Shown here piece by piece: positions 1 to 64,000 of a DNA stretch of 64,000 bases. The number at the start of each line of letters is the position of its first letter. Position 1 is the first letter of the stretch. The notes beneath the pieces were generated by a model. That model saw only the letters and a program-made list of their open reading frames with translations. It ran no database searches and was not told where the DNA came from. The translations under genes were made by a program, and so were the position numbers. Where the stretch lies: positions 1 through 64,000 of the forward strand of contig NZ_BBWH01000033.1 of NCBI RefSeq assembly GCF_001463705.1, written 5' to 3'. This stretch comes from Aureimonas sp. AU12. GTDB lineage: Bacteria; Pseudomonadota; Alphaproteobacteria; Rhizobiales; Rhizobiaceae.

Positions 1-23
1 TGTTCAACCCGCCGCTGGCCGCG

Positions 24-740
24 TCATGAGAGATATCCCAACTGCGCCGCGAGGGCGACCGCGTGGGTGCGGTTGGAGGCGTCGAGCTTGCGGGTCGCCG
101 CCGTCAGGTATTGCGAGATCGTGTGCTCGGAGAGCGTCAGGATCGTGCCGATCTCCGAGGAGGTCTTGCCGAGCATGGCGAGCTTCAGGCATTCGCGCTC
201 GCGCGCCGTCAGCGGGTTGTTGCGCCGGTTCTCCTCGAAGCGGCACGCCGCGAGGATGCCGAAGATCGAGAAGGCGGCCAGATGCAGGTCGTCGGCCTCC
301 TCGTCGCTCACCGGCGCGCCCGGTCCCGAGAGCACCAGCACCCCGTTGAAGCTCGTCAGGCCGTGCACCGGGCAGTAGATCCCCGACAGGCAGGCATTCA
401 CCCCGAGAAACTTCGCCTGCGGGCTCATTTCCGGGTCGCCCTCGTCGTAGCCGTGCAGCGTCTCGGCATCCCAGACGAACGGCACGGCGCCGCCGCGCAA
501 CGCCCGCAGAACCGGCGTGAAGCGGTTGAAGCCGAGCCGCTCGAAGCCGCGACGGAACTCCTCGCTCCAGTTCGACAGGATCATCCGCATCTCCGCCCCC
601 GCGTCGTCGGACGAGGGCACGGTCATCAGCGCGAAGCGGGTGAAGCCCCTCGCCTCGGCGAGCGCCGCCACGGCCGCCATCAGGCCCTCTTCCGTCCAGG
701 GGCGCTCGAGCCGCGCGAGAAGGGCGGGACCGGCGCTCAT
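24..740 (-). CDS. LuxR family transcriptional regulator (solo)
   Basis: A 238-residue protein with an N-terminal autoinducer-binding-like domain (about residues 15-165) and a C-terminal LuxR-type helix-turn-helix (about 175-238, beginning [20 protein letters not shown]). Such proteins bind DNA as dimers, often after sensing an acyl-homoserine lactone. No luxI-type synthase lies in the window, so this looks like an orphan receptor. The usual Asp-Pro pair of the ligand pocket is not evident; the matching stretch reads [12 protein letters not shown], so the ligand may not be a classical AHL. I chose the ATG at 740 over the in-frame TTG at 755. The gene is divergent from hslU. The family call is firm; the ligand is unknown. 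Confidence 0.88.
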
Positions 741-1105
741 CCCCGCGCGACGCAAGCGTCGAGGGAGGGAAAGATGGCGAGGATGGGGTCGAGACCCGTC
801 GGGGTCATGCGGCGAAATCCTCTTTCGCAGGAGAACGGGACGAAGCGGCGGCAGTGATTCGATGGGCGTTCCGACTCCTCTGTCCTATCGCAAACCTGGC
901 CGCTTTCGAACCGGGAAACGGCCGGGTTTCCTTGAGGGACACGATTTCTTCGCACTGCATGCTCATCGCCGCCCGCCCCCGTGAAACGGGGCCACGCCCG
1001 CCGTCCCGCCGCTCCTCTGGCACTCGGGCCCCGGCGATCCCATCTTGGAGGCCGACGCGCCCGCAGCCGGCGGGCGCCCCGCACACCACCGGACCGCTGA
1101 GCCGC
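741..1105. other. Intergenic region between luxR-type gene and hslU
   Basis: This 365-bp stretch separates two divergent genes and should hold both promoters. The hslU frame stays open upstream to about 854, but that extension is low-complexity and lacks HslU homology. I see no clear dyad lux box and no hslV, which commonly precedes hslU. Confidence 0.5.
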
Positions 1106-2413
1106 ATGACCGACTTTTCCCCCCGCGAGATCGTCTCCGAGCTCGACCGCCACATCATCGGCCAGGGCGACGCCAAGCGCGCCGTCGCCGTCGCGCTGCG
1201 CAACCGCTGGCGCCGGCAGCAGCTCACCGGTTCGCTTCGCGAAGAGGTGATGCCGAAGAACATCCTGATGATCGGACCGACCGGCGTCGGCAAGACCGAG
1301 ATCTCGCGCCGCCTCGCAAGACTTGCCGGCGCGCCCTTCATCAAGGTCGAGGCGACGAAGTTCACCGAGGTCGGCTATGTCGGGCGCGACGTCGAGCAGA
1401 TCATCCGCGACCTCGTCGAGATCGGCATCGGCCTCGTGCGCGAGAAGAAGCGCGAGGAGGTCAAGGCCCGGGCCCACCAGGGCGCCGAGGACCGGGTGCT
1501 CGACGCGCTCGTCGGCAAGACCGCTTCGCCCGCGACACGCGACAGCTTCCGCAAGAAGCTGCGCTCGGGCGAACTCGACGACAAGGAGATCGACGTCGAG
1601 GTGGCCGATACGTCCAACCCGATGGGCGGGCTCGACATTCCCGGCATGCCCGGGGCGAATGTCGGTGTCCTCAACCTGTCCGAGATGTTCGGCAAGGCGA
1701 TGGGCGGGCGCACCAAGCAGCGCCGCACCAGCGTCAAGGAGAGCTACGACCTTCTCATCAACGAGGAGTCGGACAAACTGCTCGACAACGAGGTGGTGGT
1801 CGCCGAGGCGATCTTCGCGGTGGAGAACAACGGCATCGTCTTCCTCGACGAGATCGACAAGGTCGCCAACAAGGACGGCCATGGCGGCGCCGGCGTCTCG
1901 CGCGAGGGCGTGCAGCGCGATCTGCTGCCGCTCGTCGAAGGCACCACCGTCGCCACCAAGCACGGGCCGGTCAAGACCGACCACATCCTCTTCATCGCGT
2001 CCGGCGCCTTCCACGTCTCCAAGCCCTCCGACCTCCTGCCCGAACTGCAGGGCCGCCTGCCCATCCGCGTCGAGCTGAAGGCGCTGACGAAGGACGACTT
2101 CCGCCGCATCCTGACCGAAACCGAAGCCTCGCTCATCAAGCAGTACATCGCCCTGATGAAGACCGAGAACGTCGATCTCGAGATCACCGACGACGCCATC
2201 GACGCCATCGCCGATCTCGCGGTGTCGCTGAACGGCTCGATCGAGAACATCGGCGCCCGCCGCCTGCAGACCGTGATGGAGCGCGTCCTCGACGACATCT
2301 CCTTCGAAGCCCCCGACAAGGGCGGCCAGAGCTACCGGGTGGACGGCGCCTACGTCCATAAGGCCCTCGACGGCATCGCGGGCAATACCGACCTGTCGCG
2401 CTTCATCCTTTGA
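1106..2413 (+). CDS. hslU: HslU, ATPase subunit of HslVU protease
   Basis: A 435-residue AAA+ unfoldase that, with the HslV peptidase, forms a cytoplasmic ATP-dependent protease. Visible hallmarks are the start [20 protein letters not shown], Walker A ([12 protein letters not shown]), the pore loop GYVGRD, an inserted I domain in the middle, Walker B (GIVFLDEID) and the C-terminal tail DLSRFIL, which in this family docks into HslV. The ATG at 1106 gives the normal family length; upstream in-frame starts would add non-homologous sequence. Unusually, hslV is not next to it within the window. The 3' end is duplicated just downstream (see the repeat at 2381-2468). Function is very secure. Confidence 0.97.
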
Positions 2414-2468
2414 AGCGCGTGCCGGGTCTTGTTGGCAACACCGACCTGTCGCGCTTCATCCTTTGAAG
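2381..2468 (+). repeat. Duplicated 3' tail of hslU
   Basis: The last 35 bp of hslU (2381-2415, coding [10 protein letters not shown] and the stop) recur at 2434-2468 with one mismatch. The second copy is out of frame with the first. Just upstream of it the codons would read G-L-V against G-I-A in the gene, so the resemblance extends slightly at protein level. A weaker third echo (GATCTGGCGCGCTT, 2468-2481) follows. It may be a remnant of a second hslU allele or a local duplication. Confidence 0.85.
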
Positions 2469-2553
2469 ATCTGGCGCGCTTAGCTGGCAGCACTCACTCG
2501 TCGCGATCCCTCTTCTGGGACGCGGCGAGCCTTGCCGATGAGACCGATCGCAC

Positions 2554-3897
2554 TCAGCCGCGGTCGTCGAGAAGCGCCAGGGCGACAAGCATCAGGATGA
2601 GCGCGGGGACCGTCTTTACCATCGCCCCCAGCGGATCCAGCCAGAGCGTAGGCGTCAGCACCACGGCGCCCGCCATGTAGCCAAGCGTCAGCGCGATGCC
2701 GGCCTTGAGGCCCGCGCCGCTCCAGCGCCTCGTCGCGATGGCGAGGCCGATGGTGATGTCGGCCAGGCTCGTGACGGCTGTGATCGCGGCGGCGAGCGGG
2801 CGTGGAACGCCTTGCGCCACGAGGATCCCCGTGGCCGCATCGAAGGCCGGCCAAAGCGCGACCGCGCCTGAGACGATCCAGAACAGCGAGAGCCCACCCA
2901 GGATCGCGGCCTTCAGGAGATAGAGCCGGGCGAACCAGCGCTCCTGCACGGTGGCCGGCAGGTCGGCGACGATGCGGCGGATGTCGGGCGGCACGAGGCC
3001 GGTCTCGCGCATCCACGGCCCGGGGTCGCCCGCGACGCCGCGCTGCATTTCGCGCAGCGCCGTGGTGCGGATCGGCGGGCGCCAGCCGAGGAGCGCCGCC
3101 GCGTCGCCGGCCCGGCTGCCCAGCGCCAGAAGCCAGGACGGCAGGACGAAGCGCGGCTTGACGCCCCCGAACCGCGCGCGGAACGCCGCCAGCACGTCGC
3201 CGACGTCGGAGGGCGTGGCCTCCATCACGTCGAACGTCGCGCGTTGCCGGCGCTCTCCGTCCGCCCAGCGCGTCGCCAGATGCGCGATCCCGGAGCCGAT
3301 ATCGGCCATGCGCGTCGCCGCGAAGGGCCGCGCCGCCAGTCCGGCCGGAAGCGCGATGGGCAATGTGGCCAGGGCCCGCATCAGGGCGCTGCCGCCGAAG
3401 GCGGCATCACCGATGACGAAGCCCGGCCGCAGGATCACGAAGGGTATCGAGGCCGCCTCGATTCGGCGCTCGGCCTCGCGCTTGGTGCGGCTGAAAGCGG
3501 TGCCGTCCTCCTCCGGCCGGCCGGGCACCGACAGGTGCACGAGGAGCACGGGCCGGGGCTGTGCCGCGATCGCTTCGAGAAGGCGCGAGACGAAACCGGC
3601 ATGGACGTCCCCCGTGCTCGATCCCCCGCCGTCCTGCAGCACGCCGATGCAGTTGACCACGAGGTCGGCGCTTGTGTCGGTCAGGAGTTGCGCAAGCGCC
3701 GGCGCATCGAGATCGACGAGCGGCACGATGCGGGCGCTCGAGCCGAAGGCCAAGCGCTGTGCGGCCGACAGGCGGCGCGCGGCGGCCACCACCGGAAAGC
3801 CGGCCGCCGCCAGATGGCGCGCGGTGGCCTCGCCGATGAGGCCCGCGGCGCCGAGGACGAGGATCGTCGGCCGGGCACTCACAGAACGGGCGCTCAC
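2554..3897 (-). CDS. SDR-type NAD(P)-binding protein with C-terminal DoxX-like membrane domain
   Basis: A 447-residue protein. The N-terminal 300 residues resemble atypical short-chain dehydrogenases, with the nucleotide-binding GxxGxxG loop in TILVLGAAGLIGEATARHL. The C-terminal 130 residues contain about four hydrophobic helices typical of the DoxX-like family. The GTG start at 3897 overlaps the stop of the upstream DUF2269 gene as GTGA, so the two are translationally coupled. The substrate is unknown. This fusion is known beside DUF2269 genes in proteobacteria; a role in membrane-associated redox or quinone chemistry would be guesswork. Confidence 0.85.
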   Translation of the reverse strand: MSARSVSARPTILVLGAAGLIGEATARHLAAAGFPVVAAARRLSAAQRLAFGSSARIVPLVDLDAPALAQLLTDTSADLVVNCIGVLQDGGGSSTGDVHAGFVSRLLEAIAAQPRPVLLVHLSVPGRPEEDGTAFSRTKREAERRIEAASIPFVILRPGFVIGDAAFGGSALMRALATLPIALPAGLAARPFAATRMADIGSGIAHLATRWADGERRQRATFDVMEATPSDVGDVLAAFRARFGGVKPRFVLPSWLLALGSRAGDAAALLGWRPPIRTTALREMQRGVAGDPGPWMRETGLVPPDIRRIVADLPATVQERWFARLYLLKAAILGGLSLFWIVSGAVALWPAFDAATGILVAQGVPRPLAAAITAVTSLADITIGLAIATRRWSGAGLKAGIALTLGYMAGAVVLTPTLWLDPLGAMVKTVPALILMLVALALLDDRG

Positions 3898-4361
3898 AGG
3901 ACGGGCTTCGCGATCATCAGCCAGACGATCGCCAGCACCGAGCCGAAGCCGGGAATGCCAAAGGCGAACCACCAGCGGAACAGCGTGTGATAGGCCGGCG
4001 GCAGCGGTTCGCCGACGAGCACCGCGGCGCGGGCGAGATCGCGCATGCGCGCCTGCATCCACACCACCGGCAGCCAAAACAGGCCGGCGACGCCGTAGAG
4101 CACCAGCGAGGCGAGGATCCAGCCCTCGCCGATCGGAAAGCCGGCTTCGCGCGCCAGGACGTATCCGGTGATCGGCTGCACCACCACCGCCGAGGCGGTG
4201 AAGAGGAGATCGGCGGTGACCACGGTCCCGGCGGTGCGCGCGATGAAGGCGGCGTCGCGGCTGCGATGGGCCATCAGCATGAAGAAGGCGATGCCGCTGC
4301 CGGTACCAAGAAGCACCGTCGCCCCGACCACGTGCAGGAACTTGAGGACGAGATAGGACAT
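3894..4361 (-). CDS. DUF2269 family integral membrane protein
   Basis: A 155-residue protein with about four transmembrane helices, beginning MSYLVLKFLHVVGATVLLGT, characteristic of the DUF2269 family. The ATG at 4361 is chosen because it starts the first conserved helix; longer in-frame options add a charged segment without homology. It is the first gene of a two-gene unit whose downstream member is the SDR-DoxX fusion, with a 4-bp overlap. The molecular function of the family is unknown, although the His residues in helix 1 and elsewhere have prompted ideas of cofactor binding. Confidence 0.82.
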   Translation of the reverse strand: MSYLVLKFLHVVGATVLLGTGSGIAFFMLMAHRSRDAAFIARTAGTVVTADLLFTASAVVVQPITGYVLAREAGFPIGEGWILASLVLYGVAGLFWLPVVWMQARMRDLARAAVLVGEPLPPAYHTLFRWWFAFGIPGFGSVLAIVWLMIAKPVL

Positions 4362-4641
4362 GGGGCAAGCGCAACGCGGACGAGGGGCAGGATGCCTGAT
4401 CATCGCAACCGGGCGTGGAGATCCGGTAAAGGCCCGAGCGAGGCCCAAGGGCTCGCAACGCCGGTCGATCCGTTGCTCTGTCGCGACCGACATCGGCGCA
4501 GGGCGTTCGCAGGCACAACCACCGCGGCGTGAACCCTCGGGATCGGGCGGTCGTCCGGTGCATGTCGATTGCGTGCCAGCACGCCTTTCTTAACCGCTAC
4601 CGTCTAAAGATCGGTCGTCGGTCCCCGGGGGGCGCTCCATC

Positions 4642-5724
4642 ATGCCTGCCTATCTTCTCGGCCATGCCGGCGGTCTCATGCTGGAGATCCGACGCGCCGC
4701 CCGGCAATTTCGCTTCGTGGCTCTTCTCGTCGCGGCCCACGCGGCGGCCGCGGCCTTCGTCGTCGCGCAGTCCGGCCTGCCGACGAACGTCGCGTTGCTG
4801 GAGAGCGGACTCGACCTCTCGGCGTGGGTCTTCGTGCCCTTTCTCCTGTTCTTCGTGGTCTGGCGCGCAGTCCGGCTGATTGCGGTCGAGCGCCCGCCTC
4901 GCCCGCTCACGCGCCTTGTCGAGGATCTCGCCCTGATCGTCGGCGACCGGCGCCGGCTGGCGGAGGGTCTCGTCGTCACCCTGATCTACCTCGTGCTGAT
5001 GGCGAGTTTTGCCCAGATCAAGCATCACGTTCCCCTCGTCGCACCCTTTGCGTGGGACAAGACCTTCTTCGAGCTCGACCACCTCCTCTTCCTCGGTCAC
5101 GACCCCTGGCGCCTGCTCTGGCCTCTCCTGGGGTCGGCGGAGGCGACCTTCCTCGTCAACCTCTGCTACAATCTCTGGCTCTTCGTCGTCTATTTCTGGA
5201 TGCTGGCCGCCGCGTTCTCGGTCAGCGATCGCGAGCGCAAGCTCGCCTTCCTCTTCGGCTTCGCGCTCATCTGGATCGTCGGCGGCAATGTCCTGGCGAT
5301 CGCCTTCTCCTCCGCCGGGCCGGTCTATTACGAGCGCCTTGGCCTTGGAACCGCCTATGTCGAACTGATGGACGGGCTCGCAGCGTCGGACCGGATCTAT
5401 CCGGTCTGGGCGCTCGGCGTGCAGGAAACGCTCTGGAACAGCTACGCCCACGGCATGGCCGGGCCGAGCGGCATTTCCGCCATGCCGAGCATGCACAACG
5501 CCTCCACCGTGTTCCTCGCCGCTTGTGCCCGCACGGTTCATCCCCGGCTCGGGCGGATCATGGCGGGCTTTGCGGTGGTGATCCTCCTCGGCTCGATCCA
5601 TCTCGGCTGGCACTACGCCGTGGATGGCATCCTCGGCGCCGCCATCGGCGTGGCCGGCTGGTGGATCGGACGGGCGCTGGCCCGCGCCTCGATCCGCGCG
5701 ACGCCGCGCAACGCCGAGCGCTGA
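4642..5724 (+). CDS. PAP2 superfamily membrane phosphatase/phosphotransferase
   Basis: A 360-residue polytopic membrane protein with at least six hydrophobic segments. The C-terminal part carries the phosphatase signature: SAMPSMHNAST (C2 motif with catalytic His) about residue 280 and SIHLGWHYAVDGILG (C3 motif with His and Asp) about residue 316. The extended N-terminal region resembles the membrane PAP2-like/inositol-phosphorylceramide synthase-type group rather than small PgpB proteins. A likely substrate is a lipid phosphate or polyprenyl diphosphate, but this cannot be read from sequence. It is monocistronic and divergent from the DUF2269 gene. Confidence 0.85.
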   Translation: MPAYLLGHAGGLMLEIRRAARQFRFVALLVAAHAAAAAFVVAQSGLPTNVALLESGLDLSAWVFVPFLLFFVVWRAVRLIAVERPPRPLTRLVEDLALIVGDRRRLAEGLVVTLIYLVLMASFAQIKHHVPLVAPFAWDKTFFELDHLLFLGHDPWRLLWPLLGSAEATFLVNLCYNLWLFVVYFWMLAAAFSVSDRERKLAFLFGFALIWIVGGNVLAIAFSSAGPVYYERLGLGTAYVELMDGLAASDRIYPVWALGVQETLWNSYAHGMAGPSGISAMPSMHNASTVFLAACARTVHPRLGRIMAGFAVVILLGSIHLGWHYAVDGILGAAIGVAGWWIGRALARASIRATPRNAER

Positions 5725-5955
5725 CCCGAGTTCGGCGGCCAGGCGCGATCCTCCCGCAAGATCGAAGCTTCGAGCCGCTCTTGCCAAAGGCCGGGTGGCC
5801 TGACCGGCGCCACCACCACCACCGAGCGAGTTCTGATCCCGCCATGACCGGGTCGCGGCAACCGACGTTGACGCGCCCGTGAAGGCCATGAACAGTCGCT
5901 CGCCGCGAATCGGGCGGGGCCGCTTCGGCCTGCCGCGCGGAGGGGATGACTGGCG

Positions 5956-7272
<1,317 letters not shown>

Positions 7273-7414
7273 GCGACGAGCGCATGTCCGGACGAAGCGA
7301 ACCCCTTCGCTTTCGGACGACGGGGACGTGACGGAGACCTTGGGGGCGTCCGGCGAACCGACGGTCGCGGGACCGGCCCTGGCTCGGCCCGCTTGGGATC
7401 AAACACCTGGCTCG

Positions 7415-8233
7415 TCAGGCCGCCGCGCGGGAGGCGAGCGCGGCGGATTGGCCTTTGAGCGCAAGCCGCGGGTTGAAGCGCCGCAGGATCACCTCGCCGC
7501 CTGCCCCGGTTTCGAGGACGCTGCCGGGCGGAATCGCCTGCCAGCCGGCGGCGTCCGCGCCGCAGGGCTCGGAGGCGATGAGCACCGAGCCGTTCTCGAT
7601 CTTCGAATAGAGCGAGGGCGGCAGGCCGTCGCTCGCCCAGCGGAAGGCGAAGAGCCGCGTCCCGTCGCTATGAACGGCGGCGAAGCGCACGGGCTCGCCC
7701 GGCTCGCCGGCCCGCAGCGCCAGGATTTCGGCGAGGATCTCGCCATAGGCGCCGATCGGATCGCTCTCCATGCCGCGCCCCAGCGCCGCGAGGAAGATCG
7801 CCTCGGAATCGCAGGTGCCCTTGCGCGCCGGGTAGAGCGCGTCGGGAATCATCGCCTCGACGCGACGGCGCACCTTGGCGTAGTCGCCGATCTGCCCGTT
7901 GTGCATGAAGAGCTGGCGCCCCTGCGCGAACGGGTGGCAATTGGCGGTGGAGACCCCGCCCGAGGTCGCCGCGCGCACATGGGCGAGAAAGAGCTTCGAG
8001 CGGATCTGCCGGCAGAGCGAGGTGAGGTTGGCGTCCGACCAGGCCGGCAGGATGCCGCGATAGAGGCCGGGCTCGGCCCGCTCGCCATACCAGCCGAGGC
8101 CGCAGCCGTCGCCGTTCACCACCGTGCGTGCCTCGCGCGCCGCCATCGACTGCGAGACGAGCGAACCTTCGGGCCGGATCAGGAGGTCCTCCAGGAAGAG
8201 AGGCGTTCCGGAATAGGCGAGAAGGCGGCACAT
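7415..8233 (-). CDS. Class II glutamine amidotransferase (YafJ-like)
   Basis: A 272-residue N-terminal-nucleophile amidotransferase. The protein begins MCRLLAYSG, placing the catalytic Cys at position 2 once Met is removed, and contains GDGCGLGWYG, the substrate-loop LAHVRAATSG and FMHNGQIGD, all family signatures. It resembles stand-alone YafJ/EgtC-type proteins rather than PurF or AsnB. The acceptor of the ammonia is unknown. It follows the racemase gene on the same strand with a 60-bp gap, so both may be cotranscribed and concern amino-acid metabolism. Confidence 0.88.
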   Translation of the reverse strand: MCRLLAYSGTPLFLEDLLIRPEGSLVSQSMAAREARTVVNGDGCGLGWYGERAEPGLYRGILPAWSDANLTSLCRQIRSKLFLAHVRAATSGGVSTANCHPFAQGRQLFMHNGQIGDYAKVRRRVEAMIPDALYPARKGTCDSEAIFLAALGRGMESDPIGAYGEILAEILALRAGEPGEPVRFAAVHSDGTRLFAFRWASDGLPPSLYSKIENGSVLIASEPCGADAAGWQAIPPGSVLETGAGGEVILRRFNPRLALKGQSAALASRAAA

Positions 8234-8293
8234 GGGCGAACCGGTTCCTGATGCGAGGCCAGACGGGGCGGCGGCAACCGCCGCCGGCAGAGC

Positions 8294-9097
8294 CTATGCT
8301 GCGATGCGTTCCCCGGGCTGACCTCCGGTCGGCCCCATGCGCTCGACGGTCTGACCGGAGGTCGGGCTGGTGCGCCCGACGGGCTGACCACAGGTCAGGG
8401 CCGGCTCGCCGAAGGCGAAGCGGATGGCGGCCGCCGCATGGATCGCGGTGGAATCGAAGCCGGGCAGTTCGAGGGCGCCCGGATCGAGCGACAGGCAGAT
8501 CTCGGTGCAGCCGAGGATGACGCTGTCGGCGCCGGCCGCTCGGCCGCGGGCGATGATGGCCTTCAATGCCTTGCGCGAGCCGTCGAGCACGCGGCCGGCG
8601 CAAAGCTCTTCGAAGATGATGCCATGGACGCTCGCGCGGTCCGCTTCGTTCGGGACGATGGGCCGGATGCCGCAATGGGCCTCCATGCGGTCGGCGTAGA
8701 AGCCGTGTTCCATCGTGTAGCGGGTGGCCAGCAGGAGCGGACGGCGTATGCCCGCATTCGCCAGCGCCGCGCCGGTCTCCTCGATGATGTCAATGAGCGG
8801 GATCGCGACGGCCGAGGCAACGGTCTGCGAGACCAGATGCATCGTGTTGGTGCAGATGAGGACGCAGTCGGCACCGGCCCGCTCCAGCCGTCCGGCACTC
8901 TCCGCCAGAAGCGCGCCGGCCAGATCCCAGCGCCCGGCCTTCTGAAGCGCCACGACCTCGGCGAAGTCGAGCGAGTGGATGAGGACATCGGCCGAGGCGA
9001 GGCCGCCGGCGCGGGCCCGCACCGCCTCGTTCAGCATGCGGTAGTAGACCGCGGTGGATTCCCAGCTCATGCCGCCGATCAGTCCGATGCGCTTCAT
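8294..9097 (-). CDS. Aspartate/glutamate racemase family protein
   Basis: A 267-residue PLP-independent racemase-fold protein beginning MKRIGLIGGMSWEST. The two catalytic cysteines are visible, C82 in LICTNTMH and C197 in ILGCTEI, as in aspartate racemase (and related hydantoin racemases). The usual family length is about 230; here the last 35 residues are an added tail made of three 11-residue repeats of the type T-x-G-Q-x-x-x-R-x-x-P. The divergent Lrp-type regulator at 9273 probably controls it. Exact substrate (Asp, Glu or another) is inferred from family only. Confidence 0.88.
   Translation of the reverse strand: MKRIGLIGGMSWESTAVYYRMLNEAVRARAGGLASADVLIHSLDFAEVVALQKAGRWDLAGALLAESAGRLERAGADCVLICTNTMHLVSQTVASAVAIPLIDIIEETGAALANAGIRRPLLLATRYTMEHGFYADRMEAHCGIRPIVPNEADRASVHGIIFEELCAGRVLDGSRKALKAIIARGRAAGADSVILGCTEICLSLDPGALELPGFDSTAIHAAAAIRFAFGEPALTCGQPVGRTSPTSGQTVERMGPTGGQPGERIAA
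8315..8404 (-). repeat. Three 33-bp tandem repeats with central dyads
   Basis: Units start at 8315, 8348 and 8381, exactly 33 bp apart, and encode the repeated C-terminal tail of the racemase. Each unit contains an interrupted palindrome GACC-NNN-GGTC (8320-8330, 8353-8363, 8386-8396); the last extends to CTGACC-ACA-GGTCAG. The 33-bp period is about three helical turns, which would place the dyads on the same face of the DNA. Confidence 0.85.
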
Positions 9098-9272
9098 TGC
9101 GAGGTCCCCTGCCCTGTTATCCCTGTCGATGCACCCAGAATGACACGAGCGCCGCGCGCCATGATCCGCGACTTTCCGAGAATATCGACATCTCCATGCA
9201 CGATCGAAGCGTCATTCAGCGATATAGCGCATCCAGCTTGCGCCGCTCCTTCACTCGTCGCACATTGCTCCC

Positions 9273-9734
9273 ATGCTCGACGATCGCGACCATCTTCTCC
9301 TCACCCTCCTGCAGGACGATGCCGACCGCCCGGTGGCGGAACTGGCCGAACGCGCCTCGCTCTCGCCGTCGGCCTGCTCGCGCCGCATCCAGCGGCTGCG
9401 CGACGAGGGTTATATCGTCAGGCGGATCGCGCTGGTGGATCGCCAACGGATCAACCTGCCGACCACGATCTTCGTGATCGTGAAGACCTCGCAGCACGAG
9501 AGCGGCTGGCTGGAGGAATTCCGCGCGGCTGTTCATGCGGTGCCGGAGATCGTCGAGGTCCACCGCCTCACCGGCAATTTCGACTACATCCTCAAGCTCG
9601 TGCTGCCCAATGTCGAGCACTACGACACGATCTACAGGCGGCTGGTGGCACGGGTCAGCCTGTTCGAGATGTCCGCCTACATCTCGATGGAGACGGTAAA
9701 GTCGCAGACCGCGGTGCCGACGCGGTATGCGTGA
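9273..9734 (+). CDS. Lrp/AsnC family transcriptional regulator
   Basis: A 153-residue protein with an N-terminal winged helix-turn-helix (about residues 5-60, [20 protein letters not shown]) followed by a RAM ligand-binding domain with the signature [13 protein letters not shown]. Members bind amino acids and often regulate the gene transcribed away from them, here the racemase, across a 175-bp divergent intergenic region. The ATG at 9273 gives standard family length. The regulated gene is inferred from position. Confidence 0.93.
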
Positions 9735-10317
9735 GCGGCGGCGGCAAGACGGGGACGGGACGGGCAGCGCCCTGGTGTTCGTCGGGGTTCTGCTGCTGGC
9801 GACGCCGAGCATCCTCTGGTTCGTGCTCCTCAGCATCGGAGGCACGCTAACGACGATTGTGGTCCTTCCCACCTGGATGGCATCGTCTTTCGACGCCTTT
9901 TGGACCGATCCGATCCCGAACGACATCGCGCTTACGTCAGGGCAGGGCATCATCACAAAGGCAGTCGGCCTGATCGGTATCCTGTTTCTCGGCCCGCTGG
10001 GGCTGTTCGCGCTCGGGCACCTCGTCGTCCTGCTCAGCGCGCGCGCGACCACGGGTCGGGCAGGGCTTCGGAACTCCCGCCGGTTTGTCGCAAGATGTTT
10101 CGCATCCGGCCTCTTGCCATTGCTCGCCGTCCTTGCGATTTCCATCGAATGGGTTGGTTCTCCTTCGACTACGTTTCTGTCCGACGATGACGGGCGGTGG
10201 ACGATCCGTTGGGCGATCATGAGCGGTTGGCCGATGCTGCCTCTGCTGGTCCTGCTGGCAGCCGAGACCTGGAGCCGGCCTCCCCCGCAGAACACACGGG
10301 CCGACGACAGTCCCTGA
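9727..10317 (+). CDS. Hypothetical integral membrane protein
   Basis: An unrecognised 196-residue protein with about four hydrophobic helices (roughly residues 15-45, 75-105, 120-145, 160-180). Its ATG lies inside the 3' end of the Lrp gene (8-bp overlap), suggesting coupled translation. Codon use looks less GC-biased than its neighbours. I found no motif for a function. It could be a recently acquired or fast-evolving gene; a spurious call is possible but the overlap and membrane pattern favour a real gene. Confidence 0.6.
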
Positions 10318-10387
10318 CAATGACCTCGTATGAGACGATAGCGGCGTGTCCTCTCCGGCAACCGAACCCGCCCGACTGTGCGCGAAA

Positions 10388-10403
10388 TGTTTCACGTGGA
10401 ACG
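10388..10403. other. parS-like ParB-binding site 1
   Basis: TGTTTCACGTGGAACG matches the chromosomal parS consensus TGTTTCACGTGAAACA at 14 of 16 positions. It lies in the intergenic space before the DUF1402 gene, about 16 kb left of the proposed origin. Confidence 0.75.
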
Positions 10404-10490
10404 GCCATCGCACCCCTCAGCCTGTTTGGCCTCGCGCCCGCCCCATTGTCCGGTCTAGGACGGGGACCACCCCCGAAGGCCGTCCTGTCC

Positions 10491-11453
10491 ATGTCCCCTT
10501 TCGCCGCGATCGCCGCAGCTCTCCTCCTCACCTTCGCGATGCCCGTCGGCGCGGTCAGCCTCGTGCCGCCCGGCAACCGCAATGCCGAGCAGCCCGCGGT
10601 ACCCGGCGGCTCGACCGCGCGCACGAAGGCGACGCGCTCAAGCTTCGACGCCAAGTACGAGAAGATCCGCGCGCTTCTGGCGGGAAACAAGGACCTGCAG
10701 GAGAAGATCCGCACGGCGGCGCGGGCCTACGGCATCCGCCCCATCCACATCGCGGGGGCGCTGGTCGGCGAGCACACCTACAATGTCGACGCGCTCGATC
10801 GGCTGCAGACCTATTACGTCAAGGCCATGTCCTACATGAATTCGGGCGTCGCCTTCGCCTATGCGGGCGAGCCGATCGAGGACTTCCTCGCCCGCCCGCA
10901 GTTCGGCGTCTGCGACGTCGACGGCGCCAGCGACACCGCCCTCTGGTCCTGCCGCGAGCGGGTCTTCGACGCCGCCTTCCGGGGCCGCGCGGTGGAGGGG
11001 CGCTCCTATCCCGCCAACCGCTTCGGCGCGGTGTTCTTCCAGCCCTTCTATGCCGGCCAGACCTTCGGCCTCGGCCAACTCAACCCGCTGACGGCGCTGT
11101 CGGTCTCCGACATCGTCCACCGCGTCTCCGGCTATCCCGAGCTCGACATGCGCGAGGCCGGCGAGGTCTATGCGGCGATCATGGATCCCGACAAGACGCT
11201 GGCCTACATGGCCGCCGTCATCCGCTCCTCGATCGAGGCCTATCGTGACATCGCCGGCTTCGACATCTCGGGCAATCCCGGCCTCGTCGCGACGCTCTAC
11301 AATGTCGGCGATCCCGTCGGCCGCGCCCGCGCCCTGAAAGCCGACAACGAGCGCAACCGCGCTGCGGGACGCGCGCCCCGCCTGCCGGAAGAGAACTATT
11401 ACGGCTGGCTGGTGAACGACCGGATCGAAGATCTCAGCGCGATCTTCCCCTGA
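10491..11453 (+). CDS. DUF1402 family exported protein
   Basis: A 320-residue protein with an N-terminal signal peptide (hydrophobic core AAIAAALLLTFAMPVGAVS) and the conserved body of the DUF1402 family found in Rhizobiales. Recognisable stretches include HIAGALVGEHTYNVDALDR and GQTFGLGQLNPLTAL. The latter recalls lytic transglycosylase-like folds, which is only a weak analogy. It is probably periplasmic. The ATG at 10491 directly precedes the signal peptide; a longer in-frame extension upstream has no homology and covers a parS-like site. Function is unknown. Confidence 0.85.
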   Translation: MSPFAAIAAALLLTFAMPVGAVSLVPPGNRNAEQPAVPGGSTARTKATRSSFDAKYEKIRALLAGNKDLQEKIRTAARAYGIRPIHIAGALVGEHTYNVDALDRLQTYYVKAMSYMNSGVAFAYAGEPIEDFLARPQFGVCDVDGASDTALWSCRERVFDAAFRGRAVEGRSYPANRFGAVFFQPFYAGQTFGLGQLNPLTALSVSDIVHRVSGYPELDMREAGEVYAAIMDPDKTLAYMAAVIRSSIEAYRDIAGFDISGNPGLVATLYNVGDPVGRARALKADNERNRAAGRAPRLPEENYYGWLVNDRIEDLSAIFP

Positions 11454-11459
11454 GCCGCG

Positions 11460-12179
11460 TCAGCGCGCGTCCGGTCTACCGAGAACTCCACGTCCATCAT
11501 GATCCAACGGATGCAGGACGAGGCGTCCCTCCCGCTCGCGATCCTCGAACCAGCGGCGCTCGGCCTCCCAGGCATGGCCGTCCCAGCCGGCGAAGCCGAA
11601 GCCGTAGCAGTCGATCCGGGTGTGCGGCGTGGCGACGGTCTCCAGGAGATGGCGCACGGTGAGGAAGCCGGTGCTCGGCGGCGGCGACGGGGTGCCGGGG
11701 GCGTCGCCGCGCTCCGTCGCCAGCAGTCGGCTGCTCGCCTCCTCGAGGGCGCCGGGCAAAAGTTTCACAGGCCGTCCGAGCGCGGCAAGGCGAGCCGCCG
11801 CCTCCTGCGTCCAGTCGTGGTCGCCGGGTGCCGCCCGCTTCTCGGCGTCCGGGCGCGGTGTGCGCAGCGCCGCCTCGCCGGGATGGATCGGGAGCAGGAA
11901 CTCGGCAGCCGCGCGCAACACCGGGCGATCGAGGAAGCCGTGATCGTCGAGCCACTCGCGCATCTGCCCGCCGAAATTGACGAGCACGAGATGGGTGACG
12001 CGCCGGCCCGTCCTGGCGCCGTGGCCGGCGGCATTGTTGAACCGCACCACCCAGTCGGCGGCGTCGATGGCGTCGCGATGGTCGCCGACCTCCGGCGCGT
12101 TGCCGACCACCGCGATCGTGCGTGGCGGCGTCGGAATGTCGTCATGGGCGACGCCGGCAAACAGGGTGATCGGTTTCAT
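11460..12179 (-). CDS. Glycosyltransferase family 29-like (sialyltransferase-like) protein
   Basis: A 239-residue protein with what look like three sialylmotifs: an L-motif (AVVGNAPEVGDHRDAIDAAD followed by WVVRFNNA), an S-type motif (PSTGFLTVRHLL, then IDCYGFGF), and a motif with the conserved His (HAWEAERRWF). Short proteins of this type occur in rhizobia, sometimes labelled urease operon accessory protein. They probably transfer a sugar from a CMP-activated donor, but no bacterial substrate can be deduced here. It stands alone, convergent with the DUF1402 gene (6-bp gap). Confidence 0.72.
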   Translation of the reverse strand: MKPITLFAGVAHDDIPTPPRTIAVVGNAPEVGDHRDAIDAADWVVRFNNAAGHGARTGRRVTHLVLVNFGGQMREWLDDHGFLDRPVLRAAAEFLLPIHPGEAALRTPRPDAEKRAAPGDHDWTQEAAARLAALGRPVKLLPGALEEASSRLLATERGDAPGTPSPPPSTGFLTVRHLLETVATPHTRIDCYGFGFAGWDGHAWEAERRWFEDREREGRLVLHPLDHDGRGVLGRPDAR

Positions 12180-12258
12180 CAGGGCCGGCGGGGTCAGGAG
12201 GTTCGAAGGACGATGCGCGGGTCTTCGCAGGACAGGCCGTCGCCGGTCTGACCCCGCC

Positions 12259-15200
12259 TCACTCCGCCGGTGCCGGCCGCGGGGGGGCCTTGGTCCCGAA
12301 GCTCCAGGGGAAGCGATCCTCCTGGGTCGAGCTCGGCGCCGCACCCTCCGGCGCCCGCTCGGCTTCGGCTGCCTCGGCCTTCGCCTTCGCGCGCTCCGAA
12401 AGGTCGGACCGGTCTTCCCGCTCGCGGCCCCAGAACTTGCCCTTGCGACCCTCGCGCAGCCGCTCGAAGAAGGCGAAGAGCGCCGGCACGATGAAGATGC
12501 CGATGAAGGTCGCCGCCAGCATGCCGCCGATCGCCGCCGTGCCGATGGCGTTGCGCGAAGCCGCCCCCGCCCCCGAGGTCAGGACCAGCGGCACGAGGCC
12601 GAGGATGAAGGCCAGCGCGGTCATCAGCACCGCGCGGAAGCGCTGCTTGGCGCCGACCACCGCCGCCTCGGTGATCTCCATCCCGTCGAGTTCGCGTCGT
12701 TCCTTCGAGAACTCGACGATGAGGATGGCGTTCTTGGCGGCCAGGCCGATCAGCATCACCATGCCGATCTGCGAGTAGATGTTGGAGGAGTAACCGAAGA
12801 GCGCCAGCGCCCCCGCCGCGCCTGCGGCCGCGATGGCGATCGACAGCATGACCGCGAGGGGCTGCAGCCAGCTTTCGTACTGCGCCACGAGGAAGAGATA
12901 GGCGAAGACGAAGGCCAGCGCGAAGGCGATGGTGGTCACCGAGCCCGCCTGCTGCTCCTGATAGGAGGTGCCGGAAAACTGGTAGGAATAGCCCTCGGGT
13001 AGCGTCTCCGCGGCCACCTCCTCCAATGCCGCGAGCGCGGCGCCCGAGGAATATCCCGCCGCCGGCTGGCCGGTGATCTGCGGCGCGGTGAAGAGGTTGA
13101 AGCGCGGCACCGTATACGGGCCGAAGGTCGTGTCGACCGTCACCACCGAGCGCAGCGGCACCATCTGTCCGCTGGCGTTCTTGGCGTAGAGTTCGGCGAT
13201 GTCGGAGGCCGCCGCGCGCGCGTCGGCCTCGGCCTGCAGGCGCACCTGATAGACGCGCCCGTCATAGATGAACTGGTTGACGAAGGTCTCGCCCATCGCG
13301 CTGCCGACAGTGTCGTAGATGTCGGAGACGGTGAGGCCGAGAGTCTCGGCCCGGTCGCGGTCGATCGTCATGTAGAGGCGCGGCACGTCGGCCGAGAAGG
13401 TGGTGCGGGCGCCCTCGATCTCCGGCCGCTCGTTGACGGCCGAGACGAAGGAACTGGCGACCTGCGCCACCTCGGCGGGGTCCTGCCCGCCCTGCGCCAG
13501 CAGTTCGAAGGTGAAGCCGCCGACCGAGCCGAGGCCGGGAATGGGCGGCGGCGGGAAGGCCGCAACCTGGACGCCCGGGATCTGCGCGAAGCGGCCCTGG
13601 AGTTCGCCGAGGATGGTGAAGAGGTCGGGCCGCTCGCCCCAAGGGGTCAGCGTGACGATGCCGAGGCCCCCGGAGGAGCGCTGCGAGGACTGCAGCAGCG
13701 AGTAGCCGGCATTGAGGACGTAGGCGTTGACGCCCTCGGTCTCGCGCAGGATGTCGCCGATCTCCAGCATCGCCTCGGTGGTGCGCTGAAGCGAGGCGCC
13801 GTCGGGGAGCGAGACGTCGAAGAGGATGGCGCCCTGGTCCTCGTCCGGCAGCAGCGTCGAGGGCAGCGCCAGGAACGAGACGGTGGCGACCGCGAACCCG
13901 AGCGCCAGCACGCCGAGCGCGATGAGGACGCGGCGCACGAGAAACTCGACGGAGCGCCCATAGGCGTTGCGGGTGGCGTCCAGCCCCTTGTTGAACCAGC
14001 GCAGCGGCCCCCAGGCGGCGCTGGGCGGACGCAGCATCGTGGCCGCGAGCGCCGGGGTCAGCGTCAGCGCCACGATCGAGGACAGCACCATCGAGATCGA
14101 CAGGGCCAGGCCGAACTGGCGGTAGAGCTGGCCGGACAGGCCGGGCAGGAAGGTGGTGGGCAGGAACACGGCCAGCAGCACGAGCGTCGTCGAGACGATC
14201 GGGCCGGTGATCTCGGCCATGGCGATGCGCGTCGCCTCGACCCGGTCGAGCTTGCGCTCGGTCATCACCCGCTGGACGTTCTCGACCACGAGAATGGCGT
14301 CGTCGACCACGAGACCGATGGCGAGGATCAGCGCCAGCAGCGTGATGACGTTGATGGTGAAGCCGATCACCAAGAGCACCGCAAAGGTGCCGATGAGCGA
14401 GACGGGAATGGCGAGCGCGGGAATGAGCGTCGAGCGCCAGTCCTGCAGGAAGACGAACACCACGACGACGATGATCGCGGCGGTGATCGCCAGCGTCAGG
14501 ATGATCTCGTGGATCGTGGCGTCCACGAACTGGGTGGAATCGTAGATGATCCGGTAGTCGAGCCCGGCGGGGAAGCTGCCCTTCAGGCGCTCAAGCTCGG
14601 CGCGCAGCGCCGTCACGGTCTGCAGCGCGTTGGCGCCGGGCGCCTGGTTGACCTGGATCGTCTTGCCGGGATTGTCGCCGACATAGGAATTGACCGCGTA
14701 GCTCTCCGAGCCGAGCTCGATGCGCGCCACGTCCTTCAGCCGCACGATGGCGCCGTTGGTCTGGGCCCGAACGACGATGTTCTCGAACTGCTCGGCGGTG
14801 TTGAGCTGGCCCTGCGAGGTGACGGTATAGACCACCGCCTGCCCCTCGGGCGCCGGGGCGCCGCCGATCTGGCCGGTGGAGGCCGGCAGGTTCTCGGCGG
14901 CGATGGCGTTGGTGATGTCGGCCGCCGAGATCGAGAGGGCGGCCATGCGCACCGGATCGGTCCACACGCGCATCGAATAGTCGGCATTGCCGATGATGTT
15001 GGCGTCGCCCACGCCGTCGACGCGCTGCAGCGCCGTCACCACGTCGGACGACAGATAGGCGCCGATGTCGATCGTGGAGATCCGCCCGCCCTCGGAATAG
15101 AAGGCGACCGCCATGAGGAAGTTCGGCGAGCGGGAGCGCACCGTCACGCCCTGACGCGTCACCGCCTCGGGCAGCTGCGCGGTGGCGAGCTGGACACGGT

Positions 15201-15528
15201 TGGAGACGTTGACCTGTGCGATGTCGGGATCGGTGCCGATGGCGAAGGTGATGGACAGCGAATAGGTGCCGGAATCCGTCGAGGTCGAGGACATGTAGGT
15301 CATGTTCTCGACGCCGTTGATGGCGCGCTCCAGCGGGTCGCCGACGGCTTGCGCCAGCACCGTGGAATCGGCGCCGGGATAGGTCGCCGAGACCGAGACG
15401 GTCGGCGGGGTGATCTCGGGATATTGCGCCACCGGCAGCACCGCCATGGCGAGAAGCCCGGCGAGCACCACGACGATCGAGATGACGCCCGCAAGACGCG
15501 GGCGGCGGATGAAGGTTTCGGAGATCAT
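12259..15528 (-). CDS. RND multidrug efflux permease, HAE1 family
   Basis: A 1089-residue inner-membrane pump of the AcrB/MexB type. It has an N-terminal helix (RLAGVISIVVVLAGLLAMAV), two large periplasmic loops and a central helix block containing GLVVDDAILVVENVQR (the proton-relay Asp pair) and, later, GLAAKNAILIVEFSKE. The C-terminal 50 residues after the last helix are a charged, Ala/Glu-rich cytosolic tail. It is translated from an ATGA overlap with the upstream adaptor gene and works with it and an outer-membrane channel not encoded here. The exported compounds are unknown. Confidence 0.95.
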   Translation of the reverse strand: MISETFIRRPRLAGVISIVVVLAGLLAMAVLPVAQYPEITPPTVSVSATYPGADSTVLAQAVGDPLERAINGVENMTYMSSTSTDSGTYSLSITFAIGTDPDIAQVNVSNRVQLATAQLPEAVTRQGVTVRSRSPNFLMAVAFYSEGGRISTIDIGAYLSSDVVTALQRVDGVGDANIIGNADYSMRVWTDPVRMAALSISAADITNAIAAENLPASTGQIGGAPAPEGQAVVYTVTSQGQLNTAEQFENIVVRAQTNGAIVRLKDVARIELGSESYAVNSYVGDNPGKTIQVNQAPGANALQTVTALRAELERLKGSFPAGLDYRIIYDSTQFVDATIHEIILTLAITAAIIVVVVFVFLQDWRSTLIPALAIPVSLIGTFAVLLVIGFTINVITLLALILAIGLVVDDAILVVENVQRVMTERKLDRVEATRIAMAEITGPIVSTTLVLLAVFLPTTFLPGLSGQLYRQFGLALSISMVLSSIVALTLTPALAATMLRPPSAAWGPLRWFNKGLDATRNAYGRSVEFLVRRVLIALGVLALGFAVATVSFLALPSTLLPDEDQGAILFDVSLPDGASLQRTTEAMLEIGDILRETEGVNAYVLNAGYSLLQSSQRSSGGLGIVTLTPWGERPDLFTILGELQGRFAQIPGVQVAAFPPPPIPGLGSVGGFTFELLAQGGQDPAEVAQVASSFVSAVNERPEIEGARTTFSADVPRLYMTIDRDRAETLGLTVSDIYDTVGSAMGETFVNQFIYDGRVYQVRLQAEADARAAASDIAELYAKNASGQMVPLRSVVTVDTTFGPYTVPRFNLFTAPQITGQPAAGYSSGAALAALEEVAAETLPEGYSYQFSGTSYQEQQAGSVTTIAFALAFVFAYLFLVAQYESWLQPLAVMLSIAIAAAGAAGALALFGYSSNIYSQIGMVMLIGLAAKNAILIVEFSKERRELDGMEITEAAVVGAKQRFRAVLMTALAFILGLVPLVLTSGAGAASRNAIGTAAIGGMLAATFIGIFIVPALFAFFERLREGRKGKFWGREREDRSDLSERAKAKAEAAEAERAPEGAAPSSTQEDRFPWSFGTKAPPRPAPAE

Positions 15529-17195
15529 CGCGCGGCCGATCCGCCGCCGGTGCCGGCAGTCCCGGTATCGGACGTGCCCGGCGTCGTGGCCCCGCCTGTC
15601 TGGCCGCCGCGAGACTGGCGCCGGGCCTCGGCCTCGGCCTCCGCTTCCGCCGCGCTGAGCGGGCGCACCGTCGCCCCCTCCTTGGCGCTCGCCGAACCGC
15701 GCACGATGACGGTCTCGCCGCCCGACAGGCCGCTCGTCACCGAAGCCATGTTGCCGATCGTCTTGCCGGTGGTGACCGGGCGGCGCTCGACGACGTTCTC
15801 GCCGTTCACCACGAGCACCGAGCGGCCCTCGCGCGAGAGCTGGATCGCGGCCTGCGGGACGACGGGCAGGACCGGCGGGTTCTTCTCGCTCGCCACGAGG
15901 CTGACATTCTGGTTGTCGAGGAGGATGCCGCCGGGATTGGGAAAGGCGATGCGGGCCTCGACCGTGCCGGTCGCCGCGTTCACCGTGTTGCCGACGAAGT
16001 CGAAGCGTCCGTTCGGCTCGTAGTCGGCGCCGTTGGGCAGGCGTAGCGCCAGCCGGAAATCGTCGCCGATCGCGTCGGCGTCCGAGCGCGTGCCGGCATC
16101 CACCGTCTCGGCGCCGGGGGGCGGCGGGGGCGCGCCGGCTGCGGCCGTGCCCTCGGCGGACGCGATGCGCGTGCCCCCGCCAGTGCCGCCGGCGGCGCCC
16201 TCGCTGGGTGCCACAGCGTCGCCCTGGTCTTCACCACCCGGCGCGGCAGCCGCCGCGGTCTCGCCCTCAGCGCCCTCGCCGGCGCCGCCGATCTCACCGT
16301 TGCGGGCGATCGGGGTCTCCTGCGTCTCGCCGACGCCGATGCGCTGCCAGGTGATGAGCTGGCCCTCGCCGATCGGGAAGACGCCCCAGATCGGGTCCAT
16401 CTGCGTCAATGTCGCCAGCTCGCTCGCCGTGGTGGTTGAGACGTAGTTGCCGCGGGTGATGAGCGGGGCCGACATGACGCCGTCGATCGCGGCCTCGATG
16501 CGGGTGTAGGAGAGGTCGAGCTGGGCCTGCGTCACCGCGGCCTCGGCCTGGAGGAGGCTGGCGCGTGCGGTCTCGACCTGCGCCGTGGCGTCGTCGAGCG
16601 TGGCGCGCGCCGTGACGCCGGACTGGGCGAGGCCCCGCTGGCGCTCGAAATTACGCTGCGCCTGCGAGAGCGTCGCCTGCGCGCCTGCCTGCTGCGCCTC
16701 GGCCGAACGCAGCGCCGCTTCGTATTGCGCGGGTTCGATCTGGAAGAGCAGGTCGCCGGCGCGAACCCGCTGGCCGCCGTTGAAAGCGACGTTCTGGATG
16801 TATCCGTCGACGCGCGCGCGCACCGCCACCTGCTCGATCGGCTGGATCGTGCCGATGAAGTCGATCGTGTCGCCGACGGCCTGCGTCTGCACGGTCTCGA
16901 CGATGACCGCCGCCGGCTCGGCCGACGCGCCGGCGACATCGCCCGTGCCCTGTCCGCCACCGTCCGCTGCCTGCTCGTCGCCTTTGCCGCCGCCGAACCA
17001 GCCGGCCATGAAACCGGGCAGCTCGACGCGGCCGATGAGCGGAATGTCGATGCCGGGGGCCTGCGCCGCCGCACCGGTCGCCGCCGGCTCGGCCGCGCCG
17101 CCGGATTGGGCGAGCGCGACGCCGGGCACGGCAAGGAGCGAGCCGAGCACGAGCGCGCTGGCGGCGGAGCGGAAGCGAACGGCTTTCGAGCCCAT
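15525..17195 (-). CDS. RND efflux periplasmic adaptor subunit
   Basis: A 556-residue membrane-fusion protein with a signal peptide (SAASALVLGSLLAVPGVALA), lipoyl halves around TIDFIGTIQPIEQVAVRARV, an alpha-hairpin, a beta-barrel and a membrane-proximal domain. It is much longer than typical adaptors (about 400). The N-terminus has an extra Gly/Ala-rich linker, and about 80 low-complexity residues (roughly 295-375, rich in Ala, Gly, Glu and Pro) are inserted in the beta-barrel. The gene is coupled by a 4-bp overlap to the permease gene. No regulator of the pump adjoins it. Confidence 0.92.
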   Translation of the reverse strand: MGSKAVRFRSAASALVLGSLLAVPGVALAQSGGAAEPAATGAAAQAPGIDIPLIGRVELPGFMAGWFGGGKGDEQAADGGGQGTGDVAGASAEPAAVIVETVQTQAVGDTIDFIGTIQPIEQVAVRARVDGYIQNVAFNGGQRVRAGDLLFQIEPAQYEAALRSAEAQQAGAQATLSQAQRNFERQRGLAQSGVTARATLDDATAQVETARASLLQAEAAVTQAQLDLSYTRIEAAIDGVMSAPLITRGNYVSTTTASELATLTQMDPIWGVFPIGEGQLITWQRIGVGETQETPIARNGEIGGAGEGAEGETAAAAAPGGEDQGDAVAPSEGAAGGTGGGTRIASAEGTAAAGAPPPPPGAETVDAGTRSDADAIGDDFRLALRLPNGADYEPNGRFDFVGNTVNAATGTVEARIAFPNPGGILLDNQNVSLVASEKNPPVLPVVPQAAIQLSREGRSVLVVNGENVVERRPVTTGKTIGNMASVTSGLSGGETVIVRGSASAKEGATVRPLSAAEAEAEAEARRQSRGGQTGGATTPGTSDTGTAGTGGGSAAR

Positions 17196-17353
17196 CGAAG
17201 ATCTCACGTGACGGGAGGCGGCGGCGCGGACGCGCGGCCGGATCGATCGAGCAATTAGGCGCGAATGCAAATGTGGCGAGCCGCACTGCAACGATCACGG
17301 GAAGATGACGCTGCGGCCCATCGTCCTGCGGGCCTGTCGGCGTCGTCCTTGCT

Positions 17354-17749
17354 TCAGCGACGGCGTCGCGCCCGGTTGGCGGCCGCGGCTCGCGCGGCGG
17401 CCTCTTCGAGCAGCGCCAGCAGCGCCCGGTGGTCGGCCGGCGCCAGCAGGCCGATCGTCTCGGCCAGCCGGTTGGCGAGCGCTGTCGCGTCCGGCCCGAG
17501 CCCGGCGGTGTCCACCGTGACCTTGGGATGGGAGAGTTCGGCGAGACGCTGCAACTCCTCCGCCTCGTCCCAGATCACGTTGAGATAGCCGAGGATGCGC
17601 TGGAGGAGGTCCCAGGTCGGACGCCCGCGCCGCCCGTGCTCCAGCGCCGAGAGATAGGCCGAGGAAACGCCGAGCGCCTGCGCCATCTGGCTCTGCGTGA
17701 CGCCGCGCTCGCGCCGCAGTTCGCGCAGGCGCTGGCCGAACGGCGTCAC
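17354..17749 (-). CDS. XRE-family helix-turn-helix regulator
   Basis: A 131-residue protein with an N-terminal Cro/CI-type helix-turn-helix (about residues 5-65, RGVTQSQMAQALGVSSAYLS and EHGRRGRPTWDLLQRILGYL) and an Ala/Arg-rich C-terminus. The start is the GTG at 17749, which overlaps the stop of the upstream smr gene as GTGA. It is the last gene of the timA-mltA-smr run, an arrangement seen in other Rhizobiales. Its targets are unknown. Confidence 0.85.
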   Translation of the reverse strand: MTPFGQRLRELRRERGVTQSQMAQALGVSSAYLSALEHGRRGRPTWDLLQRILGYLNVIWDEAEELQRLAELSHPKVTVDTAGLGPDATALANRLAETIGLLAPADHRALLALLEEAAARAAAANRARRRR

Positions 17750-18330
17750 GGCCGGCGCACCCGCACGTAGAAGGCGCCGTCGCCGCCATGGCCGCGCTCG
17801 GCCGGCTCGAACCCGGCGACGAGCCGGCGGAACTCGGGCGTCGAGAACCAGTGCGGCATGGCGCGTTTCAAGGTGCCGGTGGAGCCGAAGGAGGCGCCGC
17901 GCCCGGTGATCACCAGCACGTGGCGCATGCCGCGCGCCTGCGCGCCCCGCAGGAAGAACAGGAGCGTGCCGTGCGCGGTCGCCTCGGTCTGGCCATGCAG
18001 GTCGATGCGATCGTCGAGCGCGATGCGGCCCTTGCCGATCTTGCGCCGCACCGGCCGCTCGATCGGATGCAGCGGCGCGAAGCCGAGCCCGGGGCGCGGC
18101 GGCGCAAGCGGGGTGGCGCCAGCGGCGACGGGATCGGCGAGCGCGAAGGCGCCTTTCCGCTTGTCGGGTTTGGGGGGCGCCGGGGGCGGAGGCGGCGGAG
18201 GCGGCGGAAACACGGCATCCGGCTCGGCCAGCAGCTCCGGCATGCGCTTGCCCTTCAACGGCACGGCGGAGCGCGCGATCACCGCCCAGAGGCGCGTCTC
18301 GTCGCTCGACAGGGGTCGGCGCTTCCTCAT
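17746..18330 (-). CDS. Smr/MutS2-type domain protein
   Basis: A 194-residue protein. The C-terminal half (about residues 95-190) is an Smr domain with the signatures IDLHGQTEATAH and VITGRGASFGSTGTL; Smr domains are nucleases, often acting on RNA or branched DNA. The N-terminal half is Pro-rich and probably disordered. The ATG at 18330 overlaps the mltA stop (ATGA). It is likely cytoplasmic. The precise nucleic-acid substrate is not known for the stand-alone alphaproteobacterial form. Confidence 0.88.
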   Translation of the reverse strand: MRKRRPLSSDETRLWAVIARSAVPLKGKRMPELLAEPDAVFPPPPPPPPPAPPKPDKRKGAFALADPVAAGATPLAPPRPGLGFAPLHPIERPVRRKIGKGRIALDDRIDLHGQTEATAHGTLLFFLRGAQARGMRHVLVITGRGASFGSTGTLKRAMPHWFSTPEFRRLVAGFEPAERGHGGDGAFYVRVRRP

Positions 18331-19469
18331 GGCCTCGCCCCCTCGCGCGGATGCAGCAGGGTGAAGCGGGCGGCATCGCGGATGCGCCCGGCGAGCGCCC
18401 CCGCCGCCTCGCCCGAGCCGGTGAAGAGATCGCCGCGCGCCGCTCCGAGGATCGCCGAGCCGGTGTCCTGCGCCACGAGAAGCCGGCGGAACGGCGCGCC
18501 GTCCACCTGCAGGCCGGGAGCCTCGACGATCACGGGCGTCCCGAACGTGTGCAGCGTGCGATCGACCGCGAGCGAGGCCATCGCCGTCAACGGCACGCCG
18601 GCGGCGCCGATCGGCCCATGGGGCGTCCCCGCGCCCGGCGCCTCGTCCGGCAGGAGGCGAAAGAAGATGAACGAGCGGTTGCGCTCCAGCAGCGCCCGGC
18701 GCTCGCCGGGATGGGCGGCGAGCCAGCGACGCAGGCCCGCCATGTCGGCCTCCTCCAGCGCCAGCTTGCCCTCGGTCACGAGAACCCGGCCGATCGCGGT
18801 GAAGCGATGGCCGTTCTTGGCGGCATAGCCGACCCGCACGGTGCGACCATCCTCCAGCACGAGGCGCGCCGAACCCTGAACGTGGATGAAGAAGGCGTCG
18901 ACGGGATCGGCGAGCCAGGCGATCTCGAGCCCGCGGCCGGCCAGCGCCCCGGCCTCGATCGCGGCGCGGTCGGGATAGTCGGCAAGGCTTCCATCAGTGA
19001 GGCGCCGGTGAAACGTCGGGGTCGCCGGCGTGGCCGGCTCGCCCTCGTTCTCGATCCGTACGAGGTCGGCAGGCGGGCCGTAGAGCGGCACGCCGAAGCG
19101 CGGCGTTCGGGTCAGCGAGGCTTCGACCAGCGGTTCGTAATAGCCGGTCAGGAAGCCCTCGGCCTCGATCCGCATCGGCTGGAACCAGCGCTCGAAGAAA
19201 CGCCGCGCTTCGTCCTGCGGGATGTCGACGGGCTGCGCCAGCACGGCCGCGGCCGCGCCGGCGAAGCGCGCCGGGCCCAAGCCGAAGCGTCCGGTTTCCG
19301 GCGTTCCCGCGAGAAGTGCGGGCGCGGAGGCGCGGAACGCGGCGAGGGCCGGCCCGGCATGGAAGCCGGACCAGCCCTCGACGGCGTCGAAGCTTACGGG
19401 AGAGAGACTGGGAAGAGACGCGGCGGGCGGAGATGGAACTCCGGGGGCCGGGGCGTCGGGGGACGCCAT
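18327..19469 (-). CDS. mltA: Murein transglycosylase A (MltA)
   Basis: A 380-residue lytic transglycosylase that cleaves glycan strands of peptidoglycan to 1,6-anhydromuramic ends. The MltA domain is seen in LTGYYEPLVEASL, and the 3D domain in the C-terminal third carries the catalytic-Asp region VAQDTGSAILGAARGDLF. No clear lipobox is present at the N-terminus, which is Ala/Pro-rich, so membrane anchoring is uncertain. It starts 1 bp after the timA stop and overlaps smr by 4 bp, so the genes form one operon. Confidence 0.93.
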   Translation of the reverse strand: MASPDAPAPGVPSPPAASLPSLSPVSFDAVEGWSGFHAGPALAAFRASAPALLAGTPETGRFGLGPARFAGAAAAVLAQPVDIPQDEARRFFERWFQPMRIEAEGFLTGYYEPLVEASLTRTPRFGVPLYGPPADLVRIENEGEPATPATPTFHRRLTDGSLADYPDRAAIEAGALAGRGLEIAWLADPVDAFFIHVQGSARLVLEDGRTVRVGYAAKNGHRFTAIGRVLVTEGKLALEEADMAGLRRWLAAHPGERRALLERNRSFIFFRLLPDEAPGAGTPHGPIGAAGVPLTAMASLAVDRTLHTFGTPVIVEAPGLQVDGAPFRRLLVAQDTGSAILGAARGDLFTGSGEAAGALAGRIRDAARFTLLHPREGARP

Positions 19470-19470
19470 G

Positions 19471-20169
19471 TCAGTCCTCGGATTCGGTCTCGACCAGTTT
19501 CCAGTTCGGATCCTTCGAGCGCGTGTCGCGGGCGAAGGTCCAGACGTCGCGGACCTCGACCACGGTCTCGGGATCGCCGTCCACCACCTCGCCGCTGGCC
19601 TTCGTGGTGGCCGAGATGAGCTGCGAGACAATGCGCAGCGTCACGAAGGCCTCGCGGTCCTTCAGTTCGGCCGAGGCGATCGCGGCGTCGTTGATGCCGA
19701 CGAAGGAGGACTGCATCCGCTCGCCCCGCGCCTCGCGCTGGGTGATCGAGGCCTCGAAGCCCTGGTAGACGTCCGACGACAGGAGATTCTTCAGGAGCTT
19801 GCGGTCGCCATCGGCAAAGGCCGTCACCACCATCTCGTAGGCGACCTTGGCGCCGTCGAGGAAGGTCTTCACCTCGAAGGCGGGATCGGCGTCGCGGATG
19901 CGGCGCAGTTCGGCGTTGAGCGGCGTGCCGGGTTCGGCCAGCTTGTCGATGCCGTCGTAGATCCCGACCGCCGGGGTCTCGTCGGTGCCGACGCGGCGCG
20001 AGGGCAGGGTCACGACATTGCCCTGCTCGCGCGCGGCGCCCGTCTCGGGCGGCCGCGAGAACGGATCGAAGGGCGGCCGCTCCTGGCCGGTGCGACGGCC
20101 CAGCACGCTGCGCAGCTGATAGAGGACAATCGCCGCCACCACGATGAAGAAGATCGTCCCGAAGCCCAT
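19471..20169 (-). CDS. timA: Tim44-like adaptor protein TimA
   Basis: A 232-residue protein with one N-terminal membrane anchor (MGFGTIFFIVVAAIVLYQLR) and a C-terminal Tim44-like domain (about residues 85-230). The mitochondrial relative tethers Hsp70 to the import channel; bacterial TimA is a membrane-tethered protein whose interaction partners are less defined. It heads the timA-mltA-smr-xre operon and is divergent from fxsA, with secB just beyond, a conserved alphaproteobacterial neighbourhood. Confidence 0.9.
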   Translation of the reverse strand: MGFGTIFFIVVAAIVLYQLRSVLGRRTGQERPPFDPFSRPPETGAAREQGNVVTLPSRRVGTDETPAVGIYDGIDKLAEPGTPLNAELRRIRDADPAFEVKTFLDGAKVAYEMVVTAFADGDRKLLKNLLSSDVYQGFEASITQREARGERMQSSFVGINDAAIASAELKDREAFVTLRIVSQLISATTKASGEVVDGDPETVVEVRDVWTFARDTRSKDPNWKLVETESED

Positions 20170-20202
20170 GAAACCGTGTCTGCCTTACAAGAAGAATTTG
20201 AT

Positions 20203-20257
20203 GTCTCTCCATATAGAGACTCCCGGCCCTTCATTCAAATTCACGAAGACGCGTCTT
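20203..20257. promoter_or_regulatory. Divergent timA/fxsA control region with two palindromes
   Basis: The 183-bp space between divergent timA and fxsA is AT-richer than its surroundings. It contains an inverted repeat GTCTCT-ccatat-AGAGAC (20203-20220) and a perfect 12-bp palindrome AAGACGCGTCTT (20246-20257). They may be operators; no known consensus was matched. Confidence 0.4.
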
Positions 20258-20352
20258 ATCTCTGGTGCATCCGCTCTTGCCGAACGTGGGAAACCGATCC
20301 TTATCCTCACGCCGGCGCCCTCGCCCCGAATTGCCGGAGACCCGTTCCGCCC

Positions 20353-20883
20353 ATGCCGCTGATCCTCGTTCCCCTTGCGCTCCTGGCGCTGCCGCTTCTC
20401 GAGATCGGCGTGTTCATCTGGGTCGGCAACCATATCGGCGTCGGCTGGACGCTGGCACTGGTGCTGCTCTCGGTGGTGGTCGGCGCGACGCTCCTCAAGC
20501 GCCAGACCCTCTCGACGCTGGCGGCGGCCCGCGCCACCGCCCGCGCCGGCCGGGTGCCCGACCGGGAGATCGCCCACGGCGCGATGATCGCGCTGGCCGG
20601 CATCCTCCTGGTGCTGCCGGGCTTCGTCACCGATATCGCAGGCCTGCTCCTGTTCCTGCCGCCGGTGCGCGATCTCGTCTGGAACGCCGTGCGCCGTCGC
20701 ATCCGGGTCGTCGAGGTCGGCGGACGAAACGGCCCGGTCCGGCCCTACGAGCCCGCGCCGGACGTTCTCGACCTCAGCGGCGCCGAGTTCACGCGCCGCG
20801 ACGACGGCAGTCCCTGGGTGCGAATCGACGACGCAAGCCGCCGCAAGCCGGGCGGGCGCGACGATACGCCGACGGTACACTGA
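20353..20883 (+). CDS. fxsA: FxsA family membrane protein
   Basis: A 176-residue protein whose first 115 residues are the FxsA domain, with about three to four hydrophobic helices (PLLEIGVFIWVGNHIGVGWT, then a glycine-rich GAMIALAGILLVLPGFVTDI). E. coli FxsA relieves exclusion of phage T7 by the F plasmid when overproduced; its normal role is unclear. The C-terminal 50 residues are hydrophilic. The ATG at 20353 lies directly before the first helix. It is followed by secB on the same strand. Confidence 0.92.
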   Translation: MPLILVPLALLALPLLEIGVFIWVGNHIGVGWTLALVLLSVVVGATLLKRQTLSTLAAARATARAGRVPDREIAHGAMIALAGILLVLPGFVTDIAGLLLFLPPVRDLVWNAVRRRIRVVEVGGRNGPVRPYEPAPDVLDLSGAEFTRRDDGSPWVRIDDASRRKPGGRDDTPTVH

Positions 20884-21019
20884 CGGATGCGCATGCCGAG
20901 CCGCCCCGGCGCTGCAACTTGTCTCGCAGGAGCGCGCGTGATAGCTGCCGCACCGATCAAAGGCGCCGCGTGACGCCCCACCCGGCCCTCGCGCCGAACC
21001 CATGAACGGGAGGCTTTCC

Positions 21020-21520
21020 ATGTCCGAAACCGATCAGACGCCGATGAACGGCACCGACACCAGCGCACCGGCGCCCAACCTCAGCATCCTCGCCCAGTAC
21101 ATCAAGGATCTCTCCTTCGAGAGCCCGAAGGCGCCGGGTTCGCTGCGCGGCCAGACGAACGCGCCGGGCATCAACATCGGCGTCAATGTCGGCGCCAACG
21201 CGGTGCAGGGCGGCGACAACGAGTACGACGTGCGGCTGACGCTGAACGCGCGGGCCGGCGAAGGCGCCGAGACGCTGTTTCACGTGGAACTCGAATATGG
21301 CGGCGTCTTCCGCCTGACCGGCTTCCCGCAGGAGCACATGCTGCCGCTGCTCTTCATCGAGTGCCCGCGCCTGCTCTTCCCGTTTGCGCGCCAGATCGTC
21401 GCCGACGTCACCCGCAATGCCGGCTTCCCGCCGCTGATGATCGACCCCATCGACTTCTCGACGCTGTTCACCCAGCGCATGGCCGAAGAGCGGGCCCGTG
21501 CGCAGGTCCAGACCGTCTAA
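21020..21520 (+). CDS. secB: SecB export chaperone
   Basis: A 166-residue tetrameric cytoplasmic chaperone that keeps preproteins unfolded and hands them to SecA. Family signatures are [13 protein letters not shown] and the C-terminal block [15 protein letters not shown]. The ATG at 21020 is preferred over the one at 21002 because GGGAGG (21007-21012) sits at proper spacing before it. A parS-like sequence lies inside the coding region at 21276. A strong terminator follows. Confidence 0.96.
21276..21291. other. parS-like ParB-binding site 2 (inside secB)
   Basis: TGTTTCACGTGGAACT matches the parS consensus at 14 of 16 positions and encodes part of LFHVELEY in SecB. It lies about 5 kb left of the proposed origin and carries the same A-to-G change at position 12 as site 1. 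Confidence 0.7.
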
Positions 21521-21547
21521 ACGACGCACGCTGATCGATCGCGAACG

Positions 21548-21578
21548 AAGGCGCCCCGGTCCCCGGCGGCGCCTTTTT
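21548..21578 (+). terminator. Rho-independent terminator of secB
   Basis: AAGGCGCC (21548-21555) pairs with GGCGCCTT (21568-21575), followed by a T run to 21578. It lies 28 bp after the secB stop. Confidence 0.88.
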
Positions 21579-21815
21579 CATATCCGGCGCTCCGATGCCG
21601 CCGGAACCCGACGCGGCTCCTCCGGACCATCACCACGGCGGCGGATCGACCACCGGGATCCCACGTCAAGCCCTGCGATTTCGGCGGCTACGCCTTTCGG
21701 GCGTGCCTCTACGTCCTTCTGCTGCACCGCAATATGTTCAACTTGCGCGTGCGAACGACTCCCCGGCTCCTGACGGGATCGGGGCTACGGCCCCCGATCG
21801 GGTCGGAGGCTTGCG

Positions 21816-22997
21816 ATGGCAGCGCGGTACCATGGTCTCGACGCGGCACGGGCGACCTTCATGCTGCTCGGCATCCCCTACCACGCGGCGATCGTCTACA
21901 ATCCCTATCGCGACTGGTCGGTCCACTCGCCCGAAACCTCGCCCGTGCTCGCGCTTCTGGCGGGCGCGATCAACTACTTCCGGATGCCGGCCTTCTTCCT
22001 CATCGCCGGCTTCTTCGCCGCGCTCCTCCTTGCCCGCAGCGCGGCGCCGGGGCGCTGGCTCGAAGGCCGCCTCCTGCGCCTCGGACTGCCGCTCGTCACG
22101 GCGGCGCTCCTCCTCAACCCCCTGCAGATGCTGGCGACCGGCTGGACCGACACCTTCTACGGCCTGCCGAACACAGCCGCCGCGGACCTCGCGCAGTTCG
22201 GACCCCAATGGGTGCGGCACCTCTGGTTCCTGCCGGTGCTCATGCTGCTGTGCTCGCTCGCGGCTCTCGCCTGGCTCGTCGCCGCGGCTGGGATCGAGCG
22301 GCTCGCGGCGCTCTATGGCCGGATGCTCGAGAGCCGGCCGCAGGCGACGCTCCTCGCCAGCGCCGCGGTCTGCGCCCTCGGCTGTCTCACCGCGGCGACG
22401 CTGCCGACGCTGCTGCACAGCCCGATGAAATACGCGGGCGATCTCCTCGACCTGCGCAACACGCTGTTCTACCTGCCGTTCTTCGCGCTCGGCGGCCTTC
22501 TCGGCGCGCGGCCCGCGAGCCTCGGGCCGTTCAACCGTTTCCAGCCATTTCTGCTGGCGCTGGCACTGGCCCTGATGGCGGTGCATGCGCTCGTCTGGGG
22601 CGTCGACACGCCTGCCGCCAATGCGGTGCGCGTCGCCTGCTCGGCCTTCGGCGGCCTGTTGATGGCGCAGTCGATCCTCGCGGGGCTCGAGCATTCGGCG
22701 GGGGTCGAGCGGCGCTGGGTCCGCTTTCTCGTAGACGCGTCGCTGACGATCTACCTGCTGCACCAGCCGGTGATCTCGCTTCTCGGCACGGGGCTCCTCT
22801 GGATCCACGCCGATCCGATCCTGGAATTTGCCGGGATCACCGCACTGACGCTCGCCATCACGCTTGCGGCCCATGCCCTTGTGATGCGCAGCGACGCCTT
22901 GCTCTTCCTCCTTAACGGGCGCTTGGCGCCTTCGAAGCCCACCCGAACGCGCGAGCCGGTTCCCGCTATCGGGCCGCCTCGACCGGCGGGGGAGTGA
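21816..22997 (+). CDS. Membrane acyltransferase family protein (Acyl_transf_3 / OpgC-like)
   Basis: A 393-residue protein with about ten transmembrane helices. The N-terminal MAARYHGLDAARATFMLLG and following H residue (IPYHAAIVY) are the hallmark of membrane-bound O-acyltransferases of the acyltransferase-3 group, which includes the glucan-succinylating OpgC/MdoC. Its acceptor may be a periplasmic glucan or other envelope glycan. A GGAGG (21804-21808) precedes the ATG at 21816. The 3' end overlaps dnaQ, which is convergent, by 32 bp. Confidence 0.88.
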   Translation: MAARYHGLDAARATFMLLGIPYHAAIVYNPYRDWSVHSPETSPVLALLAGAINYFRMPAFFLIAGFFAALLLARSAAPGRWLEGRLLRLGLPLVTAALLLNPLQMLATGWTDTFYGLPNTAAADLAQFGPQWVRHLWFLPVLMLLCSLAALAWLVAAAGIERLAALYGRMLESRPQATLLASAAVCALGCLTAATLPTLLHSPMKYAGDLLDLRNTLFYLPFFALGGLLGARPASLGPFNRFQPFLLALALALMAVHALVWGVDTPAANAVRVACSAFGGLLMAQSILAGLEHSAGVERRWVRFLVDASLTIYLLHQPVISLLGTGLLWIHADPILEFAGITALTLAITLAAHALVMRSDALLFLLNGRLAPSKPTRTREPVPAIGPPRPAGE

Positions 22998-23688
22998 GGA
23001 GCTTCGACCAGAGGCTGTCGGGGCCGAGCGTCGCGACGAAGCCGGCATGGGCCTCGCGCTCGGCGGCGGTCAGGCGGGGGGCCAGCGGCACGGGGCGCGG
23101 TGGAATGCGGATAGCGGCGAGCGCGACGCCACGCTCATCCAGCCCATCGGCATCGGTAACGAGCCGCAGCGCCGACTGCCGGCCGCCGATCAGCTCGATA
23201 TAGACCTGCGCCAGAAGCTCGCTATCGACGAGCGCGCCGTGCTTGTCGCGCTTCGTCGTATCGATCGAGAAGCGCGAGCAGAGCGCGTCGAGCGTCGCCG
23301 GCGCCATCGGAAACTTGCGCCGCGCCATCGGCAGCGTGTCGATCACGAGGCCCGGCTCGATCGCCGGGCGGCCGAGGCGGCCGAGTTCGGCATTGAGGAA
23401 GCGAACGTCGAAGGCGGCATTGTGGGCGATCAGCCGCGCGCCGTCGAAGAAGGCGGCAAAGTCCTCGACGATCTCGCCGAACACCGGCTTGTCGCGCAGG
23501 AACTCGTCGGAAATGCCGTGGATGTCGAAGGCGGACGGATCGACCTTGCGACCCTCGGGCCGGATGAAGCAGTGATATTCGCGGCCGGTCGGAATGTGGT
23601 TCCAGAGCTCGATACCGCCGATCTCGATGATGCGGTCGTCGGCAAAGTCGAGGCCGGTGGTTTCCGTGTCGAAGACGATCTCGCGCAT
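22966..23688 (-). CDS. dnaQ: DNA polymerase III epsilon subunit
   Basis: A 240-residue DEDDh 3'-5' proofreading exonuclease. Visible motifs are ExoI (FDTETTGLDFADD), ExoII (AHNAAFDVRFLN) and ExoIII with the catalytic His (HGALVDSELL). It associates with the alpha and theta subunits of the replicative polymerase. It lies in the conserved maf-aroE-coaE-dnaQ group transcribed away from the origin. The 3' end overlaps the convergent acyltransferase gene. Confidence 0.96.
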   Translation of the reverse strand: MREIVFDTETTGLDFADDRIIEIGGIELWNHIPTGREYHCFIRPEGRKVDPSAFDIHGISDEFLRDKPVFGEIVEDFAAFFDGARLIAHNAAFDVRFLNAELGRLGRPAIEPGLVIDTLPMARRKFPMAPATLDALCSRFSIDTTKRDKHGALVDSELLAQVYIELIGGRQSALRLVTDADGLDERGVALAAIRIPPRPVPLAPRLTAAEREAHAGFVATLGPDSLWSKLLTPPPVEAAR

Positions 23689-23772
23689 GGGGCCGGTCCT
23701 TGAGGTGCTCGAACCCTATCTCGGTGGTTTTCGGACCGCCCGCAAGCGCCTCCCCGCCGTTCTCCCCCGGAC

Positions 23773-24381
23773 TTAAATTCTTGTTCCCGCTTTGTTTTCA
23801 TCGCCCGTGAGGCCGGCGAGGATCGTCTCGACCTGTCGCCGCGCCCCCGCCAGTCCGTCCCCGGTTTCCACCACGAAATCGGCCCGCCGGCGCTTCTCGT
23901 CATCGGGCATCTGCTGCTTCAGGATCGCCTCGAAGCGCTCGGGCGTCATGCCGGGGCGGGCGAGAACGCGGGCCCGCTGCACCTCCGGCGGCGCGCTGAC
24001 GACGAGCGTGCGATCGACGCGCAACTCTCCGCCGGTCTCGAAGAGAAGCGGGATGTCGAGGACGGCCAAACGCGCGCCGGCCTCGCGCGCCTCGGCCAGG
24101 AACCTGACCTCCTCGGCGCGCACGAGCGGGTGGACGATGGCCTCGAGATCGCGGAGCGCCGCGGGGTCGCCGAGGACGCGGGTTCCCAGCATCCCGCGGT
24201 CCACCACGCCGCTACGCACCGTGCCGGGAAAGCGCGCCTCGATGAGCGGCGCGGCAGCGCCCGTATAGAGCCGGTGCACGGCAGCATCCGCCGAGTGGAC
24301 GGGGCAGCCGAGGTCCGCGAACATCTCGGCGGTGGTGGATTTGCCCATGCCGATCGAGCCGGTGAGGCCGAGGACGATCAT
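23773..24381 (-). CDS. coaE: Dephospho-CoA kinase
   Basis: A 202-residue kinase for the last step of coenzyme A synthesis, phosphorylating the ribose 3'-OH of dephospho-CoA. It begins [20 protein letters not shown] with an obvious P-loop, and has the lid/substrate region [11 protein letters not shown]. It is in the minus-strand run from maf to dnaQ. An 84-bp spacer separates it from dnaQ. Confidence 0.96.
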
Positions 24382-24393
24382 CGCGGAGCCCCT

Positions 24394-24861
24394 TCAGTCG
24401 TTGACGGCGAGCGCGAGGCGCCAACCCGGCCGCGTCTGTCGATCCGCGTCGAAGCGGTTCGAGCGCACGAGATGCTTCGCGGCCGCGAAAGGGGATGCGG
24501 CCTCGCCGTCGGCCCGTTGCCGGCGCCCGTCGATGACGGTGAAGGCGTCTGTGCCGTTGGCGGCCGCTGCGACCGGGCGCTGGGACGATCCGGCGACCGC
24601 CTCTCGCCCACACGCGGCGGGGAGCGGCTCGATCGCCTCCGTCAGGTCGCCCTCGTCGGCGAAGACGTTGCCGCGCCGGGCCTGCCGGATCCCCACCGCA
24701 ATCGCGAAACGAGCGGCGATGGCCGGGGCGTCGAACGCGCCGAAGTCTTCGGCATAGGCGGCGAACCGATGCCCGGTCGCATCGTCAGCGTCACGGGGAA
24801 CGCTGGACGCGGACGCAAAGAGCGAAGGCAGCGATCGGTGGTCCATCGGCGATGTCCTCAT
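24394..24861 (-). CDS. Hypothetical protein between aroE and coaE
   Basis: An unrecognised 155-residue reading frame in the 530-bp gap between aroE and coaE. The protein is rich in Ala, Arg and Asp, has no membrane segment and shows no motif known to me. It keeps the operon strand and begins 50 bp after aroE and ends 12 bp before coaE, which favours a real gene. In related genomes aroE and coaE are usually adjacent, so this may be lineage-specific. I chose the ATG at 24861; a TTG nine bases upstream and an ATG at 24846 are alternatives. Confidence 0.5.
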   Translation of the reverse strand: MRTSPMDHRSLPSLFASASSVPRDADDATGHRFAAYAEDFGAFDAPAIAARFAIAVGIRQARRGNVFADEGDLTEAIEPLPAACGREAVAGSSQRPVAAAANGTDAFTVIDGRRQRADGEAASPFAAAKHLVRSNRFDADRQTRPGWRLALAVND

Positions 24862-24911
24862 GAGGTCCAACCCCCTCCAGCATTGCCACAGCCGGCCGCG
24901 GCGCTTTCATG

Positions 24912-25817
24912 TCAGCCGGCGGCGATGTCGTCGAGAATACGCTGGCGCAACGCCTCGTCGACCGTCGGCCGTCGGCCGAACCACCGCTCGAATCCCGGCA
25001 CCGCCTGATGCAGGAGCATGCCGAGCCCGTCCGCCGTGCGATGGCCGCGGGCGCGCGCCTCCGACAGGATCGGGGTCTCCAGCGGCACGTAGACGATGTC
25101 GGTGACGAGCGAGCCCGCCGCCAGCCCGTCCAGCGACAGGGCCAGGTCGGACGCCGCCCCGCCGGCCTTGGCGGAGGGACGCGTGTTGACGAGCAGGTCG
25201 GTGCGGGCAAGCAGCCGGGCCGCTTCGTCCTCGCCATGCGCGGTGATGCGTACGCCTCGCCCCTCGAAAGCGCCGGCGATCGCCTCGGCCCGCGCCTTCG
25301 TGCGGTTGAGGACCGCGATCTCGGCGATCCCCGCTCCGCGCAGGGCCTCCACCACGGCCCGCGCGGCGCCCCCGGCGCCGAGCACCAGCGCCGTTCCCGC
25401 ATCGCGCCAGCCGAACAGGCGGGCGTCGAGATTGGCGGCGAAGCCGTAGGCGTCGGTGTTGCTGCCGACGAGCTGGCCGCGCTCGAACCAGAGCGTGTTG
25501 ACCGCGCCGATCGCCTCGGCCGCGCCGTCACGGCGCTCGACGAGCGCGAAGGCCGTCTCCTTGTGCGGAATGGTGACGTTGCCGCCCACCCATGCGCCGT
25601 CCTTCAAGGATATCAGGAAGTCCGCGAAATCCTCGGGCGCAACGGCGACGCGCTTATAAGAGCCGGCGAGGCCGAGGTCCTGAAGCCAGGAGCCGTGGAT
25701 CAGCGGCGAGCGCGAATGGGCGATCGGCCAGCCGGTGACGAAGGCGCGCGGGACCTCGGCCGGTGCCGAGCCCGATCTCGACAGGGGCTCTGCGAGAGGG
25801 CTGCCGGCCTCAGCCAT
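24912..25817 (-). CDS. aroE: Shikimate dehydrogenase
   Basis: A 301-residue NADPH-dependent enzyme reducing 3-dehydroshikimate to shikimate in aromatic amino-acid synthesis. Signatures are the substrate-binding [10 protein letters not shown], the catalytic-Lys segment NVTIPHKE and the dinucleotide loop [10 protein letters not shown]. The ATG at 25817 overlaps the maf stop by 8 bp, implying translational coupling; the first 25 residues are an extension and a later start is possible. Confidence 0.95.
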
Positions 25818-26409
25818 CGATCGTGCCCCGCGCGCGCAGTTCGGCGACGAGCGGCAGGATCGGCAGGCCGATGATGGTGAAGAAGTCGCCCTCGATGCGC
25901 TCCATCAGCTGGATGCCCTGCTTCTCGATCTGGTAGGCGCCGACGCTCGTCAGCGCGGCGTCGCCGACCTTGGCGAGGTAGCGGCCGATGAAGACCGGGG
26001 AGAGCGGACGCAGCGTGATGCGGGCGATGGCGACGTGGCGCCAGGTCACGACGCCGTCCTCGACGATCACCACGGCGCTGGCGAGCTGGTGCGTTCGGCC
26101 CGAGAGCTTCAGGAGCGTGCGCCGGGCGCCCTCCATGTCGGCGGGCTTGTGGAACATCTCGTCGCCGAGCGACAGGGTCTGGTCGGCGCCGATTACCAGC
26201 GCGCCACGATGGCGCACCGAGACGTCGGCGGCTTTCGCCTCGGCGAGGACGCCGGCAATGTCCTCCGGCGTCAGGCCGCTGTCGGCGAGCGGCGCCTCGA
26301 GCGCCCGCTCGTCGAGCGAGGACGGGTCGACGACGGCGTCGATGCCGGCATTCTTCAGGAGTTCGCGGCGGTGGATGCTGCCGGACGCCAGCACGATACC
26401 CTTCGTCAT
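25810..26409 (-). CDS. maf: Maf-like nucleotide pyrophosphatase
   Basis: A 199-residue Maf/Ham1-superfamily protein; such enzymes hydrolyse nucleoside triphosphates, including modified ones, to monophosphates and pyrophosphate. Visible motifs are [16 protein letters not shown] (S-x-R-R), [16 protein letters not shown] and the C-terminal [14 protein letters not shown]. It is the first gene left of the proposed origin and heads the maf-aroE-coaE-dnaQ run. In many relatives a pyruvate-phosphate-dikinase regulator gene lies between the origin and maf; it is absent here. Confidence 0.94.
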
Positions 26410-26548
26410 GATGGTTCCCTCATCGAGTGATCGGCTCTGGCCAGTCGTTTCCGCGTATGGGTCGGAACGCCGACGTGACGATCCGCGTTCAGCAACCCTA
26501 ACGCCTGGAAAGGCGGGTTTCGCAAACCCTTTCGACCTTGCCGCCGCG

Positions 26549-26563
26549 TTAAGGGTTTGTTGA
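26549..26563. promoter_or_regulatory. CtrA-like binding site in the origin
   Basis: TTAA-N7-TTGA, one mismatch from the CtrA consensus TTAA-N7-TTAA. A weaker half-match (TTAA-N7-TAAG) follows at 26576. In Caulobacter, CtrA binding in the origin represses initiation. Confidence 0.5.
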
Positions 26564-26810
26564 AGATTGGAGGCTTTAATAAAGCCTAAGATCGGGTTCA
26601 GGAACCGGTCGGCACCGAAACGAGCCGGATTTTCCGGCTGAAACCGCCGATCGGGCCACGAAACTCACCCGGAGGCGGCGTTTTCGTCCCTCCGAACGGC
26701 CGGTCGGGCGGACTCGATTCGCTCGGGAACCGCAAGCGCCGTCTGGGTTTTTGCCCGGTGTTTCCGGCCCCCTGTGGGCAAGCGCGGACAAGTCGGCGAG
26801 TTGTCCCGCC

Positions 26811-26846
26811 CCCGTCCGTCATCCCGGGATAACCCGTCCGTCATCC
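26811..26846. repeat. 14-bp direct repeat leading into a DnaA box
   Basis: CCCGTCCGTCATCC occurs at 26811-26824 and 26833-26846, 22 bp apart. The second copy runs into the DnaA box TCATCCACA; the first would give only a degenerate box. Confidence 0.75.
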
Positions 26847-27034
26847 ACAGATCATACCCGCGGGAGGCTTGTGAAGAGCCGCTTGTGGACAACGGGCAAG
26901 ACGCCGTCTTGGCGCCTCGCTCATGAAGCCGTTTCATCCGGCTGATCAGAGGTTTGCGGACGCGGCGCCGAGGCGGGATAGAGGCAGCCGCGAGAGCCCG
27001 TTTTCGGGGCGCCTGTTGATCCCTGCTATCCACC

Positions 27035-27061
27035 GACTCATAGAATCAGAATCTCAGATTC
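27035..27061. other. Cluster of four GANTC (CcrM) sites beside the AT-rich stretch
   Basis: GACTC (27035), GAATC (27043), GAATC (27049) and GATTC (27057) lie within 27 bp, directly after a DnaA-like box. Two more (26711, 26716) lie upstream. GANTC is the target of the cell-cycle methyltransferase CcrM. Confidence 0.8.
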
Positions 27062-27226
27062 AAAGATTTCTTTGAAGAGAAGAGGCGACGCGGGAGAAGC
27101 CGGGACTAACTGGAGACCGATCGGCGCATCGGCCGGGAAAGGGCTGGACGCGACCGCCCCCACCCGTCATGCCCTCCTCTGGCAGCGCCCCCGGCGCCGC
27201 CCAACGATCCGAAGGTCTTCCTCGAC

Positions 27227-28246
27227 ATGGAACAGCGAAAGCTCCTGCGCGTCCTCTCCGGCGAGACGGTCTTCCCGCCCCCGGTCTGGCTGATGCGGCA
27301 GGCCGGTCGCTATCTCCCCGAGTACCGGGCGACGCGGGCCGCCGCCGGCTCGTTTCTCGACCTCTGCTACAATCCCGATCTCGCGACGGAAGTGACGCTG
27401 CAGCCGATCCGGCGCTTCGGCTTCGATGCGGCGATCCTCTTCTCCGACATCCTCGTGATCCCCGATGCGCTACGTCGCAACGTACGCTTCGTGGTCGGCG
27501 AGGGTCCGCAGATGGATCCGATCGCGCCGCACGAGATCGAGGCGCTCGACCCCGGCCGGGCCGAGACGCATCTCGCGCCCGTCATCGCCACGGTGGCGCG
27601 TCTTCGCGCCGAACTGCCGGCCGAGACCGCGCTCATCGGCTTCTGCGGCGCGCCCTGGACGGTGGCGACCTACATGATCGCCGGCCACGGGACGCCCGAC
27701 CAGGCGCCCGCCCGCCTCTTCGGCTATCGCCATCCGGAGGCGATGGACGCGCTGCTGGCCCTGCTGGCCGAGATGAGCGCCGAATACCTCATCCGCCAGC
27801 TGCAGGCCGGGGCGGACTGCGTGCAGATCTTCGACAGCTGGGCCGGGGTGCTGGACGAGCTCTCCTTCGAGCGCTTCTCGGTCGGCCCGACCCGGCGCAT
27901 TGTCGACCGGGTGCGCGCCGCCGTTCCGGGCGCGCGCATCATCGGCTTCGCCAAGGGCGCCGGGCCGCTGCTCGAGCGCTACCGCGCCGGCACCGGCGTC
28001 GACGCCATCGGTCTGGACTGGTCGGTGCCCTTCAGTCACGGCGCTGCCCTGCAGCGCGGCGGCCCGGTGCAGGGCAATCTCGATCCGCTGCGCCTCATCG
28101 CCGGCGGCCGGGCGCTGGACGAGGGCGTCGACGCCATCCTGGAGACGCTGGGCGGGGGGCCGCTGATCTTCAATCTCGGCCACGGCATCACCCCCGAGGC
28201 GCCGATCGCCCATGTCGAGGCGCTGCTGCGGCGCGTGCGCGGCTAG
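27227..28246 (+). CDS. hemE: Uroporphyrinogen decarboxylase
   Basis: A 339-residue haem-pathway enzyme converting uroporphyrinogen III to coproporphyrinogen III. The N-terminal [12 protein letters not shown] and the [14 protein letters not shown] segment are family signatures; the length is standard. It is the first gene right of the origin and is followed after 131 bp by hemJ, which acts later in the same pathway. The ATG at 27227 fits the conserved start. Confidence 0.97.
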
Positions 28247-28377
28247 CAGCGACCTGCGCCACGCGCGAAGGGCTGCGCGCGAGCAGCCGGGACATCGCGT
28301 CCGCTTTCGTCCGAAACGGTTCTCGACTAGGCAGAGCGGGACTGACGCCCGCTTTCCTCTTCCAGACAGGTTTCCCC

Positions 28378-28941
28378 ATGGCTTCTCCACCCAAGAGCCC
28401 CTCCGTCGTGACGCCCGGTCCCGTCCTTGGCCGAACACCGAAGGACCGTTCGGTCCTCGTCGCGCTCGCCGCCGGTCTCGTGCTCGCCCTCGTGCTCTTC
28501 CTCGCCGTGCCGCTCGAGGCGCAGCTCTGGGTCAAGGCGCTCCACGTCCTCGCCGTGATCTCGTGGATGGCCGGGATGCTCTACCTGCCCCGCCTCTTCG
28601 TCTACCACACCGAGGCCGGCGCCGGGTCGCCGCAGGCCGGGACCTTCAAGGTCATGGAACGGCGCCTGATGAAGGCGATCATCAATCCCGCGATGATCGT
28701 CACCTGGGTCACCGGCCTCTGGATGGCGATCGAAGTCTTCGCCTTCCAGGGCGGCTGGCTGCACGCAAAGCTGGCTCTGGTGATCCTGATGACCGGCGCG
28801 CACGGCTATTTCTCGGCCTCCCGCAAGCGCCTGGAGCGCGACGAGATCACCTGGTCCGCCAAGCACTGGCGGATGATGAACGAGGTGCCGACCGTGCTCC
28901 TCGTCCTCATCGTCATCCTCGTGATCGTGAAGCCCTTCTAG
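28378..28941 (+). CDS. hemJ: Protoporphyrinogen IX oxidase HemJ
   Basis: A 187-residue membrane protein with about four helices that oxidises protoporphyrinogen IX to protoporphyrin IX. The family signature is KALHVLAVISWMAGMLYLPR followed by LFVYHTEA, with the conserved His and Arg. The first 35 residues before the first helix are a soluble extension typical of some Rhizobiales homologues. It follows hemE on the same strand and probably shares its transcript. Confidence 0.93.
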   Translation: MASPPKSPSVVTPGPVLGRTPKDRSVLVALAAGLVLALVLFLAVPLEAQLWVKALHVLAVISWMAGMLYLPRLFVYHTEAGAGSPQAGTFKVMERRLMKAIINPAMIVTWVTGLWMAIEVFAFQGGWLHAKLALVILMTGAHGYFSASRKRLERDEITWSAKHWRMMNEVPTVLLVLIVILVIVKPF

Positions 28942-29131
28942 CCGCCCGACCCCTCCCCTCTCCATCGTGCCCGCCGCGAAAGCGGCGGCCGCACGAAAAA
29001 GAGCGGGGATGGCGGGCCCGCCATGGCTTGGCCTTCGCGCTGCAATGCGCAATCATGCGGCCTCGTGCGTTGCCCGTTTTCCGAACGATCCTGGCGGCGC
29101 GGCCGATCCCGCCACCGGAGAACCACAGCCC

Positions 29132-29686
29132 TTGCCCTCGTCCCCGCCTCGCGCCCGCTCCGTCACCTGTCTCGTGGTGATGGGCCCCTCCGGCACCGGC
29201 AAGACCACCACCGCCAAGCTCCTGTCGCAGCGCCTCGGCTGGAAGTTCGCCGAGGCCGACGACTTCCATCCCAAGCCCAACATCGACAAGATGTCCGCCG
29301 GCATCCCCCTCGACGACGCCGACCGCGCGCCCTGGCTGCGCCTCATCCGCGACTGGATCTCCGACGAGGCCGGCATGGGCGAGAACACCGTCATCACCTG
29401 CTCCGCCCTCAAGCGCCGCTACCGCGACGTGCTGCGCGGCGCCGAGGCCCGCGTGCGTTTCGTCGAGCTCGAAGCCGGGCCCGACCTCGTCGCCGCCCGG
29501 CTCGCCGAGCGAAAGGGTCACTACATGCCCGCCTCCCTCCTCGCCTCGCAGTTCGCCGATTTCGAACCCCTCGCCGCCGAGGAGGACGGCGTCCGCATCT
29601 CCGTCGACAAGACCCCCGAAGCCGTCGCCGCCGATGCGCTCGGCCAACTCGAACTCACCGACCCCGCCGGCATTCGCGCCCACTGA
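29132..29686 (+). CDS. gntK: Gluconokinase
   Basis: A P-loop kinase of the gluconate kinase family, phosphorylating D-gluconate to 6-phosphogluconate for the Entner-Doudoroff or pentose phosphate routes. Motifs are [36 protein letters not shown] and [14 protein letters not shown]. The start is uncertain: I chose the TTG at 29132 (184 residues, a normal family length, CGGAG upstream); in-frame ATG codons at 29042 or earlier add sequence without homology. No gluconate transporter lies nearby. Confidence 0.9.
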
Positions 29687-29691
29687 ACGCG

Positions 29692-29736
29692 CCGGGCGGG
29701 GGTCGGGGCGGCAGCCCCTCCATCCCACCCCCTGCG
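29692..29736 (+). repeat. Dispersed GC-rich repeat, copy 1
   Basis: About 40 bp starting CCGGGCGGGG and containing the hairpin GGGGC-GGCA-GCCCC; it closely matches 61578-61619 (a few mismatches). It lies directly after gntK, in the leader before rho. Confidence 0.65.
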
Positions 29737-29955
29737 GCGTTTCGGCTTGCACGGGGCGCGGGGCGCGGTTATATCTTTCGCGTATCCCGCCTCCCGGCGC
29801 GGAGCGGCCTTTGGCCCGCGTCCCGCCTCTCGACGCCGAAACATACGCATTCCGTAGTCCGGCCCGACCTTTTCCCGTCTGATGAACACCCTCGAGGATG
29901 GCCCGGGGACCCTGCGGTCCCGTGCGGCGCTTCCGGGGCGGAGCTGAAACGTCCC

Positions 29956-31266
29956 ATGTCCGAGATCACGACTCCCGAGATCGCATCGATCGAGACCAAG
30001 CCGTCCGAGATCAAGCTTCAGGATCTGAAGAACAAGACCGCCGCCGATCTCGTGGCGTTCGCCGAGGAGAACGAGGTTGAGAACGCCTCGGCGCTGCGCA
30101 AGCAGGAGCTGCTCTTCGCGATCCTGAAGCGGTTGGCCGCGCAGGACATCGAGATCATCGGCGAGGGCGTGGTCGAGATCCTGCAGGACGGGTTCGGCTT
30201 CCTGCGCTCCCCGGAGGCGAACTACCTGCCGGGCCCCGACGACATCTACATCTCGCCGTCGCAGATCCGCCGCTTCTCGTTCAAGACGGGCGACACGGTG
30301 GAGGGCTCGATCCGCGGGCCGAAGGACGGCGAGCGCTATTTCGCGCTGCTCAAGGTCAACACGATCAACTTCGACGACCCCGAGCGCATTCGGCACAAGA
30401 GCCATTTCGACAATCTGACGCCGCTTTATCCGAACGAGCGGTTCAAGATGGAGCACCCGGATCCGACCCGCAAGGACATGTCGGCCCGCGTGATCGACCT
30501 CGTGGCGCCGCTCGGCAAGGGCCAGCGCGCGCTGATCGTGGCGCCGCCGCGCACCGGCAAGACGGTGCTGCTGCAGAACATCGCCCATTCGATCACCGCC
30601 AACCATCCCGAGTGCTACCTCATCGTTCTGCTCATCGACGAGCGGCCGGAAGAGGTGACGGACATGCAGCGCTCGGTAAAGGGCGAGGTCGTCTCCTCGA
30701 CCTTCGACGAGCCGGCGACGCGCCACGTGGCGGTGGCCGAGATGGTGATCGAAAAGGCCAAGCGCCTCGTCGAGCACGGGCGCGACGTGGTGATCCTCCT
30801 GGATTCGATCACGCGTCTGGGCCGTGCCTACAACACGGTGGTGCCCTCATCCGGCAAGGTGCTGACGGGCGGTGTGGATGCCAACGCGCTGCAGCGGCCC
30901 AAGCGCTTCTTCGGCGCGGCGCGCAACATCGAGGAAGGCGGGTCGCTGACGATCATCGCGACGGCCCTCATCGACACCGGATCGCGCATGGACGAGGTGA
31001 TCTTCGAGGAGTTCAAGGGCACCGGCAATTCCGAGCTCGTGCTCGACCGCAAGGTGGCGGACAAGCGCATCTTCCCGGCGATGGACATCCTCAAGTCCGG
31101 CACCCGCAAGGAGGACCTGCTCGTGCCGCGCGGCGACCTGCAGAAGATCTTCGTCCTGCGCCGCATCCTCTCGCCGATGGGCACGACCGACGCGATCGAG
31201 TTCCTCAACGACAAGCTGAAGCAGACGAAGACCAACGCCGACTTCTTCGACTCGATGAACACCTGA
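29956..31266 (+). CDS. rho: Transcription termination factor Rho
   Basis: A 436-residue hexameric RNA-dependent ATPase that ends transcription. It has a short extra N-terminus, then [12 protein letters not shown], the RNA-binding domain ([20 protein letters not shown]), Walker A ([11 protein letters not shown]), Walker B ([16 protein letters not shown]) and the Q/R-loop region. The 270-bp leader upstream has no other gene and may carry the autoregulatory attenuation common for rho, though I see no diagnostic structure. Confidence 0.97.
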
Positions 31267-31446
31267 GGCCGCTTCGGCGACGAAGGGCCCGCGCGGGCTT
31301 CTTCGTTGCTCTCATGGAGCGGACGACGTTCGATGCCGTCGGCATCGACGGACAACGGTGACGATGAAGCGGCGGAGAGATCTTGTCGGGCGACCCGAGC
31401 CGAGTTTTCCGCAGGCTTTGACGACGAAGCGCTTCGTCGGTGATAT

Positions 31447-31475
31447 GAGGCCCCCGCAGCCGATGCGGGGGCCTC
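31447..31475 (+). terminator. Strong stem-loop upstream of the ybaK-like gene
   Basis: GAGGCCCCCGCA (31447-31458) pairs perfectly with TGCGGGGGCCTC (31464-31475) around a 5-nt loop. Only a weak T-rich tail (GTTCGTT) follows, so it is a probable terminator for rho or an RNA-stability hairpin. Confidence 0.6.
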
Positions 31476-31514
31476 GTTCGTTGGAGGGGCTGCCGTCCAG
31501 CCCGAGGAGGCATC

Positions 31515-32000
31515 ATGACCGACCAGCCGACCCGCCCCGATGCCGTGCGCCGCGTCGAGATCGCCGCGCTGGCGCGATCCCTGCCGATCCGCGTCGTCGA
31601 GACCCAGGTGATCGCGCGCACCGCCGAGGAGGCGGCGCTCGCGGTTTCCGCCGAGGTCGGGCAGATCGTCAAGAGCTTGGTCTTCCGGGGCGCGACGAGC
31701 GGCGAGCCGGTGCTGCTGCTGGTCTCCGGCGCCAACCGCGTCGACGAGACGGCGGTGGCGGTGCATGTCGGCGAGCCGCTGGAGCGCCCCGACGCCGACT
31801 TCGTACGCGAGGCCACCGGCTTTGCCATCGGCGGCGTCGCTCCGCTCGGCAGCCTCCACCCGATCCGCACCTTCATGGACCGCGATCTCCTGGCTCACGA
31901 TGTCGTCTGGGCGGCGGCGGGTACGCCGTTCCACGTCTTCGAGACGGTGCCGGACGCCTTGCGCATCGCTTGCGACGCCGTGGTGATCCCGGTGCGCTGA
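31515..32000 (+). CDS. YbaK/EbsC (aminoacyl-tRNA deacylase-like) protein
   Basis: A 161-residue protein of the YbaK/ProX editing-domain family, which hydrolyses mischarged aminoacyl-tRNAs. Signatures are EVGQIVKSLVFRG with the conserved Lys and the GGVAPLGS loop. A GAGGAGG precedes the ATG at 31515 by a few bases, an unusually good ribosome-binding site for this window. Which tRNA it edits cannot be deduced. Confidence 0.9.
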   Translation: MTDQPTRPDAVRRVEIAALARSLPIRVVETQVIARTAEEAALAVSAEVGQIVKSLVFRGATSGEPVLLLVSGANRVDETAVAVHVGEPLERPDADFVREATGFAIGGVAPLGSLHPIRTFMDRDLLAHDVVWAAAGTPFHVFETVPDALRIACDAVVIPVR

Positions 32001-32457
32001 GGCGCGATCCCGCATGCCGGGTCGGGTGCGCCGTCGCGCTCGTGCCCCTGCCCGGCTCGCGACAAGCAGGGCACCGTCCGAACTTCCGCAGGGTGCGCCG
32101 CTCGAGCCCGCGAAGGGTCTTCGTCACCCTCCGCCGCCTCTCCGCCGCCTCCCCCACCCTCGAAACTTCGTCATCCCGGCCCCCGAGCCGGGATCCATGC
32201 CGTCCCCCGGGTCTCGGTGGAGCGCCGCGCTGCCCGGTGCCGATCACCGATTGCCTGGTCATCGAGAACCCTCCCCGCTGCTCCCGTCGCCGTCGACCGG
32301 CTCGCCCGGTTCCCGGCGCACCGACCGCCATCGCCGCGCGAGTGGCCTCGGGTCCTCGCCACCACCCCTTTTGCCCCGTCGCGGCATCCGCTACGGCAGG
32401 ACGGCGCGAATGCGGTTCCCCGCACCCGCCCGCCCGCCGCCACCCCGGAGACCCGCC
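32001..32457. other. Intergenic stretch before mnmE
   Basis: A 457-bp gap between the ybaK-like gene and mnmE. It contains the REP-like hairpin at 32171-32196. The mnmE frame is open through most of it, but the translation is Arg/Pro-rich and lacks MnmE homology. No other gene or clear terminator was seen. Confidence 0.5.
32171..32196. repeat. REP-like palindromic element
   Basis: TCATCCCGGC then GCCGGGATCC: an 8-bp stem ATCCCGGC (32173-32180) and GCCGGGAT (32187-32194) around a 6-nt loop. Such CATCCCGG...CCGGGATCCATG sequences are dispersed repeats in several alphaproteobacteria. Confidence 0.6.
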
Positions 32458-33909
32458 TTGAGCGAAGACGAGACCATCGTCGCCCTGTCGTCGGGCGCCC
32501 TTCCCGCCGGCATCGCGGTGCTGCGCGTCAGCGGGCCGGCGGCACGGGCCGCGCTCGCCGCCCTCGGTGGCTCGGTGCCCGAACCCCGCCGCGCTGCGCT
32601 GCGCAGCTTTCGCGACGGCGATGGCGCGATCATCGACCGGGGCCTGGCGCTGTTCTTTCCCGGTCCCGGCTCGGCGACGGGCGAGGATCTTGGCGAACTG
32701 CATCTCCATGGTGGCCCGGCGGTCGCAGCGGCGGCGCTCCGGGCGCTCACGGCGCTGCCCGGCGTCCGACTGGCCGAGGCCGGCGAGTTCACCCGCCGCG
32801 CCTTTGCCAACGGGCGCATCGACCTGACGGAGGCGGAGGGCCTCGCGGACCTTCTGGTGGCCGAGACCGAAGGCCAGCGGCGACAGGCGGTGGCACAGGC
32901 CGGCGGGGCCCTGCGCACGCTCTACGAGAGCTGGATGGGGCGGCTGGTGCGCCTGCGCGCCCTGCTGGAAGCCGAGTTCGACTTTTCCGACGAGGGCGAT
33001 GTCGCCGACGATGTCGCCGCCGACGTGGCGGTCCGCGTTGCCGATCTCGCGAGCGAGATCCGTGCCCATCTGAACTCCGCCCGGCGCGGCGAGATCCTGC
33101 GCGACGGCTTCAACGTCGTCATCGCCGGACCGCCCAATGCCGGCAAGTCCAGCCTTCTCAACGCATTGGCCGAGCGCGACGTCGCGATCGTCTCCGCCGT
33201 CCCCGGCACGACGCGCGACGTCATCGAGGTGCGGCTCGACCTCGGCGGCGTGCCCGTGCGCCTCGCCGACACGGCAGGCCTGCGCGAGACCGGCGATGCG
33301 GTCGAGGCGATCGGCATCGAGCGCGCCCGCCAGGCCATGGCGGCGGCCGACCTCGTGCTGCTGCTCGCCGACGGATCGCCCGAGGCCGCGGGCCTGATGG
33401 AGAGGACGCCGGTGGACCAAGCGCCGGCATCTGAGGAGCCGAGCGTGCCGTGGCCCTCGCCCGGCCGCGCCGCGCTATCCTTCGTTACCCAAACGCCTCC
33501 GTCCGGCATGGGAGACCTCACAGGGCAGTCCGGGCCGCCAGTCCTGCGCATCCGCACCAAGATCGACGCCGCTGCCTCGATCATGAAGACTGATATTTCG
33601 CCGGCTTATGATCTCGCCGTCTCTTCGCGCACCGGCCAGGGTCTCGACACCCTCATCGCCCGTCTCGCGAGCCACGCCGCCGAAGCTGCGGGCGACCCCT
33701 CGGCCGTCGTACCGGCCCGTCTACGCCAGCGCGAGATTCTTGCCGATGCGCTAGCGATCCTCGACGATCCCGCGCTCGACCGCCTGCCGCCCGAACTTGT
33801 GGCCGAGACCCTGCGCCGCGCCACCGACCGGCTCGGCGCCCTGACGGGTCGGGTCGGCGTCGAGGACCTTCTCGACGTCATCTTCTCCGAGTTTTGTATC
33901 GGCAAGTGA
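32458..33909 (+). CDS. mnmE: tRNA uridine-5-carboxymethylaminomethyl GTPase MnmE
   Basis: A 483-residue GTPase that with MnmG installs the cmnm5 group on wobble uridine of several tRNAs. It has an N-terminal tetrahydrofolate-binding domain, G1 (GPPNAGKSSL), G3 (DTAGLRET) and the C-terminal FCIGK with the conserved Cys. The start is a TTG at 32458 with CGGAG seven bases before it; this matches the family N-terminus (DETIVALSSG). G4 reads TKID rather than NKxD. Between G3 and G4 there is an extra Pro-rich segment (about residues 313-361). Confidence 0.94.
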   Translation: MSEDETIVALSSGALPAGIAVLRVSGPAARAALAALGGSVPEPRRAALRSFRDGDGAIIDRGLALFFPGPGSATGEDLGELHLHGGPAVAAAALRALTALPGVRLAEAGEFTRRAFANGRIDLTEAEGLADLLVAETEGQRRQAVAQAGGALRTLYESWMGRLVRLRALLEAEFDFSDEGDVADDVAADVAVRVADLASEIRAHLNSARRGEILRDGFNVVIAGPPNAGKSSLLNALAERDVAIVSAVPGTTRDVIEVRLDLGGVPVRLADTAGLRETGDAVEAIGIERARQAMAAADLVLLLADGSPEAAGLMERTPVDQAPASEEPSVPWPSPGRAALSFVTQTPPSGMGDLTGQSGPPVLRIRTKIDAAASIMKTDISPAYDLAVSSRTGQGLDTLIARLASHAAEAAGDPSAVVPARLRQREILADALAILDDPALDRLPPELVAETLRRATDRLGALTGRVGVEDLLDVIFSEFCIGK

Positions 33910-33930
33910 GAAGGCCTGCTTCGTGGGCGC

Positions 33931-34494
33931 CTATCCCAGCAGACGGTCGTAGATCTCGCGCATCGGCAGGTCGACGCCGATGGCGGGAAGCGCGATGACG
34001 GCGTCCAGGCCTTCCACAACCCGCTCGTCCCACGCGGTCTGCCCGATGCGCGACCACAGCGTCGCATAGGCCCGTTCCGGCTCGACCAGCACGATATGGC
34101 GCAGGAAGGCCATGCCCTTGTACTCGGCGATCTTGCGCAGCCGGTCGAAGTCGCGCGTCGAGGGCGACAGGACCTCGAAGATCACGGTCGCCTCGCTGGC
34201 CAGCATGGCGTCGGGCTGGGTTGGCCCGCAATCGACCCCCACATCGGGCCGGCGGATCTGGCCGGGCCGGGTCTCGACCGCGCCGTCCGCCGTGAACGGC
34301 TGGCAAGGCCTGCCGCGAAGGCGGTTTCCAAGGGCTACGATGATGTTGACGACGATCGTGTCGTGGCGGCGCGAGGCGCCCGTCATCATTTTCAGCGGAA
34401 ATCCGTCCACGAGTTCGTATCGATCCGGCTGGTCTGTCTGCCAGTGGAAGAACTCGTCGTTGGTCCAGGGCTGAAGAGGAGTGATGGCGCTCAT
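33931..34494 (-). CDS. Uma2 family (DUF820) endonuclease-like protein
   Basis: A 187-residue protein of the Uma2/DUF820 family, which has a PD-(D/E)xK-like nuclease fold. Conserved pieces are ELVDGFPLKMM, RRPDVGVDCG and ATVIFEVLSPSTRDFDRLRK, which hold the Asp, Glu and Lys of the presumed active site. The biological role of this family is unclear; many copies occur as accessory genes. It is on the opposite strand and sits between mnmE and mnmG, which are often neighbours, suggesting insertion. Confidence 0.85.
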   Translation of the reverse strand: MSAITPLQPWTNDEFFHWQTDQPDRYELVDGFPLKMMTGASRRHDTIVVNIIVALGNRLRGRPCQPFTADGAVETRPGQIRRPDVGVDCGPTQPDAMLASEATVIFEVLSPSTRDFDRLRKIAEYKGMAFLRHIVLVEPERAYATLWSRIGQTAWDERVVEGLDAVIALPAIGVDLPMREIYDRLLG

Positions 34495-34685
34495 CGGTTC
34501 CGTCTCTCGGCAGGGTGGCTTGCGCGCCATCCCTCGCATGAGGATAGGACGAAACAGGGAATGGTTGAAGAGGTGGATACCGTCGCGCAGCCCGTCGCTC
34601 GCGTGGAGGGCTCCCGCACAGACTGGGTTCGCGGACGTCTTCCGATTTGACAGCACCGCCCGCGCCGCGCTTTACCCTCCATCCC

Positions 34686-36569
34686 ATGAGCGACCATCCT
34701 GTCCATCTTCGCGCCGCGGTCGTCGTGATCGGCGGCGGCCATGCCGGCGTCGAGGCGGCCTGCGCGTCGGCGCGCACGGGCACGCCGACGATCCTCCTGA
34801 CCCATGCGTTCGATACCGTCGGCGCGATGAGCTGCAATCCGGCGATCGGCGGCATCGGCAAGGGCCATCTCGTGCGCGAGATCGATGCGCTCGGCGGCGT
34901 CATGGGCGAGGCGGCGGATGCCGGCGGCATCCAGTTCCGGCTCCTCAACCGGCGCAAGGGCCCCGCCGTGCGCGGACCCCGCACGCAGGCCGACCGCAAG
35001 CTCTACAAAGCCGCCGTGCAGCGTGCGGTGCGCGCGCAGGCCGATCTGACGATCGTCGAGGGCGACGCGTTCGACCTGGAGATCGGCGAGGGCAACCGCG
35101 TCGCCGCCGTCACCCTCAGTGATGGCCGGCGGATTGGCTGCGGCGCCGCGGTGCTGACCACCGGCACGTTTCTCGGCGGCCTCATCCATATCGGCGACCG
35201 CAAGATCCCGGCGGGCCGCATGGGCGAGGCGCCCTCGCTCGGGCTCTCGGCCACGCTGAAGCGTCTCGGCCTTCGCCTCGGGCGGTTGAAGACCGGCACT
35301 CCGGCGCGGCTCGACGGGCGCACGATCGACTGGGCCGGGCTCGACCGGCAGGGGCCGGACGAGGTGCCGTACGCCTTTTCCTATCTGACGTCCGCGATCA
35401 CCAACCGGCAGATCGACTGCGGCATCACCCGCACGACGCCCGAGACCCATCGCATCATCCGCGACAATCTCCATCGATCTGCCCTCTATTCCGGTCAGAT
35501 CGAGGGGGCGGGACCGCGCTACTGCCCCTCGATCGAGGACAAGATCGTCAAGTTCGGCGATCGCGACGGGCATCAGGTCTTCCTGGAGCCGGAAGGGCTC
35601 GACGACGACACGGTCTATCCCAACGGCCTCTCGACCTCGCTGCCGGAGGACGTGCAGGCGGCGTTCCTGCGCTCGCTACCGGGGCTCGAACAGGTCGCGA
35701 TCCTGAAGCCCGGCTATGCCATCGAATACGACCATGTCGACCCGCGCGAGTTGAACCGGACGCTGGAGGTTGCGGTGGCCCCCGGCCTGTTCCTGGCCGG
35801 CCAGATCAACGGCACGACGGGATACGAGGAGGCGGCGGCGCAAGGGCTGCTCGCCGGACTCAACGCCGCGCGCCGCGCCGGCGGGGCCGAGCCCGTGGTG
35901 ATCGACCGGGCCGACGCCTATCTCGGCGTCATGGTGGACGACCTGACCCGCACGGGGATCACCGAGCCCTACCGCATGTTCACCAGCCGGGCCGAGTTCC
36001 GCCTGAGCCTTCGCGCCGACAATGCCGACCGCCGCCTGACGCCGCTCGGCCTCGAATGGGGACTGGTCGACGCGCGCCGCGGGGCCGTCTTCGAGGCCAG
36101 CGAAACCGAACTCGGGGAGGCCCGCGCGCGTCTCGAAAACGCCGTCATCACCACCGGGGAAGCCGCCCGCCGGGGACTAGCGGTCAATCAGGACGGCCGC
36201 CCGCGCTCGGCCTGGATGCTGCTGTCGAATGCCGATACGAGCCTCGAAATGCTGAGCGCCGTGTGGCCAGAACTCGCTTTCCTGCAAGGATCGGTTCGGG
36301 AGCGGATCGAGATCGAGGCGGCCTATGACGTCTATCTCGAGCGCCAGCGCCGCGATCAGGTTCGCCTGCGCCGCGACGAGGCCAAGCGCATTCCCGCGGA
36401 TCTCGACTTCGCCGGCCTCAAAGGCCTGTCGAACGAACTGAAGCACAAGTTGACGCTGCGCCGGCCCGCGACGATCGCGGAAGCCGAGCGCATCGACGGC
36501 ATGACCCCCGCTGCCCTCGCGATCATCCTCGTCGCGCTGCGAAAGACCGATCTTGCGAAAGCCGCCTGA
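34686..36569 (+). CDS. mnmG: tRNA uridine-5-carboxymethylaminomethyl enzyme MnmG
   Basis: A 627-residue FAD- and NADH-dependent protein that forms a complex with MnmE for tRNA wobble-uridine modification. The FAD loop is [20 protein letters not shown], and [15 protein letters not shown] and [14 protein letters not shown] (with a conserved Cys) are family signatures. The ATG at 34686 gives the usual N-terminus. The gene overlaps or abuts rsmG. Confidence 0.97.
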
Positions 36570-36624
36570 AGCCAAGCCCCGCCCGCCCCGTATCCCCCCG
36601 AAGACGCCACGCTCCAAACCGCGC

Positions 36625-37287
36625 ATGGGCCGCGTCGCCACCGACGCCAAGCTGGCCGAGGAGCGCGCGCTCGTTCTGTCACGCCACGGTGTTTCACGTG
36701 AAACGGTGGATCGGCTCGACGCTTTCGTGGCGCTGCTGCGCCAGTGGCAGGCCAAGATCAACCTGGTCTCGCCGACCACCGTGCCTGAACTCTGGACGCG
36801 CCATCTCGAAGACGGGCTGCAACTGACGGAGCTGGCCAAGGGCACGCTGCGCTGGGCGGATCTGGGATCGGGCGCTGGATTTCCCGGTCTCGTCGTCGCC
36901 ATCGTGCTGGCGGGGCGCGAGGGCGCGCATGTCGATCTCGTCGAGAGCAATGCCAAGAAGGCGGCGTTCCTGCGCGCCGCGGTGCGCGAACTCGACCTGC
37001 CCGCCGCCGTTCATGCCGAGCGGATCGAGGATTGCGGCGAGGTCCTGGGGGCCGCCGAGGCCGTCAGCGCCCGGGCGCTCGCCGGGCTGCCGGATCTCTT
37101 CGCGCTCGTCGCGCCGCACCTGACGCAGGGCGCGGTCTGCTGGTTCCCGAAGGGGCGCACGCATGACGAGGAAATCGCGGATGCTTCTGCCCATTGGCGC
37201 TTCGACATGGTAAAGCATCCTTCACACATCGAGGACGGTTCGGTGGTGCTGGAAATCCGGAACCTCAAGGCCCTGGCGGGGGCCTGA
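36625..37287 (+). CDS. rsmG: 16S rRNA m7G527 methyltransferase RsmG
   Basis: A 220-residue SAM-dependent methyltransferase for G527 of 16S rRNA, whose loss gives low-level streptomycin resistance. The SAM loop is RWADLGSGAGFPGLVVAI. The N-terminal signature HGVSRETVDRLD is encoded over a perfect parS core. I chose the ATG at 36625; an in-frame TTG at 36553 would overlap the end of mnmG and add 24 Pro/Lys-rich residues, which is possible in this group. Confidence 0.93.
   Translation: MGRVATDAKLAEERALVLSRHGVSRETVDRLDAFVALLRQWQAKINLVSPTTVPELWTRHLEDGLQLTELAKGTLRWADLGSGAGFPGLVVAIVLAGREGAHVDLVESNAKKAAFLRAAVRELDLPAAVHAERIEDCGEVLGAAEAVSARALAGLPDLFALVAPHLTQGAVCWFPKGRTHDEEIADASAHWRFDMVKHPSHIEDGSVVLEIRNLKALAGA
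36690..36705. other. parS site 3 (inside rsmG)
   Basis: TGTTTCACGTGAAACG matches the parS consensus at 15 of 16 positions, with the full TGTTTCACGTGAAAC core. It lies about 10 kb right of the proposed origin and 700 bp before parA, a location seen in many bacteria. Confidence 0.92.
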
Positions 37288-37375
37288 CAGGCCGGTGGGA
37301 GCGCTTGGCGCCCCCGCCTTCGGACGATCGCGGGACATCTTGCGAAAAGCGCTGCCGGGCCGAGGAACGAGGTTC

Positions 37376-38185
<810 letters not shown>

Positions 38186-38319
38186 CGAGAGGCCTTTCGA
38201 TCCCGCCGCGCAGGCGGCGACCCACCCTGCCCCGCCCGTCGGCGGTGCCCATCCGACCCGCCGCCCTGCGGCGCCGACAGACTGAACCGGCCCGGCCGGA
38301 CGATGCCAGGAGACCTCCC

Positions 38320-39369
38320 ATGAACGACGACAAGGCTCGCCAGAGGCTCGGACGCGGCCTCGCCTCGCTGATCGGCGGCTCGGCCTCTTCCGGGGTTCCC
38401 TCGCGCTCGGGCGGCGCCTTCCCGCTGCCCTCCATGGCCCGCGCCGAGGAAGCTTCGGGCGGCGAGCGGCGCGTGCCGGTGGGCGAGCTTTCGCCCAACC
38501 CGAAGAACCCGCGCCGCGCCTTCGGCGAGGCCGAACTCGCCGAGCTGACGGCCTCGATCCGCCAGCACGGCGTGGTCCAGCCGATTCTCGTGCGCCGCAC
38601 GCCCGGCGGGGCGACGCGCTTCGAGATCGTCGCGGGCGAACGGCGCTGGCGCGCGGCTCAAGGCGCGGGGCTCGGCGAGGTGCCGGTGGTGCTGCGCGAG
38701 ATCAGCGATCGCGAGTCGCTGGAAATCGCCATCATCGAGAACGTGCAGCGCGCCGATCTGAACGCCATCGAGGAGGCGCTCGGCTACGAGATGCTGATGG
38801 CCGAGTACGGCTACACCCAGTCCGATCTCGGCGACGTCCTCGGCAAAAGCCGCTCGCATGTCGCCAACACGCTGCGTCTGCTGAAACTGCCGGCCAGTGT
38901 CAAGGCGATGGTGCAGGAGGGCACGCTGTCGGCCGGAGCGGCGCGCACCGCCGTTGCGCAGCCCGATCCCGAGGTTTTCGCGCGCCGGATCGTGGAGGGC
39001 GGTTTGAGCGTGCGCGAGGCCGAGACGATGGCGCGCGCGGCGTCCGCGCCCGCGCCTGCCGTGGAGCCGCCTGCCGCAACGTCCGAGGCGCGAGCCGCCT
39101 CCGAGCCGGGCACGGCCTCCCGCGCGAAGGCCGGCTCGACGGCACCGAGCGGGTTGCCCAAGCCCGCGCCGACGAAGGATGGGGACACGCAGGCGCTGGA
39201 GCGGCTGCTGACGGAGGCGCTCGGCCTCAGCGTCGGCATCGATCTGCGCGGCGAAGGCGGGACGATGCATCTCAACTTCCGCAATCTCGACCAGCTCGAC
39301 GAGATCTGCCGCCTGCTCCAGACGCGCCGGGGCGGCGGCGACAGTGGGCCGCGCGTGCGCAGTCTCTGA
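38320..39369 (+). CDS. parB: Chromosome-partitioning protein ParB
   Basis: A 349-residue CTP-dependent DNA clamp that loads at parS. It starts with the ParA-stimulating N-terminus (RQRLGRGLASLIGG), then the CTP-binding region (VAGERRWRAAQ), the ENVQRADLNAIEEALGY box and the helix-turn-helix (YTQSDLGDVLGKSRSHVANT). A long Ala/Pro-rich linker (about residues 235-300) precedes the dimerisation domain. CCAGGAGA lies just before the ATG. Confidence 0.97.
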   Translation: MNDDKARQRLGRGLASLIGGSASSGVPSRSGGAFPLPSMARAEEASGGERRVPVGELSPNPKNPRRAFGEAELAELTASIRQHGVVQPILVRRTPGGATRFEIVAGERRWRAAQGAGLGEVPVVLREISDRESLEIAIIENVQRADLNAIEEALGYEMLMAEYGYTQSDLGDVLGKSRSHVANTLRLLKLPASVKAMVQEGTLSAGAARTAVAQPDPEVFARRIVEGGLSVREAETMARAASAPAPAVEPPAATSEARAASEPGTASRAKAGSTAPSGLPKPAPTKDGDTQALERLLTEALGLSVGIDLRGEGGTMHLNFRNLDQLDEICRLLQTRRGGGDSGPRVRSL

Positions 39370-39494
39370 CGCCGAGGGTTCGGCCTGCCGGAGACGCGGG
39401 CTCTCTCCCTCGACGGTCCGGCAGAGCGACCGGGCGATGCCGGGGCGACGGAGCGGGCCGGGCCGCTATCGACGGTCGCGAGGAGCAGGATAAG

Positions 39495-39528
39495 AAAAAG
39501 GCGCCGCTCGGAGGAGCGGCGCCTTTTT
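39495..39528. terminator. Bidirectional Rho-independent terminator between parB and ilvD
   Basis: AAAAAGGCGCCGCTC (39495-39509) pairs perfectly with GAGCGGCGCCTTTTT (39514-39528) around a 4-nt loop. It has T runs in both directions, suited to the convergent parB and ilvD genes. Confidence 0.96.
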
Positions 39529-39581
39529 CCTTGGCTGAAGCGGACCGCGCAGGGCGCGGCGCCCTGCCCGGCCCCGCCGGA

Positions 39582-41426
39582 TCAGTCGACCTGGCGCACC
39601 GCGCCGCGGGCGGCGCTCGTGGTCATCGAGGCGTAGGCGCGCAGCGCCGTCGTGACCTTGCGCTTGCGGATCTCGACCGGCTTCCAGGCCTCGCTCCCGC
39701 GCGCGATCATCGCCTCGCGGCGCTTGGCGATCTCGGCATCGGGCACCGCGAGCTGGATGCGGCGGTTGGGGATGTCGATCTCGATGGGATCGCCCTCCTC
39801 CACGAGGCCGATGATGCCGCCCTCCGCCGCTTCCGGCGAGACGTGACCGATCGACAGGCCGGAAGAGCCGCCGGAGAAGCGGCCGTCGGTGACGAGGGCG
39901 CAGGCCTTTCCAAGGCCCTTCGACTTCAGGTAGCTCGTCGGATAGAGCATTTCCTGCATGCCCGGCCCGCCGCGCGGTCCCTCGTAGCGGATGAGCACGA
40001 TGTCGCCGGCCACGACCTCGTTCGAGAGGATCGATTTCACCGCCGAATCCTGGCTCTCGAAGATCCGCGCCCGGCCGTTGAAGGTGAGGATCGAGGCGTC
40101 GACGCCCGCCGTCTTCACGATGCAGCCGTCCTCGGCGAGATTGCCGTAGAGGACCGCGAGGCCGCCGTCCTTCGAGAAGGCATGCTCGAGATTGCGGATG
40201 ACGCCGCCCTCGCGGTCGGTGTCGACGCTGTCGTAATGGCGGTTCTGCGAGAAGGCGACCTGCGTCGGCACGCCGCCGGGCGCGGCGCGGAAGAAGTCGT
40301 GGACGGTGGTGCTGTCGGTGCGCTTGACGTCCCAGCGGTCGAGCGCGGCGCCGAGGTTCTCGGCATGGACGGAGCCCACCGACGTGTCGAGCAGGCCGGC
40401 GCGGTCGAGTTCGCCGAGGATGCCCATGATGCCGCCGGCGCGGTGGACGTCCTCCATGTGGACGTTGGCGATCGAAGGCGCGACCTTGCAGAGCACGGGC
40501 ACCCGGCGCGACAGCCGGTCGATGTCGGCCATGGTGAAGTCGACTTCGCCTTCATGCGCGGCGGCGAGGAGATGCAGCACGGTGTTGGTCGAGCCGCCCA
40601 TGGCGATGTCGAGCGTCATGGCGTTCTCGAAGGCCGCGAAGCTCGCGATGGCGCGCGGCAGAACGCTCGGATCGTCCTGCTCGTAATGGCGCTTGGCGAG
40701 GTCGACGATGAGATGGCCGGCCTCGACGAAGAGGCGGCGGCGCTCGGCGTGGGTGGCCAGCGTCGAGCCGTTGCCGGGCAGCGACAGGCCGAGGGCCTCG
40801 GTGAGGCAGTTCATCGAGTTGGCGGTGAACATGCCCGAGCAAGAGCCGCAGGTCGGGCAGGCCGAGCGCTCGATGATCTTCACGTCCTCATCGGAAATCC
40901 GGTCGTCGGCGGCCGCGACCATGGCGTCGACGAGGTCGAGCTTCTTGGTGGTGTTGTCGGGCCAGACCACCTTTCCGGCCTCCATCGGGCCGCCCGAGAC
41001 GAAGACGGTGGGAATGTTGAGGCGCAAGCTCGCCATCAGCATGCCCGGCGTGATCTTGTCGCAGTTGGAGATGCAGACCATGGCGTCGGCGCAGTGCGCG
41101 TTGACCATGTACTCGACGCTGTCGGCGATCAGCTCGCGCGAGGGCAGCGAATAGAGCATGCCGTCATGGCCCATCGCGATGCCGTCATCGACGGCAATCG
41201 TGTTGAACTCCTTGGCGACGCCGCCCGCCGCCTCGATCTCGCGGGCGACGAGCTGGCCGAGATCCTTGAGGTGGACGTGGCCCGGCACGAACTGGGTGAA
41301 GGAGTTGACGACGGCGATGATCGGCTTGCCGAAATCCTCGTCCTTCATGCCGGTGGCGCGCCAGAGCCCGCGGGCGCCGGCCATGTTGCGACCATGGGTG
41401 GTCGTGCGGGAGCGATAGTGCGGCAT
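39582..41426 (-). CDS. ilvD: Dihydroxy-acid dehydratase
   Basis: A 614-residue iron-sulfur enzyme of branched-chain amino-acid synthesis, dehydrating 2,3-dihydroxy-isovalerate and its homologue. It begins [20 protein letters not shown]; the cluster cysteines lie in [11 protein letters not shown] and [19 protein letters not shown]. The length is typical of the proteobacterial long form. It breaks the parB-holA adjacency on the opposite strand to parB. The leader holds a 14-bp tandem repeat. Confidence 0.97.
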
Positions 41427-41456
41427 GACGATGACCTTGCCTCGTGTTGTCCGGGC

Positions 41457-41484
41457 CTGTGTTGCCTGCCCTGTGTTGCCTGCC
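41457..41484. repeat. 14-bp perfect tandem repeat in the ilvD leader
   Basis: CTGTGTTGCCTGCC is repeated at 41457-41470 and 41471-41484, about 30 bp upstream of the ilvD start. A degenerate CTCGTGTTGTCC precedes it. The role is unknown. Confidence 0.8.
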
Positions 41485-41710
41485 CGGGCGCGTCTCGTGG
41501 CGCGACATCCGCGGAGCGTACCCGGCATTACACCTGTCGGGCATTCATTCCAACCGCCTTTTGGCGAAGCGCGCAAAGAACCGTTGCGGCAGCGCACGCG
41601 GATGGGCGTGCTCCGGATGGCTTGTGGGACCGGAAGATAGGGCGCGGAGCCCGCGATGTCAGCGGCCGCCCCGGTTTCCCGAGGCGGCCGCGAACGATCG
41701 GCAGATGGCG

Positions 41711-42748
41711 TCAGGAGCGGTCCATCACGAGATCGGCCGGGCCGAACCGGTCGCGCGCCGAGTTCTGCTGGTGCCAGTAGGGATAGATGAGCGGCGGCTT
41801 GCTCACCGCGTCGAGCCGGGTGCGCTCCTCGTCGGTGAGCTGGAGCGAGGCGGCGGCGATGTTGTCGCGGAACTGCGCCTCGCTGCGCCCGCCGATGACG
41901 AGCGAGGAGACGGCGGGGCGTCCGAGGAGCCAGGCGAGCGCGACCTGCGCGCCCGAGACGCCGCGATCGGCGCCGATGGCGTTGACGGTGTCGACGATGC
42001 GCCAGAGCCGGTCCTCGTCGCGGATCGGCGGCTCGGTCCAGCCGCCGACGTGGCGGGCGGTGGCCTCGTCGCGCTTGTACTTGCCCGACAGGAGGCCGCC
42101 GGCGAGCGGGCTCCAGACGAGGATGCCGAGCCCCTGGTCGACCGAGATCGGCACCAACTCGTACTCCGCCTCGCGGGCTTCCAGCGTGTAGTGGATCTGC
42201 TGGGTGACGAAGCGCGGATGGCCGCGAAGGTCGGAGATGCCCAAGCCCTTCATCACGTGCCAGCCCGAATAGTTGGAGCAGCCGATGTAGCGGATCTTGC
42301 CCTGCTCGGTCAGCGTGTCGAGGGCCGCCAGCGTCTCCTCGAGCGGCGTCAGGCCGTCCCATTCGTGCAGGTAGTAGATGTCGATATGGTCGGTGCGCAG
42401 GCGCTTCAGCGAGCGCTCGCACTCGCGGATGACGTGGTGACGCGACAGGCCCTCGTCGTTCGGGCCCTTGCCGATGCGCATGCGCGCCTTCGTGGCGATG
42501 AGGAGGTCCTCGGGGCGCTCGCCCCCCAGCGCCTCGCCGATGATCTCCTCCGACAGGCCGTCGGAATACATGTTGGCGGTGTCGAGGAGATTGATGCCGC
42601 CGTCGATGCAGAGGTGGATGAGGCGCCTGGCCTCCTCGACCCCGGTATTGCCGGCGGCGGCGAAGGCGCCGGTGCCCCCGAATGTCATCGTGCCCATCGT
42701 CAGCGCCGAGACCTTGAGGCCGGATCGGCCGAGCGTGCGATAGTCCAT
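41711..42748 (-). CDS. Aldo/keto reductase
   Basis: A 345-residue NADPH-dependent oxidoreductase with a TIM-barrel fold. The catalytic Asp-Tyr-Lys-His set is visible in [21 protein letters not shown] and YYLHEWDG. The protein begins [20 protein letters not shown], typical of the YhdN/Tas-like class. The substrate is unknown. It lies upstream of ilvD on the same strand with a 284-bp gap, so they need not be cotranscribed. Confidence 0.92.
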
Positions 42749-42861
42749 GTGTCGCGTTCCTCCCCAGGATGCCGGCGATCCACGTCGCCCGCCGCGCTGG
42801 TTTGAACCCGTTCGCCGGCGCTCGCAACCCTTGCGAGCCGGCGCACCCGTGCCCTGCCCTC

Positions 42862-43908
42862 TCAGCGCCGGGCGCGAGTGCGCCGGCGGGCGGCCTCGAC
42901 GCTGATCTCGGTGAGGGTGCGGCGCATGATGGTCATGCCGAGCACGTTCTCGCGGCGCGACAGGAGGATGTCGGTCTCGATGCGCTGGAGGACGGCGGCG
43001 ATGGCCTCGCCGCTCCAGGCCGAGAGCGCGGCTTCCAGCGCGGGCTTGCGCCGGAAATGCGGGCGCCGCTTCTCGACCACGGCGGAGATCGGGGTGCCCT
43101 GCCCTTCCACCTCCGCGCGCATCAATTGCAGCTGCTGGAAGAAGCGCTGCAGGCCGGAATGGAGTTGGAAGGTGGAGGTGCCCGCCGAGACGAGCCGCTC
43201 GATCAGCTCGGGCAGGCGCTTGACCTCGCCCGACGCCGCCGCGTCCACGGTCTCGTCCACCGTGTCGGCCGAGACGTCGCCGACGATCGTCTCGACGTCC
43301 TCCTCCGTCACGACAGACTTGCCGAGCGCGTAGAGGCAGAGCTTCTGCACCTCGGAGCGCGAGGCCAGCCGGTTGGCGCCGAGCCGGGCGCGCAGAGTCT
43401 CGCGCGCGTGGCGGTCGATCGAAAGGTTCGAGGCCGCCAGCTCCTCGTCGATCATCTTGTCGAGCGCCCGCGCCTCGTCGGGATAGCAGGGCAGCGCCAT
43501 CGCGCCCCGGCCCCGCTCGACGTTGGCGCGCAGCGCCGAACTCTTCTTGAGATCGCCGGCCTCAATGACGATCGTGGCGTCGCGCGGCGGATCGGCGGCG
43601 AGATCCACCACGGCGTCGGCGAGGTTCTTGCCGTTGCCGGCGCCCCGCACCCGGATCAGCCGGCGCCCGCCGAACATCGACAGCGTGCGCGCCTCGTCGA
43701 AGAGGCGGCCGATGTCGCGTTCCAGCTCGTCGGCGGCGAGCACCACGCTGGCGAAGGGATCGCCGGGATCGACGCCCGAGAGCTTGACGATCTGGCCGGC
43801 GCGCTCCGACACGAGGCCGGGATCGGGCCCGTAGAGCAGCACCACGGGAAACGAGGTGTCGGGGCGCGACAGGAACGCCTCGACCTCGCCGGCCTTGCGC
43901 TGGGCCAT
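42862..43908 (-). CDS. holA: DNA polymerase III delta subunit
   Basis: A 348-residue clamp-loader subunit that opens the beta sliding clamp. The conserved parts are [20 protein letters not shown] at the N-terminus and the LPELIERLV region of domain III. It begins 1 bp after the lptE stop, in the conserved leuS-lptE-holA order. Confidence 0.93.
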
Positions 43909-43909
43909 C

Positions 43910-44479
43910 TCAGCCCTTGATGGGTGCGGGAGCGGTGGGCGCCGGGTTCATCGCCTCGCGCTGGATCGCCGGGGCGATGGCGCCGAGAATGCGTTCGGCG
44001 ACCCCCTCGCCCGCCTGGTCGCGCGCGTCGATCACCGCGCGCTCGGCGGCGAAGAGCTGGTTCGAGCGGTCGTAGGGCACCATCGCGAAGCGCTGGCCCT
44101 TCGTCACCACGACGCCGTCGGACAGGCGCACGAGCTGGAAGTCGACGGTCATCCGGTAGAGGCTGGCCGAGGGCACGCCGGTGCCGGTCTCGACGCTCGA
44201 TACCTGATCCGACGCCGAAATGGTGTAGCGCAGCTCGTAGACGGGCGCCGTGACGGGCGTCGCGCCGTTCAGCTTGTAGAGCATGGCGTTGCGGAAGACC
44301 TGCGCGGTGCGGCTCTGGGCCTGCGTCACCGCGATGCGGCCGCGCAGCTGCGTCAGTACGCTGGAGCGCGCGCCGGTCGCGGGATCGACGCTGGTGGTGC
44401 CGTAGAGCGGGCCGGAGGTGCAGCCGGCGAGAAGGCCGAGCGCGAGGATCGGCCCGAGCCGGGAAAGACGAAAACGCAT
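43910..44479 (-). CDS. lptE: LPS assembly lipoprotein LptE
   Basis: A 189-residue outer-membrane lipoprotein that plugs LptD and helps insert lipopolysaccharide. The N-terminal signal has a lipobox LLAGC (Cys at about residue 20). The alphaproteobacterial LptE family shows FGPLYG-like SGPLYGTTS and the VYELRYTISAS strand. I chose the ATG at 44479 directly before the signal. It is sandwiched between leuS and holA. Confidence 0.9.
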   Translation of the reverse strand: MRFRLSRLGPILALGLLAGCTSGPLYGTTSVDPATGARSSVLTQLRGRIAVTQAQSRTAQVFRNAMLYKLNGATPVTAPVYELRYTISASDQVSSVETGTGVPSASLYRMTVDFQLVRLSDGVVVTKGQRFAMVPYDRSNQLFAAERAVIDARDQAGEGVAERILGAIAPAIQREAMNPAPTAPAPIKG

Positions 44480-44489
44480 GCGGGACCCC

Positions 44490-47105
44490 TCAGACGACGA
44501 CATTCACGATCCTCCCGGGAACCACCACGACACGCTTTGGCACCGCGCCCGCCAGGGCTTCGACCACGAAGGGCAGAGCCAGCGTCGCGGCCTCGATTTC
44601 GTCCTTGCCGGCCTTGGCCGAGACGGTGATGTCGCCGCGCTTCTTGCCGTTGAGCTGCACCGGCAGCGTCACCTCGTCGTCGACGAGGAGTGCCGGATCG
44701 ACGCTCGGCCAGGGCGCGGCGGCGGCGAGACCCGCCTCCCCCAGCGCCTGCCAGCATTCCTCGGCCAGATGCGGCATCATCGGCGCCGTGAGGCGCACGA
44801 GCACCGACAGCGCCTCGCGCGCCGCCGGGCGCAGCGACGGGTCCTGCCGCAGCGCCTCGGGCGTCAGCGCGGCGCTCAGCGCGTTCACCAGCTCGTAGAG
44901 CCGCGCGACGCCCTTGTTGAAGGCGAGGCGCTCGATGTCGTCGCCGACCCCCGCCGCGGTGCGGTGCGCGGTGCGGCGCAGCGCCAGCGCCGCCCCGGAC
45001 GGCTCGCCGCCGCCCTTGTCGAGCGCGGCCAGCGTCTCGGCGGTCTCACCGACGAGGCGCCAGACGCGCTGCACGAAGCGGTGTGCGCCCTCGGCGCCGG
45101 CTTCCGTCCAGATCACGTCGCGCTCGGGCGGCGAGTCCGACAGCATGAACCAGCGCGCGGTGTCGGCGCCGTAGGAGGCGATGATGTCGTCGGGATCGAC
45201 GACGTTCTTCTTCGACTTCGACATCTTCTCGATCGAGCCGATCTCGATCGACGCGCCGTCGGAGATGCGGGTGGCGGAGCGGGATGCGCCCTCGCCCTCG
45301 ATGCGGATGTCGGCCGGAGCCACCCAGTCGCGCCCGATGCGGTAGGTCTCGTGGACCACCATGCCTTGCGTGAACAGGCCCTTGAAGGGCTCGTCGAGAT
45401 CGAGATGGCCGGTGGCGCGCATGGCGCGGGTGAAGAAGCGCGAATAGAGGAGATGCAGGATCGCGTGCTCGATGCCGCCGATATACTGATCCACCGGCAG
45501 CCAGGCATTGGCGGCTTCGCGGTCGGTCGGCTCCTGCGCATGGGGCGCGGTGAAGCGGGCGAAATACCAGGAACTGTCGACGAACGTGTCCATCGTGTCG
45601 GTCTCGCGCCGCGCCGGCCCGCCGCAATGCGGGCAGGTCGTGTGCTTCCACGTCGGATGCCGGTCGAGCGGATTGCCGGGCGTGTCGAAGTCGATGTCGT
45701 CGGGCAGCGTCACCGGAAGGTTGGCCTTCGCCTCCGGCACGACGCCGCAGGCGTCGCAATGCAGGACCGGGATCGGGCAGCCCCAGTAGCGCTGGCGCGA
45801 GATGCCCCAGTCGCGCAGGCGGAAGTTGACCCGGCGTTCGGCCTGCGGGCGGCCGTTCAGGTCGCTCGCCTCGAGGCGCGAGGCCATCTCGGCGAAGCCC
45901 TCGGCCGGGGTCAGCCCGTCGAGGAAGCGCGAGTGGAACAGGCGGCCCTCGCCGTCGTAGGCGGTGCCCTCTACCGCGAAGGTCGCGGCATCGGCGCCCT
46001 CGGGCAGCACCACGGGCTGGACCGGCAGCCCGTATTTGCGGGCAAAGTCGAGATCGCGCTGGTCATGCGCCGGGCAGCCGAAGATGGCGCCGGTGCCGTA
46101 GTCCATCAGCACGAAGTTGGCGACGTAGACCGGCAGCGTCCAGTCGGGATCGAACGGATGCACCGCGCGCACGCCGGTGTCGAAGCCGCGCTTCTCCGCC
46201 GTCTCGATCTCGGCCGCCGAGGTGCCGCCGCGCTTGACGTCCTCGATGAAGGCGGCCAGCTCGGGGTTCGTCTCGGCTGCTGCCCGCGCCAGAGGATGAT
46301 CGGCGGCGACGGCGAGGAACGAGGCGCCGAACAGCGTGTCGGGCCGGGTGGTGAAGACTTCGATGTCGTCGATGGCAGCCGGCTTACCATCCGCCAGCGC
46401 CCAGCGGACGATGAGCCCCTCGGAGCGGCCGATCCAGTTGCGCTGCATCAGGCGCACCTTTTCGGGCCAGCCCGGCAGGTGGTCGAGCGCGGCGAGGAGA
46501 TCCTCGGCGAAGGCGGTGATGCGGAAGAACCACTGCGTCAGCTCGCGCTGCTCGACGAGGGCGCCTGAGCGCCAGCCACGGCCGTCGATCACCTGTTCGT
46601 TGGCGAGCACCGTGTTGTCGACGGGATCCCAGTTCACCTTCGACTTGCGGCGATAGGCGAGGCCCTTTTCGAGGAGATCGAGGAAGAGCATCTGCTGGCG
46701 GTGGTAGTAGTCGACGTCGCAGGTGGCGAACTCGCGCGACCAGTCGAGCGACAGGCCCATGCTTTTCAGCTGCGTGCGCATCGTCGCGATGTTCTGGTAG
46801 GTCCACTCGCGCGGATGCACCTTGTTCTGCATCGCCGCGTTCTCGGCGGGCATGCCGAAGGCGTCCCAGCCCATCGGATGCAGGACGTTCATGCCCCGCG
46901 CCCGCTTGTAGCGCGCCACCACGTCGCCCATCGCATAGTTGCGCACGTGGCCCATGTGGATGCGCCCGGACGGGTAGGGGAACATCTCGAGCACGTAGTA
47001 CTTCTCGCCCGGCGCGTCGGTGCGGGTCTCGAAGAGTTGGGCGTCGGCCCAGCGCTCCTGCCAGCGGGGCTCGGCAGCGCGGGGATTGTAGCGTTCGATG
47101 GCCAT
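44490..47105 (-). CDS. leuS: Leucyl-tRNA synthetase
   Basis: An 871-residue class Ia synthetase that charges tRNA-Leu. The HIGH-like motif is in [15 protein letters not shown], the KMSKS motif in [15 protein letters not shown], and the CP1 editing domain (about residues 220-420) has [12 protein letters not shown]. The length is normal. It heads the leuS-lptE-holA run and is divergent from the HD-GYP gene. Confidence 0.98.
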
Positions 47106-47484
47106 TTCGGGCGGATGTCTCGCGAAAGCGTCGGATCGGGTCGGATCGTCAATAATGACTTATCTTGGGGAGGGCACGGGAATAATGCCGGGCCGGGTGA
47201 ATTCCACCGGCGGAGGGCACCGTGAGCCGGACGCCCCCGGCCACGCCAAGGGCCGGCGCGAATGCGTGGCGGCGCGGCGATCTTCGGGACCGGCCGAGGA
47301 TGATCGGGGGCACGCCGGACGAAGTTGACGGGCATCGGCGAGACGGCAGGGAATGCGAACCAGGACCATTCGCGAGTGTGGTGCAGCAAACCGCAGTTGT
47401 AACTTGTGAGTGACAAGATCGTGCGGTCCGTGTTTCCTGCGGAGCCTGACGAGCGAACGAACTCTCCTGGAAACCCCGAAATCC
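47106..47484. other. Divergent intergenic region leuS / HD-GYP gene
   Basis: A 379-bp gap without a convincing gene. It includes a small dyad CTTGT-gagtg-ACAAG near 47403-47417 and AT-richer sequence near 47148-47165 on the leuS side. No clear promoter consensus or RNA was recognised. Confidence 0.4.
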
Positions 47485-48555
47485 ATGCTGAAGCGGATCG
47501 GCCGCCACGAGGTGAGGCTCGGCATGTTCATCGAGCGGATCCACGGCAACTGGCTCGATCATCCGTTCTGGCGCTCGAAATTCGTGATGGACGATCCCGC
47601 CGATCTCGCCCGCCTGCAGGCCAGCACCATCGAATTCGTGATCGTCGACGAGGCCCGCAGCCTTCCTGCGGCGCCCGTCCCACGGCCCGCCCGCGCGGCG
47701 GCCCGACCCCCGGCCTTCATTCCCGCCGAGGAAGCGATGCGACAGTATCGCAAGGCGACGGGCCAGCTCTTCGCCGACGCCTGTCTCGGTCGCAGGCTCG
47801 ACGCCGCCCGATCCTCGAAGATCGTCGTGGAGATCACCCGCTCGCTCGACGTGAACCCCGATGCGATCCTGAAGCTGACGCGCCTCAAGTCGATCGACGC
47901 CTACACCTACACCCATTCCGTCGCCGTCAGCACGATCATGGTCGCTTTCGCCCGCCATCTGGCGCTGGACGAGGCCGAGATCCACGAGCTCGGCGTTGCC
48001 GGCCTGATGCATGACATCGGCAAGGTCGCGATCAGTCCGGCGATCCTGACGAAGGCCTCGACGCTGAGCGACCACGAGATCGAGATCGTGCGACGGCATC
48101 CGGTGGACGGCCACGACCTTGTCAAGGCCGGTGCCTTTTCCGACGTCGTGCTCGACGTGACGCGGCACCATCACGAGAAGATCGACGGCAGCGGCTATCC
48201 CGACGCGCTGGCGGGCGAGGCGATCTCGCGCCCCGCGCGCCCCGCGCGCATCGCCGCGATCTGCGACGTCTACGACGCCGCCACCTCGCTGCGGCCCTAC
48301 AAGCGGGCCTGGAGTTCGGCCGAGGCGCTGACCCAGATGGCGCGCTGGCACGGCCATTTCGACCGCGAACTCTTGGTCGAGTTCGCCGCCCTCCTCGGCC
48401 TGCGGAAGATGATCTCGCTCGACGGCGGCGAGGGAGCGGTCCCCGACGACGGCGCGCTGCCCTTCCTCGAGAACGGCTTCTCCGATCCGACGAACGACCC
48501 GCGTGGCATCGCGCCGCCCCGCATGCAGGACGCCCTGCGGCACCCCGAGCGCTGA
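47485..48555 (+). CDS. HD-GYP domain phosphodiesterase (c-di-GMP hydrolase-like)
   Basis: A 356-residue protein with an N-terminal DUF3391-like region (MLKRIGRHEVRLGMFIERI) and a C-terminal HD-GYP domain with HDIGKVAISPAIL, HHHEKIDGSGYP and CDVYDAATSLRPYK. HD-GYP enzymes hydrolyse cyclic di-GMP to GMP, so this one may influence motility or biofilm. All metal-binding residues look intact. The ATG at 47485 starts the conserved N-terminus. No partner kinase is adjacent. Confidence 0.92.
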   Translation: MLKRIGRHEVRLGMFIERIHGNWLDHPFWRSKFVMDDPADLARLQASTIEFVIVDEARSLPAAPVPRPARAAARPPAFIPAEEAMRQYRKATGQLFADACLGRRLDAARSSKIVVEITRSLDVNPDAILKLTRLKSIDAYTYTHSVAVSTIMVAFARHLALDEAEIHELGVAGLMHDIGKVAISPAILTKASTLSDHEIEIVRRHPVDGHDLVKAGAFSDVVLDVTRHHHEKIDGSGYPDALAGEAISRPARPARIAAICDVYDAATSLRPYKRAWSSAEALTQMARWHGHFDRELLVEFAALLGLRKMISLDGGEGAVPDDGALPFLENGFSDPTNDPRGIAPPRMQDALRHPER

Positions 48556-48634
48556 CCCCGGCCGAGCTCGCCGCTTCCCCGGCCCAGTGCGCCACGCTAT
48601 GTCGGGCCGATCCCTTTCGATCGCGAGGCCCGCC

Positions 48635-49306
48635 ATGACCGCCGAGACCAGCACCACCCGCCTCGAAGCCGTGCGCGCCCGCATCCACGCCGCGGAAGCC
48701 GAGGCGAAGCGCGAGGCTGGGTCGGTGACGCTGGTCGCGGTGTCGAAGACCTTCGAGGCCGACGAGATCCGCCCCGTGCTGGAGGCCGGGCAGCGCGTCT
48801 TCGGCGAAAACCGGGTGCAGGAATCGCAGGGAAAGTGGCCGGCCCTGCGCGAGGCCTATGAGGGGATCGAACTCCATCTCATCGGCCCGCTCCAGTCGAA
48901 CAAGGCCGACGACGCGGTGGCGCTGTTCGACGTGATCGAGACCGTGGACCGCGAGAAGATCGCCCGCGAACTCGCCAAGGAGATCGCCGGGCAGGGCAGG
49001 GCGGTGCGGCTCTACGTGCAGGTCAATATCGGCGAGGAGGAGCAGAAGGCCGGCGTGCCGCCGCGCGAGGCCGTGGCCTTCGTCGCCCGCTGCCGCGAGG
49101 TGCATGGCCTCGTCATCGAGGGCCTGATGTGCATTCCACCCGCCGACGAGCATCCCGGCCCCTATTTCGCGCTGCTGGAAAAGCTCGGGCGCGAGGCCGG
49201 CGTGGCCAAGCTGTCGATGGGCATGTCCGGCGACTTCGAGCGTGCCATTCCCTTCGGCGCGACGAGCGTGCGTGTCGGCTCGGCGATCTTCGGCACGCGG
49301 GACTGA
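48635..49306 (+). CDS. yggS: YggS family PLP homeostasis protein
   Basis: A 223-residue PLP-binding protein (PLPBP/YBL036C family) that binds pyridoxal phosphate and helps keep its balance; it has no confirmed catalytic reaction. The PLP lysine is in VTLVAVSKTFEADEI; FGENRVQES and LHLIGPLQSNKA are signatures, and SMGMSGDFERAI binds the phosphate. The ATG at 48635 matches the family start. Confidence 0.95.
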   Translation: MTAETSTTRLEAVRARIHAAEAEAKREAGSVTLVAVSKTFEADEIRPVLEAGQRVFGENRVQESQGKWPALREAYEGIELHLIGPLQSNKADDAVALFDVIETVDREKIARELAKEIAGQGRAVRLYVQVNIGEEEQKAGVPPREAVAFVARCREVHGLVIEGLMCIPPADEHPGPYFALLEKLGREAGVAKLSMGMSGDFERAIPFGATSVRVGSAIFGTRD

Positions 49307-49445
49307 CGGTCGGCCGCCGAGCCGGGAGGGTCGGGGACAACGGGCGCCTCGCCAAGCAACGCACCGTCTTCCCGCAACGCGGCGGGCCGCTATCTGCGAG
49401 CGTCAAGCCGGCATCCGTTCCGAGGGGCCGCAAAGGAGCCTTGCC

Positions 49446-50525
49446 TTGTCCCTTCCCGTCGCCACGCCGGTTCCGCCTTTGGAAACTCCGCCCACCGCCA
49501 ATTTTGCCTATCGCACCGTGACGGCCGCCGCAATCGTGCTTGCCATGGTGCTGTTGGTGGTGATCTTCACGGTGGCGGCCTCGGCCTTCTTCCTCATCTT
49601 CGGCAGTCTGCTGCTCGCGGCAATCTTCTGTGGTCTCGGGCGCCTCCTGCAGCGCACCGGCTTGCCGCGTTGGGCGGCGATGCTCACCGTTTTTCTCGTT
49701 ACGCTGGCGCTCATCATCGTCCCCGTGCTCTGGGGCGGGTTGGCGGTGGTGCAGCAGTTCAGCCAACTCCTGTCGGGCGTGCGCGATCAGGCCAATACAC
49801 TCCTGGCGTCGCTCGCCGATCTCGGCCTGCCCGTCAGCCCCGACACCACCGCCAACGATCTGGAAAGCATGCTGCCCAACCCGTCGGGCCTCGTCTCCTC
49901 CGCCGGCAAGGCGGTGTTCTCGGCGCTCGGCGGGCTCGGCAATTTCTTCGTGCTGCTCTTCCTCGCCATCTTCATCGCCTGGCAGCCCGGCCTCTACCGC
50001 GATGGGCTGGTGTCGCTGTTTCCCAAGGAAAAGCGGGCGCGCATTGCCGACGTCCTCGAGCAGAGCGCCCATTCGCTCATCATGTGGGTGGCGGGCGACG
50101 CGATCTCGATGGCGATGATCTTTTCGATTTCCTGGGTCGGCCTCTGGGCGATCGGCATCAACAACGCGTTTCTTCTAGCACTGCAGGCCGGGCTCCTGGC
50201 CTTCATCCCGACGCTCGGGCCTTTCGTGGCGGGCGTCGTTATCGTGCTGGCGGGGCTGGCGCAGGGCGTCGATATGGCGCTCTGGGCGCTCGGGGTCTAC
50301 GTCCTGATCCAGGGCGTCGAAAGCAACGTGGCGCAGCCGATGGCGCAGCGCTTCACCTCGGCCCTGCCGCCGGCGCTGACGCTCAGCGTCCAGATCATCT
50401 TCGGTCTGCTCTTCGGTCTGCTGGGATTTGTGCTCGCCGTGCCCTTCGTCGCGGTTCTGGTGACGATGGTACGCGAACTCTACGTGGTGGATGTTCTCGG
50501 GGGGCCCGTCGAAACGGTGGAGTGA
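49446..50525 (+). CDS. AI-2E family transporter
   Basis: A 359-residue membrane protein of the AI-2E (PerM/TqsA) family with about seven to eight helices; [20 protein letters not shown] and [13 protein letters not shown] are characteristic. Members have been linked to AI-2 export or sodium/proton antiport, so the substrate is open. The start is a TTG at 49446, supported by AAAGGAG seven bases upstream; the next better-looking starts lie inside the first helix. Confidence 0.88.
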
Positions 50526-50647
50526 GTTGGGAGAAAGCGTGCCAGCTTGGGTTTTCAGGAGGGCGAGGCCGCTCTAGTCTGCAACAGGAGGCGGGAACCC
50601 GTGGAAAGCCGGACCGCCGTCGCATCCATCCGGGAGGATACCAGCCG

Positions 50648-52600
<1,953 letters not shown>

Positions 52601-52696
52601 GGCAGGGGACGAGCAGGCTTTGAGGCATGAGAACATCTTGTCATCGGTTGCGACAGGTGTTCTTCTGCCTTCCGGCAACGGAGAGGGAACCATAAT

Positions 52697-52727
52697 CCCT
52701 CCCGGATGCCCTCGGGTCTCGGGAGGG
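52697..52727 (+). promoter_or_regulatory. Hairpin overlapping the PTS IIC ribosome-binding site
   Basis: CCCTCCCG (52697-52704) pairs perfectly with CGGGAGGG (52720-52727), which contains the SD of the IIC gene (ATG at 52732). An imperfect dyad GAACATCTTGTC/GACAGGTGTTC lies further upstream (about 52631-52662). The stem could block translation until opened. Confidence 0.5.
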
Positions 52728-52731
52728 GCGA

Positions 52732-54171
52732 ATGGACAGTCTACTGGGCACTCTGAAGGGGGTGGTCGACGCACTCGGCGCGACCGTTCTCCTGCCGATC
52801 ATCATCTTCGTCATCGCGCTCGTTCTCGGCGCGCGGCCGGGCCGGGCCTTCCGCGCCGGCCTGACGATCGGCATCGCCTTCATCGGCATCAACCTCGTCC
52901 TCGGCCTGATGCTGACGACGCTCGGCGGGGTGGCGCAGGCCATCGTCACCAACACCGGCATGCAGCGCGACATCGTCGATGTCGGCTGGCCCTCGGCCGC
53001 CGCCATCGCCTTCGGCTCCTCCGTCGGCCTCTGGGTCATCCCGATCGGCATCCTCGTCAACGTCGTGCTGCTCTTCTCCGGCCTGACGCGCACCCTCAAC
53101 GTCGACGTCTGGAACTTCTGGCACTTCGCCTTCGTCGGCTCGCTCGTGGTCGCGGCCACCGGGAGCCTGGGCTACGGGCTGATCGCCGCCGCGCTGATGG
53201 CGGCGCTCTCGCTCGTCCTCGCCGACTGGACCGCCAAGGGCGTGCAGCGCTTCTACGGTGTGCCCGGCGTCTCCGTTCCCCATCTCGCCTCGGCCCAGAT
53301 CGTGCCGCTGGCGATCGTCCTCAACTGGGTGATGGACCGCATTCCCGGCATCAACCGCATCCGCATCGACACCGAGACCGTGCATCGCCGACTCGGCGTC
53401 TTCGGCGAGCCGATCGTGCTCGGCCTGGTGATCGGGCTGGTGCTTGGTCTCGTCGCCTATGCCGGCAGCGCGGACGCGGGCACCGTCATCACCAAGAGCC
53501 TGCAGACCGGCATGAGTCTGGCCGCCGTCATGCTGCTCCTGCCGCGCATGGTGAAGATCCTGATGGAAGGGCTGATCCCCGTCTCGGAGGCGGCGCGCGA
53601 GTTCGTGCAGAAGCGCGCCGGCGACCGCGAGATCCATGTGGGACTGGATTCGGCGATCCTCATCGGCCATCCCGCCGCGATCGCCAGTTCGCTCATCCTC
53701 GTGCCGATCGCCATCCTCCTGTCGCTGGTGCTGCCCGGCAACCGGATCATCCTCTTCGCCGACCTCGCGGTGATCCCCTTCGTGGTCGCGATGACCGCGC
53801 CGATCGTCAACGGCAACGTCTTCCGCATGGTGGTGATCGGCACGGTGACGCTGATCCTGGGTTTCTATGTCGGCATGGCGCTTTCGCCGCTGATGACGGC
53901 GACGGCCGCTAGCTCCGGCTTCGCCATGCCCGCCAACGCCGCCGGCATCACCAGCGTCGTCGACGGCTTCCTCTACATCCCCTACGTGGTGATCGAGGCG
54001 GCGACGGGCCTTGGGCTTCTCGGGCTGGCGCTGGTCTTCGTGGCCATCGCCGCGCTGCTCCTGGCGGTGCGCGCCCGGCCCGCCGCCTTCGAGCGGATCG
54101 CCGGCGGCGACGAGCCGGCGGTGGATCTGCCGGTGGAGCGCCCCGTCGCCCCGCGCCCGGTGCGCCCGTGA
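52732..54171 (+). CDS. PTS system IIC component, galactitol type
   Basis: A 479-residue polytopic permease of the galactitol-specific (Gat) PTS IIC family, with about ten helices and the conserved NVDVWNFWHFAFVGSL and HVGLDSAILIGHPA segments. It imports a polyol or sugar coupled to phosphorylation by IIA and IIB encoded next. The sugar is not certain. Its last four bases overlap the IIA start (GTGA). Sugar-PTS permeases are uncommon in Rhizobiales, and no enzyme I, HPr or polyol catabolic gene is nearby. Confidence 0.88.
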   Translation: MDSLLGTLKGVVDALGATVLLPIIIFVIALVLGARPGRAFRAGLTIGIAFIGINLVLGLMLTTLGGVAQAIVTNTGMQRDIVDVGWPSAAAIAFGSSVGLWVIPIGILVNVVLLFSGLTRTLNVDVWNFWHFAFVGSLVVAATGSLGYGLIAAALMAALSLVLADWTAKGVQRFYGVPGVSVPHLASAQIVPLAIVLNWVMDRIPGINRIRIDTETVHRRLGVFGEPIVLGLVIGLVLGLVAYAGSADAGTVITKSLQTGMSLAAVMLLLPRMVKILMEGLIPVSEAAREFVQKRAGDREIHVGLDSAILIGHPAAIASSLILVPIAILLSLVLPGNRIILFADLAVIPFVVAMTAPIVNGNVFRMVVIGTVTLILGFYVGMALSPLMTATAASSGFAMPANAAGITSVVDGFLYIPYVVIEAATGLGLLGLALVFVAIAALLLAVRARPAAFERIAGGDEPAVDLPVERPVAPRPVRP

Positions 54172-54632
54172 CCGCGAGCCTGCTCGGCGCCTATCTCGAC
54201 CGCGACGCGCTGCTGCTCGACGTCGAGGCCGGGGATGCAGCCGATGCGATCGGGCTGCTCGCCGCACGGCTCGAAGCGTCCGGCCGGGTGCGCGCCACCT
54301 ATCGCGACGCCGTCATCGCGCGCGAGGCGACCATGCCGACCGGCCTACCGCTCGGCGCGATCAACGTCGCGATCCCGCACACCGACGTCGAGCACGTGAT
54401 CCGGCCCGGCGTCGGGCTGGCGGTGCTGCGCGCGCCCGTGCAGTTCGCCAGCATGGACGACCCCGACGAGCGTCTCGACGTGCGCATCGTCTTCGCCCTG
54501 GCCCTGACCGAGAAGACCGCGCAGATCGCCATGCTGCAGGCCATCATGGAACTCATTCAGGACGAGGAGGCGCTGGTCCGGCTGGCGGCGGCGCGGGATC
54601 CGGCGCAGGCCCTTGCCGCCATCGGCTGCTGA
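54168..54632 (+). CDS. PTS system IIA component (fructose/galactitol type)
   Basis: A 154-residue cytosolic phosphocarrier of the PTS EIIA type-2 family. The phosphorylatable His is H71 in AINVAIPHTDVEHV. It takes phosphate from HPr and passes it to the IIB gene product. It starts with GTG at 54168, overlapping the IIC stop. The order IIC-IIA-IIB and tight packing show a single operon. The source of phosphate is outside the window. Confidence 0.88.
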   Translation: MTASLLGAYLDRDALLLDVEAGDAADAIGLLAARLEASGRVRATYRDAVIAREATMPTGLPLGAINVAIPHTDVEHVIRPGVGLAVLRAPVQFASMDDPDERLDVRIVFALALTEKTAQIAMLQAIMELIQDEEALVRLAAARDPAQALAAIGC

Positions 54633-54678
54633 CCAAACCATTTCGACCCGACCGACCCGCCTCGAAAGGACCCGTCCG

Positions 54679-54963
54679 ATGCGACGCAAGACCGTTCTCG
54701 TTGCCTGCGGCACCGCCGTCGCCACCTCCACCGTCGTCGCGGTGGCGATCGAGGAGGCGATGCGCGACCGCGGCATCGCCGTGGAGATCCGCCAGTGCAA
54801 GGCCACCGAAGTGCGTGGCCTCATCGAAGACGCCGATATCGTGGTCGCCACCACGCCGGTGCCGGACGATCTCGGCAAGCCCGTGTTCAAGGGCCTGCCC
54901 TTCCTCACCGGGATCGGGCGCGACAAGCTTCTCGACGACATCGCGGCGGCACTGTCGGCCTGA
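54679..54963 (+). CDS. PTS system IIB component, galactitol type
   Basis: A 94-residue phosphocarrier starting MRRKTVLVACGTAVATSTVV, where Cys10 is the phospho-acceptor typical of the lactose/galactitol IIB group. It donates phosphate to the incoming sugar bound by IIC. GAAAGGA precedes the ATG at a good distance, so this start is preferred over longer forms. It closes the three-gene PTS unit; no transporter-associated regulator was found. Confidence 0.9.
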   Translation: MRRKTVLVACGTAVATSTVVAVAIEEAMRDRGIAVEIRQCKATEVRGLIEDADIVVATTPVPDDLGKPVFKGLPFLTGIGRDKLLDDIAAALSA

Positions 54964-55056
54964 CAGGCTCATGCGCCGGTTTCGGGCCGTCGGCGGGCTA
55001 AAATACGGCTAAATTTTGAGCCCTGCGTCAAACCGACCAAAAGCGTGGCAGGGGAC

Positions 55057-55085
55057 TTGCGAGGCTTGAGACTTCGTCTCATATT
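55057..55085 (+). promoter_or_regulatory. Candidate sigma-70-type promoter of the small gene
   Basis: TTGCGA (55057-55062), a 17-bp spacer and CATATT (55080-55085). The spacer carries a dyad GAGAC-ttc-GTCTC (55068-55080) that could be an operator. A start near 55092 is predicted, about 30 bases before the small ORF. Confidence 0.5.
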
Positions 55086-55121
55086 CCTCTCGTGTTCAAC
55101 GTAGTGAAAGGAGGTGATCCA

Positions 55122-55199
55122 ATGTCGAGTGATTTCCAAATGCCGGTTGGGTCTTTGTATCTCGCGGGTTCGATGGAGCAGTCTCCTTCCAACGCGTAA
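55122..55199 (+). CDS. Putative 25-residue small protein with very strong RBS
   Basis: An ATG at 55122 opens 25 codons (MSSDFQMPVGSLYLAGSMEQ, then SPSNA) and a TAA stop. Just before it, AAAGGAGGTGATCC (55107-55120) is complementary to essentially the whole anti-Shine-Dalgarno 3' end of 16S rRNA, far stronger than other sites in the window. A candidate promoter and a terminator frame it, giving a monocistronic RNA of about 200 nt. Codons are AT-richer than in neighbours. The peptide is unknown to me; the RNA itself could be the functional product. Confidence 0.5.
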   Translation: MSSDFQMPVGSLYLAGSMEQSPSNA

Positions 55200-55255
55200 G
55201 CGATATGTCGATCCGGGAACGGTCTCGACGACCACCGGTATGACAGACGTCACGG

Positions 55256-55290
55256 GGCCGCCTTCCAGCAATGGGAGGCGGCCTTTTGGT
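55256..55290 (+). terminator. Terminator of the small transcription unit
   Basis: GGCCGCCTTCC (55256-55266) pairs with GGGAGGCGGCC (55273-55283), with one G-U pair, followed by TTTTGGTTT. It lies just before the end of the convergent aldo/keto reductase gene. Confidence 0.8.
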
Positions 55291-55305
55291 TTCAAGACCC
55301 GGCGT

Positions 55306-56415
55306 TCAGGCCTGTTCGTCCCATCCCGCGACGTCACTGCCGAAAACCATGCGGTTCACCGCCTTGGAAAAGATCGGGTAGGGATAGGCGGGCTCCGGCT
55401 CGCTGACGGCGTCGAGGGCTTGCGTCTGCTCGGCCGTGAGGACGATGTCGAGCGAGGCGATGTGGCCCTGCATCTGCGCCACCGAATTCGCGCCGACGAC
55501 GACCGACGAGATGCCGGGGCGAGCGCGCAGGTAAGCCAGCGCCACCTCGGCGGGGGAACGGCCCACCTCGTCGGCGACGCGGCGGAGGGTCTCGAGGATC
55601 GTCCAGTTGCGCTCGGTGAATTTCGAGCTGCCGAACGGATTGGCGCCGGCGAGGCGCCCGCTCGCGTCGGGCTCGGCTTCTGCGGCACTCCCGGCTTCGG
55701 CCGGAAGCTGCGGGCCACTCAAAGCCCGTTCCGCCGCCCGGTCGTATTTGCCGGTGAGGAAACCGCCGGCCAGCGGGCTCCAGGGCATGGTGCCCAGACC
55801 GAAGGCCCGCGCCGCCGGCAGATGCTCGCGCTCGATGCCGCGCTCTGCCAGCGAATATTCCAGCTGCAGCGCGATCGGGCCGGGCACGCCGTGAACGCGG
55901 GCGAGCGTCGCCATCTCGGCGAGGTAGAAGGCCGGCACGTTCGACAGACCGAAATATCGGATCTTGCCGGCCGCCACGAGACGCCCGAGCGTGTCGAGAA
56001 CCTCTGCGGCCGGTGTGACCTTGTCCCAGACATGGATCCAGAAAAGATCGACATGGTCGGTCCCGAGGCGCCTCAGCGAGCCCTCGAGCGCGGTGTGGAT
56101 CGCCTTCGCGCCGTTGCCGCCGGCATGGGGATGGCCGTCCTGCGTGCTGAAGCCGGACTTGGTGGCCAGCACCAGCCGGTCGCGCAGGCCGCTCTCCGTG
56201 ATGAAGCGTCCGAGCATGCGCTCGCTTTCGCCGCCGGAATAGACGTCGGCGGTGTCGACGACGTTGCCGCCGGCCTCGACATAGGCGTCGAAGACCGCCC
56301 GCGACCCAGCCTCGCCCGAACCCCAGCGCCGGGCGCCGAAGGTCATGGTGCCGAGCGTCAGCGGGCTGACCGCAAGGCCGGAGCGGCCGAGCGTTCGATA
56401 GGAGGTGAGCGTCAT
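55306..56415 (-). CDS. Aldo/keto reductase
   Basis: A 369-residue NADPH-dependent reductase. Catalytic residues appear in VVDTADVYSGG, LATKSGFSTQ and DLFWIHVWDK, and the C-terminal cofactor-binding segment is SSVVVGANSVAQMQGH. The ATG at 56415 fits the family start ([20 protein letters not shown]). It is divergent from a LysR-type gene that probably regulates it. It differs clearly from the aldo/keto reductase at 41.7 kb. The substrate is unknown. Confidence 0.92.
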   Translation of the reverse strand: MTLTSYRTLGRSGLAVSPLTLGTMTFGARRWGSGEAGSRAVFDAYVEAGGNVVDTADVYSGGESERMLGRFITESGLRDRLVLATKSGFSTQDGHPHAGGNGAKAIHTALEGSLRRLGTDHVDLFWIHVWDKVTPAAEVLDTLGRLVAAGKIRYFGLSNVPAFYLAEMATLARVHGVPGPIALQLEYSLAERGIEREHLPAARAFGLGTMPWSPLAGGFLTGKYDRAAERALSGPQLPAEAGSAAEAEPDASGRLAGANPFGSSKFTERNWTILETLRRVADEVGRSPAEVALAYLRARPGISSVVVGANSVAQMQGHIASLDIVLTAEQTQALDAVSEPEPAYPYPIFSKAVNRMVFGSDVAGWDEQA

Positions 56416-56524
56416 GGGGTCGGTCCTGTTCGCGGCGAGGGGTGCGTCGACGCCGAAGATGGACCCTGCCGCCGGCGGACGGTAGACGTGCCCAGCCGGA
56501 TGGGCTTGTGAGCGGAGTTCAGCA

Positions 56525-57421
56525 ATGAAGCGCGAGGACTGGGCGGATCTGGCACATTTCGCGGTGGTCGCCGAGCTGCGCTCCTTCACCCGCGCGGCCC
56601 TTGCGGTCGGCGTCTCGCCCTCCGCGCTCAGTCATGCGATGCGCTCGCTCGAAGCGCGCCACGGCGTGCGCCTCCTCAACCGGACGACGCGCAGCGTCGC
56701 GCCGACGCCGGCGGGCGAGGCGTTGCTGCGCCGGATTGCGCCGGCCCTGGCGGAGATCCGGGGCGCGACGCAGGCGCTGGCCGAGGGACGCGAGCGTCCG
56801 GCGGGGCGCGTGCGCATCTCCGCTCACCGCACGGCCGCGATCCATGCCATCCTGCCGCGCCTGCCCGGGTTTGCGGCCGCGTTCCCCGAAATCGAGCTGG
56901 AACTCGCGATCGAGGACGGCATTGTCGACATCGTTGCCGGCGGCTTCGACGCAGGCGTGCGCCACGGACACAAGCTCGACCAGGATATGATCTCGGTGCG
57001 CGTCGGCGGGGCCGGGCGCGTCGTGGTTGCCGCGACGCCGGCCTATTTCCGCGACCATCCCGCGCCGCTTCGCCCGCAGGAGATTGTCGGCCATCGCTGC
57101 CTGAACTACCGCTACGTCTCGTCGGGACAGGTGGCGCGCTGGGACTTCCTTCGCGCCGGCGAGGCGATGTCGCTGGAGGCGCCGGGTGCCTTCGTCGCCA
57201 ACGATGTCGACCTCGTGCTGGCGGCGGCGCTCGCCGGGCTCGGCCTTGCCCGCCTGTCGATGGCGCAGGCGGCCCCGCATCTGGCGAGCGGGGCGCTGGT
57301 CGAGGTCCTCGCCGACTGGGCGCCGGAGATCCCCGCCAACTACCTCTACTATCCCGGCCGCCGCCATGTCGGCCCGGCGCTGCGCGCCTTCATCGACGCC
57401 GTGCGCGACCGCACGGCGTGA
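56525..57421 (+). CDS. LysR family transcriptional regulator
   Basis: A 298-residue protein with an N-terminal winged helix-turn-helix (about residues 7-66, SFTRAALAVGVSPSALSHAM) and a C-terminal periplasmic-binding-like effector domain of the type found in LysR regulators. The 109-bp divergent spacer with the aldo/keto reductase is the likely operator region. It may sense a substrate or product of that reductase; the effector is unknown. Confidence 0.94.
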   Translation: MKREDWADLAHFAVVAELRSFTRAALAVGVSPSALSHAMRSLEARHGVRLLNRTTRSVAPTPAGEALLRRIAPALAEIRGATQALAEGRERPAGRVRISAHRTAAIHAILPRLPGFAAAFPEIELELAIEDGIVDIVAGGFDAGVRHGHKLDQDMISVRVGGAGRVVVAATPAYFRDHPAPLRPQEIVGHRCLNYRYVSSGQVARWDFLRAGEAMSLEAPGAFVANDVDLVLAAALAGLGLARLSMAQAAPHLASGALVEVLADWAPEIPANYLYYPGRRHVGPALRAFIDAVRDRTA

Positions 57422-57454
57422 GCGGCGGCCGGCGCCCGGGGTCGATCCGGACGT

Positions 57455-58735
57455 TCAGCGGTAGAGATCGGCCCGGGTCGGGGGCAGACCGGAGGGGCCC
57501 TTGTCGCGCTTGGAGGCGAGCGTCTGGTTGATCATCACCGTGCCGCGCTCGAAGGCGAGCGCGCAGCCCGCGAGGTAGAGCAGCCAGAGGCGGGCGCGGG
57601 GCTCGCCGACCTCCGCGATCGCCGCCGGGAAGTTGGCCCGCAGCCGTTCGGCCCATAGCCGGCAGGTGCGCCCGTAGTGCTCGCGCCAGTTCTCGACGTC
57701 GTGGACCTCGAAGCGGTTGGCCTCGAGCTTCTGGAGGGAGTGGCCGATATAGTCGAGCTCGCCGCCGGGGAAGATGTAGCGCGTCAGCGCCCGGTACTCG
57801 CGCGAGCCCTTGAGGAAGCTCTTCAGGGTCTTCTTGGCGGGGCGGGCGATCGTGTGGTGGAGATAGAGCCCGCGCGTGCGCAGAAGGCGCTTCACCGCGC
57901 CGAAATAGGCGTCGTGATGGGCAAAGCCCACATGCTCGAACATGCCGATCGAGGCGATCTTGTCGAACTGGCCGGTGAGCTCCTGGAACGGCTTCAGCTC
58001 GATCGTCACCTTGTCCGCCAGCCCGGCCTCGCGCACCCGCGCGGTGGCGAGATCGAACTGGGCCTGGCTGAGCGTCACGCCGTGGCCGGTGACGCCATAG
58101 TGCGAGGCGGCATGGATGAGCAGCGCGCCCCAGCCGCAGCCGATGTCGAGGAAGCGCTCGCCCGGTTGCAGCCGCAGCTTGCGGCAGATCATGTCGAGCT
58201 TGTCGCGCTGCGCCTTGGCGATGTCGTCGTGCCAGCCGTCGAAATAGGCGCAGGAATAGACCATGCGCTCGTCGAGGAAGGTCTCGTAGAAGCGGTTCGA
58301 CACGTCGTAGTGAAACTGGATCGCCGCCTTCGTCGAACCGCTGGCACCCGCATCCGCGCCGACCTCGGCGGACGCCGCCTTGCTGGCCGCGCGCCGCAGG
58401 CGCAGGAGCGCCGGCAGCGCCTGTGCCATCCGCCATTTCGGCAGGCGCTTCAGCCCGTCCTTCGAGCGCACGGCGCCGGTCGCGGCGGCGATGTCGAAGA
58501 TCGATCCGTCCTCGATGTCGATCGTGCCGCCCATCCAGAGTTCCACCAGCGTGTCGATGCTCGGCCGGAAGGCGAGGCGCGACAGGGCGGTGGCGTCCCG
58601 CAGCACCAGAACCGGTCCGGTGAGCGGCCCGAGGCGCGCGCCGCTCCAGAGGCGGATCGCGAAGCCCGGCTGGAAGGCGGCGACGGCATCGCGCACCAGC
58701 GTTTCGAGACGGGCTTCGGCGGCAGAGGCTGACAT
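57455..58735 (-). CDS. cfa: Cyclopropane-fatty-acyl-phospholipid synthase
   Basis: A 426-residue SAM-dependent enzyme that transfers a methylene group to unsaturated acyl chains of phospholipids, often in stationary phase. The SAM loop is LDIGCGWGALLIHAASHYGV, and the FHYDVSNRFYETFLDERMVY and YIFPGGELDYIG segments are family marks. The N-terminal domain precedes the methyltransferase fold by about 120 residues. The ATG at 58735 abuts a parS-like site upstream. Confidence 0.93.
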   Translation of the reverse strand: MSASAAEARLETLVRDAVAAFQPGFAIRLWSGARLGPLTGPVLVLRDATALSRLAFRPSIDTLVELWMGGTIDIEDGSIFDIAAATGAVRSKDGLKRLPKWRMAQALPALLRLRRAASKAASAEVGADAGASGSTKAAIQFHYDVSNRFYETFLDERMVYSCAYFDGWHDDIAKAQRDKLDMICRKLRLQPGERFLDIGCGWGALLIHAASHYGVTGHGVTLSQAQFDLATARVREAGLADKVTIELKPFQELTGQFDKIASIGMFEHVGFAHHDAYFGAVKRLLRTRGLYLHHTIARPAKKTLKSFLKGSREYRALTRYIFPGGELDYIGHSLQKLEANRFEVHDVENWREHYGRTCRLWAERLRANFPAAIAEVGEPRARLWLLYLAGCALAFERGTVMINQTLASKRDKGPSGLPPTRADLYR

Positions 58736-58746
58736 GGGGCAGATCC

Positions 58747-58762
58747 GGTTTCACGTGAAACA
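58747..58762. other. parS-like site 4 (upstream of cfa)
   Basis: GGTTTCACGTGAAACA matches the parS consensus at 15 of 16 positions. It sits just upstream of the cfa start, about 32 kb right of the proposed origin. Confidence 0.85.
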
Positions 58763-58892
58763 GGATTCTACCGGGCCTTGTATTCGAAGACCAGAAGCGG
58801 CCGTGCCGGCGTGATCGCGGGTTCGATGGCCGGGCGCGGAGCCCGGTGGTCTCCCGCGCCCGGTTGCGACGATCCCGAATGCGCGGTTCTCG

Positions 58893-59207
58893 TCATGAGG
58901 AGACCTTCATCAGGATGATGCCGCTGCCGATCAGGCCCGCGGCGGCGAGCCGCATCGGCGTGGCGGCTTCGCCAAGGACCAGGATGCCGACGGCAAAGGC
59001 GCCGATCGCGCCGATCCCCGTCCAGATCGCATAGGCCGTGCCGAGCGGCAGCGAGCGCATCGCCACGGCGAGCAATGAGAAGCTCCCGAGCATCAGGACG
59101 AGCGTGGCGACCGTGGGCCAGAGACGGGTGAAGCCGGCGGACTGCTTCATCGAGAAGGCCCAGGCGACTTCGAGGAGACCGGCAACGAGAAGGAAGAGAT
59201 AGGGCAC
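58893..59207 (-). CDS. sugE: Guanidinium exporter Gdx/SugE, SMR family
   Basis: A 104-residue four-helix small multidrug resistance protein that works as a dual-topology dimer. It begins at a GTG (59207). Residues known to be essential in Gdx are at the expected positions: Glu13, Ser42, Tyr59 and Trp62 (in GLLEVAWAFS, LGSFSLLA, GTAYAIWTG). This and FTRLWPTV place it with Gdx rather than quaternary-ammonium pumps. A guanidine-II riboswitch lies directly upstream, supporting export of guanidinium in exchange for protons. Confidence 0.93.
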   Translation of the reverse strand: MPYLFLLVAGLLEVAWAFSMKQSAGFTRLWPTVATLVLMLGSFSLLAVAMRSLPLGTAYAIWTGIGAIGAFAVGILVLGEAATPMRLAAAGLIGSGIILMKVSS

Positions 59208-59271
59208 GACGCACCTTCGATGTGGGTCGGGTCGTCCCGGGGCGGTTCCATCGGGCAGGGTCGTCCCCGCC
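59208..59271 (-). ncRNA. Guanidine-II riboswitch (mini-ykkC)
   Basis: On the minus strand two hairpins each close on an ACGA tetraloop: GGCGGGG-ACGA-CCCTGCC (59271-59254, 7-bp stem with one G-U) and CGGG-ACGA-CCCG (59239-59228), with a 14-nt linker. GAAGGTG (59218-59212), a plausible SD, follows before the GTG at 59207. Paired ACGR-loop hairpins are the hallmark of the guanidine-II riboswitch, which frees the SD of guanidine exporter genes. Its position before gdx/sugE is the expected one. Confidence 0.9.
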
Positions 59272-59324
59272 ACTCGAGATGTGGGACCGCCCTGCGGCGT
59301 TTCAAGCCGGCGGGCCGGCAGGTT

Positions 59325-59816
59325 TCAGCCCGGCCGTGGCCCGGCGTCGCCGCCGCTGCGAAAGCCGAGCGCCGCGCACCAGTCGCGCCGCCGTCCGCCG
59401 TCATAGGCGTCTACCAGACCCTCGCGCAGCAGGCGCTTGCCGATGTCGGGCTCGTCCGGTCCGGCGAGATCGGCCAGCACGCGGCCGAAATACTTGTCGC
59501 CGGCAATATGGGTCAGCCGGACCGGCCCGGCGCCGACCAGCGCCACCAACCGGTCGCGGGCGTCGCGGGCCGCGGCGCGTTCGGCCTCGCAGTCGCCCTT
59601 AAGCTCCGGCGCATCGACATTGCGCAGCCGCACCGCGACCGTCACCGTCTGCAGCGGCCAGATGAAAGCCTCGACCTCCACCGTGTCGCCGTCGCGCACC
59701 TTGACGACGCGCGCCTCCACCGGCCCGGCGATTTCGCGCGGCGGCAGGTCGTCGGCGGCTTGGGCGGCGAAAGGCAGGGCGGTCAGAAGGGCGAGAAGGC
59801 GGCAGACGGAGCGCAT
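59325..59816 (-). CDS. Thermonuclease family protein (SNase-like)
   Basis: A 163-residue secreted nuclease-like protein with a signal peptide (MRSVCRLLALLTALPFAAQA). The SNase domain has VVKVRDGDTVEVEA and VRLRNVDAPELKGDCE, with the active-site Arg, Asp and Glu positions recognisable, and DKYFGRVLADL. I favour the ATG at 59816; one at 59828 is four residues longer. It lies upstream of sugE on the same strand but likely has its own promoter, as the riboswitch separates them. Confidence 0.88.
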   Translation of the reverse strand: MRSVCRLLALLTALPFAAQAADDLPPREIAGPVEARVVKVRDGDTVEVEAFIWPLQTVTVAVRLRNVDAPELKGDCEAERAAARDARDRLVALVGAGPVRLTHIAGDKYFGRVLADLAGPDEPDIGKRLLREGLVDAYDGGRRRDWCAALGFRSGGDAGPRPG

Positions 59817-60059
59817 GGACGGGAGCATAGCGCAGGAAAGACTAAATTCCTAGTTGATGTCGAGCCGCCGGGAGCGCGGTGCAAGCGCCGCGTCTGAGGC
59901 TTCAGCCCTAAACGATGACTTGGCGGCAGCTGCACAAGACCGTCCTGTTCGGCCAAAGCACACGTCAGGAGTGAAGTCCTATATCCTGCGTTCGTCCCAG
60001 GAGTTGGGACGACACCCGTCCGGCCGATCGCGAACGGGGAGGTCGGTGCGCCGCCTCGC

Positions 60060-60302
60060 CTAGAAATCCGAGATGATGCCGTTCTTTTCCCAGTCGCCGT
60101 AGCGCACGGGCTCGGCGCCCTTGCGCCCGTTCACCTCCGGCGGCAGGTCGCCGGGATGGATCGTTTCCGTCTCGCGTGCCGCCCGCCGGGCCTCGGCTTC
60201 GGCCAAGGCACGCTGTGCCGCCGGCGGAAGGTCGGGCCGCGGCGCGGCGCGGGTCTCGCCGCTCGTGGAAGCGGGCAGGGCGGGGGAGGAGGGGTCGCTC
60301 AC
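60060..60302 (-). CDS. DUF1674 family protein (SDHAF4-like)
   Basis: An 80-residue protein with the DUF1674 C-terminal signature PPEVNGRKGAEPVRYGDWEK followed by NGIISDF. The family corresponds to the succinate dehydrogenase assembly factor SDHAF4 of mitochondria, which protects the flavinated SdhA. It starts at a GTG (60302) and is divergent from htpX, as in other Rhizobiales. The N-terminal half is probably disordered. Confidence 0.88.
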   Translation of the reverse strand: MSDPSSPALPASTSGETRAAPRPDLPPAAQRALAEAEARRAARETETIHPGDLPPEVNGRKGAEPVRYGDWEKNGIISDF

Positions 60303-60480
60303 GTCTCTTGGCCTCGCGGAAGGTTCACGTCATCGGCATTTCGGCAGCGCGCGAACCCGCAGCCGGTTCGTTGAAGCGCGGTATCCGTCGCACCAGATCT
60401 TGGGGCGGAGATCGTCCGTTCCGGCGCGCTCCGCAAGAGGCGAACCGCCTCACCCCCGTTCGACGAGGTGAAAAGCAGCG

Positions 60481-61404
60481 ATGAATATGATCAAGACGGC
60501 CATGCTCATCGCCGGGATGACCGCCCTCTTCATGGGCGTCGGCTTCCTGCTCGGCGGGCGCGCCGGCCTGATGATCGCCTTCGCGGTCGCCGCCGCGATG
60601 AACTTCGTCTCCTACTGGAACGCCGACAAGATGGTGCTGCGCATGCACCACGCCCGCGAGGTCGACGAGCACACCGCCCCCGACACCTACCGCCTCGTGC
60701 GGGATCTCGCGGCCCGCGCCAACCTGCCGATGCCCCGCGTCTACATCGTCGAGAACGACCAGCCCAACGCCTTCGCCACCGGCCGCAACCCCGCCAACGC
60801 CGCCGTCGCGGCGACCACCGGGCTCCTGCGCCGCCTCACCCCCGACGAGGTCGCCGGCGTCATGGCGCACGAACTCGCCCATGTCGAAAACCGCGACACG
60901 CTCATCATGACCGTCACCGCGACGCTCGCCGGCGCCATCTCCATGCTCGGCAACTTTGCCTTCCTCTTCGGCGGCTCGCGCGATTCCAACGGCAACGGCA
61001 ATCCGCTGGGCTTCATCGGCGTCCTCGTCGCCATGATCGTCGCGCCCTTCGCCGCCATGATCGTCCAGATGGCGATCTCCCGCACCCGCGAATATGCCGC
61101 CGACCGGCGCGGCGCCGAAATCTGCGGCCAGCCCCTCAGCCTCGCCTCGGCGCTCGCCAAGATCGCCGGCGGCCACACGCTCAACGTCGATGCCGAGCGC
61201 AATCCCGCCACCGCCCACATGTTCATCGTCAACCCGCTCTCCGGCCAGCGCATGGACAGCCTCTTCTCCACCCATCCCGACACCGCCAACCGCATCGAAG
61301 CCCTCCGGGCCCTGGCCGCCGAGGCCGGGCCGGTGACGATACGCGGGCGATCGGCCGTGCCTGCGGTCGGCGGGGCGCCGCGGCGCAAGGGGCCGTGGGG
61401 GTGA
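60481..61404 (+). CDS. htpX: Membrane zinc protease HtpX
   Basis: A 307-residue membrane-bound M48 metalloprotease that degrades damaged membrane proteins under stress. The zinc motif is [12 protein letters not shown] (HExxH), with the third ligand further on near [11 protein letters not shown]. There are hydrophobic helices at the N-terminus and in the middle. It is followed by a 257-bp gap with repeats and then rsmB. Confidence 0.96.
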
Positions 61405-61503
61405 GACGGGGGCGCTGCCTCCTCGACCCCATCCCAAGGGCGAGCCACGGGTCTCGCCCGTCCTGACGGACGGCCTGAAGCCCTTGGAACCCCACCTGTT
61501 GTT

Positions 61504-61544
61504 TCAGTCATGGGGGAGGGCCGGTGGCCCTCGCCCATGACTGA
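61504..61544. repeat. 41-nt near-perfect inverted repeat
   Basis: TCAGTCATGGG-g-GAGGGCC, a 3-nt loop, then GGCCCTC-g-CCCATGACTGA: 18 base pairs with one mismatch, no T tail. It could stop transcription after htpX with Rho, stabilise RNA, or be a mobile REP-type element. Confidence 0.75.
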
Positions 61545-61577
61545 CAAGAGAAAGCGGGGGCTCCGGGGCGTCAGGCC

Positions 61578-61619
61578 CCGGGCGGGGATCGGGGCGGCAG
61601 CCCCGCCATACCCCCCGCG
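61578..61619 (+). repeat. Dispersed GC-rich repeat, copy 2
   Basis: About 40 bp starting CCGGGCGGGG with the hairpin GGGGC-GGCA-GCCCC; a near-copy of 29692-29736. It lies between htpX and rsmB. Confidence 0.65.
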
Positions 61620-61661
61620 AACCTCTTGCATCCGCGCCCCCCGGCGGCCCATAGGTCGGGG

Positions 61662-63062
61662 ATGGAACCGCCGCGCAAGTCTCCCCGTCCGTCCCGTCCC
61701 GTGCCCGACCGGCCCCGCCATCACCGGGCGGAGGCGGAGCCCGACCGGCCGGGTCTGGCGGCGCGGCGGGCGGCGTCGCGTCTTCTGGCGGCGGTGATCG
61801 ACACGAAGACCTCGGCCGACGGCCTGACGGATCGCCGGCACGGGCATGCGGATTTCCTGAAGCTCGACACGCGCGACCAGGGGCTGGTGAAGGCGATACT
61901 GCTGACGAGCCTTCGCCATCGCGGGACGATCACGGCGATCGTCGAGGCGTGCCTCGACCGGCCGCTGCCGGGCAAGGCGGCGTCGCTGCGCCATATCCTG
62001 CACACGGGCGCGGCGCAGGTGCTCTTCCTCGACGTTCCGGATTCGGCGGCGGTGGATCTGGCGGTGGCGCAGGCCGCGAGCGACTCGCGCACCGAGCGCT
62101 TCGCCTCGCTGGTCAACGCCATCCTGCGGCGGATCGGGCGCGAGAAGGAGGCGATGCTCGCGCGCTTCGACGATCCGCAGCTCGACTGCCCGGACTGGCT
62201 CTTCGAGCGCCTGGTGGCGGGCTACGGGATGGAGCAGGCGCTGGCGATCGCGCAGATGCACCGGCTGCCGGCGCCGCTCGACATCACGGCCAAGGGCGAT
62301 CCGGCTGAGGTCGCGGCGCAGCTCGGCGGCACGGTACTGCCCTTCGGCACGGTGCGGCTCGGCGGGGGCGAGGGCGCGGTCTCCGAGATGCCGGGCTTCA
62401 CCGAGGGCACCTGGTGGGTGCAGGACGCGGCGGCCTCGCTGCCGGCCCGGCTCTTCGGCGACATCGCGGGGCTTCGGGTGGCCGATCTCTGCGCTGCGCC
62501 GGGCGGCAAGACGGCGCAGCTGGCGGCGATGGGCGCGAAGGTGACGGCGCTCGACATCTCGGCCTCGCGCATGCGGCGCCTTCGCGAAAACCTCGGCCGG
62601 CTGGGGCTGGAAGCGGAGTTCACGGTGACGGACCTCGCCGGGTTCGAGCCCGCCGAGCCCTTCGACGGCGTGCTGCTCGACGCGCCCTGCTCGTCCACCG
62701 GCACGATCCGGCGCCATCCCGACGTCGCCTATACGAAGGATCCCGGCGAGATCGCCAAGCTGGCGGGAGTGCAGGCGCGCATGCTGGCCAGCGCCGCCGA
62801 TCTCGTGAAGCCCGGCGGCCTCCTCGTCTTCTCCAACTGCTCGCTCGACCGCGAGGAGGGCGAGGAGATGGTGGCGGGCTTCCTGCGCGATCGCCCCGAT
62901 TTCGCGATCGAGCCGGTGCGACCGGACGAACTGCCGGGCCTCGAACAGGCGATCTCGGCCGAGGGCACGCTGCGCACCACGCCGGCCATGCTCGTTCGCG
63001 AGACGCCGGACGCCTCGGGGCTCGACGGCTTCTTCGCCGCGCGCCTGCGCAGGGCCGCCTGA
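61662..63062 (+). CDS. rsmB: 16S rRNA m5C967 methyltransferase RsmB-like
   Basis: A 466-residue SAM-dependent RNA cytosine methyltransferase. It has an N-terminal NusB-like region (about residues 25-150) and a catalytic domain with the SAM loop LCAAPGGKTAQLAAMGAKVT, LLDAPCSSTGTIRRHPDV (catalytic Cys) and VFSNCSLDREEGEEM (second Cys). The ATG at 61662 precedes a basic, Pro-rich N-terminus. It lies between htpX and a heparinase-like gene, the usual Rhizobiales order. Confidence 0.95.
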   Translation: MEPPRKSPRPSRPVPDRPRHHRAEAEPDRPGLAARRAASRLLAAVIDTKTSADGLTDRRHGHADFLKLDTRDQGLVKAILLTSLRHRGTITAIVEACLDRPLPGKAASLRHILHTGAAQVLFLDVPDSAAVDLAVAQAASDSRTERFASLVNAILRRIGREKEAMLARFDDPQLDCPDWLFERLVAGYGMEQALAIAQMHRLPAPLDITAKGDPAEVAAQLGGTVLPFGTVRLGGGEGAVSEMPGFTEGTWWVQDAAASLPARLFGDIAGLRVADLCAAPGGKTAQLAAMGAKVTALDISASRMRRLRENLGRLGLEAEFTVTDLAGFEPAEPFDGVLLDAPCSSTGTIRRHPDVAYTKDPGEIAKLAGVQARMLASAADLVKPGGLLVFSNCSLDREEGEEMVAGFLRDRPDFAIEPVRPDELPGLEQAISAEGTLRTTPAMLVRETPDASGLDGFFAARLRRAA

Positions 63063-63269
63063 GCGGGCGCCGGCTCGCGTCCGTCCGGTTTCGCACCAGC
63101 TTCGCGCCCGCCGATCCCGTTGGCGGGCGCCCGCCTTAAACCGCTGTTAACCCTGATCGGCAAAACTCCCCAAGTGATCTGAAGGGTGGCCGGAAAATCG
63201 TCCGGCGCCCGATCGAGGATCGGTGAAACGGCGGCGCCCACTCGGGGGCGAAGCCGGGGAGTGCTGGCC

Positions 63270-64000
63270 ATGACCGCAGGGTTTGTCGACGAGCCTCGTC
63301 TGGCGGGACTGATGCTGCGCGAGGCCGGACGACGGCTGCGCTCGGGCCTTCGCGCGGCCGGCCTGCCCGGGCTGCGGCTGGCGGCCCCGGCGAGCGAGGC
63401 CATCGTCGCGGTGCCGACGGACCTTCGCCGCGCCGATGCGGCGATCGCGCGGGCCTTCTATGTCGGCCATATCTGGCTGGCCGGGCATCTCGTCCATCTC
63501 GAGGGCCGCTCGCCCTTCCTCGTCACCGACGTGCCCGACGCCTTCGCCGCCGAGCTCAACAGCTTCGAATGGCTGCGCCACTTCACCGAGAGCGGCGACG
63601 CGCTGTCCTCGGAGCATGCGCGCACGCTGGTGGCCGACTGGCTGCGGCTGAAGCGTCGGCAACTGCCGCGCATCGCCTTCGACCACGAGACGTCGGCGCG
63701 CCGGGTGATCGCCTGGTATGCCCATGCGCCGATCCTGATGCGCCGGGCCGACGACGCCTTCGCGCGCCGCTTCGCCCGGGCGCTCGACGACGAGGTGCGC
63801 CGCCTCAAGCGCACCGCCAATGCCGCGCCGGACGGTCTGGCGCGGCTGCGCGTGCGCATGGCCATCGCCTTCGCCGCCGTGGCGCAGCCCGGCCGCACCT
63901 GCGGCGCCAAGGCCGCCGCGCGCCATCTCGGCGACGAGCTGGAGCGCCAGATCCATCCCGACGGCGGCCACATCTCGCGCAATCCCGCGACCCTGGTGGC
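63270..64000 (+). CDS. Heparinase II/III family protein (5' part)
   Basis: The first 243 residues of a gene that runs off the window, beginning MTAGFVDEPRLAGLMLREAG. The segments FYVGHIWLAGHLVH, LNSFEWLRHF and HPDGGHISRNPATLV are typical of the N-terminal alpha domain of the heparinase II/III-like family, which contains polysaccharide lyases. The neighbourhood rsmB-heparinase-(purH) is conserved in Rhizobiales. It likely acts in the envelope, but the substrate is unknown. Confidence 0.85.
   Translation, partial: MTAGFVDEPRLAGLMLREAGRRLRSGLRAAGLPGLRLAAPASEAIVAVPTDLRRADAAIARAFYVGHIWLAGHLVHLEGRSPFLVTDVPDAFAAELNSFEWLRHFTESGDALSSEHARTLVADWLRLKRRQLPRIAFDHETSARRVIAWYAHAPILMRRADDAFARRFARALDDEVRRLKRTANAAPDGLARLRVRMAIAFAAVAQPGRTCGAKAAARHLGDELERQIHPDGGHISRNPATLV

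Follow-up and report, generated by a model that had tools for sequence, protein, structure and literature searches.

The window analysed here, a 64,000-nucleotide stretch of the Aureimonas sp. AU12 genome, carries on its minus strand an SMR transporter gene (gdx) and, directly ahead of it, two hairpins with ACGA loops: P1, with seven base pairs (one of them G-U), and P2, with four (Table 1). P2 lies 20 bases before the GTG start codon, and an SD-like stretch in between is presumably complementary to the 3' end of the 16S rRNA. Both hairpins, the 14-nt linker, the SD and a GTG at 59207 are placed as the initial annotation had described them.

Table 1. Features of the gdx leader in the window, and second F0 subunit a genes at other guanidine-II loci (coordinates within each locus)
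Feature	Position	Strand	Basis
gdx, 104-aa SMR transporter, GTG start, stop codon ends at 58893	58893..59207	-	PF00893; PDB relatives
Guanidine-II (mini-ykkC) riboswitch	59271-59228	-	RF01068 covariance-model match
P1 hairpin GGCGGGG-ACGA-CCCTGCC	59254..59271	-	RF01068 match; covariation in 71 distinct P1 of Gdx loci
14-nt linker CGATGGAACCGCCC	59240..59253	-	sequence
P2 hairpin CGGG-ACGA-CCCG	59228..59239	-	RF01068 match
SD-like GAAGG/AGGUG	59212..59218	-	sequence; short, weak
-35-like box TTGAAA	59300..59305	-	sequence; similar boxes in relatives
-10-like box ACATCT, 17-nt spacer	59277..59282	-	weak by E. coli consensus; YATCTN in relatives
Second subunit a, L036	1562-2308		
Second subunit a, L114	1562-2311		
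Second subunit a, L115	1564-2313		
Second subunit a, L053	1275-526	-	
Second subunit a, L063	about 1784-2533		

A guanidine-II element ahead of a Gdx-type gene

The annotation had called the hairpin pair a guanidine-II riboswitch controlling Gdx and had named a covariance-model search for mini-ykkC among its checks. The search supports this: the full RF01068 model matches at 59270-59227 (minus strand) with 38.1 bits, its gathering score being 32 (cmscan E of 5e-4 with 4227 families run over all 64 kb). No other Rfam family reached its gathering score in the 64-kb window, and this is the one RF01068 match in the 4.67-Mb genome. The same genome gave no match to Guanidine-I (RF00442) or UAAP1 (TIGR03425), and none to PACE (NF033664) in a search that was silent in every control genome as well, so that absence of PACE is not implied.

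The 104-aa product scores 95.7 bits with PF00893 (SMR; gathering score 23.7), and its best PDB relatives are chains of the Gdx-Clo type, 8vxu (E 4e-24) and 6wk5 (E 1.1e-24), the latter of which we take to be Gdx-Clo itself, the listing giving the SMR family. EmrE gives E 1.9e-13. Being nearer to Gdx-Clo than to EmrE, the product is, as judged from its sequence, a Gdx-type SMR transporter. The initial annotation had identified it by Glu13, Ser42, Tyr59 and Trp62, all of which are present in the translation from 59207; however, EmrE carries all four as well in the alignment, which makes them marks of SMR pumps at large. W16 and K101, marks of the Gdx subtype, both align with Gdx-Clo, and W16 does not align with EmrE. 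The alignment to Gdx-Clo, an SMR guanidinium exporter, runs over the full length with E13, S42, Y59, W62, W16 and K101 in register. The window gene differs from it in its GTG start and its alphaproteobacterial origin, and transport is here a prediction from sequence. The nearest named Gdx is that of Aureimonas sp. Leaf427 (76% identity).

Could the switch instead precede a broad-range quaternary-ammonium pump of the EmrE type, which would not export guanidinium? The residues shared with EmrE would fit, as would the score with the NCBIfam SugE equivalog (NF008512), which at 112.2 bits falls under the 126-bit cut-off; we therefore call the product "Gdx-type" and not "SugE by the NCBI rule". The next family nevertheless reaches just 64.8 bits, Gdx-Clo is by far the best solved match, with W16 and K101 aligned, and a two-hairpin leader precedes none of the four distant SMR paralogues examined in the genus. 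On this evidence, we regard an EmrE-type pump as very improbable. The second SMR match in the AU12 genome itself (C20, 36% identity) has a leader (L247) that lacks the two-hairpin arrangement.

The start codon proposed at 59207 also holds up, in that residue 1 aligns with residue 1 of Gdx-Clo and with that of the same-genus orthologues. Fixing it is useful because the longer open frame offers a wrong start, an in-frame GTG at 59273 that lies ahead of P1 and of the probable transcription start.

Conservation and covariation of the hairpin pair

Of 101 relatives, 29 have an RF01068 match, as do 111 of 397 genomes of the order and 39 of 385 genomes of the class. Within the genus, the model matches 8 of 21 genomes, a close Gdx gene is present in 20 of the 21, and two ACGR hairpins stand no more than 110 bases upstream in 18 of 21 close Gdx loci; the other three loci have one (the second hairpin in L228 and L233, the first in L241). 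The model thus appears to miss genus loci with long linkers or a weak P1. Upstream letters of two same-genus loci, L229 and L240, are the same as in L146 and L150 (both Aureimonas). A protein-based search gave 80 named Gdx loci: two ACGR hairpins are present in 51 of them, a single one in 15 and none in 14.

We counted covariation over distinct stems with ACGR loops, taken from relatives that are not independent of each other. In Gdx loci it is strong at P1 pairs 3-5 and at P2 pair 4, while inner pairs are near-invariant and outer ones often unpaired. P1 pair 4 is paired in all (100%) of 71 distinct P1 stems against 67% after shuffling (maximum 79%), P1 pair 5 in 83% against 38%, and P2 pair 4 in 100% of 46 distinct P2 stems against 53%. 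The stems of PACE loci (see below) are too uniform to judge.

These comparisons bear on whether the leader is a chance pair of G+C-rich hairpins with no regulatory role. The nonamer GGGACGACC alone would allow it, as it occurs twice in the window where shuffles give a mean of 1.42, and by itself it is no rarity in a G+C-rich window. What stands above chance is the spaced hairpin pair ahead of an SMR gene, kept in relatives; together with the RF01068 score and the covariation, this makes a chance origin next to negligible. By model, gene family, conservation and stem covariation, the element belongs to the guanidine-II class, and we consider it highly probable that it is a guanidine-II ON switch of a Gdx-type pump, where ligand response and transport are inferred.

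As a member of the class, the switch is an ordinary addition. Guanidine-II switches ahead of efflux genes, gdx included, are already described in PMC12186494 and PMC5486947. It shares with those of E. coli (gdx/sugE), Pseudomonas aeruginosa and Gloeobacter violaceus the two ACGR-loop hairpins, a linker that varies across the class, a position near the ribosome site of an SMR gene and a presumed role as translational ON switch. It differs from them in its short P2 (four pairs), in the promoter-like boxes that abut P1 and in the masking strand that our calculations favour.

A variant P1 with a 6-nt loop, CCACGN in place of ACGR, precedes gdx in 10 of the 80 named loci (L145, L164, L169, L181, L182, L185, L190, L196, L200 and L209), where P2 keeps ACGG; other P1 loops are CGACGT (L161) and the 5-nt AACGR (L163, L183). 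Rfam models run on 12 of these 13 loci matched L200, L163 and L183, all below threshold. The exact variant pattern occurs in one of 385 class genomes, so either the variant is rare in this sample or the exact pattern is too strict. Relatives also gave matches to microRNA-type Rfam families, which were set aside as far below gathering scores.

Probable promoter and proposed masking of the ribosome site

Because the -35-like and -10-like boxes abut P1, the aptamer should form the 5' end of the mRNA, with a probable transcription start near 59271, the first base of P1. Most Gdx relatives have a TTG-type box at a similar distance upstream of P1. A generic sigma-70 scan found no promoter at the window leader, and the promoter call therefore rests on comparison. 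For this we used a matrix written by hand after viewing the sequences, which makes its scores partly circular, and shuffles of single bases; in the window it prefers CATCTC with an 18-nt spacer as the -10 reading. Across relatives, the best pair of a TTG-type box and a -10 box spaced by 16-18 nt beats shuffles in 72 of 76 Gdx loci (76 of 77 could be used, L102 being too short), 28 of 28 PACE loci and 15 of 26 UAAP1 loci, and in 63 of the 76 Gdx loci the -10 box ends 9-15 nt ahead of the P1 loop. That the boxes keep a fixed distance to P1, and that UAAP1 loci lack the signal, is better evidence for a promoter than the matrix scores. Upstream, a nuclease-like ORF (59325-59828, minus strand; PF00565, 24.7 against 21 bits) ends 19 bases before the -35 box, leaving a gap of about 50 bases in which the switch would carry a promoter of its own.

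We propose that a dedicated promoter would start the mRNA at P1. With guanidinium absent, P1 would be mostly folded and P2 often open, and the 5' arm and loop of the open P2 (GGGACGAC) could then pair with the start-codon region (GUCGUGCCC) and hamper initiation. Guanidinium would stabilise a loop-loop contact between P1 and P2, locking P2 and freeing the SD and the GTG; the Gdx that is then made would export guanidinium in exchange for protons.

In the minimum-energy fold of the window leader, GGGACGAC of P2 is paired with GUCGUGCCC over the GTG, and GGGACGAC (59238-59231) is also complementary to GTCGTGCCC at 59210-59202. In the minimum-energy fold of the locked leader, the CGATG of the linker pairs with the complementary CATCG at 59222-59218. 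In the ensemble, P1 is formed at 0.72 and P2 at 0.28, although five bases added upstream of P1 are enough for the minimum-energy fold to open P1 and keep P2, by 0.1 kcal/mol. These energies describe secondary structure only, with the kissing contact, Mg2+ and ligand left aside, and the relatives compared below are not independent.

For the effect of locking, P1 and P2 were forced to fold with open loops and the costs of opening the ribosome site compared. Locking lowers the cost by a mean of 2.95 kcal/mol in 61 Gdx leaders (2.04, sd 0.18, when the tails, meaning everything after P2, are exchanged among loci; 0.47, sd 0.20, with shuffled tails) and by 1.86 kcal/mol in 25 PACE leaders (swapped 1.10, sd 0.29; shuffled 0.35, sd 0.23), while seven UAAP1 leaders show no gain (0.08 kcal/mol). 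The swapped-tail gain is presumably raised by the likeness of loops and start regions from locus to locus, and the excess of own over swapped tail is the locus-specific part. A gain above 1 kcal/mol is seen in 42 of 61 Gdx, 12 of 25 PACE and 1 of 7 UAAP1 leaders, and not every leader therefore behaves in this way. For the window, the gain is 2.0 and the cost of locking 2.2 kcal/mol. The calculated direction agrees with that of a ligand turning translation ON.

The locking calculation used 93 of 131 Gdx, PACE and UAAP1 loci, with leaders that began 6 bases before the model match, and a test of pairing with own against other ribosome sites used 98 of the 131. Loci kept in both had a seed alignment from residue 1, a start codon no farther than 45 or 32 bases from the match and two ACGR loops at least 18 bases apart.

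Which strand would mask the start? In the 61 Gdx leaders, P2 takes part in the pairing of the ribosome site with 0.29 of bases, ahead of the spacer after P2 (0.14), P1 (0.06) and the linker (0.04). The window ensemble follows this pattern, with P2 (0.31) as predicted chief partner ahead of P1 (0.16), the spacer (0.14) and the linker (0.02). In Gdx loci, P2 pairs better with its own ribosome site than with others' at p ~0.04, a weak test uncorrected over seven segments. Precedents point the same way: a stem-loop overlapping P2 and the ribosome site has been proposed for G. violaceus (PMC5486947), and constitutive gdx expression in E. coli accompanies a 20-bp deletion that includes P2 (PMC13064478).

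The same riboswitch could also mask its start mainly through the linker, the flanks or the 3' arm of P1, as an anti-SD or P0 helix. Published models include a putative linker anti-SD (PMC9094411) and a drawn anti-SD (PMC7544219), and for P. aeruginosa mutations support a different masking helix, P0 (PMC9561414). Between the window linker and the SD-start stretch, a pairing of -9.5 kcal/mol is possible. In the 25 PACE leaders, moreover, P1 and the linker (often CCTCCCC) share the pairing of the ribosome site, with 0.26 against 0.11 for P2. Against this stand the minute share of the linker in the window ensemble and the own-against-other test, in which the linkers of 64 Gdx loci paired no better with their own ribosome site than with others' (p ~0.96). 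A linker anti-SD conserved across Gdx loci was thus rejected. On balance, the modelling tips somewhat towards P2 as the main masking strand, with the linker, flanks or P1 a less probable but serious alternative. Given the P2 overlap in G. violaceus and P0 in P. aeruginosa, the expression platform may differ between lineages.

Other genes behind the same switch

The gene after the switch is an SMR gene related to the window's gdx in 77 of 143 loci of the order set, PACE in 28, UAAP1/DUF1989 in 26 (about eight of these, assigned at 29-38% identity, could be other DUF1989 proteins) and another gene in 12; 27 further class loci divide into 15 SMR, 3 PACE, 7 UAAP1/DUF1989 and 2 others. At two RF01068 loci, L133 (1573-1968) and L258, the switch is followed by genes for small proteins that resemble each other (132 and 135 aa); that of L133 has two ACT domains (PF10000, PF13840) and no NCBIfam match.

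The PACE (chlorhexidine-type) genes lie directly downstream of guanidine-II, in L007, L012, L014, L015, L021, L022, L027 and 21 other loci of the order set. All five proteins tested from RF01068 loci pass NF033664 (130-137 bits against 80) and PF05232. A close Gdx (E of at most 1e-20) is present in 2 of 28 PACE-switch genomes compared with about 144 of 397 genomes of the order, which suggests, in families that are unevenly sampled, that PACE replaces Gdx there. The gene order behind the switch further suggests guanidinium or guanidino cations as PACE substrates. Our literature search, by title and the start of the abstract, gave no paper linking guanidine riboswitches to PACE; the validation paper of the class and one structure paper lay outside this search, and as reviews treat efflux pumps as a broad group, the link may already have been published.

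A second F0 ATP synthase subunit a adjoins guanidine-II in 5 of the 143 loci, from three families of the order (Table 1). The three tested are PF00119 proteins. Each of the five switch genomes has two copies of subunit a, compared with one in each of six others searched. In a tree, the second copies group together, apart from 11 ordinary ones (support 98/94); one member of the group is long-branched. The second copies read RLFAV where all 11 ordinary copies read RLF(A/G)N, an Asn to Val change four residues after the conserved Arg. A gdx gene comes after the second copy in three of the five (L036, L114, G380); none was seen within the L053 and L063 stretches. L016, from the window's own family, has a 57-residue ORF (1479-1306, minus strand) separating switch and gdx. 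This ORF is more like the N-terminus of the second copies (E 2e-6 to 1e-3) than that of ordinary ones and, from this likeness, looks like a remnant of a second subunit a; L020 has a still shorter ORF at the same place. The second copy is possibly a guanidinium-tolerant subunit, and we conjecture that guanidinium competes with the conserved arginine of subunit a. A literature search on guanidine riboswitches and atpB returned only papers unrelated by title.

Altogether, the guanidine regulon of the order may be wider than described, comprising Gdx, urea-amidolyase-associated genes, part of the PACE family as exporters of guanidinium or guanidino cations that replace Gdx, and a guanidine-inducible F0 subunit a that would sustain ATP synthase against guanidinium-arginine competition; we offer this as a tentative picture, itself rather less likely than not. 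For the window, the switch suggests the inducer of the pump, a likely promoter and the start codon. For PACE, which family libraries name for chlorhexidine, it suggests a testable native substrate, and the genes behind the same RNA hint that guanidinium may affect ATP synthase.
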